From Microbacterium horticulturae (GTDB lineage: Bacteria > Actinomycetota > Actinomycetes > Actinomycetales > Microbacteriaceae), in the NCBI RefSeq assembly GCF_029094505.1, contig NZ_CP119108.1, forward strand, positions 1,302,001 to 1,366,000: a stretch of 64,000 nucleotides of DNA, read 5' to 3'. The notes beneath the pieces were generated by a model. It was not told the origin of the DNA, made no database searches, and worked only from the letters and a program-made list of their open reading frames with translations. Of this stretch, positions 1 through 64,000 are shown piece by piece; positions within the stretch are counted from its first letter, which is position 1; each line of letters begins with the position of its first letter. Position numbers and translations under genes: made by a program.

Positions 1-123
1 GACGGGGATGGCGACGGCGGCGAGGATGCCGATGATGATGACGACGACGAGCAGCTCGATCAGGGTGAAGCCCTGTTCGCCGTTCTTTCGCTTCGTCAGC
101 GCCTGAGAGACAGCTTTGATCAT
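1..123 (-). CDS. Type IV prepilin, N-terminal part (cut by window edge)
   Basis: The visible 41 codons encode a short basic leader (MIKAVSQALTKRKNGEQG) followed by FTLIELLVVVIIIGILAAVAIP. This is the class III prepilin signal: cleavage is expected after the Gly, giving a mature N-terminal Phe, with Glu at mature position 5 and a long hydrophobic assembly helix. The protein would be cleaved and N-methylated by a prepilin peptidase and polymerised into a type IV pilus or pseudopilus. It is the last visible gene of a minus-strand pilB-pilT-pilC-pilin series, 152 bp after pilC, and that gap holds two palindromic operator-like sites. The C-terminal head domain lies outside the window, so major and minor pilin cannot be told apart. 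Confidence 0.9.
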   Translation of the reverse strand, partial: MIKAVSQALTKRKNGEQGFTLIELLVVVIIIGILAAVAIPV

Positions 124-211
124 TGTTGTTCCTTTACTGGGGGTGGGAACTTCGGGTGTGGATTCGCGCGACGCGAGCGTCGGCTCAGCTGAAGCTATCA
201 GCGCACCGAAA

Positions 212-231
212 ACATGAGAAGGCTCTCATGT
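212..231. promoter_or_regulatory. Palindromic operator-like site upstream of the pilin gene
   Basis: A perfect palindrome, ACATGAGA-N4-TCTCATGT, with 8-bp arms. It lies about 90 bp upstream of the prepilin start in the pilC-pilin gap. The same core, ATGAGA-N4-TCTCAT, recurs upstream of pilB. The binding protein is unknown. Confidence 0.6.
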
Positions 232-238
232 AACGAAT

Positions 239-254
239 ATGAAACGATTCTCAT
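239..254. promoter_or_regulatory. Second, degenerate copy of the pilin operator-like site
   Basis: ATGAAA-N4-TCTCAT differs from the perfect core by one base in one arm. Its centre is 25 bp from that of the site at 212-231, so the two could be bound as a tandem pair. Confidence 0.45.
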
Positions 255-275
255 AATCCGCCCGGGCTGCATGAG

Positions 276-1520
276 TTACATCGACTGGATGGTCTGGAAG
301 ACCATGAACATTGGCATGTAGAGCGCGACGATCATGAAGCCCAGCAGCCCGCCCATGAAAACGATCATGAGAGGCTCGAGCATCGCAGTTAGTTGCGAAC
401 TCATCTGCTCGACCTCGTCGTCGTAGAAGGCGGCCGTCTTGTCGAGCATGCTGTCGATTGCGCCCGACTCCTCGCCGATCCCCACCATCTGGATGAGCAT
501 CTCGGGGAACAGCCCGACCTCGGCAAGCGACTCGGCGATCGGTCGGCCTTGACGCACGCCCTCCTGCACGGCATGCAGGGATGACGAAATCACCTGGTTA
601 CCGCTGGTGGCGCCCACGATCGCAAGGGACTGCAGAATCGGTACGCCTGAGGCCAACATCGTGGCGAAGTTGCGCGTGAAGCGCGTGAGCGCGATCTTCG
701 TGTTGAGCTTGCCGAACACCGGCAGCTTGAGCTTGAGCGGGTCGACAACTCGCCGCACCGCCTCGGTGTGCTTGTTGCGGCCCCACCACACAGCGAACGC
801 GACGCCGATGACCACGATGATCGGCCCGGCGATGGGCATGGCATGTGAGAGATCGACGAGAAACTGCGTCACCGCCGGCAGCTTGCCGCCGAGGTCTTTG
901 AACATCTTGTCGAACACAGGCACGATGAAGATCAGCATGGCCGCGACAGCCAGCAGGGCGATGATCAGCACGACGACCGGGTAGGTCAGCGCCGACTTCA
1001 CCTTGCTGCGCAGCTTGGTCTCGGACTCGAAGTTGTCGGCCACCATCACCAGCGAGCGATCGAGGAAGCCGCCCGTCTCGCCGGCCCGCACCAGGTGCAC
1101 CATGATCGGCGGAATGATGCGGGGGAACTCCTCCAGCGCCACCGATAGCGCCGTGCCGCCCTCGACCTTGGCCGAGATCTCCTCGATGGTGCGACGCAGC
1201 TTCGCGTTGTCGGTCTGCGACTGCACGATCGTCAGCGCACGCAGAATCGAAACGCCGGCGCTCACCATCGTCGCAAGCTGCCGGGTGAGGATGGCGAGGT
1301 CTTTCAGCGAGGGGCCGCGCTCCAGCCCGGGAATCGTGATCTCCTGCTGCAGTCCGGTGCCCGCACCCTTCTGCGTGACGGAGTCGGGAACGATGCCGCG
1401 CGCTCGAAGCTGCTGGACAGCCTGACTCTCGCTCGGCGCCTCCAATACCCCCTTCACCCGCTTGCCACGCAGATCGCTGCCCTTGTACGCCCACTGGGGA
1501 GTCTTCGTCGCTGTCGCCAT
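276..1520 (-). CDS. pilC: Type IV pilus inner-membrane platform protein PilC (GspF family)
   Basis: A 414-residue polytopic platform protein that couples the PilB and PilT motor ATPases to pilus assembly in the cytoplasmic membrane. Two T2SSF domains are seen: one near residues 75-195, starting around LAILTRQLATMVSAG, and one near 275-400, with LTRFTRNFATMLASGVPIL. Three hydrophobic segments follow the usual PilC pattern (about 175-200, 225-245 and 380-405). An in-frame GTG lies two codons upstream at 1526, but the GGAGG sits 9 bases before the ATG at 1520 and only 3 before the GTG, so the ATG is chosen. The gene begins 2 bases after the pilT stop, which indicates translational coupling. Confidence 0.92.
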   Translation of the reverse strand: MATATKTPQWAYKGSDLRGKRVKGVLEAPSESQAVQQLRARGIVPDSVTQKGAGTGLQQEITIPGLERGPSLKDLAILTRQLATMVSAGVSILRALTIVQSQTDNAKLRRTIEEISAKVEGGTALSVALEEFPRIIPPIMVHLVRAGETGGFLDRSLVMVADNFESETKLRSKVKSALTYPVVVLIIALLAVAAMLIFIVPVFDKMFKDLGGKLPAVTQFLVDLSHAMPIAGPIIVVIGVAFAVWWGRNKHTEAVRRVVDPLKLKLPVFGKLNTKIALTRFTRNFATMLASGVPILQSLAIVGATSGNQVISSSLHAVQEGVRQGRPIAESLAEVGLFPEMLIQMVGIGEESGAIDSMLDKTAAFYDDEVEQMSSQLTAMLEPLMIVFMGGLLGFMIVALYMPMFMVFQTIQSM

Positions 1521-1522
1521 GA

Positions 1523-2974
1523 TCACAGGCCTCCGGACATGCCACCGGCGACCTGGCGCATGCCCTCGGGCACGACGGCGTCGACGGCATCGCCTGCCAG
1601 ACCGCGGTTGCGCACGAGCTGGTCGAACTCGGTGACGTCCTGCGCGAGTTCGGCAGCCTTGGCGTACTCGATCTCGCCCGCGAGCACGAGCCGGGCGAGA
1701 TCCTGATCGAGGGTGTGCATGCCGATGGCGTTGCCGGACTGCAGGGCCGTGCGCAGCTGGTGCGTCTTACCGGCGCGGATCATCGCCTGGATCGCGGGGG
1801 TCGAGAACATCACCTCCGTGGCGACGGCGCGGCCCTTGCCGCTGGAACGGCGGATCAGCGTCTGCACGACCACAGCCTTGAGCGTGGCGGCAAGCTGCGT
1901 GCGCACCTGCGCCTGCTGATGTGAGGGATACACGTCGATGACGCGGTCGATGGTCTGGCCGGCGTCCTGCGTGTGCAGGGTCGCGAACACCAGGTGCCCG
2001 GTCTCTGCGGCCGTAAGCGCGGTCGAGATGGTCTCGAGGTCGCGCATCTCGCCGACGAGGATGACATCGGGGTCCTGCCGCAGGGCGTGCTTGAGGGCGT
2101 CTGCGAAGCCGTGCGTGTCGGCACCGACCTCACGCTGATTGATGATCCCGCGCTTGTGATGATGCAGAAACTCGATTGGGTCTTCAACGGTAATAATGTG
2201 CGAAGCGCGCGACGCGTTGGCCTTGTCGATGATCGCGGCCAGGGTGGTCGACTTACCTGATCCGGTGGGCCCGCACACCAGCACGAGTCCACGCGGCAGA
2301 TTCGCGAGATCGACCAACTCGGGAGGCAGGCCGAGCTGTGCCACCGACTTGATCTCGGTCGGGATGATGCGCAGCGCTGCCCCCATTCCGCGCTGGTCCT
2401 GGAAGATGTTGACGCGGAAGCGCGCGATGTCGCCGACGGCGTATGCGAGGTCGAGCTCAAGCTCGCGCTCGAAGATCTGCAGCTGGTCGGCCGGGACGAA
2501 GCCCTTGATCACCCGGCGGATGCGGTCGCGGCTCCAGATGGTCGTTCCCGCGACCGACTGGAGATGCCCGTCGATGCGCACGACGGGAGTCGACTCGGCC
2601 ACGAGATGGAGGTCGGAGGCCCCCAGATCGAGCACCGCCTTGATCGACGCGATGAACTCGGGGTCGACCTCGGGGTTCTGAGCGCGGAGCAGTGCGGGGA
2701 TTTCTCCCGACCGCGCAGCCGGCGTCGTGGGCTGCGCGGGCTCACGCCGTGCGCGGCGTTGGCTGGCTCCCGCGGGTTGGGTTGCGCCCACCGCCGTCGG
2801 GCCGGTTGGCACTCCGGTCGAGGGGGAAGCGCCCGGTGGGGGAGAGGACGGAAGGGTCACCCCGGGCAGACCGTTCAACAGCGAACGCAGCTCGGTGTCG
2901 TCTTCGTGTCCGTGCAGCAGCTCGTCGAAGCGGGAACCGCTCCGGGTGGGGGCGTAGCCATCCTCGGCTGTCAC
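1523..2974 (-). CDS. pilT: Type IV pilus retraction ATPase PilT-like
   Basis: A 483-residue hexameric secretion ATPase of the PilT/VirB11 superfamily. An N-terminal Pro/Ala-rich linker of about 90 residues precedes the core. The Walker A motif GPTGSGKSTT is near residue 238, followed by the Asp-box region (ITVEDPIEF), Walker B (DPDVILVGEMRD) and the His box (GHLVFATLHT). PilT powers pilus depolymerisation; a second assembly ATPase, PilB, lies directly upstream. Start is GTG preceded by AAGG. The extended disordered N-terminus is longer than in proteobacterial PilT (about 345 residues). An alternative is that it serves in a Tad or competence-like system, but the pilC and class III prepilin next to it favour type IV pili. 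Confidence 0.88.
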   Translation of the reverse strand: MTAEDGYAPTRSGSRFDELLHGHEDDTELRSLLNGLPGVTLPSSPPPGASPSTGVPTGPTAVGATQPAGASQRRARREPAQPTTPAARSGEIPALLRAQNPEVDPEFIASIKAVLDLGASDLHLVAESTPVVRIDGHLQSVAGTTIWSRDRIRRVIKGFVPADQLQIFERELELDLAYAVGDIARFRVNIFQDQRGMGAALRIIPTEIKSVAQLGLPPELVDLANLPRGLVLVCGPTGSGKSTTLAAIIDKANASRASHIITVEDPIEFLHHHKRGIINQREVGADTHGFADALKHALRQDPDVILVGEMRDLETISTALTAAETGHLVFATLHTQDAGQTIDRVIDVYPSHQQAQVRTQLAATLKAVVVQTLIRRSSGKGRAVATEVMFSTPAIQAMIRAGKTHQLRTALQSGNAIGMHTLDQDLARLVLAGEIEYAKAAELAQDVTEFDQLVRNRGLAGDAVDAVVPEGMRQVAGGMSGGL

Positions 2975-3030
2975 TGTCTTCGCCTTTCATCGTGTGCCCC
3001 ACCGGCGGTGGGGGCGATCGCCGTCGACCC

Positions 3031-5280
3031 TCAGACCGTGACCCGTAGGATCTCGTCGACGGATGTCTCCCCCAGAAGTACTTTTGCCCAGCCGTCCATC
3101 CGCAGCCGCGTCATACCCGACGCCTCGGCGTGCGCGGTGATCTCGGCTGTGGGCGCGTTCGTCACGGCGAGGCGTTCGATCTCGTCGTCGATCGCCATCA
3201 CCTCGTGCAGCGCGATGCGCCCGCGGTAGCCGGTGCCGGAGCATTGCGGACAGCCCACCGGCCGGAAGGCCGTGGGCGGATCCCCGTCGACCGGCAGGCC
3301 GAGGATGCGCAGTTCCGTCTCGGTGACGATCGATTCGGCCTTGCAGCGGTGGCACAGGCGCCGTGCGAGTCGCTGCGCGACCACGGCGTCGAGCGCGGAC
3401 CCCACCAAGAACGGTTCGACGCCCATCTCGATGAGACGGGTGACGGCGCTGGGAGCATCGTTGGTGTGCAGTGTCGAGAGCACGAGGTGTCCGGTGAGCG
3501 ACGACTCGATCGCGATCTTCGCTGTCTCCTCGTCGCGGATCTCGCCGAGCAGGATGACATCGGGGTCCGATCGCAGGATCGATCGCAGTGCGGCGGCGAA
3601 CGTCAGCCCCGCCTTCGGGTTCACCTGCACCTGGTTGACGCCCGCCATGCGGTATTCGACCGGGTCTTCAACGGTGATGACGTTCACGGAGGGCGTCGAG
3701 ATGGCCGCCAGGGTCGTGTAGAGGGTCGTGGATTTACCCGAGCCGGTCGGACCCGTCACCAGGATCATGCCGTACGGCTTCGAGAAGCTGGACTGGAACA
3801 CCTGCATGTTCCGGTCGAGCATTCCGAGGTCTTCGAGCTTGAGACTCGCCACCGGGGCATCGAGGACGCGGGCCACCACCTTCTCGCCCCACACGGTGGG
3901 CAGCGAGGCCACGCGCAGATCGACGTTTCGTCCGCCGTGCACGATCGAGATGCGTCCGTCCTGAGGCTTCCGCCGCTCGCCGATGTCGAGGTCTGCCATG
4001 ACCTTCAATCGACTGATCACTCCCGGGATCATTGACCGCGGCACGTTCTGGACGGTCGTGAGCACGCCGTCGATTCGGTACCGCACCCTCAGGTCGTCGC
4101 GCCCCGGTTCGATGTGGATGTCGGACGCCCGATCCTGGATCGCCTGACTGATGATCAGGTTGACGAATCGGATGATCGGCGCCTCGTCGTCCGCGGCGGT
4201 CGCCACGTCCTGGGCCCAGAGGTCCTTTTCGCCGTCTCCTGCTTCGAATGCGGAGGTGAGCTCCTGGAGCTCCGAGTCGGCGCGTCGGTAGCGGTCGATC
4301 GCGGCGATGATCGCGTCGCGCTCCGCCACCACGGGGATGATGGATGTGCCGACGACGGCGGCGATGTCATCGAGGACGATGACGTTCTCAGGCTCGGCGA
4401 CGGCGACCATGACCCGCTCGCCGACCCTCGAGATCGGCAGAACCGCCTGGCGTCGGCACATCTGCTCGGGAATGAGATCGACGGCCGCCGGATCGACGGA
4501 GAACTCGCTGAGGTCGACGTAGGCGAGGCCCAGCCGCCCCGCGAGCGCGACGGCCGCCTCACGCGGTGTCAGGGGTTCTGGGGCGGGCTCAAGGTCCGCC
4601 ACGGTCGGGTCTTCGAGGTCATCGGCACCGAACTCATCGTCGTCGAGCGGCCCGGTGGCGCTCGCGATGAGCTCATCCTTCGCCTGGTCGGGGCTGCCGA
4701 TGTACTCGTCCAGCCAGCCGAACGGGTCGTCGTCGTACTGCGACTGCGCAGCCACCTGGTCGGACTCCGCGGCGGTCATGACCTCGTCTGAGACACCCTC
4801 GTTGCCACGTGGGTCGATCTCGAAGAGCGGGTCTTTGCTTCCTCCCGTGCCTTCGAGCTCGATGACCGGGGTAGCGATCGGGAGGGCAATGGTCGGGGCG
4901 TTCTCTTCGTCCGCGGGCTCCAAGGTGTCAAGCTCAGAGACGGGCTCCGGCTCAGGCTCAGGCTCTGCCTCCGGCTCCCGCTCCGGCTCAGAAGGGTCGT
5001 GTGCTGACTGTGAGTCCGGCGTCAGGACTGGCAGCTCTGTGCCGGGTAGCACGGGGGAGCTGTCGGTCCGTGACGCCGGACGACGGAAGACGTCTTCGTC
5101 GAGCAGGCTGGGGCGGTCTTGCAGCAGGGACCGCCAGATCATCCCCCCGGCCGAACTGTCGTCAGGCGCGCTCAGGTCGATCCCGGATGCGCGTGACGGT
5201 GTCTGCGATATGCCGACCGACGAGTCGAGCATGTTCTCGAGCCGTGTCTCTCGCCGCGTCGGGCGACGAAACTGCTCCAT
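3031..5280 (-). CDS. pilB: Type IV pilus assembly ATPase PilB (GspE family)
   Basis: A 749-residue assembly motor. The first 240 residues are acidic and low complexity, with runs of Glu-Pro. An MshEN/GSPII_E_N domain follows (about 240-390), then the ATPase core with Walker A GPTGSGKSTT near residue 512, ITVEDPVEY, Walker B DPDVILLGEIRD and GHLVLSTLHT. A tetracysteine metal-binding motif (CHRC near 643, CPQC near 678) is typical of PilB/GspE. The open frame continues upstream to 5466, but the ATG at 5280 has a GGGGAG ribosome site and begins the acidic leader, so it is preferred. First gene of the pilus operon; an operator-like palindrome lies 184 bp upstream. Confidence 0.9.
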   Translation of the reverse strand: MEQFRRPTRRETRLENMLDSSVGISQTPSRASGIDLSAPDDSSAGGMIWRSLLQDRPSLLDEDVFRRPASRTDSSPVLPGTELPVLTPDSQSAHDPSEPEREPEAEPEPEPEPVSELDTLEPADEENAPTIALPIATPVIELEGTGGSKDPLFEIDPRGNEGVSDEVMTAAESDQVAAQSQYDDDPFGWLDEYIGSPDQAKDELIASATGPLDDDEFGADDLEDPTVADLEPAPEPLTPREAAVALAGRLGLAYVDLSEFSVDPAAVDLIPEQMCRRQAVLPISRVGERVMVAVAEPENVIVLDDIAAVVGTSIIPVVAERDAIIAAIDRYRRADSELQELTSAFEAGDGEKDLWAQDVATAADDEAPIIRFVNLIISQAIQDRASDIHIEPGRDDLRVRYRIDGVLTTVQNVPRSMIPGVISRLKVMADLDIGERRKPQDGRISIVHGGRNVDLRVASLPTVWGEKVVARVLDAPVASLKLEDLGMLDRNMQVFQSSFSKPYGMILVTGPTGSGKSTTLYTTLAAISTPSVNVITVEDPVEYRMAGVNQVQVNPKAGLTFAAALRSILRSDPDVILLGEIRDEETAKIAIESSLTGHLVLSTLHTNDAPSAVTRLIEMGVEPFLVGSALDAVVAQRLARRLCHRCKAESIVTETELRILGLPVDGDPPTAFRPVGCPQCSGTGYRGRIALHEVMAIDDEIERLAVTNAPTAEITAHAEASGMTRLRMDGWAKVLLGETSVDEILRVTV

Positions 5281-5463
5281 GCTTCTCCCCTCGGTCCCCA
5301 GGTTGCTCGGAGCGCCGGTTATGTCGTACTTTTGTACGCCCACTCGGAATGTGAAGCAGGCGTGCGGGATGCAGCACTGCCTCACGATGCGAACGCGTGA
5401 TGGTGCGTGTCGCCGAGCGGGTTTCGAGGCGCTGGAACAGGTTGATTCTTCCGTTCCTCCTAT

Positions 5464-5481
5464 CATGAGAGAGTTCTCATG
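5464..5481. promoter_or_regulatory. Palindromic operator-like site upstream of pilB
   Basis: CATGAGA-N4-TCTCATG, a perfect 7-bp-arm palindrome with a 4-base spacer, in the divergent gap between pilB and the yihY-like gene. It shares its core and spacing exactly with the site at 212-231. Either the pilB leader or the divergent gene could be the target; the second copy near the pilin points to pilus control. Confidence 0.6.
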
Positions 5482-5566
5482 TTGTTGTCAATGTGGAGAG
5501 TGTGAAAGGTGTGCCGCACTCGCGCCTTCGGTACATCTCGCGTGGGGACGCCAGCTGACAGGTATC

Positions 5567-6619
5567 GTGAAAAAGGTGCGTGAACTGGTCAGAAAGATCA
5601 CCGCCTGGGCGCTGTCGCTGAGGCTCGTGCGAACGTACCTGCACTACAGCGAGCGGCACGGCCCGATGCTCGCCGACGCGATCACGTATCGCGCTCTGTT
5701 CAGCGTGTTCGCGGCCGTTCTGCTCGGCTTCAGCCTCGCGGGCGCCTGGTTGGCGGGCAACCCTGACGCGATGGACCGCCTGACCGAGACCGTCGGCGAC
5801 GTCATCCCCGGGCTGCTCGGCGACGACGGACTCATCAAACCCAGCGCGATCACCGCCCCCGGCGCCCTCACCGTCGCCGGCATCGTCGCCGTGATCGGTT
5901 TGGTGGGCGCCGCGCTCGGCGCCATCACCTCGACCCGCACCGCATTGCGCACGATCGCCGATCGCACCCACGACGATGTGTTCTTCGTCTGGGTGCTGTT
6001 GCGCAACATCGGCGTCGCCCTGGCGATCGCGGTCGGCATCATCCTGTCGGCCGCGGCGACGTTCGCCGTCGGCATGATCGCCGATCTGGTGCGGGATGCC
6101 GTGGGCGAATCGATAGCACCGCTTGCGGCCTTCGGCACCCAGGCGGCGGCGGTGCTCGTGATCTTCCTGTTCGATGCCGTCATCGTCGTGGTCGTCTTCC
6201 TGGCGCTGTCGGGTGTGAAGCCGACGCCCGGCGCGCTGATCGGCGGAGCGGTGTTCGGCGGCATCGGCCTCACGGTGCTGCAGCAGCTGTCATCGCTGTT
6301 CGTGCGGGGCGCGTCATCCAACCCCCTGCTCGCGTCGTTCGCGTCCCTGATTGCGCTGCTGCTGTGGATGAACCTCTCCGCGCAGGTGCTCCTGCTGGCG
6401 TCGTCGTACATCGTCGTCACCCTCGCCGAGAAGGCGGATCGCGTGCGTGCCCGGTATGGTGCCCCGACGATGGCGCATCGCCGGGTGCAGCAGGCCGAGA
6501 ACGCCGTCGCCCTCGCGATCGACGAGCTCGACCGGGCGCGTGCCGCCGAGCACAAGTCAGACGAGCACAAGTCCGACGACCAGAAGTCCGACGAGAAGGA
6601 TTCAGGCGGCGCCGACTGA
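5567..6619 (+). CDS. YihY/BrkB-family inner-membrane protein
   Basis: A 350-residue polytopic membrane protein with about six hydrophobic segments between residues 40 and 285 and the family's amphipathic start (SERHGPMLADAITYRALFSVF). Family members are widespread and of uncertain function; the old ribonuclease BN label is not supported. The C-terminus is hydrophilic and carries a short Lys-Ser-Asp-Glu repeat (HKSDEHKSDDQKSDEKDSG). The open frame runs far upstream over pilB antisense; the GTG at 5567 is the first start fitting the family N-terminus and has a weak AGG. Its last 18 bases overlap the end of the convergent LysR gene. Confidence 0.82.
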   Translation: MKKVRELVRKITAWALSLRLVRTYLHYSERHGPMLADAITYRALFSVFAAVLLGFSLAGAWLAGNPDAMDRLTETVGDVIPGLLGDDGLIKPSAITAPGALTVAGIVAVIGLVGAALGAITSTRTALRTIADRTHDDVFFVWVLLRNIGVALAIAVGIILSAAATFAVGMIADLVRDAVGESIAPLAAFGTQAAAVLVIFLFDAVIVVVVFLALSGVKPTPGALIGGAVFGGIGLTVLQQLSSLFVRGASSNPLLASFASLIALLLWMNLSAQVLLLASSYIVVTLAEKADRVRARYGAPTMAHRRVQQAENAVALAIDELDRARAAEHKSDEHKSDDQKSDEKDSGGAD

Positions 6620-7483
6620 GCGCACGTGCGCGTGCAGCGCCTCGAGCGTCGCCGCCACCGCCGTCGTGCGCGGGCCATCGCGCACCACGGCCCAGTACGA
6701 CAGCGGATGCGCATACGCCTCGCGCAGCACGGGGACGAGCCGTTCGTCGCGATCTGCGAGAAAGTCGGGCAGCACGCCGACACCGGCTCCGGCAGCCGTG
6801 GCCTCGACGTGGGCGAACACGCTCGTCGAGCGGATCGACGGGGGAGAAGCCGGCAGCCGCTGCGCGGCGCGGTCGAGATCGTCGACCTGCAGCGACGACT
6901 CGACGTAGTAGATGAGGGGATGCCGCGACAGCTCGTCGATCGCAGTGGGAAGGCCACGGCGCTCGAGGTAGTCGGCGCTCGCGTACAGGCGCAGCGAATA
7001 GTCGCAGACCGGGGTCGCGTACGCACGGTGCACCTGGGGTCGCCCCACGACGATCTCGAGGTCGACGCCCGAGCGGTTCTGCCGCACGCGCTGCGTGGCG
7101 GCCAGCAGCTCGACCGCCAGCGTCGGGTGGTCGCGGTGCAGCCGTGACACCGCCGGCACGAGGAAGGCCGAGGTGAACGCCTCGGGTGCGGCGATGCGCA
7201 CCATGCCCTGCACCGGGTCGCCACCGGTGTCGGTGCCCAGGGCGCGCAGCGACTCCTCGATGCTCTCGGCGGCGGCCATCGCCCGCCGGCCCAGGGGAGT
7301 GACCTCCCACCCGCCCGAGGTGCGCACGAGCGTGCGCCCACCCATCGCCGCCTCGAGGGCCGCGATGCGGCGCGACACCGTCGAGTGATTCAGGCCCAGC
7401 ACCTCGGCGGCGGCCGTGTACCGGCCGAGCCGGGCCACTGCCAGAAAGGTCATCAGGGCCTCGGGCTGCAGGGGACGGGGCAT
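6602..7483 (-). CDS. LysR-family transcriptional regulator, probable regulator of mmsBA
   Basis: A 293-residue LysR regulator. The winged helix occupies residues 5-62 (ALMTFLAVARLGRYTAAAEV, then LNHSTVSRRIAALE) and a periplasmic-binding-protein-like effector domain about 90-290. It is divergent from mmsB-mmsA, and LysR proteins usually control the divergent neighbour, so control of valine or 3-hydroxyisobutyrate catabolism is inferred. An in-frame ATG also exists at 7498, but it would put the start inside the palindrome at 7491-7508; the ATG at 7483 begins at the conserved family N-terminus. The 3' end overlaps the convergent yihY-like gene by 18 bp. Confidence 0.88.
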   Translation of the reverse strand: MPRPLQPEALMTFLAVARLGRYTAAAEVLGLNHSTVSRRIAALEAAMGGRTLVRTSGGWEVTPLGRRAMAAAESIEESLRALGTDTGGDPVQGMVRIAAPEAFTSAFLVPAVSRLHRDHPTLAVELLAATQRVRQNRSGVDLEIVVGRPQVHRAYATPVCDYSLRLYASADYLERRGLPTAIDELSRHPLIYYVESSLQVDDLDRAAQRLPASPPSIRSTSVFAHVEATAAGAGVGVLPDFLADRDERLVPVLREAYAHPLSYWAVVRDGPRTTAVAATLEALHAHVRSVGAA

Positions 7484-7490
7484 TCCCCAA

Positions 7491-7508
7491 GTGTGCATCC
7501 ACGCACAC
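7491..7508. promoter_or_regulatory. Palindrome in the lysR-mmsB divergent region
   Basis: GTGTGC-N6-GCACAC, perfect 6-bp arms. It sits just upstream of the LysR start and about 115 bp upstream of mmsB, a usual place for a LysR autoregulatory site. Confidence 0.5.
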
Positions 7509-7539
7509 GGAGCGTGCAACAATCCCGCCGAGATGTGCG

Positions 7540-7569
7540 TTGATCTGCAGTGTGGGACGTGCCTATCCT
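7540..7569 (+). promoter_or_regulatory. Putative promoter of mmsBA
   Basis: TTGATC at 7540-7545 and TATCCT at 7564-7569 with an 18-base spacer resemble a sigma-70-type promoter. A GAGGAGG ribosome site at 7612-7618 precedes the mmsB ATG. Confidence 0.45.
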
Positions 7570-7622
7570 GGCCACGACACGTCGTCGTCGAGGACGCCGT
7601 GCGACACCTTCGAGGAGGCAGG

Positions 7623-8549
7623 ATGTCGACGATCGCCTGGATCGGACTGGGGCACATGGGCGCCCCGATGAGTGGAAACCTCGTCGCCGCGGGGCATACC
7701 GTGCGCGGTTACGACATCTCGCCGGCGTGCGTCGAAGCCGCCGCCGCCCGTGGCGTGACCGCGGTCGCGTCGGCCGCCGAGGCGCTGGAAGGCGCCGACG
7801 CCTGCTTCACCTCGCTGCCGATGCCCGCGCATGTGCGCAGCGTCTACGACGGGCCCGACGGCATCTGGGCCCACGCCTCGACCGACACGCTGCTGCTGGA
7901 CACATCGACGGTCGACGTCGAGACTTCGCGCTGGTGCCATGACGAGTCGACGGCCCGGGGCTTCACGTTCGTCGACAGCCCCGTCTCCGGCGGCACCGCC
8001 GGCGCCGAGGCGCACTCACTCGCGTTCATGCTCGGCGGCGCACCCGCCGACCTCGAGCGGGCGAAGGCGTTCGTCGAGCCGATGGCCGGCGCGGTCATCC
8101 TGTGCGGCGAGGCCACCGCCGGCATCGCCTCGAAGCTCGTCAACAACATGATGCTGTTCGTCTCGGCCCTCGGCGTCGCCGAGGGCTCGCAGCTGGCCGA
8201 GCAGCTCGGGCTCGACCCGAAGGTGTTCTGGAGCGTCGCCAACGCCGCATCGGGGCAGTCGTGGCCACAGCGCACCTGGTACCCGGTGCCGGGCGTGGTG
8301 ACCACCGGGTCGGCCGACAAGAACTTCGACGCCACGTTCTCGCTCGACCTCGCCCGCAAAGACTGTTCGCTCGCCCTGCAGGCCGGCGCTGCTGCGGGCC
8401 TGCACCTGCCGGCCGCCGAGCTCGCCCTCTCGCAGTTCGAGCAGCTCGTCGGCGAGGGCCTGGGCGCCAAAGACACCATGCTCATCACCAAGCTCGTCAC
8501 GGCCGACGGCTCGCTGCGCGGCTACGACCCGTCGCTCGACGGTCGTTGA
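7623..8549 (+). CDS. mmsB: 3-hydroxyisobutyrate dehydrogenase
   Basis: A 308-residue beta-hydroxyacid dehydrogenase that oxidises 3-hydroxyisobutyrate to methylmalonate semialdehyde with NAD in valine breakdown. The N-terminal Rossmann motif is IAWIGLGHMGAPMSGNL (residues 4-20). The substrate-binding signature DSPVSGGTAGA is near 119-129 and the catalytic Lys lies in SKLVNNMM near 170. The C-terminal helical domain ends in the usual LxxKDTMLITKL segment. A strong GAGGAGG precedes the ATG. The gene is followed after 38 bp by mmsA, the next enzyme of the pathway. Confidence 0.92.
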   Translation: MSTIAWIGLGHMGAPMSGNLVAAGHTVRGYDISPACVEAAAARGVTAVASAAEALEGADACFTSLPMPAHVRSVYDGPDGIWAHASTDTLLLDTSTVDVETSRWCHDESTARGFTFVDSPVSGGTAGAEAHSLAFMLGGAPADLERAKAFVEPMAGAVILCGEATAGIASKLVNNMMLFVSALGVAEGSQLAEQLGLDPKVFWSVANAASGQSWPQRTWYPVPGVVTTGSADKNFDATFSLDLARKDCSLALQAGAAAGLHLPAAELALSQFEQLVGEGLGAKDTMLITKLVTADGSLRGYDPSLDGR

Positions 8550-8587
8550 GCGAGCGAAGCGCGTTGAAACGAAGAAGAAGGAACACC

Positions 8588-10096
8588 ATGACCACCGTCA
8601 CCGAGACCACCACCCTCACGCAGATCCCGCACGTCATCGGCGGCCAGCGCGTCGACCCCGGCGAGCGCCGCGGCACCGTCTACAACCCGTCGCACGGCGT
8701 GCCCACCGGCGAGATCGGCCTGGCCGACGCCGCCCTGGTCGCCGAGGCCGCACGGGTCGCCGCCGAAGCGCAGAAGAAGTGGCGCGACGTCGGGCTGGTC
8801 AAGCGTGCGCAGATGATGTTCCGCGTGCGCGAGATCATCACCTCCCGCGCCGAAGAGCTGGCCCGCATCATCACCGCCGAGCACGGCAAGACCGTTGCCG
8901 ACGCGCTCGGCGAGGTGGCGCGCGGGCTCGAGAACGTCGAGTTCTGCACCGGACTCATGCATCACCTGAAGGGCGAGTACTCCGAGCAGATCGCCACCGG
9001 CCTCGACGTGCATCAGGTGCGGCAGCCGCTGGGCGTCGTCGCGTGCATCACGCCGTTCAACTTCCCCGCGATGCTGCCGCTGTGGATGGTCCCCACAGCG
9101 ATCGCCGCCGGCAACGCCGTGATCCTCAAGCCCAGCGAGCGCGACCCCTCTGCCGCGGTGTGGCTGGCCGACGCTTTCCGCGAGGCGGGACTGCCCGACG
9201 GCGTGCTCAACGTCGTGCACGGCGACAAGGGCACCGTTGACGCGATCCTCGCCGACCCCACGATCAAGGCCGTCTCGTTCGTCGGGTCGACGCCCATCGC
9301 CAAGTACATCTACACCGAGGCCGCCGCCCACGGCAAGCGGGTACAGGCACTCGGCGGGGCGAAGAACCACATGGTGGTCATGCCCGACGCGGATCTGGAT
9401 GCCGCGGCCGACGCCGCCGTCTCAGCCGGGTTCGGCTCGGCCGGCGAACGCTGCATGGCGATCTCCGCGGTCGTCGCCGTCGGCGACGTGGGCGACGAGC
9501 TGGTCGCCAAGGTCGCCGAGCGCATGAAGGGCCTGAAGATCGGCGACGGCTTCGACCCCGACAACGAGATCGGACCGCTCATCACCGACGCGGCCCGCGA
9601 GCGCGTGCGTGGCTTCGTCGCGGGCGCCGAGCCTGAGGGTGCCCGGCTCGTCGTCGACGGGCGCGAGCAGCAGTTCGACTCCGACGGCTTCTTCCTCGGG
9701 GCATCCCTTGTCGACGAGGTCAAGCCCGGCATGGCCGTGTACGACGAAGAGGTCTTCGGCCCCGTGCTCTCGGTCGTGCGGGTGGACAGCTACGACGAAG
9801 CCGTGCAGATGATCAACGACAACCCGTACGGCAACGGCACGGCGATCTTCACGCGCGACGGTAAGACGGCCCGTCAGTTCGAGTACGACATCCAGGTCGG
9901 AATGGTCGGCATCAATGTGCCCATCCCGGTGCCGGTCGGATCGTTCTCGTTCGGCGGCTGGAAGAACTCGCTGTTCGGCGACACGCACATGTACGGGTCG
10001 GAGGCCTTCAACTTCTACACGCGCCGCAAGGTCGTCACGAGCCGCTGGCCCGAGCCGAGCGAGAGCCAGATCAGTCTGGGCTTCCCGACGCACTGA
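8588..10096 (+). CDS. mmsA: Methylmalonate-semialdehyde dehydrogenase (CoA-acylating)
   Basis: A 502-residue aldehyde dehydrogenase that converts methylmalonate semialdehyde to propionyl-CoA, acting directly after MmsB. NAD-binding and catalytic elements are seen in order: TPFNFPAMLPLWM, then KPSERDP, FVGSTPIAKYIY and GGAKNHMVVMPDAD. The catalytic Cys lies in SAGERCMAIS near residue 290. The family-typical C-terminus carries SFSFGGWKNSLFGD. A GAAGGA ribosome site precedes the ATG. The last 26 bases overlap the end of the convergent CYTH gene. Confidence 0.92.
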   Translation: MTTVTETTTLTQIPHVIGGQRVDPGERRGTVYNPSHGVPTGEIGLADAALVAEAARVAAEAQKKWRDVGLVKRAQMMFRVREIITSRAEELARIITAEHGKTVADALGEVARGLENVEFCTGLMHHLKGEYSEQIATGLDVHQVRQPLGVVACITPFNFPAMLPLWMVPTAIAAGNAVILKPSERDPSAAVWLADAFREAGLPDGVLNVVHGDKGTVDAILADPTIKAVSFVGSTPIAKYIYTEAAAHGKRVQALGGAKNHMVVMPDADLDAAADAAVSAGFGSAGERCMAISAVVAVGDVGDELVAKVAERMKGLKIGDGFDPDNEIGPLITDAARERVRGFVAGAEPEGARLVVDGREQQFDSDGFFLGASLVDEVKPGMAVYDEEVFGPVLSVVRVDSYDEAVQMINDNPYGNGTAIFTRDGKTARQFEYDIQVGMVGINVPIPVPVGSFSFGGWKNSLFGDTHMYGSEAFNFYTRRKVVTSRWPEPSESQISLGFPTH

Positions 10097-10700
10097 CGGC
10101 CCGCGCCAGTTTGGAGTCGGATGCCGCGACCCGGCCGCCCGCGGCGGTCACCAGCGCGTCCACCGCGGTGAAGAACGCCGCGGGGTCCGCGGGGGCGGCC
10201 GGCCCCAGCTCGACCTCCCACTCACGCCAGCTCGACGATGCGCCGCTGCGCTCGTCGACGGCGCGCACGTGATCGTCGACCACCTCGGCGACCAGGCCGC
10301 CGGCGTCGTCGCGCAGTGCATACGCGACGCGCTCGTTGCGGATGCGCGCGAGCGGCAGGAAGGGCCCCGTCGACCAGCGCGCGAGAGCCGCGGCCACCTC
10401 GACAGGCACGTCCTCGTTGGAATCGGCGCCCAGGGGCCAATGCCACTCGTGCTTGCCCTCGGGAGCGGACGCCTTGATGTGCCAGCCGGCATCGGGGCCG
10501 CCCTCGCGTCGGCGCACCGCCACGCGGGCGGCGCTCAGCGCGAGGTCGGCGGTGTCGAGATACCGGGCGTCGAGGGCACGGTGCTCTGCAGCATCCACCC
10601 TCGTCACCAGCCGGAGCGCGGTCCAATCCGGCAGCTGCGCCGCCTCGTCGACGTCGTACTTGCGCTCGACCTCGAGTGAATGATTCGCGTCGGCGCTCAC
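10071..10700 (-). CDS. CYTH-domain (triphosphate tunnel) protein
   Basis: A 209-residue CYTH protein. The diagnostic ExExK motif is in SLEVERKYDV near residues 9-17, and basic and acidic tunnel residues follow (LDTADLALSAARVAVRRREGG near 48-68; HEWHWPLG near 80). Family members bind triphosphates or polyphosphate and include inorganic triphosphatases and thiamine triphosphatases; no CHAD domain is attached here. The GTG start overlaps the upstream small ORF by four bases (GTGA), so the two are co-translated. The substrate cannot be told from sequence. Confidence 0.8.
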   Translation of the reverse strand: MSADANHSLEVERKYDVDEAAQLPDWTALRLVTRVDAAEHRALDARYLDTADLALSAARVAVRRREGGPDAGWHIKASAPEGKHEWHWPLGADSNEDVPVEVAAALARWSTGPFLPLARIRNERVAYALRDDAGGLVAEVVDDHVRAVDERSGASSSWREWEVELGPAAPADPAAFFTAVDALVTAAGGRVAASDSKLARAVSASGSPD

Positions 10701-10924
10701 TCGTCCCGGCTGTCGGGGTCGGGGTTGATGTCTTCGGTCGCCTCGTCGTAGACGAACCGCGTCTCGGTGGGGCCGTCATGGGCCCCGGTGTTCTCCTCGG
10801 CGCCGGCTCGGCGATAGATGAGCTGCCCCTCTCCGTAGGGGATGATGAGCGAGTCGCTCACTCCCGGTTCGAGCGGGATGATCTGCCCGTCAAGCGGGCC
10901 TCCGGCAAGACGTGCGATGGCCAT
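10697..10924 (-). CDS. Small conserved-looking hypothetical protein
   Basis: A 75-residue acidic protein beginning MAIARLAGGPLDGQIIPLEP. The early ARLxGGPLDGQ pattern is one I associate with small actinobacterial proteins of unknown function. No membrane segment or signal peptide is seen. It overlaps the CYTH gene by 4 bases and would be expressed with it. No function is assigned. Confidence 0.65.
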   Translation of the reverse strand: MAIARLAGGPLDGQIIPLEPGVSDSLIIPYGEGQLIYRRAGAEENTGAHDGPTETRFVYDEATEDINPDPDSRDE

Positions 10925-10957
10925 GCATTCAGGTTACTGTCTTCGGCACGGAAAAGA

Positions 10958-10994
10958 ACGACGCCGCCCTCGGCTTCGAGCAGGGCGGCGTCGT
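10958..10994 (-). terminator. Rho-independent terminator of lpdA
   Basis: A perfect 13-bp stem (ACGACGCCGCCCT and its complement) with an 11-base loop, followed in the minus-strand direction by TTCTTTT. It lies 16 bp past the lpdA stop. Confidence 0.85.
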
Positions 10995-11009
10995 CGTACG
11001 GCGGACAGT

Positions 11010-12407
11010 CTAGAGGTTGATCATGTGCCCCGCCAGGCCGTGGAAGGCCTCCTGCAGCGCCTCCGACAGCGTCGGGTGCGTGTGCACGTTGCGGGCGGCC
11101 TCGAGAGCGGTGAGGTCCCACTTCTGCGCGAGGGTCAGCTCGGGCAGCAGCTCGGAGACGTCGGGGCCGACCATGTGGCCGCCCAGCAGCTCGAGATGCT
11201 CGCCGTCGGCGATGAGCTTGACGAACCCGATGGGCTCGCCGAGGCCGTTCGCCTTGCCGTTGGCCGAGAACGGGAACTTCGCGACCTTCACGTCATAGCC
11301 GGCGTCGCGCGCCTGCTGCTCGGTGAGGCCGAACGAGGCGACCTGCGGCGAGCAGAACGTGGCACGCGGCATCATACGGTAGTCGCCCAGCGTCATGGTC
11401 TCGGCGCCGGCGATGGTCTCGGCTGCCACGACCGCCTGCGCCTCGGCCACGTGGGCCAGCTGCAGCTTGGCGGTGACGTCGCCGATCGCGTAGATGTGCG
11501 GCACGTTCGTGCGCATGTAGTCGTCGATGTCGATGGCGCCGCGCTCGGTGAGCTTCACACCCGTCTTGTCGAGGTCGAAGCCCTCGACGTTCGGTGCGAA
11601 GCCGACCGACATGAGCACCTTCTCGGCCTCGAGTGAGCCCGCCTCGCCGTCTTTGCCGGTGTAGGTGACGGTGACCTTGTCGCCCGAGTCCTCGACCTTC
11701 TCGACCTTGGTCGAGGTGAGGATGTCGATGCCGTAGCCCTTGTACTGCTTGGTGATCTCCTTCGAGACCTCGACGTCTTCGTTGGGCAGCGCACGGTCGA
11801 GGAACTCGACGATCGTGACGTCCACGCCGTAGTTGCGCAGCACGTAGGCGAACTCCATGCCGATGGCGCCGGCACCGACGATGACGATCGACTTCGGCAG
11901 CTCGCGGGAGAGGATCTGCTCCTCGTACGTCACGATGTTGCCGCCGATGGTCACGCCCGGCAGGCTGCGCACGGTGGAACCGGTCGAGATGATCGCGTTG
12001 TCGAACGTGACCTCTTCGGTCGAGCCATCGGACTTCGTCACAGTGATGGCGTTCGGGCCGGTGAACGAGCCGCGACCCTCGTACTCCGTCACCTTGTTCT
12101 TCTTCATCAGGAAGTGGATGCCCTTGACATGGGTCTCCGAAACCTTGCGGCTGCGGTCCCAGGCCACTCCGAAGTCGAAGTGAACATCGCCGGAGATCCC
12201 GAACAGGTCGGCCTTGTGGAGCACCTGGTGGGCGAGATCGGCGTTCTTCAGGAGCGCCTTGGAGGGGATGCAGCCGACGTTGAGGCACACACCGCCCCAG
12301 TACTTCTCTTCGATGATGGCCGTGTTAAGGCCGAGCTGGGCGCTGCGAACGGCCGCGACGTATCCGCCGGGACCGGCGCCGAGGATGACGACGTCATAGT
12401 GTGGCAT
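11010..12407 (-). CDS. lpdA: Dihydrolipoyl dehydrogenase
   Basis: A 465-residue flavoprotein disulfide reductase, the E3 subunit of the pyruvate and 2-oxoglutarate dehydrogenase complexes. Visible elements are the FAD-binding [19 protein letters not shown] (residues 7-25), the redox disulfide [13 protein letters not shown] (near 38-50), the NAD-binding GAGAIGMEF near 178, the second FAD motif YAIGDV near 306 and the C-terminal HTHPTLSE with the catalytic His-Glu pair near 440. The complex's E1 and E2 genes are not adjacent. A strong terminator follows, and copC begins 9 bp upstream on the same strand. Confidence 0.95.
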
Positions 12408-12416
12408 GTCTCCAGC

Positions 12417-12965
12417 CTACTGGTCGTCGGGACGGCGTGAACGGGTCACCAGGAGCAGGATGACCCCCGCGACGATGACGACGAGCACGATGCCGCCGAT
12501 GATCCACGGCACCGGCGAGCTCTGTGCCGTCGCCGACGTCGACGACGTGATGTCGCCGGTCGCGCAGGGGGAGGGGGATGCCGTGGCCGCCGCGTCGCCG
12601 ACGGTGAACGAGAACTCGCCCGAGACGGGGTGCCCGTCGCGCGAGACGACCCGCCACAGCACCGTGATCGGGCCGGTGGCCGTGCCCGAGATCTTCTGGG
12701 TGACCACGTTGTCGGCGATCTCGACGGCGCCGTCGTCGATGACGGTGCACGAGGCATCCATCACCTTCACCTGATTCGCCTCGGCACCGGCGTCTTGCAC
12801 GACGTCGTTGAAGGTGAGCGTCACCTTGTCGGGCAGGGTCGCCACCGTGGACCCGTTCTCGGGGTCCGTCGACAGCAGCTGGTCGTGGGCGGAGGCGGGG
12901 GCTGCGATGCCGAGCACGGCGATGGCGGCCAGGAGGGCGGAGGCGATGGCGGTGGAGACTCTCAC
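12417..12965 (-). CDS. copC: CopC-domain copper resistance protein, membrane anchored
   Basis: A 182-residue exported protein. A signal peptide (about 1-26) ends APASA, leaving a mature N-terminal His (HDQLLSTDPENGS), the usual first copper ligand of CopC. The CopC beta-sandwich runs to about residue 122 and contains the conserved SRDGHPVSGEFSF. A Ser/Thr-rich linker and a single C-terminal transmembrane helix with a basic tail follow, which anchors the domain on the outer face. The start is GTG. No CopD domain is fused or adjacent. It ends 9 bp before the lpdA start, so it may be read through into lpdA. Confidence 0.86.
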   Translation of the reverse strand: MRVSTAIASALLAAIAVLGIAAPASAHDQLLSTDPENGSTVATLPDKVTLTFNDVVQDAGAEANQVKVMDASCTVIDDGAVEIADNVVTQKISGTATGPITVLWRVVSRDGHPVSGEFSFTVGDAAATASPSPCATGDITSSTSATAQSSPVPWIIGGIVLVVIVAGVILLLVTRSRRPDDQ

Positions 12966-13072
12966 GGGCCGGAGCCTACCCGCCGTGGTGAGGAGGGGGC
13001 TGGAGAAGTGGACATCGGTCGGCTCTCTTCAATAGGGTCGAATCGGTTAGTCTTGGGGGAAGGGAGGACGCC

Positions 13073-13567
13073 GTGGAAGAGAACCGCCGTCACGACATCG
13101 GTGACATCCACCGCGGTCAGAGCACGCCCGCACGCGCGTCGGCAGACACGACGCAGACGTTCGGTCATGACTCCGACCTGTCGTTCGTCCCGTTCGGTGC
13201 CGACCTCTCGGATGCAGAGCTGAACGCCATCGACGCACTGCCCGCGGGAGCGGCGCTTCTCATCGTGCGCTCCGGTCCGACCGCCGGTGCCCGGTACCTC
13301 CTCGACAACGACGTGATGACCGTGGGCCGCCACCCTGAGGCCGACATCTTCTTCGACGATGTTACCGTCTCGCGTCGGCATGCCGAGATCACGCGCGATC
13401 GCAGCCGATTCGAGATCGTCGACCAGCGGTCGCTGAACGGCACGTACGTGAACGGCGAACGCGTCGATCGGGCGGGCCTGGCCAACGGCGACGAGGTGCG
13501 CATCGGAAAGTTCCGTCTCAACTTCTTCGGATCCCCCGCCGACCTCGCCGCCGACGCGGAGAAGTGA
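13073..13567 (+). CDS. garA: GarA/OdhI-like FHA-domain regulator
   Basis: A 164-residue protein with a disordered N-terminus and a C-terminal FHA domain (about residues 62-150: VGRHPEADIFFDDVTVSRRHAE, then SLNGTYVNGERVD). In mycobacteria and corynebacteria this family inhibits 2-oxoglutarate dehydrogenase until Ser/Thr kinases phosphorylate an N-terminal ETTSVF motif. The counterpart here reads DTTQTF at residues 25-30, keeping two adjacent threonines but not the SV pair. GTG start with a GGGAGG 6 bases upstream. The gene is followed by two MerR regulators, the order seen around mycobacterial garA. Confidence 0.85.
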   Translation: MEENRRHDIGDIHRGQSTPARASADTTQTFGHDSDLSFVPFGADLSDAELNAIDALPAGAALLIVRSGPTAGARYLLDNDVMTVGRHPEADIFFDDVTVSRRHAEITRDRSRFEIVDQRSLNGTYVNGERVDRAGLANGDEVRIGKFRLNFFGSPADLAADAEK

Positions 13568-14256
13568 TGGCAGCGGCCTCCGCCCCCCGTCGCACGGCGA
13601 ACGGGGGAGCACTGAGCATCGGCCAAGTGCTGGCCCGGCTGAGCGGAGACTTCCCAGGGCTCACGGCGAGCAAGCTGCGCTTTCTCGAGGTGCAGGGCAT
13701 CGTGACGCCGCTGCGCACCGAGTCGGGCTACCGCAAGTTCACCCCCGACGATGTCGAGCGACTGCGCCTCGCGCTGACGCTGCAGCGCGACCACTACCTG
13801 CCGCTGGCGCGCATCCGCGAGTACATGGACGACGTGGACGCCGGCCGCTCACCGGCGGCGCCGACGGTCGTGCCGCCCTCGATCACGCCGCAGCCGCGGC
13901 GCTACCGCCGTGACGAGCTGCTGCGCGCGGCCGGGGCGAGTCCGCAGCTGCTCAACGACGCCATCAGCACCGGGGTGATCGGTGCGGCCGACGGCTTCAC
14001 CGACCAGACCCTCGGGGTGTTGCGCTCGCTGGTCGCCCTCGAGCGCCACGGCATCGAGCCGCGCCACATCCGCACGCTGCGACAGTCGGTCGACCGCGAG
14101 GTCGCTCTGATCGAATCGGCGCTCGCGCCCCTGCTGCGGCGGACGGATGCCGCGTCGCGAGGGCGCGCGGGAGAACTGGCGCCCGAGCTGGCCGCGCGGC
14201 TGGCCGACGTGCGCTCGCACTTCGTGCGCAGCGCGCTCGAGCGGCTCGTCCGGTGA
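13567..14256 (+). CDS. ftsR: MerR-family regulator, FtsR/Rv1828-like
   Basis: A 229-residue MerR protein. The N-terminal winged helix (about 14-85) contains SIGQVLARLSGDFPGLTASK and FLEVQGIVTPLRTESGYRKF; a linker and a helical C-terminal domain follow. The ATG overlaps the garA stop (TGATG), so the two are coupled. The order garA then this gene matches the mycobacterial Rv1827-Rv1828 pair; the corynebacterial homologue FtsR activates ftsZ. That function here is inferred from order and similarity by eye. Confidence 0.8.
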   Translation: MAAASAPRRTANGGALSIGQVLARLSGDFPGLTASKLRFLEVQGIVTPLRTESGYRKFTPDDVERLRLALTLQRDHYLPLARIREYMDDVDAGRSPAAPTVVPPSITPQPRRYRRDELLRAAGASPQLLNDAISTGVIGAADGFTDQTLGVLRSLVALERHGIEPRHIRTLRQSVDREVALIESALAPLLRRTDAASRGRAGELAPELAARLADVRSHFVRSALERLVR

Positions 14257-14361
14257 CCGGCGCGCGACACGCCGCAGCCGGAACGCCGATGTCGTTGCCC
14301 GCGACGCGAAGCTCATCTACCGTGGATTCATTCCATGCGAAATCGGAAGAGGGGGATCTCC

Positions 14362-14907
14362 ATGACCGCTGAGGATGCCACAGGCGAACAGCGGTTCGCG
14401 GTCGACCTCCTGTTCACCGACGGACTGCCGGCGATGGACGACGAGGTCGGATATCGCGGCGCCGTCGCCGCGCGCGCCGCCGGAATCACCTACCGCCAGC
14501 TCGACTACTGGGCCCGTACCGAGCTCGTCGAGCCCACCGTGCGCAGCGCCAAGGGCTCGGGTACGCAGCGGCTCTACGGCTTTCGCGACATCCTCGTGCT
14601 CAAGCTCGTCAAGCGGCTTCTTGACACCGGCATCTCCCTGCAGCAGATCCGCACTGCCGTCGAGCAGCTGCGCGCCGCGGGCATCCGCGACCTCGCCGGC
14701 ACCACGCTCATGAGCGACGGCGCGTCGGTCTACCTGTGCACCTCGAACGATGAGGTCATCGACCTCGTCAGCCGCGGCCAGGGCGTGTTCGGCATCGCCG
14801 TGGGCAAGGTGCTCACCGAGGTCGAGTCGACGCTCCTCGACTTCGACCCGCAGAAGCCCGACCCGGTCGACGAGCTGGCAGCCCGGCGCGCCAAGCGCAC
14901 CGCGTAG
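14362..14907 (+). CDS. Second MerR-family regulator, Rv1830-like
   Basis: A 181-residue MerR protein with the winged helix at about 22-90 (GYRGAVAARAAGITYRQLDY, then GSGTQRLYGFRDILVLKLVK) and an effector-like C-terminus carrying LMSDGASVYLCTSNDEVIDL. The start is the ATG at 14362, which has a GAGGGGG ribosome site; an in-frame ATG at 14335 lacks one. In mycobacteria a bifunctional-nuclease gene (Rv1829-like) usually stands between the two MerR genes; it is missing here, leaving a 105-bp gap. Confidence 0.8.
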   Translation: MTAEDATGEQRFAVDLLFTDGLPAMDDEVGYRGAVAARAAGITYRQLDYWARTELVEPTVRSAKGSGTQRLYGFRDILVLKLVKRLLDTGISLQQIRTAVEQLRAAGIRDLAGTTLMSDGASVYLCTSNDEVIDLVSRGQGVFGIAVGKVLTEVESTLLDFDPQKPDPVDELAARRAKRTA

Positions 14908-14972
14908 CGTCGCCTTCTCCGGTCGCTGACCGCGCCGCGTGGCAGCGAGTCGGAACGCCGTGCTGCACAGCA

Positions 14973-15027
14973 CGCGGAATGGACGCCGTTCCATGCCTGC
15001 CGGCCGCGCAATGGCGTCCACTCCGCG
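14973..15027. terminator. Hairpin between convergent merR and parA genes
   Basis: CGCGGAATGGACGCC at 14973-14987 pairs with 15013-15027 (14 of 15 bases), with a 25-base loop. It has no T-tract on either side, so it may be a bidirectional factor-dependent terminator or a processing hairpin. Confidence 0.4.
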
Positions 15028-15068
15028 CGGCCTGGGGCCGCGGCATCCACTCTCCGTCGTCGCGCGCG

Positions 15069-15881
15069 TCAGACGACGGCGGAGCCGTCCGGCGCCGGGA
15101 TGCGTCCGGTGCGCATGACGCGGTCCAGCAGTGCGTCGAAGTCGGCCGCGAGCTCCTGCGCGGAGTCGCCCGGCCAGATGTGCAGCGGCTTGGCCGCACC
15201 CTGCGCCTGCTGCAGCGACGTTCGCTCGGGCAGCTGCGGGGTCAGCACCAGCGGCCCGAACATGTCGCGCAGCTCCTTGATGCGGAACTGGTGCTCGATC
15301 GACTGCGGGCGCACGCGGTTGACGACGATGCCCAGCGGCTGCAGACGCGGCGACAGGCCGCGGCGGATCTCTTCGATCGCGCGCAGCGCGCGGTCGGCGG
15401 CCGCGACGGAGAACAGGCCCGGCTCGGTGACGACGATCACGCGGTCACTGGCCGCCCACGCAGTGCGCGTGAGGGCGTTCAGCGACGGCGCGCAGTCGAC
15501 CAGCACGAGGTCGTAGTCGGCCTCGACGGCGGCGAGGGCCTCTTCGAGCTTCCAGACGTCGCGCACGCTCGGGTGCGGGCCGTCGAAGTTGATCGCAGAC
15601 GGGCTGCCGATCATGACGTCGATCGTGCCCGGATGCACCTTGGCCCAGCCGCTGGAGGTGATCGCCTGGCGGACGACCTTCTCCTTCGGATTCGCCAGGA
15701 CGTCGGCGACGTTGAGCCGCCCGGCGACCTGGATGTCCATGCCCGTGGACACGTCTGACTGCGGGTCGAGGTCGACGACGAGAGTCCGCACGCCCCGGGC
15801 GAACGCCGCAGAGGCGAGCCCGAGGGTCACGGTCGTCTTGCCGACACCACCCTTGAGTGAGCTGACGGAGAGGACGTGCAC
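15069..15881 (-). CDS. ParA-family ATPase
   Basis: A 270-residue ParA/MinD-type ATPase that probably works in partitioning or positioning. The deviant Walker A is SLKGGVGKTTVT at residues 9-20; LVVDLDPQSDVSTG (near 35-48) is the Walker A' region and VLVDCAPSLNALT (near 125) is Walker B. There is no ParB gene beside it and no N-terminal HTH. It is an orphan ParA, of the kind often found singly in actinobacteria. GTG start; divergent from pyc with a 95-bp shared promoter region. Confidence 0.85.
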   Translation of the reverse strand: MHVLSVSSLKGGVGKTTVTLGLASAAFARGVRTLVVDLDPQSDVSTGMDIQVAGRLNVADVLANPKEKVVRQAITSSGWAKVHPGTIDVMIGSPSAINFDGPHPSVRDVWKLEEALAAVEADYDLVLVDCAPSLNALTRTAWAASDRVIVVTEPGLFSVAAADRALRAIEEIRRGLSPRLQPLGIVVNRVRPQSIEHQFRIKELRDMFGPLVLTPQLPERTSLQQAQGAAKPLHIWPGDSAQELAADFDALLDRVMRTGRIPAPDGSAVV

Positions 15882-15976
15882 AAGGCCCTACGTTACCGTC
15901 CCGTAGTCTGAGAAGACACTCAGCCACTTCCGGTGTTCGCCCAGGTCGGACGGATGCCGCCCGTATCGGAGGTCGC

Positions 15977-18900
15977 ATGTTCTCGAAGATCCTGGTCGCC
16001 AACCGAGGCGAGATCGCCATCCGAGCCTTCCGAGCCGCCTTCGAGCTGGGCGCCCGCACGGTCGCCGTCTTCCCTTACGAGGACCGGCATTCGCTGCACC
16101 GGCTGAAGGCCGACGAGGCGTACCAGATCGGCGAGCAGGGGCACCCGGTGCGCGCCTACCTCGACGTCGACGAGATCGTCCGCGTCGCCAAGGAGGCGGG
16201 CGCCGACGCTATCTACCCGGGGTACGGATTCCTCTCCGAGAACCCCGAGTTGGCGGCCAAGGCCGCCGAGGCCGGCATCACCTTCATCGGGCCGCCCGCA
16301 TCGGTTCTTGAAATGGCGGGTAACAAAGTCGAGGCCAAGCACCACGCTATCTCGGCGGGCGTTCCGGTTCTCCGCTCGACCGAGGCCTCCGATGACATCG
16401 ACGCGCTGGTCGCGCAGTCCGACGAGATCGGCTTCCCGCTGTTCGCGAAGGCGGTCGCCGGCGGCGGCGGACGAGGGATGCGGCGGGTCGAGACCAAGGA
16501 AGAGCTGGCCCCGGCACTTGCCGAGGCCATGCGCGAGGCCGGGAGCGCCTTCGGCGACGAGCGCATGTTCCTCGAGCAGGCGGTGCTGCGGCCTCGCCAC
16601 ATCGAGGTGCAGGTGCTCGCCGACAGCCAGGGTGAGACCGTGCACCTGTTCGAGCGCGACTGCTCGATGCAGCGCCGCCACCAGAAGGTGGTCGAGATCG
16701 CGCCGGCCCCGAACCTCGACGACGAGATCCGCGGCCGGCTGCACCGGCACGCCGTCGCGTTCGCGAAGTCGATCGGCTACCAGAACGCCGGGACGGTGGA
16801 GTTCCTCCTCGAGACGGCGGGGGAGCGCGCCGGCGAGGTCGTCTTCATCGAGATGAACCCGCGCATCCAGGTCGAGCACACTGTGACGGAAGAGATCACC
16901 GACGTCGACCTCGTGCAGTCGCAGATGCGGATCGCCGCCGGGCAGACGCTGCACGAGCTCGGCCTCGAGCAGGACGACATCCGGCTGCGCGGCTCGGCGG
17001 TGCAGTGCCGCATCACGACCGAGGACCCGTCGCAGGGCTTCCGCCCCGACACCGGCAAGATCACGACCTACCGCTCGCCGGGTGGTGCCGGCATCCGCAT
17101 CGACGGCGGCACGACCGCCGCGGGCTCGCAGATAGGCCCGCACTTCGACTCGATGCTGGCCAAGCTCATCTGCCGCGGCCGCGACTTCCCCTCGGCGGTC
17201 AAGCGCGCGCGTCGGGCGCTCGCGGAGTTCCGCATCCGCGGCGTCGCCACCAACATCCCGTTCCTGCAGGCGGTGTTCGACGACCCTGAGTTCCTCGCCG
17301 GTGACGTGTCCACGCTGTTCATCGAGGAGCGCCCCGAACTTCTGCGTGGTCGCGTGTCGAAGGACCGCGGAACGAAGATCCTGAACTGGCTCGTCGACAC
17401 CACGGTGAACAAGCCCCACGGCATCAACCCGATCAGCATCGACCCGGCCACCAAGCTGCCTTCCATCGACCTGACCGAGCCCGTCGTCGACGGTTCGCGG
17501 CAGCGGCTGCAGAAGCTCGGCCCCGCCGGCTTCGCCGCCGACCTGCGGCAGCGCACGGCGCTGGCGGTGACCGACACGACCTTCCGCGACGCACATCAGT
17601 CGCTGCTGGCCACCCGGGTGCGCACGAAAGACCTGGTTGCGGCGGCGCCGTACGTGGCGCGGCTGACGCCCCAGCTGCTGAGCGTCGAAGCCTGGGGCGG
17701 GGCGACGTACGACGTCGCGCTGCGATTCCTCGGCGAAGACCCGTGGGAGCGCCTCGACAAGCTGCGCGAGGCGATGCCCAACATCGCGATCCAGATGCTG
17801 CTGCGCGGTCGCAACACGGTCGGCTACACGCCCTACCCGACCGAGGTCACCGATGCGTTCGTGCGCGAGGCCGCGGCGTCCGGTGTTGACATCTTCCGCA
17901 TCTTCGACGCGCTCAACGACGTCAGCCAGATGCGCCCGGCGATCGACGCGGTGCTCGGCACCGGAACCGCCGTCGCCGAGGTCGCGCTCTGCTACACGGG
18001 CGACCTGCTGAACCCGTCCGAAGACCTGTACACGCTCGACTACTACCTGGGTCTGGCCGGGCAGATAGTGGATGCCGGAGCGCACATCCTCGCGATCAAA
18101 GACATGGCGGGCCTTCTCAAGCCCGCCGCCGCCGCGAAGCTCGTCGGTGCGCTGCGCGAGCGGTTCGACGTGCCGGTGCACGTGCACACGCACGACACCG
18201 CAGGCGGGCAGCTCGCCACGCTGCTGGCGGCCAGCGCCGCCGGCGCTGACGCGGTCGACGCCGCCGCGGCGCCGATGTCGGGCACCACGAGCCAGCCGTC
18301 GCTGTCGGCACTGGTCGCGGCGATGGCCCACACCGAGCGTGACACCGGGCTCGACCTGACCGCGGTCAGCGACCTCGAGCCCTACTGGGAGGCCGTGCGG
18401 CACCTGTACGGGCCGTTCGAGTCGGGGCTGCCCGGCCCCACAGGCCGCGTGTACCGCCACGAGATCCCCGGCGGGCAGCTGTCGAACCTGCGCCAGCAGG
18501 CCATCGCGCTGGGGCTGGCTGACGACTTCGAGCTCATCGAGGACATGTACGCCGCCGCAAACGACATCCTCGGCCGGGTGCCCAAGGTGACCCCGTCGTC
18601 GAAGGTCGTCGGCGACCTCGCGCTGCACCTGGCGGCCGTCAAGGCCGATCCCGCCGATTTCGCCGAGCACCCGGAGAAGTACGACGTGCCCGACTCGGTG
18701 GTCTCGTTCATGGCCGGCGAGCTGGGTGACCTGCCCGGCGGATGGCCCGAGCCGTTCCGTACGAAGGTGCTCGCCGGGCGCGACCCGAAGGTGTCGCTCA
18801 CGCCGATCACCGCGGCGCAGGAGGAGGCGCTGGCCGGTGACTCCGCGACGCGGCGCGGCATGCTCAACGAGCTGCTGTTCCCGGCCCCGACGAAGGTGTT

Positions 18901-19384
18901 CCGCCAGCAGCGCGAGCAGTTCGGCGACCTCAGCGTGCTCGACACCGCCGACTACCTGTACGGGCTCGTGCCCGGCACCGAGCACGTCGTCGACCTCGAA
19001 CGCGGCGTGCAGCTGTACGTCGGACTCGAGGCCATCGGCGAAGCCGACGACAAGGGTATGCGCTCGGTGATGACGACGCTCAACGGCCAGCTGCGGCCGG
19101 TGTTCGTGCGTGACCGCAGCATCACCGTCGAGGCGCGTCAGGCCGAGAAGGCCGACACCTCCAAGCCGGGCCAGGTGGCCGCTCCGTTCTCGGGTGCGGT
19201 CACGGTCAAGGTCGCCGAGGGCGACGCGGTCGAAGCCGGTCAGCCGGTCGCCTCGATCGAGGCGATGAAGATGGAGGCGGCCATCACCGCCCCGGTCGCC
19301 GGCGTCGTCGAACGGCTCGTGCTCAACGGCACGGCGCAGGTCGAGGCGGGCGATCTTTTGGTCGTGATCAGGCCCGGGCAGTAA
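15977..19384 (+). CDS. pyc: Pyruvate carboxylase
   Basis: A 1135-residue multi-domain biotin enzyme that carboxylates pyruvate to oxaloacetate for anaplerosis. In order: a biotin carboxylase domain (residues 1-455; KILVANRGEIAIRAFRAA, the glycine-rich loop GGGGRGMR near 165 and FIEMNPRIQVEHTVTEE near 292), the carboxyltransferase TIM barrel (about 530-800; TDTTFRDAHQSLLATR and IKDMAGLLKP, with the metal-ligand HTHDTAG), a tetramerisation region, and a C-terminal biotinyl domain with the biotinylation site EAMKMEA near 1095. All domains are on one chain and full length. GGAGG is 5 bases before the ATG. Confidence 0.97.
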   Translation: MFSKILVANRGEIAIRAFRAAFELGARTVAVFPYEDRHSLHRLKADEAYQIGEQGHPVRAYLDVDEIVRVAKEAGADAIYPGYGFLSENPELAAKAAEAGITFIGPPASVLEMAGNKVEAKHHAISAGVPVLRSTEASDDIDALVAQSDEIGFPLFAKAVAGGGGRGMRRVETKEELAPALAEAMREAGSAFGDERMFLEQAVLRPRHIEVQVLADSQGETVHLFERDCSMQRRHQKVVEIAPAPNLDDEIRGRLHRHAVAFAKSIGYQNAGTVEFLLETAGERAGEVVFIEMNPRIQVEHTVTEEITDVDLVQSQMRIAAGQTLHELGLEQDDIRLRGSAVQCRITTEDPSQGFRPDTGKITTYRSPGGAGIRIDGGTTAAGSQIGPHFDSMLAKLICRGRDFPSAVKRARRALAEFRIRGVATNIPFLQAVFDDPEFLAGDVSTLFIEERPELLRGRVSKDRGTKILNWLVDTTVNKPHGINPISIDPATKLPSIDLTEPVVDGSRQRLQKLGPAGFAADLRQRTALAVTDTTFRDAHQSLLATRVRTKDLVAAAPYVARLTPQLLSVEAWGGATYDVALRFLGEDPWERLDKLREAMPNIAIQMLLRGRNTVGYTPYPTEVTDAFVREAAASGVDIFRIFDALNDVSQMRPAIDAVLGTGTAVAEVALCYTGDLLNPSEDLYTLDYYLGLAGQIVDAGAHILAIKDMAGLLKPAAAAKLVGALRERFDVPVHVHTHDTAGGQLATLLAASAAGADAVDAAAAPMSGTTSQPSLSALVAAMAHTERDTGLDLTAVSDLEPYWEAVRHLYGPFESGLPGPTGRVYRHEIPGGQLSNLRQQAIALGLADDFELIEDMYAAANDILGRVPKVTPSSKVVGDLALHLAAVKADPADFAEHPEKYDVPDSVVSFMAGELGDLPGGWPEPFRTKVLAGRDPKVSLTPITAAQEEALAGDSATRRGMLNELLFPAPTKVFRQQREQFGDLSVLDTADYLYGLVPGTEHVVDLERGVQLYVGLEAIGEADDKGMRSVMTTLNGQLRPVFVRDRSITVEARQAEKADTSKPGQVAAPFSGAVTVKVAEGDAVEAGQPVASIEAMKMEAAITAPVAGVVERLVLNGTAQVEAGDLLVVIRPGQ

Positions 19385-19432
19385 TCTGTAGGGCGGGTTC
19401 ACCCGAGCCCCGTTTCTTTGGAGACTCTCGCT

Positions 19433-21097
19433 TTGACGCCCGATCACACTGACCCCACGTCGTCCGACGCCGACGAACGCGGTGTCCTCGACGACGCGAC
19501 ACGCACCGACACGTCTGCGCTCGGCTTTCTCGGAGCCGCGACCGCCCAGGTGAGCGTGTCGCTGCCCACCTCCGATGAAGACGACCTCGCCGACGACGAT
19601 GTCATCGGCGACGAGGTCGTGCTGGACGACCCCGAGGCCGAGGATGAGGTCGAGCCGGCCGCGTCACCGGTCGTCGATGCGAAGGCGGTCGCCGGCGTCG
19701 GGACGGTCGAGACCTCGGAGACTGAGACCGCAGAGGCCGAGATCGAAGTCGTCGAGGCCGAGATCGAGCCCGCCGACGACGAACCGGAGACAGTGCCGGA
19801 CGTGGAGTCGGAGTCGGATGTGGATGCCGCGCCGGCCGCCGAAGCGATTCCCGAAGCGCCCGCCGCCGAGGCTGCACCGGTCGTCGCCGAGCCTGTCGTG
19901 GAGGCCGCAGCCGCGGCATCCACCACTCTCGACGACGTCGCGGGGGTCGACCCTGTTCCCGAGGCGGCCGCTGTTGGTAGCGTGGCAGACGACGCGGCGG
20001 ATGCCCTCGTGCATGCCGTCGCCCCGGTCGACGAGGAGGCGGACGTGGACGAAACCCGTGCGGAGCGCGCGCACGCCGTGGAGCGCGTTCGCACGCGCCG
20101 GCCCGAGTTGAACCTCGCGTCCAAGCGCCTCAATCAGTTCGAGGCCGACACCGAAAGCTCCGATCTTCTCACGCCCGACCGCCTGCTCGAGCCGGGCCGG
20201 CTTTCACGGCCCGAGCCGGAGGGCGCGTGGCAGCACTTCGTGTACTCGCTCTCGGGCGGGCGCATCAACCTCGGCGACGGCAAGCGTGCGCGTGCCCGTA
20301 AAGAGCTGTCGACCCGCATCGCGGCGCCGCTGGCCGGCGGCGCGCGCTTCGTGCCGGTGCTGTCGCGCAAGGGCGGTGTGGGCAAGACCACGATCACCAC
20401 GCTGCTCGGAATGGCGCTGGCCGATGCCCGTGACGACCGCATCATCGCCATCGACGCCAACCCCGACCGGGGCACGCTGGCCGAGCGCATCACGCGGCAC
20501 AACGGCAAGACCGTGCGCGACCTGGTGCGCATGAAAGACAGCGTCTCGGGCTACAACGACGTGTCGACGATCGTGGCGCGCGACGAGACGCGCCTCGACG
20601 TGCTCGCCTCGGATGCCGACCCGCAGGTGTCGGTCGCGTTCAGCGACGACGACTACGAAGACGTCGCGAAGCTCGCCGCGCACTACTACTCGGTGGTGCT
20701 CACTGACACCGGCACCGGCATCGTGCACTCGGTCATGGGTGCGACCCTGGGACTGGCCGACCAACTCGTCGTGGTGGCGGGCCTGAGCGTCGACGAGGCG
20801 CGGCTCGCGTCCGAGACGCTGACCTGGCTGGAGAGCAACGGCTACGCCGGCAAGGCGCGCAACGCGGTCGTGGTGCTGAACAACGCGCGTCCCGGCGCGC
20901 CGCTCGTGCGCGAAGACGAGCTCGAGGCGCACTTCCGCACGCGCGTGCGCCAGGTGGTGCGCATGCCGTACGACGCAGCCATCGGCACCGGCAGCGCGAT
21001 AGTGTTCCACGACCTGCAGCCCGAGACCCGCGAGGCCGCCCGCGCGCTCGCGGCGACGGTCGTCGAGGGCCTGCGGACTCCGGCCGCGGCAGCCTGA
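19433..21097 (+). CDS. MinD/ParA-like ATPase with a long acidic disordered N-terminus
   Basis: About 554 residues. Residues 1-230 are Ala/Glu/Asp/Val-rich and of low complexity, with no fold visible. Residues 300-550 form a MinD/ParA ATPase with Walker A SRKGGVGKTTITT near 310, IIAIDANPDRGTL near 338 and SVVLTDTGTGIVHS near 416. The layout resembles the actinobacterial EspI-like or FlhG-like ATPases, which have long Pro/Ala or acidic leaders, but no ESX genes are near. A TTG at 19433 with GGAG nine bases upstream is preferred to the TTG at 19418. The gene is followed after 3 bases by def. Its cargo is unknown. Confidence 0.72.
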   Translation: MTPDHTDPTSSDADERGVLDDATRTDTSALGFLGAATAQVSVSLPTSDEDDLADDDVIGDEVVLDDPEAEDEVEPAASPVVDAKAVAGVGTVETSETETAEAEIEVVEAEIEPADDEPETVPDVESESDVDAAPAAEAIPEAPAAEAAPVVAEPVVEAAAAASTTLDDVAGVDPVPEAAAVGSVADDAADALVHAVAPVDEEADVDETRAERAHAVERVRTRRPELNLASKRLNQFEADTESSDLLTPDRLLEPGRLSRPEPEGAWQHFVYSLSGGRINLGDGKRARARKELSTRIAAPLAGGARFVPVLSRKGGVGKTTITTLLGMALADARDDRIIAIDANPDRGTLAERITRHNGKTVRDLVRMKDSVSGYNDVSTIVARDETRLDVLASDADPQVSVAFSDDDYEDVAKLAAHYYSVVLTDTGTGIVHSVMGATLGLADQLVVVAGLSVDEARLASETLTWLESNGYAGKARNAVVVLNNARPGAPLVREDELEAHFRTRVRQVVRMPYDAAIGTGSAIVFHDLQPETREAARALAATVVEGLRTPAAAA

Positions 21098-21100
21098 CGC

Positions 21101-21592
21101 ATGACGGTTCGGCAGATCCGCCTCTTCGGCGACCCCGTGCTGCGCAGCGAGTGTGCCCCGGTGGGCGACCTCGACGACGGCGTGCATGCGCTGGTCGACG
21201 ACCTCGTCGAGACCGTGCAACTGCCCGGCCGTGCCGGCGTCGCCGCGCCGCAGATCGGGGTCGGCGTGCGGGCGTTCAGCTACAACGTGGACGGTGAGAT
21301 CGGCTACGTGCTCAATCCGGTGCTCGTGGAGACCTCCGGCGAGCCCGAGCTGATCGGGGAGGGGTGCCTGTCGGTGCCCGGTCTCTGGCACGACGTGCTG
21401 CGCTACCCGCACGCCAAGGTCACCGGCATCGACGTCGACGGCAACCCGATCGAGGTCGAGGGCGACGGCGTGCTCGCGCAGGCGCTGCAGCACGAGACCG
21501 ACCACCTCGACGGCAAGCTCTACATCGACCGGCTCGAGTCGGCGGAGCGCCGCATCGCCATGCGCGAGATCCGCGAGTCCGACTGGTTCTGA
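21101..21592 (+). CDS. def: Peptide deformylase
   Basis: A 163-residue metalloenzyme that removes the formyl group from nascent N-terminal Met. All three signature motifs are present: GVAAPQIGVG (near 46-55), EGCLSVPG (near 87-94, with the metal-ligand Cys) and QHETDHLDG (near 129-137, the HExxH ligands and catalytic Glu). Full length for a type I or actinobacterial PDF. It follows the ATPase gene by 3 bp and is likely co-transcribed. No fmt gene is adjacent. Confidence 0.95.
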   Translation: MTVRQIRLFGDPVLRSECAPVGDLDDGVHALVDDLVETVQLPGRAGVAAPQIGVGVRAFSYNVDGEIGYVLNPVLVETSGEPELIGEGCLSVPGLWHDVLRYPHAKVTGIDVDGNPIEVEGDGVLAQALQHETDHLDGKLYIDRLESAERRIAMREIRESDWF

Positions 21593-21643
21593 GCGTCCCG
21601 GGGCTGCCCTGCGCCCGTCGGTGGTCGCCGCGGCTCCCGGCTC

Positions 21644-21688
21644 CTCTCGGGCAAATTCATATGAATTTGTCCTGTGCACATCAAACCG
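21644..21688 (+). repeat. Left terminal inverted repeat of the 1.4 kb element
   Basis: Begins CTCTCGGGC, contains the perfect 18-bp palindrome at 21652-21669 (core TTCATATGAA) and ends with the arm GTGCACATCAAACCG. The partner is 23011-23055 in inverse orientation. Confidence 0.75.
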
Positions 21689-21726
21689 GCGGCGGTTCGA
21701 TGTGCACAAGACGGTTTGATGTGCAC
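21674..21726. repeat. Perfect 15-bp inverted repeat with an extra internal arm
   Basis: GTGCACATCAAACCG at 21674-21688 pairs perfectly with 21712-21726. A third copy of the right arm with one mismatch lies at 21693-21707, so two alternative hairpins can form. Confidence 0.75.
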
Positions 21727-21822
21727 GGCGGCTGAGCGGCGGTTCCTCCACAGGCGGGGTGCTGCCGCGAGTTCTCCACGGATCTCCCGATCTGCCCTCA
21801 CGCCCTGCGGCAGTTCGCGAGC

Positions 21823-22869
21823 ATGGAGGCCATGCGCAAGCGCCACGAACCGTCGACCCTTCAGGCAGCACTGCACTCGCGGGCGGGTCTGCTCGCCATC
21901 GGGTGGTCAGACAAGAAGCTGAGGACAGCGGTCAAGCAGAAGACCGTGCGCCGGGTGCACCATGGCTGGTATATCTCCCAGCCGCTCTGGGATGAGCTGT
22001 TCTGGGAGCAGCAGCACCTCGCACACGTCATGGCAGTGGTCGCCGACGCCGAGGACGAGCTCGGACCCGTTGTGGCCCATGAGTCGGCGGCCGTTGTCCA
22101 CGCGCTTCCGCTGTATCGCGAATGTCCTCCGCGCGTGCACGTCCTCTGCATCGGCGACGCACGGTCTTCGAGCACGCCGGACGTCTTCCGCCATACGGGG
22201 CCCATCGACGCTTCCGAGATCACCGAGATCGATGGCATTCGCTGCACCTCGCTCGCGCGAACGGTCGTCGATGTCGCCCGGACCGCAAAGCTCGAGACTG
22301 CCGTGGCGTGCGCAGACGCCGCGTTGCGTCGAGTCGCGGTCACCGATGCGAACGATCAGTGGGCCTACGACGAGGACGCCGCGAACGAGCTGCGGCGCGA
22401 GATGCACGCTGTGCTCGACCGCATGCCTGGCGCACGTGGCGCTCGACGGGCGCGGTGGGTCATCGATTTCGCAGATGGTCGCGCTCAGCTGCCGGGGGAG
22501 AGCGTCAGTCGCCTGCGCCTGGTGCAGATCGGGTTCTGTGTTCCTGATGTTCAGGTCCGTATCGAAGGGCCCGGTGATTCGTTCTACGTCATCGACATCG
22601 ACGCCGAACGGTGGTGGGCGGAGTTCGACGGCAATGGCAAATACCTCGACCGCGACATGCGAAACGGTGCGTCGATCGAGCAGGTCATCCTCGCCGAGAA
22701 GAAGCGCGAGGACTGGATCCGTGCACGCACCGATCGGTTGACGGTGCACCTCGCGGACGAGCACGTCCGGACGGTCGACTCCTGTGTCCGGCGACTGGCC
22801 GAGTACGGCATCCAAGCGCCTCGACGGCGGCCGACGCCTGACCCGGGACCGCCCGCGCCCGGGTGTTGA
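21823..22869 (+). CDS. AbiEi-type winged-helix / Vsr-like nuclease-fold protein A
   Basis: A 348-residue protein. Residues 10-55 (ALHSRAGLLAIGWSDKKLRT, then VHHGWYIS) fit the AbiEi antitoxin N-terminal winged helix. A middle domain carries the SLARTVVDVAR pattern near 145-155. The C-terminal third (YVIDIDAERWWAEFDGNGKY near 256-275, then IEQVILAEKKREDWIR) fits a DUF559/Vsr-like PD-(D/E)xK fold. No toxin gene is adjacent, so a classical AbiEi/AbiEii pair is unlikely. It lies alone inside the inverted-repeat unit 21644-23055. The start is uncertain (ATG at 21823 or 21832); neither has an ideal ribosome site. Its function is unknown. Confidence 0.65.
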   Translation: MEAMRKRHEPSTLQAALHSRAGLLAIGWSDKKLRTAVKQKTVRRVHHGWYISQPLWDELFWEQQHLAHVMAVVADAEDELGPVVAHESAAVVHALPLYRECPPRVHVLCIGDARSSSTPDVFRHTGPIDASEITEIDGIRCTSLARTVVDVARTAKLETAVACADAALRRVAVTDANDQWAYDEDAANELRREMHAVLDRMPGARGARRARWVIDFADGRAQLPGESVSRLRLVQIGFCVPDVQVRIEGPGDSFYVIDIDAERWWAEFDGNGKYLDRDMRNGASIEQVILAEKKREDWIRARTDRLTVHLADEHVRTVDSCVRRLAEYGIQAPRRRPTPDPGPPAPGC

Positions 22870-22886
22870 GTGTCACCATCGTGCCA

Positions 22887-22980
22887 GCGCACATGGCGTG
22901 CGAGCGCACATGGCGTGCGAGCGCACATGGCGTGCGAGCGCACATGGCGTGCGAGCGCACATGGCGTGCGAGCGCACATG
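22887..22980. repeat. 17-bp tandem repeat, 5.5 copies
   Basis: The unit GCGCACATGGCGTGCGA is repeated five times without mismatch plus nine bases of a sixth. Each junction forms the small palindrome TGCGAGCGCA. The array joins directly to the right-end palindrome. Confidence 0.9.
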
Positions 22981-22983
22981 AAA

Positions 22984-23032
22984 CTGTCCCATGCACACGA
23001 AACCGGCGGGCGGTTTGATGTGCGTGGGACAG
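22984..23032. repeat. Long palindrome at the right end of the element
   Basis: Two 22-bp arms (22984-23005 and 23011-23032) match at 19 positions around a 5-base loop, with outer ends CTGTCCCA and TGGGACAG. The arm contains the same ATCAAACCG sequence as the left end. Confidence 0.8.
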
Positions 23033-23055
23033 ATTCATATGAATTCGCCGGAGAG
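23011..23055 (-). repeat. Right terminal inverted repeat of the 1.4 kb element
   Basis: The complement matches 21644-21688 at 39 of 45 bases. It includes the palindrome ATTCATATGAAT (23033-23044) and the flanking GCCGGAGAG that corresponds to the left CTCTCGGGC. Confidence 0.75.
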
Positions 23056-23177
23056 ACGGGGCGGGATGCCGCAGCCCGGCCCACCACGTCAACCCCGGCC
23101 GACACCGCCCATACCGAGCAGCCCGGTCAGCCCGGCCAGCCCAGACCGCCTACCCAGGCCAGCCCGGACCCGCGCCG

Positions 23178-25013
23178 CTACTTCAGCGAGACGTTCGTGG
23201 TCTCTACCGGGACGTTGTAGATCTCGTCGATCGTGCCCGCGAAGTCCTTGAGGATGGCGTGGCGCTTGATGCTGAACTTCGGCGTGAGGTGGCCGCTCTC
23301 CTCGGTCCACTCCGTTGGCAGGATCGTGAACTTGCGGATCGACTCGGCGCGCGAGACGAACTTGTTCGCCTCGTCAATCGCGCGCTGCACCTCGGCCCGC
23401 ACCTCCGGCGCGGCCGCGGCCTCTTCGAGCGTCATGTCGGCGCGCAGCCCGTTGTTGCCCAGCCACGTCGGCAGCATCTCGCTGTCGAGCGTGATCAGCG
23501 CCGCGATGAACGGCCGCTTCTCGCCGACCACGACCACCTGGCTCACCACGGGGTTGGCGCGGATGGGGTCTTCGAGGATCGCCGGCGCGACGTTCTTGCC
23601 GCCCGCCGTGACGATGATCTCCTTCTTGCGGCCGGTGATGGTCAAGAACCCGTCCGCATCGAACGACCCGATGTCGCCGGTGCGGAACCAGCCGTCGTCG
23701 AACGCCGCCGCCGTGGCCTCGGGGTTCTTCCAGTACTCGCGGAAGACGTTGATGCCCTTCACCTCGACCTCGCCGTCGTCGGCGAGCCGCAGCGAGACGC
23801 CCGGCAGCGCGGGGCCGACGGTGCCGATCTTCGTCTTGGTCGGCAGGTTCACGGTCGCCGGGGCGGTCGTCTCGGTGAGGCCGTAGCCCTCGAGAACCTT
23901 CACGCCGAGGCTCGCGAAGAAGTGCCCGAGACGCTCGCCGAGGGGCGCCGAGCCCGAGATCGCGTAGACGACACGTCCGCCCATCGCCTCGCGCAACGTG
24001 CTGTAGACGAGCTTGTCGAAGACCTTGAACTTCAGGCCCAGCCAGAACGGCACCTTCGCGCCCGATTCGACCAGCCGTGAATGCTCGATGGCCACCTTCG
24101 CCGCCGAGCGGAAGATCTTGCCCTTGCCGCCGGACTCTGCCTTCTGCTCGGCGGAGTTGTAGACCTTCTCGAACACGCGCGGCACCGCCAGCAGGAACGT
24201 CGGCTTGAACGAACCGAGCGCGGGCAGCAGCTGCTTGGTGTCGGGCTGGTGGCCGGTCTTCACTCCGGCGTGCACGTCGAGGATCGAGATGAATCGCGCA
24301 AACACGTGGGCGGTCGTGATGAACAGCAGGGTGGATGCGCCCGGGGTCTCGACGACCTCGTGCAGCGAGCGCGCGGAGTTGCGCGCCAGCTCGACGAAGT
24401 TCGAGTGCGTGAGCACGCAGCCTTTCGGGCGCCCCGTGGTTCCGGCGGTGTAGATGAGCGTCGCGATGTCGTCGGCGTTCGCGATCTGGCGGCGCCGCTC
24501 GATCTCGTCGTCCGCCACCGATGCTCCTTGCGCGCGCAGCTCGTCGAGCGCGCCGGTGTGCATGCTCCACGCGACGCGGATGAGCGGCAGGTCGGCGCGG
24601 GCCTCCTCAAAGCGCTCGGTGTGCTCGGGCAGCTCGGTCAGGCACGCGATGGCGCCCGAGTCGGAGAGATCCCAGTGGATCTGCGCGGATGAGCTCGTCT
24701 CGTAGACCGGCACCATCACGGCGCCCGCGTAGAACAGCGCGAAGTCCACGAGCGTCCACTCGTAGGTCGTGCGCGCGACGAAGCCGACCTTGTCGCCGGG
24801 CTCGATGCCGGCGGCGACGAAGCCCTTGGCCAGCTCGATCACCTGGCGACGGAACTCGGCGGCCGTGACATCCCGCCATCCGTCCCCTTCGGGCACGGCG
24901 AACAGCGCGAGCTCCGGCGTGGCCGCAACGCGCTCTTCGAGCAGATCGGTGATGTTCTCGTTCGGATCGGCGGGGACGATCACGGGGGCGTGGAACTCGG
25001 CGGCGGGGGTCAT
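23178..25013 (-). CDS. Long-chain acyl-CoA synthetase (FadD15-like)
   Basis: A 611-residue AMP-forming synthetase that activates fatty acids to acyl-CoA. The P-loop-like motif is LIYTAGTTGRPKGCVLTHSN near residue 180; AISGSAPLGERLGHFFASLG (near 345) and GYGLTETTAPATVN (near 370) form the adenylate-binding region, and FRTGDIGSFDADGFLTITGRK (near 440) is the hinge. The C-terminus ends TLKFSIKRH-like (LTPKFSIKRHAILKDFAG), typical of FadD15. The ATG at 25013 has GGAG eight bases upstream; longer in-frame reading upstream is non-coding. A plsC-like gene lies divergently 202 bp away, which fits a lipid-synthesis context. Confidence 0.9.
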   Translation of the reverse strand: MTPAAEFHAPVIVPADPNENITDLLEERVAATPELALFAVPEGDGWRDVTAAEFRRQVIELAKGFVAAGIEPGDKVGFVARTTYEWTLVDFALFYAGAVMVPVYETSSSAQIHWDLSDSGAIACLTELPEHTERFEEARADLPLIRVAWSMHTGALDELRAQGASVADDEIERRRQIANADDIATLIYTAGTTGRPKGCVLTHSNFVELARNSARSLHEVVETPGASTLLFITTAHVFARFISILDVHAGVKTGHQPDTKQLLPALGSFKPTFLLAVPRVFEKVYNSAEQKAESGGKGKIFRSAAKVAIEHSRLVESGAKVPFWLGLKFKVFDKLVYSTLREAMGGRVVYAISGSAPLGERLGHFFASLGVKVLEGYGLTETTAPATVNLPTKTKIGTVGPALPGVSLRLADDGEVEVKGINVFREYWKNPEATAAAFDDGWFRTGDIGSFDADGFLTITGRKKEIIVTAGGKNVAPAILEDPIRANPVVSQVVVVGEKRPFIAALITLDSEMLPTWLGNNGLRADMTLEEAAAAPEVRAEVQRAIDEANKFVSRAESIRKFTILPTEWTEESGHLTPKFSIKRHAILKDFAGTIDEIYNVPVETTNVSLK

Positions 25014-25214
25014 GCCGGCATCTCCTTCGGTACCGTTCGGGCTATTGCTGTGCCCTGAGTCTAGCCGGTGGCGCTGCGCGGCCGGTCTGGGATTCAGTCT
25101 CATGAATGACGATACGCGATCTCGCCGCGGCATCCGATTCCACGAATGCGGAGGAGGGATGCCGCAAGGCGGCGCGACCCCGCTGGGTAGACTCGTCCAC
25201 CGGAGGGGAGGTCC

Positions 25215-25907
25215 ATGTTCTACTGGCTCATGAAGTACGTGGTGATCGGCCCGATCGTGAAGGCGATCTTCCGCCCGTGGGTCGTCGGTCGCCGCAACGT
25301 GCCGGTGTCGGGCGCGGCGATTCTGGCCAGCAACCACCTCTCCTTCGTCGACTCGGTCTTTCTACCCCTGATGATCGACCGCCCGGTCGCGTTCCTGGCC
25401 AAGAGCGACTACTTCACCGGCCGGGGGATCAGAGGCTGGGCGACGCGACTGTTCATGAAGGCGACCGGACAGCTGCCCATCGACCGCTCCGGCGGCAAGG
25501 CGTCCGAGGCGTCGCTGAACACCGGTCTGCAGGTGCTCGGCCGCGGCGAACTGCTCGGCATCTATCCGGAGGGCACCCGCAGCCCCGACGGCCGGCTGTA
25601 TCGCGGCCGCACCGGCATCGCGCGCATGGCGCTGGAGGCCAAGGTGCCCGTGATCCCGGTGATCATGGTCGACACCGACACCATGATGCCGATCGGCACG
25701 ACACTGCCGCGCATCGCCCGCGTGGGCGTCGTGATCGGCGAGCCGATCGACTTCTCGCGCTACGCGGGCATGGAGAACGACCGGTACATCCTGCGCTCGG
25801 TGGTCGACGAGATCATGGTCGCTCTGCAGCGGCTCGGGCAGCAGCGCTATGACGACGTGTACGCCTCCACGGTGAAGGATCGCCTGCCGTCATCTGCGGA
25901 AGGCTGA
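25215..25907 (+). CDS. plsC: 1-acylglycerol-3-phosphate acyltransferase family protein
   Basis: A 230-residue PlsC-family acyltransferase that acylates lysophosphatidic acid or a related lipid at the inner face of the membrane. The catalytic HxxxxD motif is in ASNHLSFVDS (near 36-45); YPEGTRSPDG (near 117-126) is the phosphate-binding block, followed by VPVIPVIMVDT near 146. A short N-terminal hydrophobic stretch could associate with the membrane. Strong GGAGGGGAGG ribosome site. Several paralogues usually occur in actinobacteria, so the exact acceptor is not certain. It ends 26 bp before aroG. Confidence 0.88.
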   Translation: MFYWLMKYVVIGPIVKAIFRPWVVGRRNVPVSGAAILASNHLSFVDSVFLPLMIDRPVAFLAKSDYFTGRGIRGWATRLFMKATGQLPIDRSGGKASEASLNTGLQVLGRGELLGIYPEGTRSPDGRLYRGRTGIARMALEAKVPVIPVIMVDTDTMMPIGTTLPRIARVGVVIGEPIDFSRYAGMENDRYILRSVVDEIMVALQRLGQQRYDDVYASTVKDRLPSSAEG

Positions 25908-25933
25908 GCGAGCCCGGCGGATAGACTGGCGGG

Positions 25934-27271
25934 ATGCTGCAGCATCTCGACGCGCTCGACCATTGGCGGACTCTGCCCATCAAGCAGCAGCCGCTGTGGG
26001 GCGACCCCGATGCGGTGGCTGCGGCATCCAGCGAGATCGCCACGATGCCCCCGCTCGTCTTCGCCGGCGAGGTCGACCATCTGCGCGCGAAGCTCGCCGC
26101 GGCCGCGGCCGGCGGGGCGTTCCTGCTGCAGGGCGGCGACTGCGCCGAGACGTTCGCCGGCGCGACGGTCGACAAGATCCGCAACCGCATCAAGACGGTG
26201 CTGCAGATGGCCGTCGTGCTCACGTACGGCGCCTCGATGCCCGTGATCAAGATGGGGCGCATGGCGGGGCAGTTCGCCAAGCCGCGGTCGAGCGACACCG
26301 AGACGCGGGGGGATGTCACGCTGCCGGCCTACCGCGGTGACATCGTCAACGGCTATGACTTCACCGAGGGGTCGCGCGTCGCCGACCCGCAGCGGCTGCT
26401 GCGCGGCTACCACACGGCCGCCTCGACGCTGAACATCATCCGCGCCTTCACGCAGGGCGGGTTCGCCGACCTGCGCGAGGTGCACAGCTGGAACCAGGGC
26501 TTCGCGCAGAACCCCGCCAATCAGCGCTATGAGCGCCTGGCCGCTGAGATCGACCGCGCCATCAAGTTCATGGCCGCCGCGGGTGCCGACTTCGACGAGC
26601 TCAAGCGCGTCGAGTTCTACACCGGCCACGAGGGCCTGCTCATGGACTACGAGCGGCCCATGACCCGCATCGACTCGCGGACCGACCTGCCGTACAACAC
26701 CTCGGCGCACTTCCTCTGGATCGGCGAGCGGACCCGCGACCTCGACGGCGCCCACGTCGACTACTTCTCGCGCATCCGCAACCCGATCGGCGTGAAGCTC
26801 GGCCCCGCCACGACCCCCGAGACGGCCCTGGCGCTCATCGACAAGCTCGACCCCGAGCGCGAGCCGGGCCGGCTCACGTTCATCACCCGCATGGGCGCCG
26901 GCAAGATCCGCGACGCGCTGCCGCCGTTGCTGCAGGCGGTGAAGGATGCCGGTGCCACACCCCTCTGGGTCACCGACCCCATGCACGGCAACGGGATCAC
27001 GACGCCCACCGGATACAAGACGCGCCGCTTCGACGACGTCGTCGACGAGGTGCGCGGGTTCTTCGACGCCCATCGCGAAGCGGGGACGTTCCCCGGCGGC
27101 ATCCATGTCGAACTCACCGGCGACGACGTCACCGAGTGCCTGGGCGGCTCGGAGCACATCGACGAAGACACCCTGGCGACACGGTACGAGTCGCTGTGCG
27201 ACCCGCGCCTGAACCACATGCAGAGCCTCGAGCTCGCGTTCCTGGTGGCCGAGGAGCTCGAGAAGCGCTGA
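25934..27271 (+). CDS. aroG: 3-deoxy-7-phosphoheptulonate synthase, class II
   Basis: A 445-residue class II (plant-type) DAHP synthase that condenses phosphoenolpyruvate with erythrose 4-phosphate, the first step of aromatic amino-acid synthesis. Family marks are WRTLPIKQQPLWGDP, the metal- and substrate-binding GGDCAETFAGA (near 66-76), the FAKPRSSDTE loop (near 115), RGDIVNGYDF, and the C-terminal DPMHGNGIT and ELTGDDVTECLGGS. This is the type found in mycobacteria and other actinobacteria. Full length. A 10-bp-stem hairpin follows the stop. Confidence 0.95.
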   Translation: MLQHLDALDHWRTLPIKQQPLWGDPDAVAAASSEIATMPPLVFAGEVDHLRAKLAAAAAGGAFLLQGGDCAETFAGATVDKIRNRIKTVLQMAVVLTYGASMPVIKMGRMAGQFAKPRSSDTETRGDVTLPAYRGDIVNGYDFTEGSRVADPQRLLRGYHTAASTLNIIRAFTQGGFADLREVHSWNQGFAQNPANQRYERLAAEIDRAIKFMAAAGADFDELKRVEFYTGHEGLLMDYERPMTRIDSRTDLPYNTSAHFLWIGERTRDLDGAHVDYFSRIRNPIGVKLGPATTPETALALIDKLDPEREPGRLTFITRMGAGKIRDALPPLLQAVKDAGATPLWVTDPMHGNGITTPTGYKTRRFDDVVDEVRGFFDAHREAGTFPGGIHVELTGDDVTECLGGSEHIDEDTLATRYESLCDPRLNHMQSLELAFLVAEELEKR

Positions 27272-27280
27272 GCCGGAGGC

Positions 27281-27323
27281 CACGGCGGCCTGCGGCTTGA
27301 GTTCCCGGCGTCCGGCCGCCGTG
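27281..27323 (+). terminator. Hairpin after aroG
   Basis: CACGGCGGCC at 27281-27290 pairs perfectly with 27314-27323 across a 23-base loop. There is no T-tract; the position 9 bp after the stop suggests termination or 3' end protection. Confidence 0.5.
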
Positions 27324-27339
27324 CGGCGTGCTGTCACGG

Positions 27340-27365
27340 TGCGGTGTCCTGTTGCGGTGTCCTGT
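27340..27365. repeat. Two tandem 13-bp units
   Basis: TGCGGTGTCCTGT occurs twice head to tail, followed by TGCGCTGCGCTGCG. Confidence 0.85.
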
Positions 27366-27416
27366 TGCGCTGCGCTGCGCCCCGCCACGATGCGCCGCCC
27401 CGCCACGCGCGTACGA

Positions 27417-27483
27417 CTCCGCGAGAACACGTCTGTGCACGCTTTTGTGCGCTTCCTGCGTGCATAAGCGTGTTGTCGCGGAA
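27417..27483. repeat. Hairpin repeat family B, copy 1
   Basis: 26-bp arms (27417-27442 and 27458-27483) agree at 21 positions around a 15-base loop. The left arm reads CTCCGCGAGAACACG then TCTGTGCACG. Confidence 0.8.
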
Positions 27484-27533
27484 CGGGGCACCGTGGTCGG
27501 AGGCGTACGGGCAGGGGGATGCCGCGGCTCCAG

Positions 27534-27600
27534 CTCCGCGAGAACACGCCTGTGCACGGTGCAGCCGCGAGAAGGCGTGCACGAGAGTGTTCTCGTGAAG
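27534..27600. repeat. Hairpin repeat family B, copy 2
   Basis: 25-bp arms (27534-27558 and 27576-27600) agree at 20 positions. The left arm reads CTCCGCGAGAACACG then CCTGTGCACG, in the same orientation as copy 1. Confidence 0.8.
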
Positions 27601-27624
27601 GAAGGAGCTCGTGGCGGGGCGCCC

Positions 27625-27633
27625 TGTGGATAA
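27625..27633 (-). promoter_or_regulatory. Perfect DnaA-box sequence upstream of gene B
   Basis: The minus strand reads TTATCCACA, the consensus DnaA box, 40 bp upstream of the start of the nuclease-fold gene. A single box can occur by chance and no oriC features are present. Confidence 0.4.
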
Positions 27634-27672
27634 CTTCGGAGGCACCGCCGCGGAACCGAGCAGGATCGAGGG

Positions 27673-28617
27673 ATGCCGCATCCACCACTCTCATCGGAGT
27701 TCCTCGGGACATCGTTCACCTTCGCCGAGGCTCGAGCAGCGGGGGTCGCGCGACGGCGCCTCGCCCACGTCGACGTCGGCCATCCGTTTCGTGGCGTGTA
27801 CACGCAGGGCGTGGATCTGACCGACCTCGAGCAGCGGTGTCTGGCTCTGCGACCGCATCTGCGCGCAGAGCACTGGTTCAGCCACGTGACGGCTGCGCGG
27901 TTGTGGGGCATACCGCTGCCCTGGGCCGAGGCCGATGACGACCCGCTCGACGTGTTGGTGATCGGCACGCACCACCCGGCGCGCCGGGCGCAGGTTCGCG
28001 CATGGGAGACCGCCGATCCCGAGGTGGGGCGTGAGATCCGGGGCCGTGTTCCGCTCGTGGCCGCGCACGAGGCCTGGTGTCAGGTGGCCGCTCTCGCCGG
28101 GGACGAGCGCATCTCTGACGACCGGCTCGTCGCCGCAGCCGACTACGTGCTCAGCGGCGTCTACCACCCGATGACAGACACCTGGTCCCCGCTGAGCACG
28201 CGCGAAGAACTCGAGAATGCGGTCACCCGGAGGAAGGGACGTCGCGGCTCGAGGCGCATGCGCGCCGCTCTCGAGCGTGCCCGCGGGACGGTCGGCTCGG
28301 TCATGGAAACCCTGCTGCGTCTCGGACTCATCGGCCACGGCCTGCCCGAGCCAGAGCGGCAGGTTCCTGTAGACACCGCCGTCGGGCTTCTGCATGCCGA
28401 CTTGGGATACCCTGCGGCCCGCCTGCTCATCGAATACCAGGGCGACGAGCATCGCATATCGCGGGAGCGGTGGCTGCGCGACCTGACGAGGGCCCAGCTC
28501 TTCGAAGACGCCGGGTTCCGCACCATGTTCGTCGGGGCGGACGACGTCCTCCCGGACTGCACGGCGCTCGCGGCGCGGGTTCGGCGGGCGCTCGCGGGGC
28601 GTTCGTTCGGCGGGTGA
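27673..28617 (+). CDS. AbiEi-type winged-helix / DUF559 nuclease-fold protein B
   Basis: A 314-residue protein with the same architecture as the gene at 21823. N-terminal AbiEi-like winged helix at about 8-48 (FTFAEARAAGVARRRLAHVD, then FRGVYTQG). The C-terminal DUF559/Vsr-like fold has candidate catalytic residues in LHADLGYPAARLLIEYQGDEH: Asp near 243, Glu near 254 and a following His. The tail LTRAQLFEDAGFRTMFVGADD is typical of the family. AGGA lies eight bases before the ATG. No toxin or partner gene is adjacent. Four hairpin elements surround it, two on each side, and its last codons are duplicated downstream. Its function is unknown; nuclease or DNA-binding activity is inferred from the fold only. 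Confidence 0.72.
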   Translation: MPHPPLSSEFLGTSFTFAEARAAGVARRRLAHVDVGHPFRGVYTQGVDLTDLEQRCLALRPHLRAEHWFSHVTAARLWGIPLPWAEADDDPLDVLVIGTHHPARRAQVRAWETADPEVGREIRGRVPLVAAHEAWCQVAALAGDERISDDRLVAAADYVLSGVYHPMTDTWSPLSTREELENAVTRRKGRRGSRRMRAALERARGTVGSVMETLLRLGLIGHGLPEPERQVPVDTAVGLLHADLGYPAARLLIEYQGDEHRISRERWLRDLTRAQLFEDAGFRTMFVGADDVLPDCTALAARVRRALAGRSFGG

Positions 28618-28705
28618 CGCCGAACAGACTCCACGAGAACACGTTCGTGCACGGTTTTGGCGGGCAAGGGTGTGCAGAGACCTGTTCTCGCGTTATGGGA
28701 GGGGG
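28588..28705 (+). repeat. 118-bp direct repeat, copy 1 (gene B tail plus hairpin)
   Basis: Matches 28873-28990 at about 109 of 118 positions. It covers the last ten codons and stop of gene B and the whole hairpin of family B copy 3. Confidence 0.85.
28634..28690. repeat. Hairpin repeat family B, copy 3
   Basis: 19-bp arms (28634-28652 and 28672-28690) agree at 15 positions. The left arm is CGAGAACACG then TTCGTGCAC, preceded by CTCCA as in the other copies. It begins 16 bp after the gene B stop. Confidence 0.8.
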
Positions 28706-28710
28706 CAGGG

Positions 28711-28861
28711 GTGGATGCTGCGACCGGCGCCCGCGGACGGGGCGGGATGCCGCGACCGGAGCGCGAAGGACGGGGAGTGGATGCTGCGACCGGCGCCCGC
28801 GGACGGGGCGGGGATACCGCAACCGGCGCCCGCGGACGGGGACGGATGCCGCGATCGGCCT
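28711..28861. repeat. 33-bp tandem repeat, about 4.5 copies
   Basis: Units start at 28711, 28744, 28777, 28810 and 28843 with exact 33-base spacing. The pattern is GTGGATGCTGCGACCGG then CGCCCGCGGACGGGGC. Units 1 and 3 are identical; the others carry point changes. No unique spacers, so it is not CRISPR. Confidence 0.9.
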
Positions 28862-28872
28862 TCGCGGCGCGG

Positions 28873-28990
28873 GCGCTCGCGGGTCCTTCGTTCGGCGGGT
28901 GACGCCGAACAGCCTCCACGAGAACACGTTCGTGCACGGTTTTAGCGGGCAAGGGCGTGCAGAGACGTGTTCTCGCGTCAGGGGAGGGAG
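28873..28990 (+). pseudogene. Duplicated tail of gene B plus hairpin (118-bp copy 2)
   Basis: Offset exactly 285 bp from 28588-28705. The first ten codons reproduce the gene B C-terminus (ALAGPSFGG and stop in place of ALAGRSFGG), then the intergenic sequence and hairpin copy 4. It is a gene fragment and has no start of its own. Confidence 0.8.
28919..28975. repeat. Hairpin repeat family B, copy 4
   Basis: 19-bp arms (28919-28937 and 28957-28975) agree at 16 positions; the left arm is identical to copy 3. The right arm (GTGCAGAGACGTGTTCTCG) is one base closer to a perfect palindrome than in copy 3. Confidence 0.8.
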
Positions 28991-29056
28991 AGGATGCCGC
29001 CCGCGATCGGCCCGCGAGGGGCGGTGGATGCCGCGACCGGCGCCCGCGGACGGGCG
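28991..29056. repeat. Two further 33-bp repeat units
   Basis: Units 28991-29023 and 29024-29056 follow hairpin 4 directly, as the main array nearly follows hairpin 3. The second unit closely matches the unit at 28711. Confidence 0.75.
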
Positions 29057-29101
29057 AGAACCGGCGGCAAGCGGCCGCGCCGCCACGGCACAGGTTCGCC
29101 G

Positions 29102-31063
29102 TCAGAACGAGCCGCTGATCTTCAGCTCGATCGTCGTACCCGACGCGCACAGGGTGCCGTCGCCGTTGCACGTCGATCCGTCGACGGGGGACTGTGAGGT
29201 GACCTTGGTGACGCCGTTGATGACCGCATCCCACAATCCGTTGTAGGTCGCGCGGAATCCCGCCTGCGACAGCGTCTGCTTCGCCTCGTCGCGGGTCTGA
29301 CCCGTGACATCGGGCACCTCGAACAGCTGCGGCCCCTTCGAGATGACGAGCGTCGTCTTGTCTCCGGGGCGCCACGAGCCGCCGCCGTCACGGTCCGCCA
29401 TGCTGATGACGGTTCCCTTCGCGGCGGAGTCGCTGTACTGCTCGGAGTGCGCGGTGACGGTGATGCCCTTGTCTTCGAGCTTGGCCACGGCGTCATCCAG
29501 CGACATCCCGATCACGCTCGGCAGGGCGCCGAGCGACACCGACAGCGTCGCGGAGTCGCCCTGGTGCACGGTGCAGCCCTTGGCGCAGTCGACGTCTTTG
29601 CCGCCGTCGGCGGGGTGCACGACGGCGCCGATCACGGTGCCTTCGTCATCGTCGGTGTAGAAGGTCTTGCTCTTCTCGGCGACGGTGATGTGCTGCGCGC
29701 CGAACGTCGCGCGCGCGTCCTTCTCCGGCATGCCCTCGAGCGTGTCGATCGTGGCTTCGGCGGGTCCCAGAGAGACCGTCACGGTCACGGTCGCGTCCTT
29801 GTCGAGACGAGTGCCCGGCCCGGGGTCGGTGGAGATCACCCGGCCCGCGGCGACGTCCAGGCTGTTCTGACCGGCCTTCTTCGCGCCCAGCTGCTGTTCG
29901 GCCAGCGACGCCTTGGCCTGCGCGAACGTCTTGCCCGCCACGGTCGGCACGATCACCTGCGATCCCGGTCCCGATCCGAACCACAGACCGATGCCCGCCG
30001 CGACGACGGCCAGCACGATCACGATCGCGAACAGCCACCAGCCCTTCGCCCGGCGACGGCCGGCCTGGTGTCGCAGCCGGGTGGAGTTGTCGTCGCCCTC
30101 GACGGGGGTATCGACCTCGACGCTGGGCGGCAGCACTTTCGTCAGCTCGCCCGTGTCGAGATGATCGGATGCCGCGACCCCCGCGACGGCGAGCGTGCGC
30201 TGCACCTGCGGGGCGATCCCCAGCTGCTGCTCGATCTCGCGCAGCCGCGCGAGCATCACGCCGGCGTCGGTGGGTCGATCATCGGGAGACTTCTCGGTGG
30301 ACCACAGCACGAGCTCGTCGAGCGGCTCGGGAACGCCGGGGTTGCGCACGCTGGGGCGGGGGACCGACTCGGTCGCGTGCTGGAACGCGATCTGCATCGG
30401 CTGCTCGCCCTTGTAGGGCTGCTCACCGGTGAGCATCTCGTAGAGCATGATGCCCAGCGCGTAGATGTCGCTACGGGCGTCGGCGGTGCCGCGCGTGACC
30501 AGCTCGGGCGCGAGGTACGCGATGGTGCCCAGCAGCATCTGCCCGCTGCCGGTGTTGGCGGTCGTGGCGCGGGCGAGCCCGAAGTCGCCGATCTTGATGC
30601 GGCCATCCTCGGCCAGCAGCACGTTCTCGGGTTTCACATCACGGTGCACGATGTTCGCGCGGTGCGCCGCCGACAAGCCCGACAACACGGCGTCCATGAT
30701 CGTCACCGCCTGCGCGAGGGTCAGTCGCTTCTGCTCGCGCAGCAGTTCGCGCAGCGTGATGCCGGGAAGGTACTCCATGACCAGATAGGCCATCTCGCCC
30801 TCTTGGCCCTGGTCGAACACATTGACCACGTGCGGGTCGGCCAATCGCGCGGCCGCACGCGCCTCCTGGATGAACCTGCTCTGGAAGACGGCGTCGTCGC
30901 TGAGGTGGCTGTGCATGACCTTCAGAGCCACGCGACGCTCCAGGCGCAGGTCGGTCGCGACGTATACGGTGGCCATTCCGCCCCGGGCGATGCGCGCGCG
31001 AACCCGGTATCGGCCGTCGACGAGACGCCCGATGAGAGGATCGGCCTGCGCGCTGGTGGTCAC
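29102..31063 (-). CDS. PASTA-domain serine/threonine protein kinase (PknL-like by context)
   Basis: A 653-residue transmembrane kinase. The kinase domain is at about 14-275: the glycine loop IARGGMATVYVATD, the ATP-binding Lys in RRVALKVMH, the catalytic HRDVKPENVLL and DFGLARA. A basic juxtamembrane segment and one transmembrane helix (near 340-360) lead to about four extracellular PASTA repeats, which sense cell-wall fragments in this family. The GTG start has a GAGG directly upstream. Neighbours are an Rv2175c-like protein and a polyprenyl synthase, as around mycobacterial pknL, but mycobacterial PknL lacks PASTA domains whereas the corynebacterial one has them. Confidence 0.92.
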   Translation of the reverse strand: MTTSAQADPLIGRLVDGRYRVRARIARGGMATVYVATDLRLERRVALKVMHSHLSDDAVFQSRFIQEARAAARLADPHVVNVFDQGQEGEMAYLVMEYLPGITLRELLREQKRLTLAQAVTIMDAVLSGLSAAHRANIVHRDVKPENVLLAEDGRIKIGDFGLARATTANTGSGQMLLGTIAYLAPELVTRGTADARSDIYALGIMLYEMLTGEQPYKGEQPMQIAFQHATESVPRPSVRNPGVPEPLDELVLWSTEKSPDDRPTDAGVMLARLREIEQQLGIAPQVQRTLAVAGVAASDHLDTGELTKVLPPSVEVDTPVEGDDNSTRLRHQAGRRRAKGWWLFAIVIVLAVVAAGIGLWFGSGPGSQVIVPTVAGKTFAQAKASLAEQQLGAKKAGQNSLDVAAGRVISTDPGPGTRLDKDATVTVTVSLGPAEATIDTLEGMPEKDARATFGAQHITVAEKSKTFYTDDDEGTVIGAVVHPADGGKDVDCAKGCTVHQGDSATLSVSLGALPSVIGMSLDDAVAKLEDKGITVTAHSEQYSDSAAKGTVISMADRDGGGSWRPGDKTTLVISKGPQLFEVPDVTGQTRDEAKQTLSQAGFRATYNGLWDAVINGVTKVTSQSPVDGSTCNGDGTLCASGTTIELKISGSF

Positions 31064-31106
31064 CCTCGAAGTCTACGGAGAACCGGCCGACACCCTGCGC
31101 AGCGGC

Positions 31107-32453
31107 TCACTTGATCGCCGCGAGCCAGGCGTACGCGGGCTTCTCCCACTGCGCGTACCGGTCGGGGTACGCCGAGATCTGCACGGCCTGCGCCGCCTCG
31201 GTGAAGCTCATCTTCTCCCAGCCGGCGATGTCGAGCAGGCCGCGCGTGCGTGTGCCGTTCGGATCCGACGGTCCGCCGAAGAAGGCGCGGATCGCGCGGT
31301 CGGCGTCGCGCACCTGCGCCGCCGTGCCCCAACCGGTGCTCGGACGCTGCTGGAAAAGGCCCAGCGAGTCGCGGTCGCCGTAGTCGAGGTTTCGCAGCCC
31401 CGACTCCTGCATGGCGGTGCCCAGGGCGATGGCGATGCCCCGGTTCGACACCCCGAGCTGCCGCCCGATGCGCACGATGAGGCGGGCGTTCGCCGCCTGT
31501 TCGGTCGTCAGCCCGGCGATCCCGCTGGTGGGGATCTTCACGGTCTGACCGGGATAGATGATCGAGGTGAAGTCCATGCCGTTGGCCTTCAGCAGCGCCG
31601 CCACGCTCACGCCGTGCTTGGCGGCGATCCCCGACATCGTGTCGCCGGTGTGCACCGTGTAACGCTGGCCGGGCAGAACCGTGCCGCCCGAGGTCGACGT
31701 GCTCTCGGTGGGCGTCGTCTTCTTGCTGGGCGTCGCTTTCTTGCTGGGCGTCGCCTTCGTCTCGGTCTTCTTCTTCGTCGACGAGGACGACGTGGATGCC
31801 GCAGCCGCCGTCGTCGTCCCGGGGATCGTGATCTTCTGCCCGGGGTAGATGATCGACGACCAGCGCAGCCTGTTGGCGGTCAGCAGCGTCTGCGTGGCCA
31901 GGCCGTGCGCCCGGGCGATGCCGCTGATGGTGTCTCCCGAGCGCACCGTGTACGAGCCCGACGGCTTCGAGGTCTTCGTGGTCTTCGCGGGCTTCGCCGC
32001 CGAGGGCGTGCTCGACTTCTTCTTGGGGGTCGAGGCCGTCGCCGCACCGGACGGGGGCGTCAGCCGGATCTTCTGCCCGGGGTAGATCACTGTCGACCAG
32101 CTCAGGCCGTTCCAGGAGAGCACGTCGGCGGTGGACAGTCCGTAGTGCTTGGCGATCGCGAAGATCGTGTCACCGCGCACGACCGTGTGGGTCGTCGCCG
32201 CGCGCTTGGCGGCCACGCTCGCCAGGGCGGGCGCCATCGCTGCGGCCAGAGCCGCGTCGAGACCCGACACCCGGCCGATCGTCTGCGGCACCAGGTCGGG
32301 CGTTGCGGGTGCCTGCCGCGCACGCATGTGCTCGGCGGTGACATCGGCATGCGCTGCGGGCGCGGCCGCGAGCGACAGTGCGAGCGATCCGACGATCGCG
32401 GCGGGCAATGCTGCAGTGGTGGTACGACGAATGACGCTGTGCGAATCCGGCAC
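31107..32453 (-). CDS. Secreted LysM cell-wall protein with a transglycosylase-like C-terminus
   Basis: A 448-residue exported protein. The signal peptide covers about 1-36 (ends APAAHA). Three LysM domains follow (YxxxxGDTxxxIAxxxG; near 97-140, 175-218 and 262-305), joined by Ser/Thr/Lys-rich linkers. The last 110 residues (GIAIALGTAMQESGLRN, then DSLGLFQQRPSTGWGT) look like a lytic-transglycosylase-type muramidase with a Glu in the MQES position. It should bind and probably cleave peptidoglycan outside the cell. GTG start with GAGGGGGG upstream. It is divergent from the Rv2175c-like gene with a 138-bp shared region. Confidence 0.85.
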   Translation of the reverse strand: MPDSHSVIRRTTTAALPAAIVGSLALSLAAAPAAHADVTAEHMRARQAPATPDLVPQTIGRVSGLDAALAAAMAPALASVAAKRAATTHTVVRGDTIFAIAKHYGLSTADVLSWNGLSWSTVIYPGQKIRLTPPSGAATASTPKKKSSTPSAAKPAKTTKTSKPSGSYTVRSGDTISGIARAHGLATQTLLTANRLRWSSIIYPGQKITIPGTTTAAAASTSSSSTKKKTETKATPSKKATPSKKTTPTESTSTSGGTVLPGQRYTVHTGDTMSGIAAKHGVSVAALLKANGMDFTSIIYPGQTVKIPTSGIAGLTTEQAANARLIVRIGRQLGVSNRGIAIALGTAMQESGLRNLDYGDRDSLGLFQQRPSTGWGTAAQVRDADRAIRAFFGGPSDPNGTRTRGLLDIAGWEKMSFTEAAQAVQISAYPDRYAQWEKPAYAWLAAIK

Positions 32454-32591
32454 GAGTTCCCCCCTCGGTGACCATCACACGGTGTCACGGATGGTGATTC
32501 CTGTCAACGTGTGAGATTTCCGTGGTGCATGTGAACAGTGTGACTACTGTGATCGGGCGACCGAGACCGGCGGCCGTGAGATAGTGGCCTG

Positions 32592-32942
32592 GTGACCGGT
32601 GAGAATGCAGCATCCACTCCGATCGAATGGCTGACCCTGCCCGAGCTCGCCGAGGCTCTCGGCGAGACGCTCGGGCGCGTGCGCAGCATGATCGACGACC
32701 GTCAGTTCGTCTCGTCGCGCCGCGAGGGGCCCGTCAAGGTCCCGGCGGCGTTCGTCGTCGACGGCGCACCGCTGTCGTCGCTGCGGGGCACGCTGTTCGT
32801 CCTGCACGATGTCGGGTTCACCGACGACGAGGCGATCGACTGGCTGTTCGCGCCGGAAGACACGATCGGGATGCCGCCGATCGAGGCCCTGCTGCAGGGC
32901 CGCAAGAGCGAGGTGCGCCGCGTCGCGCGCGCACTGGCCTGA
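32592..32942 (+). CDS. Rv2175c-like DNA-binding protein
   Basis: A 116-residue winged-helix protein. The N-terminal HTH is EWLTLPELAEALGETLGRVR (near 12-31); the family C-terminus reads VLHDVGFTDDEAIDWLF and then GMPPIEALLQGRKSEVRRVA. In mycobacteria Rv2175c is a DNA-binding substrate of the kinase PknL, phosphorylated near its N-terminus; a Thr stands at residue 9 here as well. It lies within 1.6 kb of the PASTA kinase gene. GTG start. Its DNA targets are unknown. Confidence 0.82.
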   Translation: MTGENAASTPIEWLTLPELAEALGETLGRVRSMIDDRQFVSSRREGPVKVPAAFVVDGAPLSSLRGTLFVLHDVGFTDDEAIDWLFAPEDTIGMPPIEALLQGRKSEVRRVARALA

Positions 32943-32945
32943 CGG

Positions 32946-34043
32946 TCAGGACGAGCGCACGACCGCCGCGCGGGCGAGATCGCGCAGCCCACTGACGGCC
33001 GCGTGGCCCAGCTGCGCGCCAGCGAGGGCGCGGTCGGCGTCGCGCGCGTAGTCGGCGATCAACGCCTCCACGCGCGCAAGCGCTCCGGTGTCGTGGATCG
33101 TGCGCTGCAGCGACGCCACCTGCGCGTCATCGAGCTCCGGGTCGCCGAGCAGCTCGTCGACGACGGCACGTGTGCCCGCCGGCAGCGCCTCGCGCGCGTA
33201 CGCGATGAGAACGGTGCGCTTGCCCTCGCGCAGATCGTCGCCTGCCGGTTTGCCCGTCTCGGAGGCGTCGCCGAAGACGCCCAGCACGTCGTCCCGCAGC
33301 TGGAACGCCATGCCGACCGGGTGTCCGAACTGCGAAAGGGCGCGCACCTGGTCATCATCGGCGCCGGCCAGACGTGCGCCGATGAGAAGCGGCTGCTCGA
33401 CGCTGTAGCGAGCCGACTTGAGCGAGGCCACGCGCAGTGCGCGCTCGGCGTGTTCCGCGTCGGGCGCGGTCGCGTGTGCCGATTCTTCGGCGATGTCCAG
33501 GAACTGGCCGATCGTCACGTCGCGGCGCATCGTGGCGTATTGGGAACGGGTGGATGCCGCGATCTCGGCGGAGACGCCCGAGAGGGCGCTCTCCAGCAGG
33601 TCGTCGCTGAGGGCGACCAGCAGGTCGCCGAGCAGCAGGGCTCCGGCACGGCCGAACGCCACGGCGTCGCCGCGCCAGCCGGCCGCGGCGTGCGCGCTCT
33701 CGATGCGGCGGTGCGCGGACGGACGCCCTCGCCGGGTGTCGGAGTTGTCGATGATGTCGTCGTGCACCAGGGCGGCGGCGTGGAAGACCTCGAGGGCTCC
33801 CGCCGCACGGATCACCGCACCGGGAACGGGCGCCGGCGCGGGGGTTGACGACTCCATCACCGCCTGGTAGCCGGTGATGCAGAACCGGGCGCGCAGGCGC
33901 TTGCCGCCGGTGACGGCCGCGGCCGCGGCATCCATCATCCGTCCCGCTTCGGCGCCGTATGACGCGGTCTGCGCGCGCTGCGCCGTGAAGAAGGCTTCCA
34001 TCTGCTGGGAAACGGCCGCAACAGGGTCTGAGAGGGATGCCAC
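32946..34043 (-). CDS. Polyprenyl diphosphate synthase (IdsA-like)
   Basis: A 365-residue all-helical prenyltransferase that extends allylic diphosphates with isopentenyl diphosphate. The first Asp-rich motif is LVHDDIIDNSDTRRGRP (near 95) and the second is QLRDDVLGVFGD (near 245); KSARYSVEQP near 210 fits the family. Product chain length (C15-C25 or longer) cannot be set from sequence alone. GTG start. The gene converges on the Rv2175c-like gene with a 3-bp gap. Its products could feed carotenoid, menaquinone or undecaprenyl pathways. Confidence 0.88.
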   Translation of the reverse strand: MASLSDPVAAVSQQMEAFFTAQRAQTASYGAEAGRMMDAAAAAVTGGKRLRARFCITGYQAVMESSTPAPAPVPGAVIRAAGALEVFHAAALVHDDIIDNSDTRRGRPSAHRRIESAHAAAGWRGDAVAFGRAGALLLGDLLVALSDDLLESALSGVSAEIAASTRSQYATMRRDVTIGQFLDIAEESAHATAPDAEHAERALRVASLKSARYSVEQPLLIGARLAGADDDQVRALSQFGHPVGMAFQLRDDVLGVFGDASETGKPAGDDLREGKRTVLIAYAREALPAGTRAVVDELLGDPELDDAQVASLQRTIHDTGALARVEALIADYARDADRALAGAQLGHAAVSGLRDLARAAVVRSS

Positions 34044-34108
34044 AGGCCTAGCCTAGTGATGACAGCCACGAGTAGACTCGTGGGAAAGAGTTCACCCGAG
34101 GGGGATGC

Positions 34109-34474
34109 ATGCCACTCTCCGAACAAGAGCAGCGCCTGCTCGATGAGATGGAACGCCATCTCATGCAAAACGACGCCGACGTCGTCCACGCGTCGCGCGA
34201 TGGCCGCACCCTCAGCTACCGCAACATCGTGTACGGCACGGTGCTCGTGCTCATCGGCCTCGGCGGACTCATCGCCGGGGTCGCGGTCCCGCTCGCCGTT
34301 GTCGGAGTCATCGGCTTCGTGCTGATGCTCGGCGGCGTCGTCCTCGCCGTCACGCCGGCCAGAGGCAGCCGAGGCCCACGCGACCGGTCGAATCCGCCGA
34401 AGGCCGACAAGCCGGCGTCGTCGTTCATGGATCGCCTGAACGACCGCTGGGACCGTCGACAGGACGGGCGCTGA
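34109..34474 (+). CDS. DUF3040 small membrane protein
   Basis: A 121-residue protein beginning MPLSEQEQRLLDEMERHLMQ, the hallmark of the actinobacterial DUF3040 family. Two transmembrane helices follow close together (near 48-66 and 70-90), with a basic, Pro-rich C-terminal tail. It commonly lies just upstream of mraZ in actinobacteria, as here. GAGGGGG ribosome site. No function is known. Confidence 0.88.
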   Translation: MPLSEQEQRLLDEMERHLMQNDADVVHASRDGRTLSYRNIVYGTVLVLIGLGGLIAGVAVPLAVVGVIGFVLMLGGVVLAVTPARGSRGPRDRSNPPKADKPASSFMDRLNDRWDRRQDGR

Positions 34475-34501
34475 CCGCGCCGCATAACAAGTAAAGACAC
34501 C

Positions 34502-34533
34502 AGACACCGACCCTCGGGTCGGTGTCTTTTTTT
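34502..34533 (+). terminator. Strong Rho-independent terminator before the dcw cluster
   Basis: AGACACCGACC at 34502-34512 pairs perfectly with 34517-34527 around a 4-base loop, followed by a run of seven T. It isolates the DUF3040 transcript from the mraZ operon. Confidence 0.95.
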
Positions 34534-34602
34534 GTGTCCGGACGGGGGATCCGCGTGGCCGGGAAGCGTGAAGGGGAGCGCCGGGGGAGGAAACACGTCG
34601 CC

Positions 34603-34638
34603 AGTGGTGGTGAAGTGGAGGATAGTGGAGTAAAGTGG
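34603..34638 (+). promoter_or_regulatory. MraZ boxes (mraZ operator)
   Basis: AGTGG occurs at 34603, 34614, 34624 and 34634, i.e. at 11, 10 and 10-base steps, 48 bp upstream of mraZ. Helically phased GTGG/TGGG direct repeats are the known binding site for the MraZ ring and overlap the promoter of the division operon. Confidence 0.8.
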
Positions 34639-34681
34639 CGTGAAACCTCACGGGGGGCCGGACGAAGGGGGGTGATCGGCG

Positions 34682-35113
34682 ATGTTGCTCGGGACGTACA
34701 CTCCGAAGCTCGACGACAAGGGCCGCGTCATCCTGCCGGCCAAGTTCCGCGATGACCTCGGCGCCGGGGTGGTCGTCACCCGCGGGCAGGAACGCTGCCT
34801 GTACGTGTTCGCCACCGACGAGTTCGAGCGCATTCACGAGCGCATCCGTGAGGCGCCCCTGACCAACAAGCAGGCCCGCGACTTCCTGCGGATGTTCCTC
34901 TCCGGAGCCAGCGCCGAGAAGCCGGACGGACAGAACCGCATCACCCTCCCCGTTCCGCTGCGGTCGTACGCCGGGCTGCAGAAAGAGCTCGTCGTCACCG
35001 GTGTCGGCGCCCACGCCGAGATCTGGGACGCCGATGCGTGGAACGCCTACGCCGAGAGCAACGAATCCGCCTACGCAGAGATGGAGCAGGAGGTGATTCC
35101 GGGACTGTTCTGA
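34682..35113 (+). CDS. mraZ: Transcriptional regulator MraZ
   Basis: A 143-residue AbrB-fold protein with two MraZ repeats ([18 protein letters not shown] start [20 protein letters not shown]; second [18 protein letters not shown] near 80). It forms a ring that binds the phased repeats upstream and represses the dcw operon in other bacteria. First gene of the cluster; rsmH follows after a 104-bp gap with no terminator. Strong GGGGGGTGATC ribosome region. Confidence 0.95.
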
Positions 35114-35217
35114 TCCCTGTTCGTGATGCCCAGCCGCTCACGCCCTGACGCACTTCCCCGGCGCCAGGTCAGAGCGGATGGGGATCAGGATCCGGGAACG
35201 GAGCCCACCCGCCGACC

Positions 35218-36186
35218 ATGGACATCCGCGACATCCACACCCCCGTAATGCTCGACCGCTGCGTCGAGCTGCTGGCCCCCGCGCTCGAGCGCCCGGGTGC
35301 CGTGCTCGTCGACGCGACGCTCGGCATGGGCGGCCACACCGAGGCCTTCCTCGAGCGCTTCGCCGGTCTCCATGTGATCGGCCTGGACCGCGACACCGAT
35401 GCGCTGCGCATCGCGCAGGAGCGCCTGGCGCGCTTCGCCGGGCGGGTCACCTTCGTGCACACCGTCTACGACGACATCGCCGAGGCGGTGACCGGGACCG
35501 GCCGCGACGGCGTCGACGGCATCCTCTTCGACCTGGGTGTCTCGTCCCTGCAGCTCGACGAGGCCGAGCGCGGTTTCGCCTACGCGCAGGACGCGCCGCT
35601 GGACATGCGCATGGACCAGTCGGCGGGCACCACCGCCGCCGACGTGCTGGCGACCTACAGCGAGGGCGAACTGCGGCGCATCTTCGAGCGCTACGGCGAG
35701 GAGAAGCTCGCCGGCCGTTATGCGCGCGCGATCATCGCGGCGCGCGGCACTGAGCCCATCGAGCGGTCCGGTCGCCTGGTCGAGATCCTGACGGATGCCA
35801 CGCCCGCCGCCGTCGCCCGCGCCGGGCACCCGGCCAAGCGGGTGTTCCAGGCGCTGCGCATCGAGGTCAACGCCGAGCTCTCCGTGCTCGAGCACGCCAT
35901 CCCCGCTGCGCTGCGCAGCCTGCACGTGGGCGGCCGCATCGTCGTGCTGTCGTACCAGTCGCTGGAGGACCGGCTCGTCAAGCGGGCTCTGGCCGCGGCA
36001 TCCACGTCCACCGCCCCCGCGGGACTGCCCGTCGAACTCCCCGAACATGCCCCCCGCTTCCGTCTGCTGGTCAAGGGAGCCGAGCAGGCATCCGATGACG
36101 AGCGCGCACGCAACCGCCGTGCCGCGCCCGTCCGGCTGCGCGCCGCCGAGCGCGTGCGCCCCGATGATGCCCAGGAGATCGCATGA
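35218..36186 (+). CDS. rsmH: 16S rRNA (cytosine(1402)-N4)-methyltransferase
   Basis: A 322-residue SAM-dependent enzyme that methylates C1402 of 16S rRNA. Visible elements: [12 protein letters not shown] at the start, the SAM-binding [18 protein letters not shown] (near 30-47), [18 protein letters not shown] (near 103-120), and the C-terminal [14 protein letters not shown] and [11 protein letters not shown]. The ATG is preceded only by a distant GGAG. The stop overlaps the ftsL start by four bases (ATGA). Confidence 0.95.
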
Positions 36187-36755
36187 GCGCCCAGGCCGCC
36201 ACCGCCCGCCCACTGTCCACACCCGCTGCGCGGCCCGTACGTCGGCTGCGCGCGCTCGAGCTGCCGGCCCTGCGCCGCCGCCCGCGCCTGTGGTACGGCC
36301 TGATCGCCGTGGCCGCGGCGCTCGGGATCGTCGGCGCGCAGATGGTCTTGTCGGTGATGACGACGCAGAGCTCGTACGAACTCGCCCGGCTGAACTCCCA
36401 GCACCACGAGCTGACGCTGCAGAAGCAGGTCCTCGACGACGAGCTGGCCGGGCTCGGTTCGCCGCAGTACCTCGCGGCGAATGCCGCGGCGCTCGGCATG
36501 GTCGTCGACAAGACGCCGAGCTACCTGCGCCTGAGCGACGGCAAGATCCTCGGCGCGCAGAAGGCGGCCTCGTCGACGTCGGCCATCACCCTCGGCAAGG
36601 GGTCGGTGGCCAACGAGCTGATCGCCGACACGCCGCTGGTGACCGACCCGCACGCCACGATCGACGGCAACGACAAGCAGAAGAAGACCTCGACCACCGA
36701 AAACATGACACCCGTGCCCGTGACCGACGGTCTGCCGACGGTTCGCACACACTGA
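36183..36755 (+). CDS. ftsL: FtsL-like cell division protein
   Basis: A 190-residue bitopic protein. A basic cytoplasmic N-terminus (1-38), one transmembrane helix (near 39-60) and an extracytoplasmic coiled-coil-like segment ([20 protein letters not shown]) with [12 protein letters not shown] ending fit FtsL, which binds FtsQ and FtsB in the divisome. Identity rests mostly on position between rsmH and ftsI and on topology, as FtsL sequences diverge. The C-terminal 85 residues are Ser/Thr-rich and probably disordered. Starts on the ATGA overlap with rsmH. Confidence 0.85.
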
Positions 36756-36759
36756 GAAC

Positions 36760-38553
36760 ATGACGACCCGCAGCACTCGCAGCCCTCGCCGCCGTACGGT
36801 GGTCGCCCTCGGCGTCGTTCTCATCATCCTGTGCGCGTTCGTCATCCGCCTCGTCGACATCCAGGTCGTCAACGCGCAGGAGAACATCGACAACGCGATG
36901 GACCACGGCCTGAGCACCACCACGGTGCTCGCCGGCACGCGCGGCGAGATCGTCGACGACGACGGCACCCCGCTCGCCGTCGGCACGCTCAGCTACACCT
37001 GCCAGTTCAGCCCGAACATCGTGCGCACGCTCACCCTGCACGACACGCACGGCCAGGAAGTGCACGTCACCTGGGACGAGATGTCGGAGAAGATCGCCCA
37101 GATCACCGGGCAGAGCGCCGACGAACTGCGCAAGGCCGTCTCCGACGCGCTGATCGCGCACCCCGATCCCAAGGTCCCTGCCCAGTACGCGCCCCTGGCC
37201 AAGAACCTCACGACCGACCAGTACCGCAAGATCACGGCGCTGGGAGCCGACTACGTCGCATGCACCCCGAAGGCCGCACGCACGTACCCGAACGGCGCGG
37301 TGGGCGGCAACCTCATCGGTTTCATGAACGCCGAGGGCAAGCCCGGCGCGGGTCTGGAAAGCCAGTACAACCAGTGCCTGACGCCGTCGAACGGCAAGCT
37401 CACCTTCCAGAACGGCAAGGACGGCGTCATCATCCCCGGCACCGAGACGGAGACGCCCGCCGTGGACGGCGGCACGCTCAAGCTCACGATCGACTCCGAC
37501 CTGCAGTGGTACATGCAGCAACTGGCTGAGCAGGCGACCAAGGAGACCGGCGCGCAGTACGCGACGATCTCGGTGCTCGACGTGAAGACCCACAAGCTGA
37601 AGGCCGCCGCCGAGTACCCGACCGTCGACCCGAACAACTACGACGCGAAGGGCTCGTACCTGTACAGCCGTATCTTCAACTCACAGTTCGAGCCGGGATC
37701 GACGTTCAAGGGCATCACCGCCGCCACGCTCATCGACACCGGGGCCGCCACTCCCACTTCGACGGCGCAGGTGCCCTGGGTCAAGCACTTCTCCAACGGC
37801 GCCGTGGTCAACGACGCGTTCCGGCACGGCGTGTCCACCTACACGCTCGCGGGCGCGCTCATGGACTCCTCCAACGTCGGAGCATCGATCTTCAGCGAAC
37901 GCACGACGTTGAAGACCCGGTATCAGTACCTGAAGAAGTTCGGCATCGGCGACGGCTCCGCCATCCACTTCCTCGGTGAGACCAACGGCATCGTGCACCC
38001 GTACCAGGACTGGGACAACCAGATGCGCTACGACACCGCCTACGGTCAAGGTCTGACGACCACCGTGCCCGAACTGCTGACCGCGTACGAGGCGCTGATC
38101 GACGGGGGCGTGAAGTACCCGATCCAGCTCGTCGACTCGTGCACGAAGGCGGACGGGACCGAGGTGACCCCGACGCTGCCCAAGGCGGAGCGGGTTATCA
38201 GCGAGAAGACCTCGGCGACGATGCGCGAGATCTTCGAGAACGTGGCGCTGCAGTCGAACTCCTACGCCGACATGGTGAAGATCCCCGGCTACCGCATCGG
38301 CGTCAAGACCGGCACCGGCCAGATCGCCGAGAACGGGCACTACAAGAGCGGCGTGTACTACACGACGATGATCGGGTTCGCCCCCGCCGACGACCCGCAG
38401 TACCTCGTCGCGGTCACGCTCGATCAGCCCACTAAGGTAAGGTCGTCTACGGCCAACGCGCCCACCTTCGTGAAGGCGATGACCCAGGTTCTGAAGACCT
38501 ATCGGGTGATGCCCGCGACGAAGAAGCCGACCATGCTGCCGAAGTTCGGCTGA
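36760..38553 (+). CDS. ftsI: Septal peptidoglycan transpeptidase FtsI (PBP, class B)
   Basis: A 597-residue class B penicillin-binding protein. One N-terminal transmembrane helix (near 12-32), the pedestal/dimerisation domain (about 50-240) and a transpeptidase domain (about 255-590). Catalytic motifs: Ser-Lys in EPGSTFKGI near 313, SxN in DSSNVGAS near 370 and KTGTGQ near 515. It crosslinks septal peptidoglycan with FtsW. Five bp after ftsL. Directly followed by murF: the usual murE gene does not appear between them. Confidence 0.93.
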   Translation: MTTRSTRSPRRRTVVALGVVLIILCAFVIRLVDIQVVNAQENIDNAMDHGLSTTTVLAGTRGEIVDDDGTPLAVGTLSYTCQFSPNIVRTLTLHDTHGQEVHVTWDEMSEKIAQITGQSADELRKAVSDALIAHPDPKVPAQYAPLAKNLTTDQYRKITALGADYVACTPKAARTYPNGAVGGNLIGFMNAEGKPGAGLESQYNQCLTPSNGKLTFQNGKDGVIIPGTETETPAVDGGTLKLTIDSDLQWYMQQLAEQATKETGAQYATISVLDVKTHKLKAAAEYPTVDPNNYDAKGSYLYSRIFNSQFEPGSTFKGITAATLIDTGAATPTSTAQVPWVKHFSNGAVVNDAFRHGVSTYTLAGALMDSSNVGASIFSERTTLKTRYQYLKKFGIGDGSAIHFLGETNGIVHPYQDWDNQMRYDTAYGQGLTTTVPELLTAYEALIDGGVKYPIQLVDSCTKADGTEVTPTLPKAERVISEKTSATMREIFENVALQSNSYADMVKIPGYRIGVKTGTGQIAENGHYKSGVYYTTMIGFAPADDPQYLVAVTLDQPTKVRSSTANAPTFVKAMTQVLKTYRVMPATKKPTMLPKFG

Positions 38554-38571
38554 CGCGCGGCCCCCACACTC

Positions 38572-39984
38572 ATGATCGCCCTCACCCTCGCTCAGATCGC
38601 CCGCGCCGTGTCGGGCACCCTGCACATCGCCGGTGCCGATACGGAAGGCACCGTCCTCGCTGGTCCCGTCGACACCGACTCCCGCCTCATCGAGCCCGGC
38701 GGCGTGTTCGTCGCCAAGCCCGGCGAGATCACCGACGGCCACCTGTTCGTCGACGCCGCCGCAGCCAACGGCGCCGCCGTCGCCATCGTCGAGCACCTCG
38801 TCGAGACCCGGATCTCGCAGATCGTCGTCTCCGACGCCGTCCAGGCGCTGGCCGACCTCGCGCGCGAGGTGGTCGCGCGGGTGCGCGCGCACGGCGACCT
38901 GAAGGTCGTCGGCATCACCGGCTCGAACGGCAAGACCACCACGAAGAACCTGCTGGCGCGCGTCCTGCAGGACGAGGGCGAGACCGTCGCCCCGCGTGCC
39001 TCGTTCAACAACGAAGTGGGTGCGCCGCTGACGATGCTGCGGGTGACGGATGCCACGCGCTACCTCGTGTGCGAGTTCGGGGCGTCCGGACCTGGCGCGA
39101 TCGCGCGCCTGGCTGGCCTCGTCGACCCCGACGTCGGGGTCGTGCTGATGGTGGGAATGGCGCACGCCGGCGGCTTCGGCGGCATCGAAGGCACCGCGAA
39201 GGCCAAGGCCGAGCTCGTCCACGCGGTCCGCCCCAGCGGCGTGGCCGTGCTCAACGCCGACGACCCGCGCGTCGCCGCGATGGCGTCCATCGCCGACGAG
39301 CGCGGCCTCACGGTGCGCCGGTTCGGCACCGGTCCGACCGCTGATGTGCGCGCCGAGGAGACGGAGACGGATGCCGCGGGCACGCGCTGCACGCTTGTCG
39401 TCGACGGCGCGCGGCTGCCGCTGCACCTGCGTGTGCTGGGCGCCCACCACGTCTGGAACGCCATGGCGGCGCTCACCGCCGCCGTCGCTCTCGGCGTGGC
39501 ACCGCAAGACGCCGTGGCGCGGCTGGAGACCGTCGAGCTCGCCGAGCGCTGGCGCATGCAGCCGCTCGGCAACGACCGCGTGCGCATCATCAACGACGCG
39601 TACAACGCGAGCCCCGACTCGATGGCGGCCGCGCTGCGCACGCTCGCGCAGATCACCGGCCCCGACGAGCGCACGGTGGCGGTGCTCGGCGCCATGAGCG
39701 AGCTCGGCGAATACGCCGGAGAAGAGCACGACCGCATCGGCGAGCTGGCCGTGCGACTGCGCATCCAGCGCATCGTCGTCATCGGCGCCGATGCGCGCCG
39801 GCTGTTCCTCGCCGCCGTCGGCGAGGGGTCATGGGATGACGAGGCCGTCTTCTTCGCGACCGCCGATGAGGCCTACGACTACCTGCTCACCGAGCTGCGC
39901 GACGGCGACCGGGTGCTGGTGAAGTCGTCCAACTCCGCGGGACTCCGCTTCCTCGGCGATCGTCTGGGAGAATCGTTCTCGTGA
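38572..39984 (+). CDS. murF: UDP-N-acetylmuramoyl-tripeptide--D-alanyl-D-alanine ligase
   Basis: A 470-residue Mur ligase that adds D-Ala-D-Ala to the UDP-MurNAc-tripeptide. Visible are the substrate-binding N-domain (TDSRLIEPGGVFVA near 38), the ATP-binding GITGSNGKTTTKNLL (near 117-131), ASFNNEVGAPLT (near 145; FNNxxGxP is diagnostic of MurF rather than MurE), and the C-domain INDAYNASPDSM near 343. Hence this gene is MurF and not a misplaced MurE. It ends on a GTGA overlap with mraY. Confidence 0.95.
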   Translation: MIALTLAQIARAVSGTLHIAGADTEGTVLAGPVDTDSRLIEPGGVFVAKPGEITDGHLFVDAAAANGAAVAIVEHLVETRISQIVVSDAVQALADLAREVVARVRAHGDLKVVGITGSNGKTTTKNLLARVLQDEGETVAPRASFNNEVGAPLTMLRVTDATRYLVCEFGASGPGAIARLAGLVDPDVGVVLMVGMAHAGGFGGIEGTAKAKAELVHAVRPSGVAVLNADDPRVAAMASIADERGLTVRRFGTGPTADVRAEETETDAAGTRCTLVVDGARLPLHLRVLGAHHVWNAMAALTAAVALGVAPQDAVARLETVELAERWRMQPLGNDRVRIINDAYNASPDSMAAALRTLAQITGPDERTVAVLGAMSELGEYAGEEHDRIGELAVRLRIQRIVVIGADARRLFLAAVGEGSWDDEAVFFATADEAYDYLLTELRDGDRVLVKSSNSAGLRFLGDRLGESFS

Positions 39985-41090
39985 GGTCTCTCCTGACAGC
40001 GGCAGCGGTCTCGCTCGCGTTCACGCTCTTCCTGACACCCGTCTTCATGCGGCTGTTCCGCAAGTGGGGCTGGGGTCAGGTCATCCGCACGCCCGAGGAT
40101 CCGCACAACCCCAGCCACGCAGCCAAGCGCGGCACCGTCACCATGGGCGGCACTATCTTCATCGCCGGCAGCGTCGTCGGCTACCTCGTCGGCTGCTTCA
40201 CGGGCAACACCCCGCCCACCGTGTCGGGGTGGCTCGTCATCTGGATGATGGTGGGCTTCGGCGCCGTCGGCTTCATCGACGACTTCATGAAGGTCCGCAA
40301 ACAGCGCAGCCTCGGCCTCAGCGGCTGGCCCAAGGTGCTCGGCCAGGTGATCGTCACGGTGCCGTTCGGCATCATGGCCCTGAACTTTCCCGACGCATAC
40401 AACCAGACGCCCGGGTCGAAGTTCATCTCGCTGTTCCGCGACGTCCCGGTGCTGAACCTCTTCGCCCTCGGCGCCGTCGTGGGGTGGATCCTCTATCTGA
40501 TCTGGATCAGCTTCCTCGGCGTCGCCTGGTCGAACAGCACCAATGTGACGGACGGGCTCGACGGCCTGGCCACCGGTATCGGCATCTTCACGATCGCCGC
40601 GATGAGCCTGGCCACGTTCTGGCAGTTCCAGCAGTCGTGCGCCGACGCCGCACTGCTCACGGCCTATCAGCCGGCGTGTTACACCACCCGTGACCCGCTC
40701 GATCTCACGATCATCGCGGCATCCTTCGTCAGCGCCCTGGTCGGATTCCTCTGGTGGAACGCGCCGAAGGCGAAGGTGTTCATGGGCGACGTCGGGTCGA
40801 TGGCCATCGGTGGCGTCATCGCCGCGATGTCGATCCTGTCGCACACCGAGATCCTCGCGGCTCTCATCGCCGGTGCGTTCATCGTCGGACCCGGATCGGT
40901 CATCCTGCAGCGCATCTACTTCAAGGCCACGCGCGGCAAGCGGCTGTTCCTGATGAGTCCGTTCCACCATCATCTCGAGATGCGCGGGTGGCCGGAGATC
41001 ACCATCGTCGTGCGCATGTGGATCATCGCCGGAATCCTCGCCGTCACCGGCATCGGCCTGTTCTACGTCGAATGGCTCTCGCTGACATGA
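39981..41090 (+). CDS. mraY: Phospho-N-acetylmuramoyl-pentapeptide-transferase
   Basis: A 369-residue polytopic enzyme, about ten transmembrane helices, that makes lipid I from UDP-MurNAc-pentapeptide and undecaprenyl phosphate. Catalytic and metal residues lie in FIDDFMKVRKQRSLGLS (near 95), NSTNVTDGLDGLATG (near 185), FMGDVGSMAIGG (near 266) and the loop MSPFHHHLEMRGW (near 325). GTG start within the murF stop. Confidence 0.96.
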   Translation: MRSLLTAAAVSLAFTLFLTPVFMRLFRKWGWGQVIRTPEDPHNPSHAAKRGTVTMGGTIFIAGSVVGYLVGCFTGNTPPTVSGWLVIWMMVGFGAVGFIDDFMKVRKQRSLGLSGWPKVLGQVIVTVPFGIMALNFPDAYNQTPGSKFISLFRDVPVLNLFALGAVVGWILYLIWISFLGVAWSNSTNVTDGLDGLATGIGIFTIAAMSLATFWQFQQSCADAALLTAYQPACYTTRDPLDLTIIAASFVSALVGFLWWNAPKAKVFMGDVGSMAIGGVIAAMSILSHTEILAALIAGAFIVGPGSVILQRIYFKATRGKRLFLMSPFHHHLEMRGWPEITIVVRMWIIAGILAVTGIGLFYVEWLSLT

Positions 41091-42628
41091 CCGAGCGCAT
41101 CGCCGCACTGACCAGCTGGCACGCCGACTGGAAGGGCCTGCGGGTCGCCGTGCTCGGGCTGTCGGTGACCGGCTTCTCGGTCGCCGACACACTCGCCGAA
41201 CTCGGCGCAGAGGTGCTCGTGGTCACCGAGAGCGCCTCCGAGGAGTACGCCCGGCTGCTGCCGGTGATCGGCGCACGCCTGCATCAGGGTCCGCTCGAAG
41301 AGGTTCCGGCGCCGCTGCGCGACTTCGCGCCGGAGGTCGTCGTCGCCTCACCCGGCTTCGCCCCGCACCACCCGGTGATCCGGTGGGCGCAGGAGCGCGG
41401 CATCCCGCTCTGGGGCGACCTCGAGGTCGCGTGGCGGGTGCGCGACAAGGTCACCCGGCCTGACGGTCGACCGGCCGACTGGGTGCTCATCACGGGCACG
41501 AACGGCAAGACCACGACCACCCAGATGACCGCGGCGATGCTCGTGGCGGGCGGTCTGCGTGCGGCGCCGTGCGGCAACATCGGCGTGCCGGTCCTCGATG
41601 CCGTGCGCGATCCGGGCGGCTTCGACGTGCTGGTCGTCGAGGTCTCCAGCCACCAGCTCTGGTATCTCTCGCACCAGGTCGGCGGCCCCGAGCCGGTCTC
41701 GCCCCACGCCGCGGTGTGCCTCAACCTGGCGCCCGACCATCTGCAGTGGCACGGCTCGTTCGACGCGTACCGCGATGCGAAGTCGTTCGTCTACGCGAAC
41801 ACGCGCGTCGCGTGCGTGTACAACCGGGCCGACGTCGCCACCCGGCGCATGGTCGAAGACGCCGACGTCGTCGAGGGGGCGCGCGCCATCGGCTTCGGGC
41901 TGGACGTTCCCGGGCCCAGCGATCTCGGCGTCGTCGACGGCATCCTCGTCGACCGGGCCTTCCTTGATGATCGGCGCACGACCGCGCTCGAGCTGTGCAC
42001 GGTCGACGATCTGGCCGAGCAGGGGCTGGCCGCTGCGCACATCGTCGCGAACGCGCTGGCCGCAGCCGCTCTCGCCCGCTCGCTCGACGTGCCGCCCGCC
42101 GCCATCCGCGCGGCCCTGCGCGACTTCCGCCTCGACGCGCACCGCATCGAGATCGTCGCCAGCGCCGACGGCATCACCTGGATCGACGACTCGAAGGCGA
42201 CGAACCCGCACGCCGCGGCCTCGTCACTGGCCGCCTACCCCGGCGCGGTCTGGGTCGTGGGCGGCCTGCTGAAGGGCGTGGACATCAGCGACCTCGTGCA
42301 GACCCGGGGCCCGGCCGCCAAGGCGGCGATCGTCATCGGCGTCGACCGCGCGCCGGTCCTCGCGGCGTTCGCGCGACACGCGCCGACGGTGCCGGTCGTG
42401 GAGGTCGACGGCGGCGAGACTGAGGATGTCATGGCGCGGGTCGTCGAGATCGCGACCGGAATCGCCGCTGACGGGGACGTGGTTCTGCTCGCACCCGCCG
42501 CGGCGTCTTTCGACCAGTTCTCGTCCTACGCCGACCGGGGGTCGCGCTTCGCAGCCGCCGTGCACGAGCTGATCGCGAGGGGGGACGATGACCAGCACGA
42601 CGATCCGTCCTCCGCACGGGGCCGCTGA
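41087..42628 (+). CDS. murD: UDP-N-acetylmuramoylalanine--D-glutamate ligase
   Basis: A 513-residue Mur ligase that adds D-Glu to UDP-MurNAc-L-Ala (or -Gly in group B walls). The N-terminal Rossmann-like start is GLRVAVLGLSVTGFSVAD; the ATP loop is ITGTNGKTTTTQM near 140; the ligand block EVSSHQLWYL near 185 and WIDDSKATNPHAA near 370 identify MurD. The frame is open far upstream over mraY; the ATG at 41087 on the mraY stop (ATGA) is the sensible start. It overlaps ftsW by 41 bp at its end. Confidence 0.93.
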   Translation: MTERIAALTSWHADWKGLRVAVLGLSVTGFSVADTLAELGAEVLVVTESASEEYARLLPVIGARLHQGPLEEVPAPLRDFAPEVVVASPGFAPHHPVIRWAQERGIPLWGDLEVAWRVRDKVTRPDGRPADWVLITGTNGKTTTTQMTAAMLVAGGLRAAPCGNIGVPVLDAVRDPGGFDVLVVEVSSHQLWYLSHQVGGPEPVSPHAAVCLNLAPDHLQWHGSFDAYRDAKSFVYANTRVACVYNRADVATRRMVEDADVVEGARAIGFGLDVPGPSDLGVVDGILVDRAFLDDRRTTALELCTVDDLAEQGLAAAHIVANALAAAALARSLDVPPAAIRAALRDFRLDAHRIEIVASADGITWIDDSKATNPHAAASSLAAYPGAVWVVGGLLKGVDISDLVQTRGPAAKAAIVIGVDRAPVLAAFARHAPTVPVVEVDGGETEDVMARVVEIATGIAADGDVVLLAPAAASFDQFSSYADRGSRFAAAVHELIARGDDDQHDDPSSARGR

Positions 42629-43799
42629 CGAGCCGGACCGCCGTCGGCCGCTGTCGGCGCGCGTCGTCCTGGGCAGGGTGTTCGCGCCCGTGCCCAGCGA
42701 GTTCCTGCTGATCCTGTCGACCGCGCTGATGCTGACCGGCTTCGGTCTGGTGATGGTGCTGTCGGCGACGTCGGCCGTGGGGTCGGCCAACGGCGACAAG
42801 CCGTATGAGGCCCTGGCCAAGCAGGCGGTGTTCGCCGCGATCGGCATTCCGATGATGCTCGTGGCCAGTCGCTTCTCGGTGTCGTTCTGGAAGAAGATAG
42901 CCTGGCCCGCGCTGATCGGCGCCACCGCTTTCCAGATGCTCGTGTTCACGCCGTTGGGCATCAACAACGACGGCAACACGAACTGGATCCGCATCGCGGG
43001 ACTGCAGGCGCAGCCCTCCGAACTGCTCAAGCTCGCCCTGGCCCTGTGGCTGGGATACGTGCTGTTCCGCAAGCAGACGCTGTTGGGCCTGTGGCGGCAC
43101 GTGTTCATCCCGCTCGTGCCCGTCTCGGTGGCGGTGATCGCCACGGTCCTGGCCGGTCACGACCTGGGCACCGCGATGATCCTCGTGCTCATCGTGCTGT
43201 CGGCGCTGTTCTTCTCCGGGGTGAAGCTGCGCATCTTCATCCTTCCCACGTTGCTGTCGGTGGTTCTCGTGGCGGTGCTGGCGGTCACCAGTCCCAACCG
43301 CATGTCGCGCATCATGACCTTCCTTGACGCGCAGTGCACCGACTACTTCGACAAGTGCTATCAGCCCCTGCACGGCATCTGGGGGCTGGCCAGCGGCGGG
43401 GTGTTCGGGCTCGGCCTGGGCAACTCCAAGCAGAAGTACGACTGGCTCCCGGCCGCTGCCAACGACTACATCTTCGCGATCGTCGGAGAAGAGCTCGGGC
43501 TCATCGGCTGCTGCGTGGTGCTCGTGCTGTTCGCACTGTTCGCCGTGGGGTCCTTCCACGTGATCCGCCGTACCACCGACCCGTTCGTGCGCATCGTCTC
43601 GGGCGCGATCACGGTCTGGATCGTCGGCGAGGCGCTCCTGAACATCGGCGTCGTCCTGCGTCTGTTCCCGGTGCTGGGCGTGCCGTTGCCGTTCATGTCG
43701 CAGGGGGGCACCTCTCTGCTGTCCACCCTGCTCGCATGCGGGGTGCTGCTGTCGTTCGCGCGCACGCTGCCGGCGAAGCAGCCCGCCACGACCGGTTAG
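42588..43799 (+). CDS. ftsW: Lipid II polymerase / septal glycosyltransferase FtsW
   Basis: A 403-residue SEDS protein with about ten transmembrane helices. Family motifs are KQAVFAAIGIPMML, NTNWIRIAGLQAQPSELLKL (near 130) with the conserved Glu, GHDLGTAMILVLI (near 187) with the catalytic Asp, and PFMSQGGTSLLSTL (near 370). It makes septal glycan strands with FtsI. The ATG at 42588 has a GAGGGGGG site; the start lies 41 bp inside murD, so translation is coupled. Confidence 0.94.
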   Translation: MTSTTIRPPHGAADEPDRRRPLSARVVLGRVFAPVPSEFLLILSTALMLTGFGLVMVLSATSAVGSANGDKPYEALAKQAVFAAIGIPMMLVASRFSVSFWKKIAWPALIGATAFQMLVFTPLGINNDGNTNWIRIAGLQAQPSELLKLALALWLGYVLFRKQTLLGLWRHVFIPLVPVSVAVIATVLAGHDLGTAMILVLIVLSALFFSGVKLRIFILPTLLSVVLVAVLAVTSPNRMSRIMTFLDAQCTDYFDKCYQPLHGIWGLASGGVFGLGLGNSKQKYDWLPAAANDYIFAIVGEELGLIGCCVVLVLFALFAVGSFHVIRRTTDPFVRIVSGAITVWIVGEALLNIGVVLRLFPVLGVPLPFMSQGGTSLLSTLLACGVLLSFARTLPAKQPATTG

Positions 43800-43808
43800 T
43801 CTCTCTGG

Positions 43809-44882
43809 GTGACGACGTATCTTCTGGCCGGCGGCGGAACTGCCGGCCATGTGAACCCGCTGCTTGCGGTCGCCGACGGTCTGCGCGCACGGGACGCCGA
43901 CGCCGAGGTGCTCGTCCTGGGCACCAGAGAAGGCTTGGAAGCGCGCCTCGTACCCGAGCGCGGCTACGAGCTGCTGTTCGTCGACAAGGTTCCGTTCCCG
44001 CGGCGGCCGAATCGGGATGCCGCGGCCTTCCCCGCCCGCTTCCGCCGGGCGATTCTGCAGGTGCGCGCGCACATCCGCGAGCGCGGCGTCGACGTGGTGG
44101 TCGGCTTCGGCGGCTATGCGGCGGCACCCGCTTACATCGCCGCGCGGCGTGAAGGCGTGCCGGTGGTCGTGCACGAGGCGAACGCGAAGCCGGGGCTGGC
44201 CAACGTGCTGGGCGCGCGGAGAGCGGCCGCGGTCGGCGTCGCCTTCGAGGGCACGCGGCTGCGCGGCGGGGAAGTGGTCGGGATGCCGCTGCGCCGCGAG
44301 ATCGTCGATCTCGATCGTGCGGCGATCCGAGAGGAGGCCGCGGCGTTCTTCGGGCTCGAGGCAGCCCGTCCCACCGTCCTCGTGTTCGGCGGATCGCTGG
44401 GTGCGCGTCGGTTGAACGACGCCTTCGGCGGCGCGTGGCGCGACATCCTCGGCGCAGGCTGGCAGCTGCTGCATGTGACGGGGGAGCGCAGCGAGCACTC
44501 GGACCCCGAGGTCGAGGGGTACGCCCTGCACCGCTACATCGACCGCATGGACCTCGCGTTCGCGCTGGCCGATCTCGTCGTCTCCCGCTCAGGGGCCGCG
44601 ACCGTCAGTGAGATCAGTGCGCTCGGGCTCCCTGCCGTGTACGTGCCCTACGCCGTCGGCAACGGCGAGCAGAGCCTTAACGCCGCATCGGCCGTCCGTG
44701 CGGGTGCGGCCCGGCTCATTCCCGACGCCGACCTCACCCTCGAGCGGGTGCGTGAGGAGATCATCCCGCTTCTGGAGGACGACGCGGCGCGCGAGCAGAT
44801 GCGGGCGGCCGCGGCATCCACCGGCATCCGCACCGGAACCGAGAACGTCATCGCGCTGATCGACCGGGCGCTGGCGGGCTAG
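43809..44882 (+). CDS. murG: UDP-GlcNAc:undecaprenyl-PP-MurNAc-pentapeptide transferase
   Basis: A 357-residue GT-B glycosyltransferase that converts lipid I to lipid II at the inner membrane face. Glycine-rich loops LLAGGGTAGHVNPLLAVAD (near 4-22), GFGGYAAAPAYIA (near 98) and FGGSLGARRLND (near 195) are present; the UDP-GlcNAc site is VSRSGAATVSEISALGLPAV near 258. GTG start, 9 bp after ftsW. It is the last gene before the minus-strand insert that separates it from murC. Confidence 0.95.
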   Translation: MTTYLLAGGGTAGHVNPLLAVADGLRARDADAEVLVLGTREGLEARLVPERGYELLFVDKVPFPRRPNRDAAAFPARFRRAILQVRAHIRERGVDVVVGFGGYAAAPAYIAARREGVPVVVHEANAKPGLANVLGARRAAAVGVAFEGTRLRGGEVVGMPLRREIVDLDRAAIREEAAAFFGLEAARPTVLVFGGSLGARRLNDAFGGAWRDILGAGWQLLHVTGERSEHSDPEVEGYALHRYIDRMDLAFALADLVVSRSGAATVSEISALGLPAVYVPYAVGNGEQSLNAASAVRAGAARLIPDADLTLERVREEIIPLLEDDAAREQMRAAAASTGIRTGTENVIALIDRALAG

Positions 44883-44886
44883 CGGG

Positions 44887-45246
44887 TCACGCCTGCGCGC
44901 GCAGCGCCGCCGCGGCGATCTGCAGCGCCTCGTCGGCGTCGAGCCCGAGCGAGCGGATCTGCTCGACGAACGCCGCCGCCGCGCGCTGCGCCTGCTGCCG
45001 GATGGGATCGCGGTCGAGCGTCACGAAGCTGCCGGCGCGGCCACGGGTCTCGATGACGCCGGCCGCCTCGAGCTCGCGGTACGCGCGCGCCACGGTGCCG
45101 GGCGCCACGCCGAGGTCGTCGGCGAGGCGCCGCACGGTGGGCAGCCGCTCGCCGGCTACGAGTTCACCCGAGGCGACCGCATCGACGAACTGCGCCCGCA
45201 GCTGCTCGAAGGGCGGTGTCGGGCTGGACGGATCGACGGTGATCAT
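44887..45246 (-). CDS. GntR-family regulator (YtrA subfamily)
   Basis: A 119-residue short GntR protein. The winged helix (about 10-75) has FEQLRAQFVDAVASGELVAG, LPTVRRLADDLGVAPGTVAR and AYRELEAAGVIETRGRAGSF; only a short helical tail of about 40 residues follows, typical of the YtrA group, which normally controls adjacent transporter or membrane genes. Its ATG overlaps the stop of the upstream membrane gene by four bases, so both are one operon. It is inserted between murG and murC on the opposite strand and likely binds the inverted repeat at 46130-46167. Confidence 0.9.
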   Translation of the reverse strand: MITVDPSSPTPPFEQLRAQFVDAVASGELVAGERLPTVRRLADDLGVAPGTVARAYRELEAAGVIETRGRAGSFVTLDRDPIRQQAQRAAAAFVEQIRSLGLDADEALQIAAAALRAQA

Positions 45247-46124
45247 GCGGACCTCTCAGCGGGAGTCGGGCACAGGCCCGGACGCAGGCGTCCCGCCCCG
45301 AGGACATACACGAGCTGCAGGAACGGGATGCCGAAGAACACCAGCCATGCGCTCGTCTGGGTGGATGCGGCGCCGGCGCTCAGCAGCGTGACCGCCACAG
45401 CGCCCACCGGAAGCCAGCTCGCAATGGCCGCCCCGGCGCGGAGCGAACTCAGTGCGGTCGTCCGAAAGAGATCGTCCCAGGCGAGTTCGATGTCATTGCT
45501 CGCCGGCTGTGCGCGGTCGAGCACGCGATGCTCCAGCAGGGCTGTCCACACGGTGACGACCAGCGCAACGACGAGGCATCCCACGATCAACGGCAGCCCG
45601 GAGCGAAGGGCGGGCGAGGCCGTCGCGCCGACCGCCGTCGATCCGGCGGCGAGGATGCCGACGCCGAGCAGCACGCGCGGCAGAACCGTGCGGGTGGTGC
45701 CCAGGTAGTCACCGACGCGCAGTCGAGCCGCCCGTGCGATCCGCACCGCGCCGGCCTCGGGCCGGAAGAGCGGATGCCGGGCGGTATGGACACCCGCGGT
45801 GAGGGTGGTGACGCCGCACACGATGATCACCACGAGGACCCACGGCGCGGAGGGGAAGGTGCCCAGAGGCGTCAGCAGCAAGACCAGTGCGTAGCCGGTC
45901 ATGGCAGCCAGCAGCATCCACATGCCGATCCGTGTGCGTTCGCGGATCGCGCGGCCGATGTGCTCCTGGGTCGCAGCCGCCGTGAAGGGCAGGCCTGCGC
46001 GCAACGCCGTCTGGCCCGCGTTGCGCATGCCCCACCCACGCCGGGACGACAGCACCAGGAAGACGACCGGCAGCGCATGAAGCGTCAGCATCATGGTGAG
46101 GTTCGTGATCCGGTCGTCACCCAT
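45243..46124 (-). CDS. Polytopic membrane protein, partner of the GntR regulator
   Basis: A 293-residue membrane protein with about six or seven hydrophobic segments (near 8-26, 68-86, 92-112, 150-172, 178-200, 232-255 and 262-280). The layout suggests a DUF1648-like or similar membrane protein, but no diagnostic motif is clear and I do not assign a family firmly. It is the first gene of a two-gene operon with the YtrA-type regulator. YtrA operons usually contain an ABC transporter; no ATPase is present here. Function unknown. Confidence 0.7.
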   Translation of the reverse strand: MGDDRITNLTMMLTLHALPVVFLVLSSRRGWGMRNAGQTALRAGLPFTAAATQEHIGRAIRERTRIGMWMLLAAMTGYALVLLLTPLGTFPSAPWVLVVIIVCGVTTLTAGVHTARHPLFRPEAGAVRIARAARLRVGDYLGTTRTVLPRVLLGVGILAAGSTAVGATASPALRSGLPLIVGCLVVALVVTVWTALLEHRVLDRAQPASNDIELAWDDLFRTTALSSLRAGAAIASWLPVGAVAVTLLSAGAASTQTSAWLVFFGIPFLQLVYVLGAGRLRPGLCPTPAERSA

Positions 46125-46129
46125 GCGAC

Positions 46130-46167
46130 GTTTGTATCACCGTTTGTCCATATGTGTCAATACAAAC
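46130..46167. promoter_or_regulatory. Inverted repeat upstream of the membrane protein-GntR operon
   Basis: GTTTGTAT at 46130-46137 pairs perfectly with ATACAAAC at 46160-46167, arm centres 30 bp apart. This AT-rich block is unusual for the region and starts 6 bp upstream of the membrane protein ATG; it is a likely operator of the GntR protein. Confidence 0.6.
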
Positions 46168-46252
46168 TGGCCCTTCGTGACGAGGCGTCCCAGCGCCCTC
46201 CCAGCGCGCCACGACCGGCGCCCACGGCCCGCCAACCTAGGATGGAGGCGAC

Positions 46253-47692
46253 ATGATCAGACCCGATTTGACCCTTCCCATCCCCGACGAGATCCGGGCC
46301 GCGCACTTCATCGGCATCGGCGGTTCGGGGATGTCGGGGCTCGCGCGGATGTTCCTGGCCCGCGGCATCCACGTCTCTGGGTCTGACCGCGCCGACAGCG
46401 CGAACCTGCGGGCCCTGGCCGAGCTCGGCGCCCAGGTGCACATCGGGCATGACGCCGCACACCTGGGCGATGCCGACACCGTCATCCACACCGGTGCGAT
46501 CTGGCCGGAGAACCCCGAGTACGTGGCGGCCAAGGAACGCGGGCTCGCGGTGATCCACCGCTCGCAGGCGCTGTATTGGCTGATCGGCGGCCGGCGCCTG
46601 GTCGCGGTGGCCGGCGCCCACGGCAAGACCACTTCGACGGGCATGATCGTCACGGCCCTCCAGGCGCTCGACGCCGACCCGACGTTCGTCAACGGGGGAG
46701 TGATCGCCCAGCTCGGCGTCTCGAGCGGGACCGGCACCGACGACCTCGTGGTCATCGAGGCCGACGAGTCCGACGGCACTTTCGTGCTGTACGACACGTC
46801 GGTCGCCCTCATCACGAACGTCGACCCCGACCACCTCGACCATTACGGCACGGCCGACGCGTTCTACGCCGCCTTCGCCGACTTCGCGAACAAGGCGCGC
46901 GAGGCCGTCGTGATCTCGGCCGACGACCCCGGTGCGCAGCGCGTGACACGTGCGCTGACCCATCCGAACGTCATCACGTTCGGCACTGCAGCCGAGGCCG
47001 ATGTGCGGGTGACCGGGATCACGACCGAGGGCCCGGTGGCCTTCACCCTCACGCATGGGGACAGCTCGGTGCGCGTGCAGCTCGCGATCCCCGGGGCGCA
47101 CAACGCTCTGAACGCCGCCGGCGTGGCCGCGGTGCTGCTCACCCTCGGCTACGACCTCGACGCCGCCGCGCGGGCGATCACCGGGTTCACCGGCACCGTG
47201 CGCCGCTTCGAGCTGCACGGCGTCGAGCACGGGGTCAGCGTGTACGACGACTACGCGCACCACCCCACCGAGGTCGCCGCGGCGCTCGATGCCGCCCGCA
47301 CCGTGATCGGCGACGGGCGCATCATCGCGATGCACCAGCCGCACACCTACTCGCGCACGCAGCAGATGCACCGCGAGTTCGCCGAGGTGCTCGAGTCGCG
47401 CGCCGACCACACGGTCGTGCTCGACGTGTACGGCGCCCGCGAAGACCCGGTGCCGGGCGTGACCGGCAAGCTCGTCAGCGATGACTTCGCCGACGCGTCG
47501 CACGTGCACTTCGTCGCCGACTGGCAGGAGGCCGCCGACTACACCGCGTCGGTCGCGCGCCCGGGCGATTACATCATCACGCTCGGCTGCGGCAACGTCT
47601 ACCTGATCATCCCGCAGGTGCTGCAGGCCCTCGCCGCCGGTGTCGGCGCAGATGCCTCCACCGGCACGATCACGGCGGCGTCGGGGGAGTAA
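46253..47692 (+). CDS. murC: UDP-N-acetylmuramate--L-alanine (or glycine) ligase
   Basis: A 479-residue Mur ligase that adds the first peptide residue to UDP-MurNAc. Visible are [21 protein letters not shown] (split as [12 protein letters not shown] and LARMFLARG, near 18-38), the ATP loop [13 protein letters not shown] near 120, EADESDGTF near 165 and [12 protein letters not shown] near 330, all diagnostic of MurC. In group B peptidoglycan of Microbacteriaceae position 1 is often Gly, so the substrate may differ from L-Ala. Separated from murG by the minus-strand insert; a separate promoter is expected in 46168-46252. Confidence 0.94.
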
Positions 47693-47697
47693 CCGGG

Positions 47698-48687
47698 ATG
47701 CGCCGGCCGACGCCCCTGCCCGCCCCGCCCCGGGTGGAGCGACCGAAGCGTCCTGAGTACCCGACGCTCGAGCCGCGTTCGATCGGCGAGCCGGACCCGA
47801 CCGTCGAGCCCGACCCGATCGGCGAGCCGGAGGCCACGGCCCCCGTCATCCCGCTGTCGACGGGGCCGGATGCCGCGCCCGCCGTGACCGGCATCGCTGA
47901 GATGCCCGCGAACGACGGAGAGCGGGTGCGCTGGCACGATGTGTGGCGGGCGTCCCGTGCGCGTCGCCGGGCCCTGCGCGCGGAGGTGCGGCGCTTCACT
48001 GCGCGGCAGCGCCGTCGACGCATCGTGTGGCTGAGCGTGCTGGGCGCATTCGTGCTGCTGGTGGCGGGTTCCTTCGGGGCGGCGTACAGTCCGCTGTTCG
48101 CGGTCCGTGAGATCCATGTGGTCGGGACCTCGGCGCTCGATGAAGCGAAGGTCGCCGCGGCGCTGAAGAGCCAGCTGGGCACCCCTCTGCCCCTCGTCGA
48201 TCAGGCGGCGGTCAAAGCTGCTCTCGTCACCTTCCCCCTCGTCGAGACCTACACGCTGCAGGCACAGCCGCCGCACGAGCTGATCGTGCGCATCGTCGAG
48301 CGCACACCCGTCGGCGTCGTGACCTCGGCTGCCGGCTACACGGTCGTCGATGCGGCGGGCGTCGCACTGTCGACCTCATCGGCGAAGCCGAAATCGCTGC
48401 CGGTGCTGACGATCGGCGGCGGGACGAGCTCAGAGGCCTTCCGCTCGGCCGGCCAGGTCATCCGCTCTCTGCCCAGCGCCATCCGCTCGAAGGTCACCGC
48501 GGTATCGGCGACGACCCCCGACGACGTGACGCTCACACTCGGCAAGACCGGCACCAAGGTCGTGTGGGGCAGCGCCGACGAGTCGGCGCGGAAGGGCGTC
48601 GTGCTGCAGACGCTGATGAAGGCCAAGCCGCCGTCGAAGGTCACCTCGTACGACGTGTCGAGCCCCGACGCCGTTCTCGTGCGCTGA
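47698..48687 (+). CDS. ftsQ: Cell division protein FtsQ
   Basis: A 329-residue bitopic divisome protein. A long Pro-rich and basic cytoplasmic N-terminus (1-110), one transmembrane helix (near 112-132), then a POTRA domain (FAVREIHVVGTSALDEAKVA, near 138-157) and a beta domain. It links FtsL/FtsB to the divisome. The 110-residue cytoplasmic leader is longer than in Escherichia coli FtsQ. Five bp after murC. Confidence 0.9.
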   Translation: MRRPTPLPAPPRVERPKRPEYPTLEPRSIGEPDPTVEPDPIGEPEATAPVIPLSTGPDAAPAVTGIAEMPANDGERVRWHDVWRASRARRRALRAEVRRFTARQRRRRIVWLSVLGAFVLLVAGSFGAAYSPLFAVREIHVVGTSALDEAKVAAALKSQLGTPLPLVDQAAVKAALVTFPLVETYTLQAQPPHELIVRIVERTPVGVVTSAAGYTVVDAAGVALSTSSAKPKSLPVLTIGGGTSSEAFRSAGQVIRSLPSAIRSKVTAVSATTPDDVTLTLGKTGTKVVWGSADESARKGVVLQTLMKAKPPSKVTSYDVSSPDAVLVR

Positions 48688-48784
48688 ATCCGTCGCGACT
48701 TCGGCGACACGCCCAACATGTACCGCCGTGCGGGGCCGGTCCCGCTTACGTTCAACGAGAAGGAATTGCATACCGGGCAATTCT

Positions 48785-48814
48785 TTAAACCTCTAGATGA
48801 GGTTGAAGGTTTAA
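48785..48814. promoter_or_regulatory. Nested inverted repeats in the ftsZ leader
   Basis: TTAAACCT (48785-48792) pairs with AGGTTTAA (48807-48814); inside it AACCTC (48788-48793) also pairs with GAGGTT (48799-48804). Two exclusive pairings are possible. This AT-rich block is 32 bp upstream of the ftsZ ATG, where regulators or a promoter of ftsZ would act. Confidence 0.6.
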
Positions 48815-48845
48815 GAGCTTGGTTCGGGACGAGACGGAGGCCGGC

Positions 48846-50003
48846 ATGAGCCAGAACCAGAACTACCTCGCAGTGATCAAGGTGGTCGGAGTCGGCGGTG
48901 GCGGAGTCAATGCCGTCAACCGCATGATCGAACTGGGTCTGCGGGGCGTGGAGTTCATCGCGATCAACACCGACGCGCAGGCGCTGCTGATGAGTGATGC
49001 CGACGTCAAGCTGGACGTCGGTCGCGAGCTGACACGGGGGCTGGGCGCAGGCGCCGACCCCGAGGTCGGGCGCCGTGCGGCCGAAGACCACGCGGAAGAG
49101 ATCGAAGAGGCGCTCGCGGGCGCCGACATGGTCTTCGTCACCGCGGGTGAGGGCGGCGGAACGGGCACCGGAGGTGCACCCGTCGTCGCGAAGATCGCGA
49201 AGTCGATCGGTGCCCTCACCATCGGTGTGGTCACCAAGCCGTTCTCGTTCGAGGGACGGCGTCGGCAGAGTCAGGCCGAGGGCGGTGTGGCCCGCCTGAA
49301 AGAAGAGGTCGACACCCTCATCGTCGTGCCGAACGACCGGCTGCTGGAGATCAGCGACCGCGGCATCTCGATGATCGAGGCGTTCGCGACGGCCGATCAG
49401 GTGCTCCTGGCCGGTGTCCAGGGCATCACCGACCTCATCACGACGCCGGGGCTCATCAACCTCGACTTCGCCGACGTCAAGTCGGTCATGCAGGGGGCGG
49501 GCTCCGCGCTCATGGGCATCGGCTCGGCACGTGGCGCCGATAGGGCGATCAAGGCCGCGGAGCTGGCGGTCGAATCTCCGCTGCTGGAGGCGTCGATCGA
49601 GGGCGCGCACGGCGTGCTGCTGTCGATCCAGGGCGGATCGAACCTCGGCATCTTCGAGATCAACGACGCCGCGCAGCTGGTGAAGGAGGCCGCGCATCCC
49701 GAGGCCAACATCATCTTCGGTACTGTCATCGACGACACCCTCGGCGACGAGGTGCGCGTGACCGTGATCGCGGCGGGCTTCGACGGCGGCGAGCCGCAGT
49801 CGCGCATCGAGCCGATGACCGCACAGCGTCCGGTGGCGCCCGCGCTGCCCGACGTGCCGGCCGAAGAGGCGGCACGTGCCGGAGAGGGCGACGGCGAAGG
49901 CGCCAAGAAGCCGGAGTCGATCCCCGTGGCCGTCGTCGCCGACACGGCGTACGAATCGGCCTTCGGCGATGACGACCTCGACATCCCCGACTTCCTGAAG
50001 TAG
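48846..50003 (+). CDS. ftsZ: Cell division protein FtsZ
   Basis: A 385-residue tubulin-like GTPase that forms the Z ring. Visible are [19 protein letters not shown] (near 10-28), the tubulin signature [12 protein letters not shown] (near 101-112), the T7-loop region [20 protein letters not shown] (near 205-224) and a C-terminal tail [11 protein letters not shown] that binds SepF and other partners. The ATG at 48846 has GGAGG 6 bases upstream; an in-frame upstream TTG at 48819 lacks support. A 158-bp gap from ftsQ with nested inverted repeats suggests an independent promoter. Confidence 0.97.
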
Positions 50004-50006
50004 CAC

Positions 50007-50693
50007 GTGGACGATCTCGCCTCACGTCTGGCTGCGGTCGACGCGCGCATCGCGGATGCGGCGCGCGCGGTCGGCCGCGACCCGAGCGAGATCACCCGCA
50101 TCGTCGTCACCAAGTTCCATCCGGCCTCCCTCGTCTCCGACCTCTTCCGTCTCGGGGTCCGCGACGTGGGGGAGAACCGGCAGCAGGAGCTGACGGCGAA
50201 GACGCAGGAGCTCGTGGCGCTCGAAGGGCTTCGCTGGCACTTCATCGGCCAAGCACAGACCAAGAAGGCACGGGCGGTCCGGGCTGCGGCATCCGTCGTC
50301 CACTCCGTCGACCGCGCCCGACTCGCCGACGCCCTCGATAGCGTCGGCGAGGACGGCGACGTCCTCGACGTGCTGCTGCAGATAAATCTCACCGACGATC
50401 CGGGCCGCGGGGGCGTCGCGCCGGATCAGATCGAACCGCTCGCCGAGCACGTGGTGGGGGGATGCCCCACCCTGCGGGTCCGCGGCGTGATGGCGGTGGC
50501 GCCGCTCGATGAGCCGGCCGCCGCGGCGTTCGAACGGCTGGCCGGGTACGCCGGGCGGCTGCGGACGGTCGTGCCCGATGCCGACTGGATCTCAGCCGGG
50601 ATGACCGCCGACTTCCCCGAGGCGATAGCCGCAGGCGCGACACACCTGCGGATCGGCTCGGCAATCACGGGCGAGCGGCCCCCACACCTTTAG
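50007..50693 (+). CDS. PLP homeostasis protein YggS/PLPBP
   Basis: A 228-residue non-catalytic pyridoxal-phosphate-binding TIM-barrel protein that buffers PLP and amino-acid balance. The PLP Lys is in [12 protein letters not shown] near residue 37; [13 protein letters not shown] (near 60) and [15 protein letters not shown] (near 79) are typical, as is [20 protein letters not shown] (split as SAGMTADF and [14 protein letters not shown] near 200). It regularly stands between ftsZ and sepF in Gram-positive bacteria. GTG start 3 bp after ftsZ. Confidence 0.92.
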
Positions 50694-50724
50694 CCTCGAA
50701 TCAGACGAGCAAACGGAGGATGCG

Positions 50725-51192
50725 ATGTCGAACCCGCTCAAGAAGACCATGGTGTACCTGGGCCTGGCCGACGAAGAAGAAGAGGTGTACGAAGAGGAGC
50801 AGGCGACCCAGCCCGCACCCCGCAGCACCGCGAAGAACGTCGAGAAGGCTGCTCCGGTGACGCCGATCCATCGTCCCACCGTGGTGCGCCAGCCCGTGCC
50901 GAGCGCGGTGACCGAGATCCTCACGGTGCACCCCAAGCAGTACCGGGATGCGCAGCTGATCGCCGAGAACTTCCGCGAGGGCATCCCGGTGATCATCAAC
51001 CTGTCACAGATGAGCGACGCCGATGCACGGCGTCTCGTCGACTTCGCCAGTGGTCTGTCGCTGGGCCTGCACGGACGCATCGAGCGCGTGACCAGCAAGG
51101 TGTTCCTGCTGTCGCCGGAGAACGTCGCGCTGTCGGGCGACGGCACGGTGGCGCAGGCCGATCCGGACGTCGCGCCCTTCTCGCAGTCGTAG
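50725..51192 (+). CDS. sepF: Cell division protein SepF
   Basis: A 155-residue Z-ring membrane tether. An amphipathic N-terminus ([20 protein letters not shown]), an acidic/Pro linker and the C-terminal SepF dimer domain (about 70-150; [20 protein letters not shown], then [16 protein letters not shown]) are visible. It binds the FtsZ tail and replaces FtsA in actinobacteria. Follows yggS by 31 bp with a GGAGG site. Confidence 0.95.
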
Positions 51193-51197
51193 CAGCC

Positions 51198-51500
51198 GTG
51201 GGAGCAGTCCGGCTGATCGCGGGGATCGTCAACGTCCTCCTCCTGCTGTACGTCCTCGTGCTGTTCGCGCGGATGATCCTCGACATCATCCCCATGGTGA
51301 ACCGCGGCTGGCGGCCGCGCGGTGCAGGACTGGTCCTCGCCGAAGCCGTGTACACGATCACCGATCCGCCGCTGCGCTTCCTCCGGCGCTTCATCCGCCC
51401 TCTGCGGGTCGGGCCGGTCGCCATCGACCTCTCATTCACGATCGTGATCCTCATCTGCTTCGTGCTGATGTCGATCACGGGTGCCCTTTCCGTCATATGA
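51198..51500 (+). CDS. YggT-family membrane protein
   Basis: A 100-residue protein with two transmembrane helices (near 5-25 and 74-95) around the conserved ITDPPLRFLRRFIRPLR motif. YggT genes lie between sepF and divIVA in many Gram-positive bacteria; the role is not settled. GTG start 5 bp after sepF. Confidence 0.92.
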   Translation: MGAVRLIAGIVNVLLLLYVLVLFARMILDIIPMVNRGWRPRGAGLVLAEAVYTITDPPLRFLRRFIRPLRVGPVAIDLSFTIVILICFVLMSITGALSVI

Positions 51501-51622
51501 CCAGACCTTCGCGCCGGCTCGGACCGGCGACTATGCTTGCCTGAAGCGACCGACCTCGAGGGAGGTCGTCCTGGCATCGGCCAAGCAGATTCATTGCCCA
51601 AACGAGCCCGAAAGAGGAAGAA

Positions 51623-52240
51623 ATGCCACTGTCTCCGGATGACGTCGTCACCAAGCAGTTCCAACACGTCCGGTTCAAGGAGGGCTTCGACCCGGACGAG
51701 GTCGATGACTTCCTCGACGAGATCGTCGTCGAGTGGCGCAAGGCGCTGGCCGAGAACGAAGAGCTGAAGGCGAAGCTGGCCGCCTACGAGTCCGGCCAAG
51801 CTGCAGCGCCGGCCCAGGCCGCAGCCCCCGCTCAGACCGCAGCCCCCGCTCAGGCGGCTCCCGAGCCCGCACCGGCGCCGGTCGCGTCCGCTCCTGTCGC
51901 CGCTTCCGCCGACGGGGCCACGCAGAGCGCGAGCATCATCGAGCTCGCGCAGCGTCTGCACGACGAGCACGTGGCCGAGGGCAAGTCGCAGCGCGACAAG
52001 CTGATCGCCGACGCGCGTTCGCAGGCCGCAGCCATCGTCTCCGACGCCGAGGCCCGGGGCCGCGATGAGATCGCCCGGCTCGAGAAGGAGCGCGGCGCGC
52101 TCGAGGGCCGCATCGCCGAGCTGCAGCAGTTCGAGAGCGACTATCGCTCGCAGCTGCGCAGCTACATCGAGGGCAAGCTCCGCGACCTCGAGACCACCGG
52201 CACCAGCTCGGGTGCGACGCCGGTCTCGGCGGGCCTCTAG
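51623..52240 (+). CDS. wag31: DivIVA/Wag31 polar growth protein
   Basis: A 205-residue coiled-coil protein that marks negatively curved poles and recruits the elongation machinery. The membrane-binding DivIVA start is MPLSPDDVVTKQFQHVRFKE, then GFDPDEVDDFLDEIV. An Ala/Pro/Gln-rich linker with AAPAQ repeats (about 57-95) separates it from a second coiled coil (about 105-195). Compared with mycobacterial Wag31 (about 260) it is short. AGGAAG site before the ATG; 122-bp gap after yggT may hold its own promoter. Confidence 0.93.
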   Translation: MPLSPDDVVTKQFQHVRFKEGFDPDEVDDFLDEIVVEWRKALAENEELKAKLAAYESGQAAAPAQAAAPAQTAAPAQAAPEPAPAPVASAPVAASADGATQSASIIELAQRLHDEHVAEGKSQRDKLIADARSQAAAIVSDAEARGRDEIARLEKERGALEGRIAELQQFESDYRSQLRSYIEGKLRDLETTGTSSGATPVSAGL

Positions 52241-52255
52241 CTCGGTCACCGGCCC

Positions 52256-52795
52256 TTGACCGGTCGCGCACCATTGCGTACGGCGGCGGCCGGCACCATC
52301 GTTGTGATCCTCGCAGCGCTGGTGCTGGCCGCCGACCAGTTCACCAAGTACCTCGCCCTGCAGCATCTTCCTGTGGAACAGCCGGTGCACGTCATCGGCG
52401 ACTTCCTGATCTTCTTCCGGATCACGAACGCCGGTGCCGCCTTCTCGCTCGGCGAGAACGTGACCTGGGTGTTCACCATCGCCCTGGCAGTGGTCGCCCT
52501 CGTCATCATCTGGCTCGTGGGAACGCGGGTCCGCTCCCGCGCGTGGACCATCATCCTCGGGCTGCTGCTCGGGGGCGTCCTCGGCAACCTCACCGATCGG
52601 CTCATCCGCGAGCCCGGTTTCGCTCGCGGTCACGTGGTCGACTTCATCAACACCCCATGGATGATGCCGGCCACCTACAACGTGGCCGACATGTTCATCA
52701 CGACGATGATGATCGGCGTCGCGATCCTCGTGTTGATTGGCGTGCGCCTCGACGGCCGTGCGCGTGCCATAGCGACCACGTCCGACGAGGACTGA
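52256..52795 (+). CDS. lspA: Lipoprotein signal peptidase
   Basis: A 179-residue polytopic aspartic protease, four transmembrane helices, that cleaves prolipoprotein signal peptides. Catalytic aspartates lie in [12 protein letters not shown] (near 109-120) and [10 protein letters not shown] (near 140-148); [10 protein letters not shown] near 60 is the family NxGxxF motif. TTG is the first start compatible with the N-terminal helix, though a later GTG cannot be excluded. Start codon 15 bp after wag31. Confidence 0.93.
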
Positions 52796-52796
52796 C

Positions 52797-53717
52797 GTGG
52801 AGTCGCGCACGATCCCGGTGCCGGACGGGCTCGAGGGCACGAGAGTGGATGCCGCGCTCGCGAAGATGCTCGGATTCTCGCGGACCTTCGCAGCCGAGGT
52901 CGCGGACGCCGGCGGGGTCATCGCAGACGGTCGTGCCCTGGGCAAGTCCGACCGCCTGCACGCGGGCAGCTGGCTCGAGGTGAGCTGGACGCCCAAGAGC
53001 GAACCGCAGGTCGTTCCGCTCGCGGTGCCCGACCTCGGGGTCGTCTACAGCGACGACGACATCATCGTGGTGGACAAGCCCGCCGGCGTCGCGGCACACC
53101 CCTCGCTGGGCTGGGAGGGGCCGACTGTTCTGGGGGCGCTGGCGGCCGCCGGATTCCGGACGTCGACGAGCGGTCCGGCCGAGCGGCAGGGCATCGTGCA
53201 CCGGCTGGATGCCGGCACCAGCGGCCTCATGGTCGTCGCCTCGAGCGAGCGGGCCTACGTGGCACTCAAGCGCGCGTTCAAGGAGCGCACGGTCGAGAAG
53301 ATCTACCACGCGGTGGTCCAGGGACATCCCGACCCACTGGCCGGCACCATCGACGCCCCCATCGGCCGGCATCGCAGTCACCCGTGGAAGTTCGCGGTCA
53401 CCCCCGACGGCAAGGACTCGGTCACCCACTACGAGACGATCGAGGCGTTCCGCGGGGCATCCCTCCTCGAGATCCATCTCGAGACCGGACGCACGCATCA
53501 GATCCGCGTGCACATGGCCGCCCACCGGCATCCGTGCGTGGGCGATCCGCTGTACGGGGCAGACCCGACCCTGTCCGCACGGCTGGGACTGACCCGGCAG
53601 TGGCTGCACGCGCATCGGCTGGCGTTCGAGCACCCGGGAACGGGGGAGTGGATGTCGTTCGCCTCCGCATATCCGGAAGACTTCCAGCACGCGCTGGACG
53701 TGCTGCGCGCCGAGTGA
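52797..53717 (+). CDS. rluD: RluD-type rRNA pseudouridine synthase
   Basis: A 306-residue RluA-family enzyme. An N-terminal S4 RNA-binding domain (about 12-70) precedes the catalytic domain with the signature [16 protein letters not shown], where Asp near residue 140 is catalytic, and the late [20 protein letters not shown] block. RluD forms pseudouridines in helix 69 of 23S rRNA; which uridines this homologue modifies is not certain. GTG start one base after lspA, a standard lspA-rluD pair. Confidence 0.92.
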
Positions 53718-53765
53718 GCAGCGTGGCAGAGCTGAGCGTCGGAGCCGGTACGTAGACTCGAAACC

Positions 53766-56700
53766 GTGGCATCCGACTCCTTCGTTCATCTGCACGTCCA
53801 CAGCGAGTACTCGATGCTCGACGGCGCCGCCCGGATCACCGAGATGGTCGCTGAGGCAGCCCGGCTGGAGATGCCCGCGATCGCGGTGACCGATCACGGC
53901 AACACCTTCGCCGCCTTCGAGTTCTACAAGGCCGCCAACGCCGCCGGCGTCAAGCCGATCATCGGCATCGAGGCGTACGTGACCCCCGGCACGCACCGCT
54001 CCGACAAGTCTCGGGTGCGCTGGGGCACACCCGAGCAGAACGACGACGACGTCTCGGGCTCGGGCGCGTACACGCACATGACGCTGCTCAGCGAGACGAC
54101 CGAGGGCATGCACAACCTGTTCCGCCTCTCGAGTCGGGCGAGCCTGGAAGGCTACTACTTCAAGTCGCGCATGGACCGCGAGATCCTGCAGAACTACAGC
54201 AAGGGGCTCATCGCCACGACCGGCTGCCCGTCGGGCGAGATCCAGACCCGGCTGCGATTGGGACAGTATGAGGCCGCACGCGCGGCGGCCGCCGAGTTCC
54301 AAGACATCTTCGGGCGTGACAACTACTTCTGCGAGCTCATGGATCACGGGCTGTCCATCGAGCGCCGCATCGTCGACGATCTGCTCAAGATCGCCAAAGA
54401 CCTGCACATCCCGCTGCTGGCCACCAACGACTCGCACTACACGCACCAGCACGACGCGACCAGCCATTCCGCGCTGCTGTGCGTGCAGTCCGGCTCGACG
54501 CTCGACGACCCCAAGCGGTTCAAGTTCGACGGCGACGGCTACTACATCAAATCGCCCGCCGAGATGCGGCAGATGTTCCGCGAGCGGCCAGGCGCGTGTG
54601 ACAACACGCTGCTGATCGCCGAGCGGTGCAACGTCGAGTTCAACACCGGTGCGAACTACATGCCGCGCTACCCCGTGCCCGAGGGGGAGACCGAAGAGAG
54701 CTGGTTCCTCAAGGAGGTCGAGAGCGGCCTGCACTTCCGCTATCCCGACGGCATCCCCGACAAGGTGCGCAAGCAGGCCGACTACGAGTGCGGCGTCATC
54801 GCGCAGATGGGCTTCCCGGGCTACTTCCTCGTCGTGGCCGACTTCATCAACTGGGCCAAGGACCATGGCATCCGCGTGGGCCCCGGCCGCGGATCGGGTG
54901 CCGGGTCGATGGCCGCGTACGCTATGCGCATCACCGACCTCGATCCGCTCAACCACGGGCTGATCTTCGAGCGGTTCCTCAACCCCGACCGCGTGTCGAT
55001 GCCCGACTTCGACGTCGACTTCGACGACCGTCGTCGCGGCGAGGTCATCCAGTACGTGACCGAGAAGTACGGCGATGACCGTGTAGCGCAGATCGTCACC
55101 TACGGCACGATCAAGGCCAAGCAGGCGCTGAAGGACGCCGGTCGTGTGCTCGGGTTCCCGTTCAGCATGGGCGAGAAGCTCACGAAGGCGATGCCGCCGG
55201 CGGTGATGGGCAAAGACATGCCGTTGAACGGGATGTTCGACCCGCAGCATCCCCGCTACAAGGAGGCGTCCGAATTCCGCACCGTCATCGAGACGGACCC
55301 CGAGGCCAAGACCGTGTTCGACACGGCTGTGGGCCTGGAGAACCTGAAGCGCCAGTGGGGCGTGCACGCGGCCGGCGTCATCATGTCGAGCCACCCGCTG
55401 ATGGACATCATCCCCATCATGAAGCGGGAGCAGGACGGCCAGATCGTCACCCAGTTCGACTACCCGTCGTGCGAGACGCTGGGCCTTATCAAGATGGACT
55501 TCCTGGGGTTGCGCAACCTCACCATCATCAACGACGCCCTCGACAACATCGAGGCCAACCGCGGTCACCCGCTGGTGCTTGAAGAGCTGCCGCTCGACGA
55601 CGAGGAGTCCTATGCGCTTCTCACGCGCGGCGACACGCTCGGCGTGTTCCAGCTCGACGGCGGGCCGATGCGCTCGCTGCTGCGGCTCATGAAGCCCGAC
55701 AACTTCGAAGACATCTCGGCGGTCATCGCCCTGTACCGCCCGGGCCCGATGGGTGCTAATTCGCACATCAACTATGCGCTGCGCAAGAACGGGCAACAGG
55801 AGATCAGCCCGATCCATCCTGAGCTCGAAGAGCCGCTGAAAGAGATCCTGGAGACCAGCTACGGCCTGATCATCTATCAGGAGCAGGTGATGGCCATCGC
55901 TCAGCGGGTGGCGGGCTTCTCGCTCGGCCAAGCAGACATCCTGCGTCGTGCGATGGGCAAGAAGAAGAAATCCGAGCTCGACAAGCAGTACGCGGGCTTC
56001 CACCAGGGCATGATCGACCGCGGGTACGGCGAGGGCGCGATCAAGGCGCTGTGGGACATCCTGCTGCCCTTCTCCGACTATGCGTTCAACAAAGCGCACT
56101 CGGCCGCCTACGGTCTCGTGTCCTACTGGACCGCGTATCTCAAGGCCCACTACCCGGCCGAGTACATGGCGGCGCTGCTGACGAGTGTCGGCGACTCCCG
56201 TGACAAGCTCGCGCTCTATCTGAACGAGTGTCGCCGGATGGGCATCCATGTCCTCCCGCCGGACGTGTCGGAGTCCATCAAGTACTTCGCGGCCGTCGGC
56301 GAAGACATCCGCTTCGGCCTCGGGGCCGTCCGCAACGTCGGATCGAACGTCGTCGACGGCATCGTGCAGGCCCGCGCCGAAGGGCCCTACACCTCGTTCC
56401 ACGACTTCCTGCGCCGTGTGCCCCCTCACGTCTCCAACAAGCGAACGGTCGAGTCGCTCATCAAGGCGGGTGCGTTCGACTCGATGGGCGCGACGCGCCG
56501 TGCGCTGGTCGAGATCCACGAAGACGCGGTCGAGGCGGCCGTGCTCGACAAACGGCGCGAGGCCAACGGCGAGGTCGGGTTCGACTTCGACTCGCTGTGG
56601 GGCGACGATGAGCCGCAGCACGATGCGAAGGTGCCCGACCGCCCGGAATGGACCAAGAAAGACAAGCTGGCGTTCGAACGCGAGATGCTGGGACTCTACG

Positions 56701-57284
56701 TCAGTGACCACCCGCTGGCCGGCCTGGAGATCCCGCTCGCCAAGCACGCCTCGACGAACATCCATGACCTGCTCTCGAACGAGGATGTGCGCGACGGCGA
56801 CCAGGTCACGGTCGCGGGCCTGGTGACGAGCGTGCAGCACCGCGTGGCGAAGTCGAGTGGCAACCCTTACGGCATGATCACCGTCGAAGACTTCGACGGC
56901 GAGGTCACGGTGATGTTCATGGGCAAGACCTATCTCGAGTTCTCCTCGATGCTCCAAGGTGACTCGATCCTCGTCGTGCGCGGACGGGTGTCGCGTCGCG
57001 ACGACGGATTGAACCTGCACGCCCAGTCGGCATTCGTGCCCGATCTGGGAGTGGTGGATGTCTCGGGTCCGCTGACCCTGCTGGTGCCCGAGCGGCGGGC
57101 CACCCAGCGCCTGGTGACCGAGCTCGCCGAGATGCTCGACCGTCATCGCGGCGACACCGAAGTCACCCTCAAGCTGCATCGCGGAGGTGTGGCGAAGGTG
57201 TTCGAGGTCCCGCATCCGGTGCGGGTCACCGCAGATCTCTATGGAGAGCTCAAGGGACTGCTGGGACCCCAGTGCCTGGGGTGA
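53766..57284 (+). CDS. dnaE: DNA polymerase III alpha subunit (DnaE1)
   Basis: A 1172-residue replicative polymerase. Domains in order: PHP (about 5-280; FVHLHVHSEYSMLDGAARI), the polymerase core (about 300-860) with catalytic aspartates in PDFDVDFDDRRRGEV near 416 and KMDFLGLRNLTI near 578, tandem HhH, and an OB fold (about 1010-1090; VTVAGLVTSVQHRV). No 3'-5' exonuclease insertion, as expected for DnaE and not PolC. GTG start after a 48-bp gap from rluD. Full length. Confidence 0.97.
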   Translation: MASDSFVHLHVHSEYSMLDGAARITEMVAEAARLEMPAIAVTDHGNTFAAFEFYKAANAAGVKPIIGIEAYVTPGTHRSDKSRVRWGTPEQNDDDVSGSGAYTHMTLLSETTEGMHNLFRLSSRASLEGYYFKSRMDREILQNYSKGLIATTGCPSGEIQTRLRLGQYEAARAAAAEFQDIFGRDNYFCELMDHGLSIERRIVDDLLKIAKDLHIPLLATNDSHYTHQHDATSHSALLCVQSGSTLDDPKRFKFDGDGYYIKSPAEMRQMFRERPGACDNTLLIAERCNVEFNTGANYMPRYPVPEGETEESWFLKEVESGLHFRYPDGIPDKVRKQADYECGVIAQMGFPGYFLVVADFINWAKDHGIRVGPGRGSGAGSMAAYAMRITDLDPLNHGLIFERFLNPDRVSMPDFDVDFDDRRRGEVIQYVTEKYGDDRVAQIVTYGTIKAKQALKDAGRVLGFPFSMGEKLTKAMPPAVMGKDMPLNGMFDPQHPRYKEASEFRTVIETDPEAKTVFDTAVGLENLKRQWGVHAAGVIMSSHPLMDIIPIMKREQDGQIVTQFDYPSCETLGLIKMDFLGLRNLTIINDALDNIEANRGHPLVLEELPLDDEESYALLTRGDTLGVFQLDGGPMRSLLRLMKPDNFEDISAVIALYRPGPMGANSHINYALRKNGQQEISPIHPELEEPLKEILETSYGLIIYQEQVMAIAQRVAGFSLGQADILRRAMGKKKKSELDKQYAGFHQGMIDRGYGEGAIKALWDILLPFSDYAFNKAHSAAYGLVSYWTAYLKAHYPAEYMAALLTSVGDSRDKLALYLNECRRMGIHVLPPDVSESIKYFAAVGEDIRFGLGAVRNVGSNVVDGIVQARAEGPYTSFHDFLRRVPPHVSNKRTVESLIKAGAFDSMGATRRALVEIHEDAVEAAVLDKRREANGEVGFDFDSLWGDDEPQHDAKVPDRPEWTKKDKLAFEREMLGLYVSDHPLAGLEIPLAKHASTNIHDLLSNEDVRDGDQVTVAGLVTSVQHRVAKSSGNPYGMITVEDFDGEVTVMFMGKTYLEFSSMLQGDSILVVRGRVSRRDDGLNLHAQSAFVPDLGVVDVSGPLTLLVPERRATQRLVTELAEMLDRHRGDTEVTLKLHRGGVAKVFEVPHPVRVTADLYGELKGLLGPQCLG

Positions 57285-57341
57285 CGGTTGGGTAGTATCG
57301 GACGACACGCGCGTGCAAGCGTGTACCGGAAGGGAGCACAG

Positions 57342-58523
57342 GTGACCGAGGAAAAGCAGAAAGAGCCGTCCGCCGACGCCGAGGCGGCACCGGAGGATGT
57401 CGCCCCTGCCGTCGCAGCGCCGGCCGAGCCCGAGTTCTCGGCCGCGGACGCGTCCGTCGACGAGAGTACCGACGCTCCTGCGGAGGTCGCACCGGACGCC
57501 GCTGCGGATGTCGCGCCGGACCCTGCCGCATCGGAAGCCGAGGTGTCTCCGGCCGACGACGCGTTCATCGACGACGCGCCTGCCGACGCGGCGCCCGCCG
57601 GAGCGGTCCAGTACGGCGTCGGGCCGTTCTCGCTCCGCGAAGTGATCCTGGCCGGTGTCTGGCTGGTCGCCTTCGTCGTGTCGTTCTTCTCGACCTCGTC
57701 GTTCGGCTTCAGCTCGGTGTGGACCAGCGGGATCGACTGGATCCTCACCATCGGTGTGCCGACCGTCGCCGTGTTCCTGATCGTGCTGCGGCGCCTGTCG
57801 CCGTCGGGCATCCGACGGGTCGGATCGCTGGGCATCGATCAGTTCGCCTCCGTCGCGTTCTCGGTCGCCGCGGTGCTGTGGCTCGGCCGCGTGTGGGCGC
57901 AGCTCGCCGTGACCATCGCGGGTGGCCCATGGGTCACCAGCTGGGTCATCTGGGTCGAGCTCGTGCTCATGCTCGCCGGCGTCGTGCTCACGGTGTTCGC
58001 GCCGGTCATCCCCGGCCTGTCCGAGGACTTCGCGGGACGCCCCGAGTCCGTCGCACACCGCAGCGCACGCGGCGTTCGTCCGGTGACGGCGCGTCCGCGT
58101 CCGGTCGCGCCCGCATACCAGCCCGCGCCCGCGTACGACGGCCAGCCTGCGGACTCCTCCGCGCCGGCCGAGCAGTACGCGCAGCCCCACCCGTATGCAC
58201 AGCCCGACCCGTATGCACAGCCCGACCCGTACGCTTCCGCCGAGCAGTATGCGCAGCCCGACCCGGCCGCGGTGCAAGACCCGGTGCACAGTCCTGTTCC
58301 CGAGCAGGCGCCTGAGGCCGCCCCGCAGCCGGCGCAGCAGGCGTTCTGGGCGCTCGCTCCCGAAGAGCGCGACGTCGTCGACGACAACGGCGCCCCGCTG
58401 TTCCGCATCGGACCGACCGCCTGGGCGCTCGTGATCGAGGACCGCGGTTCGGCGTTCGTGATCCGTCACGAAGACGGCCGAGTGGGCTTGCTCACTGACG
58501 TGTCGGGGGTCACCCGCGGCTGA
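57342..58523 (+). CDS. Unrecognised membrane protein with acidic leader and PYAQPD repeats
   Basis: About 393 residues. Residues 1-95 are acidic, Ala/Glu/Asp-rich and disordered. Four transmembrane helices fall between about 105 and 225. The tail (about 235-350) is Pro/Ala/Gln/Tyr-rich with repeats such as PYAQPDPYAQPDPYA, followed by a short folded-looking end (FWALAPEERDVVDDNGAPLF, then WALVIEDRGSAFVIRHEDGR). The GTG at 57342 is chosen because the reading frame upstream to 57288 is unsupported. It stands between dnaE and hisD; I recall similar proteins near dnaE in Microbacteriaceae but assign no function. Confidence 0.68.
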   Translation: MTEEKQKEPSADAEAAPEDVAPAVAAPAEPEFSAADASVDESTDAPAEVAPDAAADVAPDPAASEAEVSPADDAFIDDAPADAAPAGAVQYGVGPFSLREVILAGVWLVAFVVSFFSTSSFGFSSVWTSGIDWILTIGVPTVAVFLIVLRRLSPSGIRRVGSLGIDQFASVAFSVAAVLWLGRVWAQLAVTIAGGPWVTSWVIWVELVLMLAGVVLTVFAPVIPGLSEDFAGRPESVAHRSARGVRPVTARPRPVAPAYQPAPAYDGQPADSSAPAEQYAQPHPYAQPDPYAQPDPYASAEQYAQPDPAAVQDPVHSPVPEQAPEAAPQPAQQAFWALAPEERDVVDDNGAPLFRIGPTAWALVIEDRGSAFVIRHEDGRVGLLTDVSGVTRG

Positions 58524-58572
58524 GGCCGTAAGAACGACGGGTGCGCGGCATCCCACCGGATAGCCTGGAGGG

Positions 58573-59874
58573 ATGCTGCGCACCATCGATCTGAGGGGTC
58601 GGACGTTCACGCCGGCCGAACTGCTGGCCGCCGTCCCGCGGGCCCAGGCCGCCCGCGCCGACGCAGTGGACACCGCCGCCCGGATCGTGCACGACGTCGC
58701 CGCGCGCGGCGAGGCGGCCCTGCGCGAGCAGGCCGAGACCTTCGACCACGTCTCCGGTCACGAGATCCGGGTTCCCACGGCGCACCTCGACGAGGCACTC
58801 GCGGGACTCGACGCCGGCGTGCGCGCCGCGCTCGAGGAATCGATCCGTCGGGTGCGGGCAGCGTCTGCGGCTCAGGTTCCGCAGGGACGCACGACCGACC
58901 TGGGTGACGGTGGCCGCGTCGAGCAGCGGTGGCAGCCGGTGCGCCGCGCGGGCGTGTACGTTCCGGGCGGCAAGGCCGTCTATCCGTCGAGCGTCATCAT
59001 GAACGTCGTGCCGGCGCAGGTCGCCGGTGTCGGCGAGGTGGCCCTGGCCTCGCCGCCGCAGGCGGCGTTCGGTGGCCGGGTCCACCCCGACATCCTCGCT
59101 GCCGCGCGTCTGCTGGGCATCACCGAGGTGTATGCGATGGGCGGCGCCGGTGCCATCGGCGCGCTCGCGCACGGTGTCGCGACCATCGACCTCGACCCGG
59201 TCGACGTCGTCACCGGTCCGGGCAACAACTTCGTCGCAGCCGCCAAGCGTGCTGTGGCGGGCCTGGTCGGCACCGACGCCGAGGCCGGCGCGACCGAGAT
59301 CCTCATCGTGGCCGACGACAGTGCTGACCCCGTGCTGGTGGCGGTCGACCTCATCAGCCAGGCCGAGCACGATGAGCAGGCGTCGGCGCTGCTCGTCACC
59401 GACAGCACCGATCTGGCCGATCGTGTGCACGCCGCCGTGGAGGCGCGTATCGACGGCACCCGCAACGGCGCCCGCGCACGGACGGCGCTGGAAGGCGAAC
59501 AGTCGGCGATCGTCCTGGTCGATGACCTCGACGCCGCCACGGCGTTCAGCAACGCCTACGCTCCCGAGCACCTCGAGCTGCACCTGGCCGACCCCCGCCC
59601 GGCGGCCTTCGTGAACGCCGGAGCGGTCTTCGTCGGGGCGTACTCGCCGGTGAGTCTGGGCGACTACCTCGCCGGCAGCAATCACGTGCTGCCCACCGGC
59701 GGCCAGGCGCGCTATGCGGCCGGTCTTTCCGCCGCGACCTTTCTGCGCCCACAGCAGGTCATCGCCTACAACCGCGACGCACTGCACGAGGTCGCGGGCC
59801 ACATCGTGGCCCTCGCCGACGCGGAGGCACTGCCTGCGCACGGCGAAGCGGTCACGGCCAGGTTCGCGGGGTAG
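58573..59874 (+). CDS. hisD: Histidinol dehydrogenase
   Basis: A 433-residue NAD- and zinc-dependent enzyme catalysing the last two steps of histidine synthesis. Family motifs: [20 protein letters not shown] (near 133-152), [21 protein letters not shown] (first 20 residues [20 protein letters not shown], near 216-235), [13 protein letters not shown] with zinc ligands near 265, and APEHLEL near 332. No other his genes follow, unlike many actinobacteria in which hisD starts the operon. GGAGGG directly before the ATG. Confidence 0.95.
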
Positions 59875-59885
59875 TCTGTCGGCTG

Positions 59886-60341
59886 ATGCACTGCCCCTTC
59901 TGCCGCCACCCCGATTCCCGCGTCATCGATTCCCGCACGAGCGACGACGGTCTCAGCATCCGTCGCCGTCGGCAATGCCCCGAATGCGGGCGTCGCTTCT
60001 CGACAGTCGAGACCGCGAGCCTCACCGTCATCAAGCGCTCGGGCGTCGCCGAGCCGTTCAGCCGTGAGAAGGTCGCGGCCGGCGTGCGCAAGGCCTGCCA
60101 GGGCCGCCCGGTCACGGAAGACGACCTGGCCATGCTCGCGCAGCAGGTCGAAGAGGCGCTGCGCGGCACCGGCGCATCGCAACTGGAGACGAACGACATC
60201 GGTCTGGCGATCCTGGGCCCGCTGCGCGAGCTCGATGAGGTGGCGTACCTCCGCTTCGCGAGCGTCTACCAGGCCTTCGACTCCCTCGAGGACTTCGAGG
60301 CGTCCATCGCCCAGCTGCGCGCCGACCACAGCCGCGCCTGA
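59886..60341 (+). CDS. nrdR: Ribonucleotide reductase regulator NrdR
   Basis: A 151-residue repressor of ribonucleotide reductase genes. A zinc ribbon ([15 protein letters not shown] near 3-17, then CPECGRRF near 31-38) is followed by the ATP-cone domain (about 46-136; [19 protein letters not shown]). It senses ATP/dATP and binds NrdR boxes. ATG 11 bp after hisD. Confidence 0.96.
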
Positions 60342-60356
60342 GATCACCGGAGCCCG

Positions 60357-61394
60357 ATGTACCCGTTCCTGTTCCGTACCGTTCTCTCGCGCATGGATCC
60401 GGAGTTCGCCCACCACAGCGCGATGCTCGTGATCCGCGTGCTCGGCGTGCGTCCGTTCTCCTGGGCGGCGCGAGCGATCGCCAAGCCCGATCCGTCACTG
60501 CGCAGGCGCGTCCTCGGACTCGATTTCGATTCGCCGTTCGGCGTCGCCGCCGGGTTCGACAAGAACGTGCTGGGCGTGCGTGGCCTCTCGGCCCTGGGCT
60601 TCGGGCATGTCGAGGTCGGGACCGTGACCGCCATCCCGCAGGACGGCAACCCGAAGCCGCGCCTGTTCCGACTCATCCCCGACCGCGCCGTGGTGAACCG
60701 CATGGGCTTCAACAACCGCGGCGCCGAGGCTGCGGCGGCCCGGCTGCGGCGCCTGCGTCGCGGAGGGCGCCACGGCGTGATCGGCGTGAACATCGGCAAG
60801 AGCCGGGTGGTCGACGTCGCCGATGCCACCGGCGACTACGTGCGCAGCGCCACGCTGCTCGCGCCGTTGGCCGACTACCTCGCCGTGAACGTGTCGTCGC
60901 CGAACACTCCCGGCCTGCGCGGTCTGCAGGCGGTCGAGACTCTGCGCCCGCTGCTGGCAGCGGTGCAGGATGCCGCGGGCACGACCCCGCTGCTCGTGAA
61001 GATCGCCCCCGACCTGCCCGACGACGAGATCGCGGCGATCGCGACGATGGCCGTCGACCTGGGGCTTTCCGGCATCATCGTCACCAACACGACGATCTCC
61101 CGCGAGGGGCTGACCACAGACCCGGCGGTCGTGGCCGCCGCGGGGGAGGGCGGTCTGTCGGGCGCCCCGTTGAAACAGCGCGCGCTGGATGTTCTGCGCC
61201 AGGTGCGACGCGTCGTTCCCAGCCCGTTCACGGTCATCGCCGTCGGCGGCGTCGAGACGGCCGCCGATGTGCAGGAGCGGCTGGATGCCGGAGCCGACCT
61301 CGTGCAGGGGTATACGGCGTTCCTCTACCGCGGACCCCTGTGGGCGCGGCAGATCAACCGCGGTCTCACTTCGTCGGGTACTGCCCGCGCTTGA
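60357..61394 (+). CDS. pyrD: Dihydroorotate dehydrogenase (quinone), class 2
   Basis: A 345-residue FMN flavoprotein that oxidises dihydroorotate with a membrane quinone. The N-terminal helical membrane-associated extension (MYPFLFRTVLSRMDPEFAHH) identifies class 2. FMN and substrate motifs: GFDKNVLGVRGLSALGFGHV (near 64-83), NRMGFNNRGA near 115, NVSSPNTPGLRGLQ (near 180) with the catalytic Ser, and VTNTTISREGL near 240. Not linked to other pyr genes. Its last 29 bases overlap the end of the convergent DUF3043 gene. Confidence 0.95.
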   Translation: MYPFLFRTVLSRMDPEFAHHSAMLVIRVLGVRPFSWAARAIAKPDPSLRRRVLGLDFDSPFGVAAGFDKNVLGVRGLSALGFGHVEVGTVTAIPQDGNPKPRLFRLIPDRAVVNRMGFNNRGAEAAAARLRRLRRGGRHGVIGVNIGKSRVVDVADATGDYVRSATLLAPLADYLAVNVSSPNTPGLRGLQAVETLRPLLAAVQDAAGTTPLLVKIAPDLPDDEIAAIATMAVDLGLSGIIVTNTTISREGLTTDPAVVAAAGEGGLSGAPLKQRALDVLRQVRRVVPSPFTVIAVGGVETAADVQERLDAGADLVQGYTAFLYRGPLWARQINRGLTSSGTARA

Positions 61395-61932
61395 CCTGAG
61401 GCTTGGGCAGCCGCATCCACCGCATCTGAATGGTGCGCATCGCGCCGTACCAGCCCAGACCCTTCTCACGCCGGTCGCCGAACTTCTTCGCCGCGGCCTT
61501 CTTGATGCGCATCGAGGTGACGACCATGTCGATGATGACGAGCACGACGTAGGCCCAGAGCACGATCATCGCGTAGACCTGCAGCATCACGAGGTTGACC
61601 ATCATGATGACGATGACGAGGATCATCAGCGGCATCACGAGTTCGCCCACGTGCCAGCCGGCGTCGATGAAGTCGCGCACGAAGCGGCGCTGGGGCCCCT
61701 TATCGCGGGCCGGCAGGTACTTGTCTTCACCGGCGGCCATGCCGACCCGAGCCTTCTCGCGCTGCGCGGCCAGATCGGCCTTCTGCCGCTGACGGGCCTC
61801 TTTGGTGTCCGGAACGAGGGGCCGCTTGCGGGCGGCCTCCTGCTCGGCACGCGACGGAGTGGGACGTCCCTTGCCGCTCATGGGCGTCTCGTCGGTGACG
61901 TCGTGCTCGTCGGCGGCTGTCTTCTTGGACAC
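61366..61932 (-). CDS. DUF3043-family membrane protein
   Basis: A 188-residue protein of the actinobacterial DUF3043 type. A charged N-terminus with the family pattern RPTPSRAEQEAARKRPLVP near 24-42, a YLPARDKGPQRRFVRDFIDA block near 76-95, two transmembrane helices (near 104-122 and 125-146) and a basic C-terminus. The frame is open to 62250, but the GTG at 61932 has GAGG 7 bases upstream and gives the usual short N-terminus (MSKKTAADEHDV). It is divergent from the M20 peptidase gene with 46 bp between starts. Function unknown. Confidence 0.85.
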   Translation of the reverse strand: MSKKTAADEHDVTDETPMSGKGRPTPSRAEQEAARKRPLVPDTKEARQRQKADLAAQREKARVGMAAGEDKYLPARDKGPQRRFVRDFIDAGWHVGELVMPLMILVIVIMMVNLVMLQVYAMIVLWAYVVLVIIDMVVTSMRIKKAAAKKFGDRREKGLGWYGAMRTIQMRWMRLPKPQVKRGQYPTK

Positions 61933-61978
61933 GGATGAACCTCGGGATCGGGGATGGGGTGCCCTTAAGATTACCCGC

Positions 61979-63373
61979 ATGACCTCACAGTCGCCTCGAC
62001 ACGAAGCCGTCCATGCCGCCGCCGCCGACGCAGTGCCCGCAGCCCTTGCCGATCTGGGTGCGCTGGTGCGCATCCCCTCGATCGCGTTCCCGGGCTTCGA
62101 CCGCGCGCAGGTGCAGCGCAGCGCCGAGGCGGTGAAGGCTCTCGCGGAGGGGACCGGAATGTTCGACCGGGTCGAGATCCGCGATGCGGCGATCGACGGT
62201 GGACCGGAACGCGGCATGCCCGCCGTGCTGGCCACGCGCGCCGCGCGCAACGGTCGGCCGACGATCCTCCTGTACGCGCACCACGACGTGCAGCCGGTCG
62301 GCGACGAATCGCTGTGGGAGTCGACGCCGTTCGAGCCGACCGTGCGCGGCGGACGCCTCTACGGGCGCGGGGCGGCCGACGACAAGGCCGGCGTGATGGT
62401 GCACATCGGCGCGCTGCGTGCGCTGCGTGCGGTCCTCGGCGACGACATCGACCTCGGGGTGGCCCTGTTCATCGAGGGCGAGGAGGAGGCCGGCTCCCGC
62501 TCGTTCTCGCAGTTCCTCTCCGACAACGCCGACGCACTGCGCGCCGACGTGATCGTCGTCGCCGATTCCGGCAACTGGGACGCGAAGACCCCCGCCGTCA
62601 CGGTGTCGCTGCGCGGGAACGCGCGATTCACGCTGACCGTGCGCACGCTCGAGCACGCGTCGCACTCCGGCATGTTCGGGGGAGCGGTGCCCGACGCGAT
62701 GATGGCCACCGTGAAGCTGCTGGCGACGCTCTGGGATGACGACGGCGCCGTGGCCGTCGAGGGTCTGGCCACACGGGATGCTGCGACCCCCGACTACTCC
62801 GAAGAGACCCTGCGCGATGAGGCAGGGCTTCCCGAACAGGTCACACCGATCGGGCGCGACAGCATCCTCAGTCGGATCTGGAACAAGCCGTCGATCACGG
62901 TCACGGGCATCGACGCGCCCAGCGTCGTCAACGCGTCGAACACTCTCACTCCCGAGGTGAAGGTCGTCGTCAGCGCGCGCGTCGCACCGGGGCAGAACGC
63001 CCGCGACGCATACGAGGCCATCGCCGCGCACCTGCGCGCCCGTGCACCGTTCGGCGCGGAGCTCTCCTTCACGGACGTCGATTTCGGCGACGGCTTCCTC
63101 GTCGACACGAGCGGGTGGGCCGTGCAGGATGCACGTGTCGCCATGGAGGCCGGATACGGCGTGGCGCCGGTCGACCTCGGCGTCGGCGGGTCGATCCCCT
63201 TCGTCGCGGACCTCGTGCGGGAGTTCCCCGAGGCGCAGATCCTCGTGACCGGTGTCGAAGACCCGCACGCGCGCGCCCACAGCCCGAATGAGTCGCTTCA
63301 CCTGGACACTTTCCGAAACGCCCTCGCGGCCGAGGCTCTCCTGCTGGAACGCCTCGACGCGCGCGCTCTCTGA
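61979..63373 (+). CDS. M20-family dipeptidase
   Basis: A 464-residue di-zinc metallopeptidase of the M20 (carnosinase/DapE-like) family that hydrolyses dipeptides or related amides in the cytoplasm. The first metal motif is LLYAHHDVQPVG (near 97-108, His then Asp two on), the bridging Asp lies in GRGAADDKAGVMVH (near 130-143), the general base pair is FIEGEEEAGSRSF (near 164-176), and a late His is in DPHARAHSPNESLH near 430. A dimerisation lid occupies about 210-330. The ATG at 61979 is preferred over upstream in-frame starts antisense to DUF3043. Specific substrate unknown. Confidence 0.9.
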   Translation: MTSQSPRHEAVHAAAADAVPAALADLGALVRIPSIAFPGFDRAQVQRSAEAVKALAEGTGMFDRVEIRDAAIDGGPERGMPAVLATRAARNGRPTILLYAHHDVQPVGDESLWESTPFEPTVRGGRLYGRGAADDKAGVMVHIGALRALRAVLGDDIDLGVALFIEGEEEAGSRSFSQFLSDNADALRADVIVVADSGNWDAKTPAVTVSLRGNARFTLTVRTLEHASHSGMFGGAVPDAMMATVKLLATLWDDDGAVAVEGLATRDAATPDYSEETLRDEAGLPEQVTPIGRDSILSRIWNKPSITVTGIDAPSVVNASNTLTPEVKVVVSARVAPGQNARDAYEAIAAHLRARAPFGAELSFTDVDFGDGFLVDTSGWAVQDARVAMEAGYGVAPVDLGVGGSIPFVADLVREFPEAQILVTGVEDPHARAHSPNESLHLDTFRNALAAEALLLERLDARAL

Positions 63374-63452
63374 ACACGCCTGGACGGGCGGCCCCGGTGT
63401 TCGCCTCGGGCGTAGACTCGTGGCATCCACCCGCCCATCACGGAGGAATGCC

Positions 63453-63818
63453 ATGACCGACACCGCACTGACGACCGAGCAGCCTGTCCGCGAGCACGGA
63501 GTTCTGCTGACAGAAGCCGCCGCGCAGAAGGTCAGGAGCCTGCTCGCCCAGGAAGGCCGCGATGACCTGCGTCTTCGCGTCGCTGTGCAGCCGGGGGGAT
63601 GCTCGGGACTGATCTATCAGCTCTACTTCGACGAGCGCTTCCTCGACGGCGACAAGGCCGTCGACTTCGACGGCGTCGAGGTCATCGTCGATGAGATGAG
63701 CGTCCCGTATCTGGACGGCGCCACGATCGACTTCCAAGACACCATCGCGCAGCAGGGTTTCACCATCGACAACCCCAACGCGTCGGGCAGCTGCGCCTGT
63801 GGCGACAGCTTCCACTGA
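63453..63818 (+). CDS. erpA: A-type iron-sulfur carrier (HesB/IscA/ErpA-like)
   Basis: A 121-residue Fe-S cluster carrier. The three conserved cysteines are in VQPGGCSGLIYQLYF (near 50) and SGSCACGDSF (near 113 and 115). Such a gene is usual upstream of the cytochrome c oxidase genes in actinobacteria and supplies clusters to targets such as the bc1 complex or other enzymes. GGAGGAATGCC precedes the ATG at 63453. Confidence 0.93.
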   Translation: MTDTALTTEQPVREHGVLLTEAAAQKVRSLLAQEGRDDLRLRVAVQPGGCSGLIYQLYFDERFLDGDKAVDFDGVEVIVDEMSVPYLDGATIDFQDTIAQQGFTIDNPNASGSCACGDSFH

Positions 63819-63929
63819 CCTCTGATCGCGCCTGTGGCGCGGAGCCTCCACCTGAACGAATGGCCAGAATCGGGTGGGAGGTTGCTCTAGACTGGCCTCT
63901 GTCAGTTCGTTGATCCGGAAAGGTGCACT

Positions 63930-64000
63930 GTGCCCTCGAAACGTCGCCTCCGCTGGCTCGCCCTCCCGCTCGGGACCGCTGCGGCCGTTCTGCTGGCGGG
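63930..64000 (+). CDS. ctaC: Start of a probable cytochrome c oxidase subunit II (cut by window edge)
   Basis: The GTG at 63930 begins 23 codons reading MPSKRRLRWLALPLG then TAAAVLLAG, a basic stretch and hydrophobic core that look like the start of a lipoprotein-type signal (LLAG before an expected Cys). GGAAAGG lies 8 bases upstream. The assignment to ctaC rests on this leader and on the A-type carrier upstream, an order common in actinobacteria. A signal-bearing protein of another kind cannot be ruled out. Confidence 0.55.
   Translation, partial: MPSKRRLRWLALPLGTAAAVLLA

Follow-up and report, generated by a model that had tools for sequence, protein, structure and literature searches.

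Two genes of Microbacterium horticulturae, here gene A and gene B, encode predicted nuclease-fold proteins, and each lies between palindromes of its own family that recur across the chromosome. Gene and palindromes together look like a previously undescribed counterpart of the REP-repeat systems, evolved independently of them. We consider it probable that a REP-like palindrome population is kept here by a dedicated nuclease-fold protein that would bind, cut and spread it, in the manner of RAYT/REP pairs and without an HUH enzyme.

Two genes and their flanking palindromes

Both genes were found in the window, the 64,000-nucleotide stretch of contig NZ_CP119108.1 that was analyzed, where each sits in intergenic DNA with an open reading frame, between locus-specific inverted repeats. 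The features are as follows (entries without a strand have none assigned).

21649..21672: family A outer palindrome, upstream of gene A, with a CATATG centre; the same module occurs in dispersed copies
21674..21707: family A inner hairpin, two 15-nt half-sites with a 4-nt loop
21712..21726, minus strand: family A third half-site, from the inverted-repeat and half-site search
21823..22869, plus strand: gene A, 348 aa; AbiEi-like part, then a predicted Vsr/homing-endonuclease-like C-terminal domain
22886..22970, plus strand: five head-to-tail 17-nt units, family A half-site-like, running into the downstream element (by eye)
22972..23049: family A downstream element, with half-sites at 22972-22986, 22991-23005 and 23011-23025
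23028-23049: family A downstream outer palindrome, part of the 22972..23049 element (by eye)
27422..27478: family B palindrome, upstream copy 1, with arms at 27422-27441 and 27459-27478
27539..27595: family B palindrome, upstream copy 2 (half-site match)
27673..28617, plus strand: gene B, 314 aa; AbiEi-like part, then a predicted Vsr-like/DUF559-like C-terminal domain
28634..28690: family B palindrome, downstream copy 3 (half-site match)
28919..28975: family B palindrome, downstream copy 4 (half-site match)

The family B palindrome is built as 20 + 17 + 20 nt (∼57 bp) and stands in four copies around gene B, while family A elements measure 86 or 87 bp. Allowing up to three mismatches, the family B half-site GAGAACACGNNNGTGCACG has 11 matches in the window against 1.80 expected, and the family A half-site GTGCACATCAAACCG has 8 against 1.42; in neither case did any of 100 shuffles reach the observed number. 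A structured RNA was considered and rejected: Rfam gave no match across 21500-29200, and the arms of 20 family B copies show no significant compensatory change (11 against 8.9 by chance, with 418 of 2000 re-deals giving as many).

High-confidence AlphaFold models of A and of B match AbiEi and Vsr-like folds, which account for most of each chain; by these predictions both proteins are an AbiEi-like part joined to a Vsr/homing-endonuclease-like domain. In Pfam, gene A has only a sub-threshold match to AbiEi_4 and none to MTES_1575 or DUF559, and gene B has sub-threshold matches to MTES_1575 (15.6, gathering cut-off 38.2) and DUF559 (14.7, cut-off 20.6). The Y1 transposase family is absent from the Pfam matches of both proteins up to E=1. 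PADLOC calls AbiEi for gene A and has no match for gene B; NCBIfam gave no match, and neither protein has one in PHROGs. E223, D255, E264, G267, and K270 are invariant in the A-type alignment (58 chosen rows of 120 listed), as are E212, E254, G257, and H260 in the B-type alignment (59 chosen rows of 87), where D243 is conserved in at least 90%. These residues fit a putative PD-(D/E)XK/Vsr site, an assignment that is our own.

The five neighbouring genes scanned with Pfam encode a peptide deformylase, an AMP-binding enzyme, an acyltransferase, a DAHP synthase, and a PASTA kinase; there is no toxin, AbiEii included, and no methylase, cognate methyltransferase or other defence gene among them. 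Because no toxin stands beside them, the AbiEi antitoxin label fails to explain these genes. A sequence-only reading of the window had described nuclease-fold genes inside their own palindrome families, had noted that a toxin partner is missing and had judged the antitoxin label inadequate, and on each of these points the open frames, the repeats, the protein models and the toxin-free neighbours bear it out.

Gene-palindrome pairing across loci

Further members of the family occur in the same genome. Four of these paralogs (L002, L003, L007, and L008) are each flanked on both sides by another repeat, and a short one, L010, has no flanking palindrome, all as judged by eye. Pairing of gene with palindrome is therefore seen in six of the seven family genes of the source genome, four of them by eye. 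GTGCAC, which had been proposed as the core, is common to A and B but provides no rule: it is not the half-site of the four sister repeats (by eye), and we rejected it as a common core.

Family members number 1 to 10 per genome, and their repeats vary between loci and between species. In a genus-wide set, the two flanks of a locus match each other better than the 99th percentile for mismatched non-syntenic pairs at 65 of 81 loci. These loci are non-independent: they fall into 14 synteny groups, of which one has 30 members and another 25. The set was obtained from 92 loci by removing 9 at contig ends and 2 duplicates; the matching omitted 762 syntenic pairs of 3240 and was preceded by an exploratory run on 34 loci. 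An initial run on the 81 loci placed none above the 95th percentile (0/81), as the flanks held homologous neighbour genes that made the mismatched set useless. A second, mostly named set gave a flank match at 56 of 72 loci against 5 of 282 shifted windows, which are not matched for intergenic flanks. This set came from 82 loci, 10 of which were dropped for flanks shorter than 400 bp, and when the 11 loci that share a gene with the first set are taken away, the match is found at 47 of 61. The loci below the 99th percentile number 16 in each set (16/81 and 16/72). Both Tsukamurella loci (2/2), from the order Mycobacteriales where Microbacterium belongs to Micrococcales, have matching flanks as well. 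The locus-specific pairing first proposed for the window is thus found throughout most of both sets, from which we infer that each protein would recognise its cognate palindrome.

Palindrome similarity follows protein identity among close relatives only. For non-syntenic pairs the association is not significant, with 126 of 1000 permutations as good in one run and 186 of 1000 in a second, in which all pairs taken together gave 48 of 1000. At the aroG-pknB locus it is likewise not significant (140 of 2000 permutations as good), in a test from which 6 of 29 gene B homologs were removed, followed by 2 of the 24 loci, L001 included, that remained. A motif count for the A clade was uninformative. 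The covariation of palindrome with protein phylogeny that the sequence-only reading had put forward as its test was therefore not found beyond close relatives.

For the genes themselves, signs of recent movement were not seen. Gene B homologs lie between aroG and pknB at 24 of 29 loci; gene A and its two best orthologs lie between def and fadD, and the other 27 A homologs (at most 49% identity) elsewhere. A tblastn search with gene A returned two plasmid records and no phage record. A recently mobile gene was rejected on the basis of these results, and the earlier suggestion of mobile single-gene elements is not upheld.

Dispersal and genome specificity of the palindromes

The dispersed entity is the palindrome, not the gene. 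In the source genome (G000; the other G-numbers are the congeners compared, one genome per species), the family B half-site with up to two mismatches matches 90 times and its reversed control 10 times, with 23 opposite-strand pairs spaced exactly 39 bp; for the family A half-site the numbers are 53 and 0. Genome-wide dispersal was observed for four families (A, B, L002, and the G157 version described below) and lies beyond what the window alone had revealed of its locus-specific palindrome families. The dispersed copies that were inspected are palindromes without a gene. They are mostly intergenic, and many lie shortly 3′ of a stop codon (partly by eye). With an approximate gene call, 6 of 49 copies fall in divergent and 19 of 49 in convergent gaps, whereas among 135 background gaps 40 are divergent and 24 convergent; the count left out 6 of 55 sites, 5 called inside a gene and 1 undetermined. 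Two of the five called inside a gene, L042 and L058, look like true copies.

The palindromes are specific to their genome. With up to one mismatch, family A has 23 matches in G000, 1 each in five congeners and 0 in 33, and all five stray matches lie outside palindromes (by eye). The L002 family has 13 in G000, 1 in G033, and 0 in the other 37 genomes, and family B has 38 in G000, 13 and 5 in two others, and 0-3 in the other 363. When 200-kb samples away from the gene were taken from further genomes, the own element scored above the best match in the other seven genomes' samples in five of six cases; in G013, the sampled 200 kb held no own-element copy that beat the other genomes' samples. A cross-genome count of 14-mers with up to one mismatch was swamped by background (46.3 own against 46.31 other sites per Mb, with the own count on top in 2 of 12) and was therefore replaced with local-alignment scoring of elements, for which those of G007, G013, and family A were trimmed at the start and that of L007 was shortened. 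This scoring gave 38 own sites in 3480 kb, strictly highest in 8 of 12, against 24 sites of others in 20040 kb, a rate that is low partly by construction since the threshold was set on those genomes. Of 65 elements, 42 carry a CGAG end tag at one or both ends; when their bases are shuffled, the mean is 7.0 and the maximum 15.

The syntenic ortholog of gene A in M. protaetiae (G157) is accompanied by another palindrome, which occupies 43 sites at 27 places of that genome and has none in G000 or G348. Orthologous sites are occupied in both G000 and G157, each by that genome's own version. Three such pairs, with orthology assigned by flank BLAST, have identities of 0.605, 0.628, and 0.663 against within-genome means of 0.781 and 0.826, the latter favoured by element sets gathered with genome-specific patterns. 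As judged from these alignments, the comparison shows that copies at orthologous sites changed in concert.

We note several exceptions. At up to two mismatches, 400 kb of G157 still contains 6 matches to the G000 family A half-site, compared with 14 for G000, and what was taken for the G157 version of the L003 repeat fails to tell the two genomes apart (5 against 4 in 400 kb). G224 has 13 family-B-like matches, several in full palindromes, with no gene B homolog at E<=1e-40 and none of its profile-detected family genes beside a B-like palindrome. G189, which has the closest gene B homolog, has 1 family B match; in G102 the gene B ortholog is flanked by a different palindrome, and B-type palindromes stand at two of the four loci inspected. 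No insertion was seen as a clean gain opposite an empty target, and the presence or absence of the L118 site (209 against 9 bp) is accompanied by other intergenic change.

Known systems and competing explanations

As characterised in the cited passages, REP/RAYT systems (TnpA-REP, 'REPtrons') have a resident chromosomal gene, one per specificity, adjoining its own palindromic repeat, and the REP/REPIN repeat is dispersed in intergenic DNA, with several gene-repeat pairs per genome and a GTAG end tag (PMC3116915, PMC3733652, PMC8266576). The likeness to the present case extends to the resident gene flanked by its own palindrome (at the 65/81 and 56/72 loci), the intergenic dispersal with one gene per repeat family (except in G224, with a repeat and no gene found), the several distinct pairs per genome, and the short end tag, CGAG here. 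In contrast, RAYT is an HUH tyrosine transposase, whereas the proteins here have an AbiEi-like and Vsr-like fold and no Pfam Y1 match, and the elements, at ∼57 bp (B) and ∼86 bp (A), are larger than the 20-40 bp that the cited part of PMC3733652 gives for REPs.

Other relatives are more partial. AbiEi antitoxins of type IV toxin-antitoxin systems share the modelled AbiEi fold, but here the scanned neighbours contain no toxin, a nuclease-fold domain is added and palindromes are dispersed. The C-terminal fold and conserved residues of A and B resemble Vsr, DUF559, and MTES_1575, the last described from a Microbacterium testaceum protein as a REase of the Vsr fold (PMC3710099), but the Pfam scores lie below the gathering cut-offs, and the cited portion of the MTES_1575 description (PMC3710099) does not mention repeats. 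The homing endonuclease I-Bth0305I differs in that the gene here lies between palindromes in intergenic DNA and dispersed copies have no gene. Among the matches listed from open-licence PubMed Central, no title or abstract describes a nuclease-gene/palindrome association; in the same collection, DUF559 with palindromes returned other subjects only, by title and abstract, and nothing was returned for AbiEi with DUF559 or for repetitive extragenic palindromic repeats and RAYT in Actinobacteria.

In the reading that we prefer, the AbiEi-like part probably recognises half-sites belonging to a single palindrome family, and the Vsr/homing-endonuclease-like domain probably nicks or cuts at or near the palindrome. 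The gene would be fixed at one locus, one gene per specificity, with the palindromes forming a within-genome population. Nicks or breaks at cognate sites would be repaired from other copies, or copies would be re-made at new sites, and the outcome would be a palindrome population that is kept, spread and homogenised and that changes together with the protein.

A and B may instead be DNA-binding regulators or chromosome organisers whose palindromes are binding sites co-evolving by selection, with the nuclease fold a leftover or put to another task. AbiEi is a transcriptional regulator according to its Pfam name, sites occur in the gene's own upstream flank, and the exact half-site spacing (39 bp in 23 pairs; element lengths of 86 or 87 bp), the variable spacer and the arms without covariation beyond chance are as in protein-binding sites. 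We nevertheless hold this to be unlikely, as copies are scarce in divergent gaps (6/49), where operators are expected, catalytic-looking residues are conserved, and 1 to 10 members per genome with repeats that vary by locus and species look more like turnover than a stable regulon. A homing-like drive, in which the protein cuts sites and recombination copies in the palindrome, or gene and palindromes, and in which the locus itself is an old homing element, seems distinctly improbable to us: B homologs keep one locus (24/29), the dispersed copies inspected carry no gene, and the gene's own position is intergenic, between palindromes.

The nuclease fold and the PADLOC call for gene A would suit a defence protein directed against incoming DNA with or without the palindrome, but dozens of sites lie in the host itself, the five scanned neighbours include no methylase or other defence gene, NCBIfam has no match and gene B has none in PADLOC, which makes defence very improbable. 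The palindromes could lastly be ordinary terminators or unrelated repeats that accumulate beside genes, as the many copies shortly after a stop codon would allow; this was already disfavoured and we give it hardly any credence. Two scans of the window returned one terminator-like site (22517, within gene A) and none, with no coincidence with a palindrome, and the terminators-only reading, which the earlier proposal had named as its own undoing, was rejected. Unrelated repeats are at odds with flanks that match in most loci against 5/282 shifted windows, not matched for intergenic flanks.

Returning to the preferred reading, a palindrome population kept by its nuclease-fold protein, we put at slightly under an even chance a wider form of it. 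Actinomycetota may have evolved a second kind of repeat-enzyme pair by a route separate from the HUH transposases, a large AbiEi-Vsr family with many fast-changing specificities, in which the nuclease would drive the spread and, when specificity shifts, the concerted replacement of dozens of copies; CGAG would be the processing site and the inner half-site would carry the specificity. If true, REP-like populations with a dedicated enzyme would have arisen more than once, from unrelated enzymes, and the scattered palindromes of a large actinobacterial genus would gain an owner. With the G000/G157 pair, the concerted evolution of dispersed repeats could be put to a direct test, and the many natural protein/palindrome pairs would provide material for how DNA specificity changes.

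Two gene loci and their dispersed palindromes

The sequence-only reading had described two single-gene loci, each lying among palindromes of its own, and sequence inspection confirmed the positions of both genes and their palindromes.

Genes and flanking palindromes
21823..22869, plus strand: gene A, AbiEi-like part and Vsr-like nuclease-fold domain, flanked by family A palindromes
27673..28617, plus strand: gene B, same architecture, flanked by family B palindromes

The neighbours of genes A and B are household genes in 5 of 5 cases scanned, and the half-sites of both palindrome families have more matches than in dinucleotide shuffles. In the host genome (G000, one contig, 3.65 Mb), the family B half-site has 90 matches versus 10 for the control and the family A half-site 53 versus 0, each with ≤2 mismatches. 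Opposite-strand pairs of the family B half-site are spaced at exactly 39 bp in 23 cases. Of the 14 family A elements in the host that have an outer palindrome at each end, 10 are 86 bp long and 4 are 87 bp; in M. protaetiae (G157), 9 of 9 such elements of the family A type are 86 bp long. This search covered pairs 50–70 bp apart. Intergenic copies of four families, 49 in all, were sorted by the orientation of the adjacent genes as placed by an approximate gene call: 19 lie in convergent gaps, 24 in tandem and 6 in divergent ones, the background in 400 kb of G000 being 24, 71 and 40.

By eye, 28600–28695, covering the gene B end and downstream palindrome, is apparently repeated ∼285 bp on at 28885–28980. 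The sequence GGATGCCGC occurs at 37 places in the window versus 2.61 expected, a count reached by 0 of 100 dinucleotide shuffles. At two host sites (L038, G000:C1:2639310-2640608, and G000:C1:3217854-3219152), 1315 bp with the same inner ends separate family B half-sites. L038 holds a 440-aa transposase-like ORF there, and the second place was read in part; both are apparently an insertion element within the palindrome, which at L038 we take to be of IS30 type.

Flank matching and sister genes

All 39 sampled genomes contain the nuclease-like gene family, with 1 to 10 matches in each. Ownership of a palindrome by its gene predicts that a gene's upstream flank will match its own downstream flank but not the downstream flanks of other genes. 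Across 81 loci with 400-bp flanks, the own-flank score had a median of 31.5 versus 11.5 for 4956 mismatched non-syntenic pairs, whose 99th percentile was exceeded at 65 loci. A second set passed at 56 of 72 loci (47 of 61 after removal of 11 loci whose gene was common to the first set), and 5 of 282 shifted windows taken from these loci did so. Two loci from Tsukamurella, in another order, scored 72.5 and 55.5.

Searches found five further family members in the host. By eye, four (L002, L003, L007 and L008) have their own distinct repeat on both sides, that of L007 being an array of short repeats whose sense is reversed between the sides; no palindrome was visible beside the short gene at L010. 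The sister gene at L003:1495-2498 is broken across two reading frames, with palindromes still on both sides.

Repeat counts in ∼400 kb of each genome (G000 versus G157)
L002 repeat: 2 versus 0
L003 repeat: 6 versus 1
L007 repeat: 53 versus 5, the L007 locus itself counted
L008 repeat: 7 versus 0
Family B: 10 versus 1

Differences between species

Among 39 genomes, G157 not included, the family A half-site (≤1 mismatch) occurs 23 times in G000 and at most once in any other. The M. protaetiae protein is 67% identical to the gene A product, and its gene has the same neighbours and a different palindrome, found at 43 sites in 27 places in G157 and at none in G000 or G348, a further Microbacterium genome. 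Several sites are filled in both G000 and G157, each with its own species' version. Three orthologous element pairs with flanks 83–86% identical have identities of 0.605, 0.628 and 0.663, about those of unrelated pairs (mean 0.601), whereas within-genome means are 0.781 and 0.826 (label permutations as extreme, 1 of 5000); the dispersed copies thus differ between species as the gene-side versions do. A distant copy of the own element was found in 5 of 6 further genomes (200-kb samples).

The proposed covariation of palindrome with protein phylogeny was not seen at long range. At the shared aroG-pknB locus, palindromes vary between species, and gene B identity does not correlate with aroG identity (rho 0.046). 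Gene B homologs (L234–L262) lie between aroG and pknB at 24 of 29 loci, inverted relative to their neighbours in 8 of the 24; the locus seems to flip, perhaps via its flanking inverted repeats. The genome with the closest gene B homolog has one family B match. In G224, another Microbacterium genome, B-like palindromes are present (L263, L264, L267–L270) and no matching gene was found, profile search included; they are either an orphan family or have a cognate gene too diverged for the profile. A more distant relative there (L292) has an in-frame stop and, by eye, yet another repeat matching on both sides.

Likeness to REP/RAYT pairs

Recognition of double-stranded half-sites fits better than that of a folded strand because spacing is exact, the spacer is variable and the arms lack covariation (not above chance among family B copies). 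Unrestrained cutting would leave the host chromosome broken at dozens of positions, so the protein more likely nicks, or cuts only in replication or repair.

No description of the gene–palindrome association was found among the matches listed from the open-licence PubMed Central literature. REPtrons, as portrayed in PMC3116915, PMC3733652 and PMC8266576, pair a resident gene with palindromes that belong to it and are dispersed, and they include an end tag. The present genes are likewise resident, with dispersed palindromes of their own and elements with an end tag, CGAG, in 42 of 65 elements, which are not 65 independent cases because many loci are mutual orthologs. The present enzyme is unrelated to the RAYT transposase. 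With REPtron logic but an unrelated enzyme, the AbiEi-Vsr genes and their palindromes would thus operate like a REP/RAYT pair while standing outside that family.
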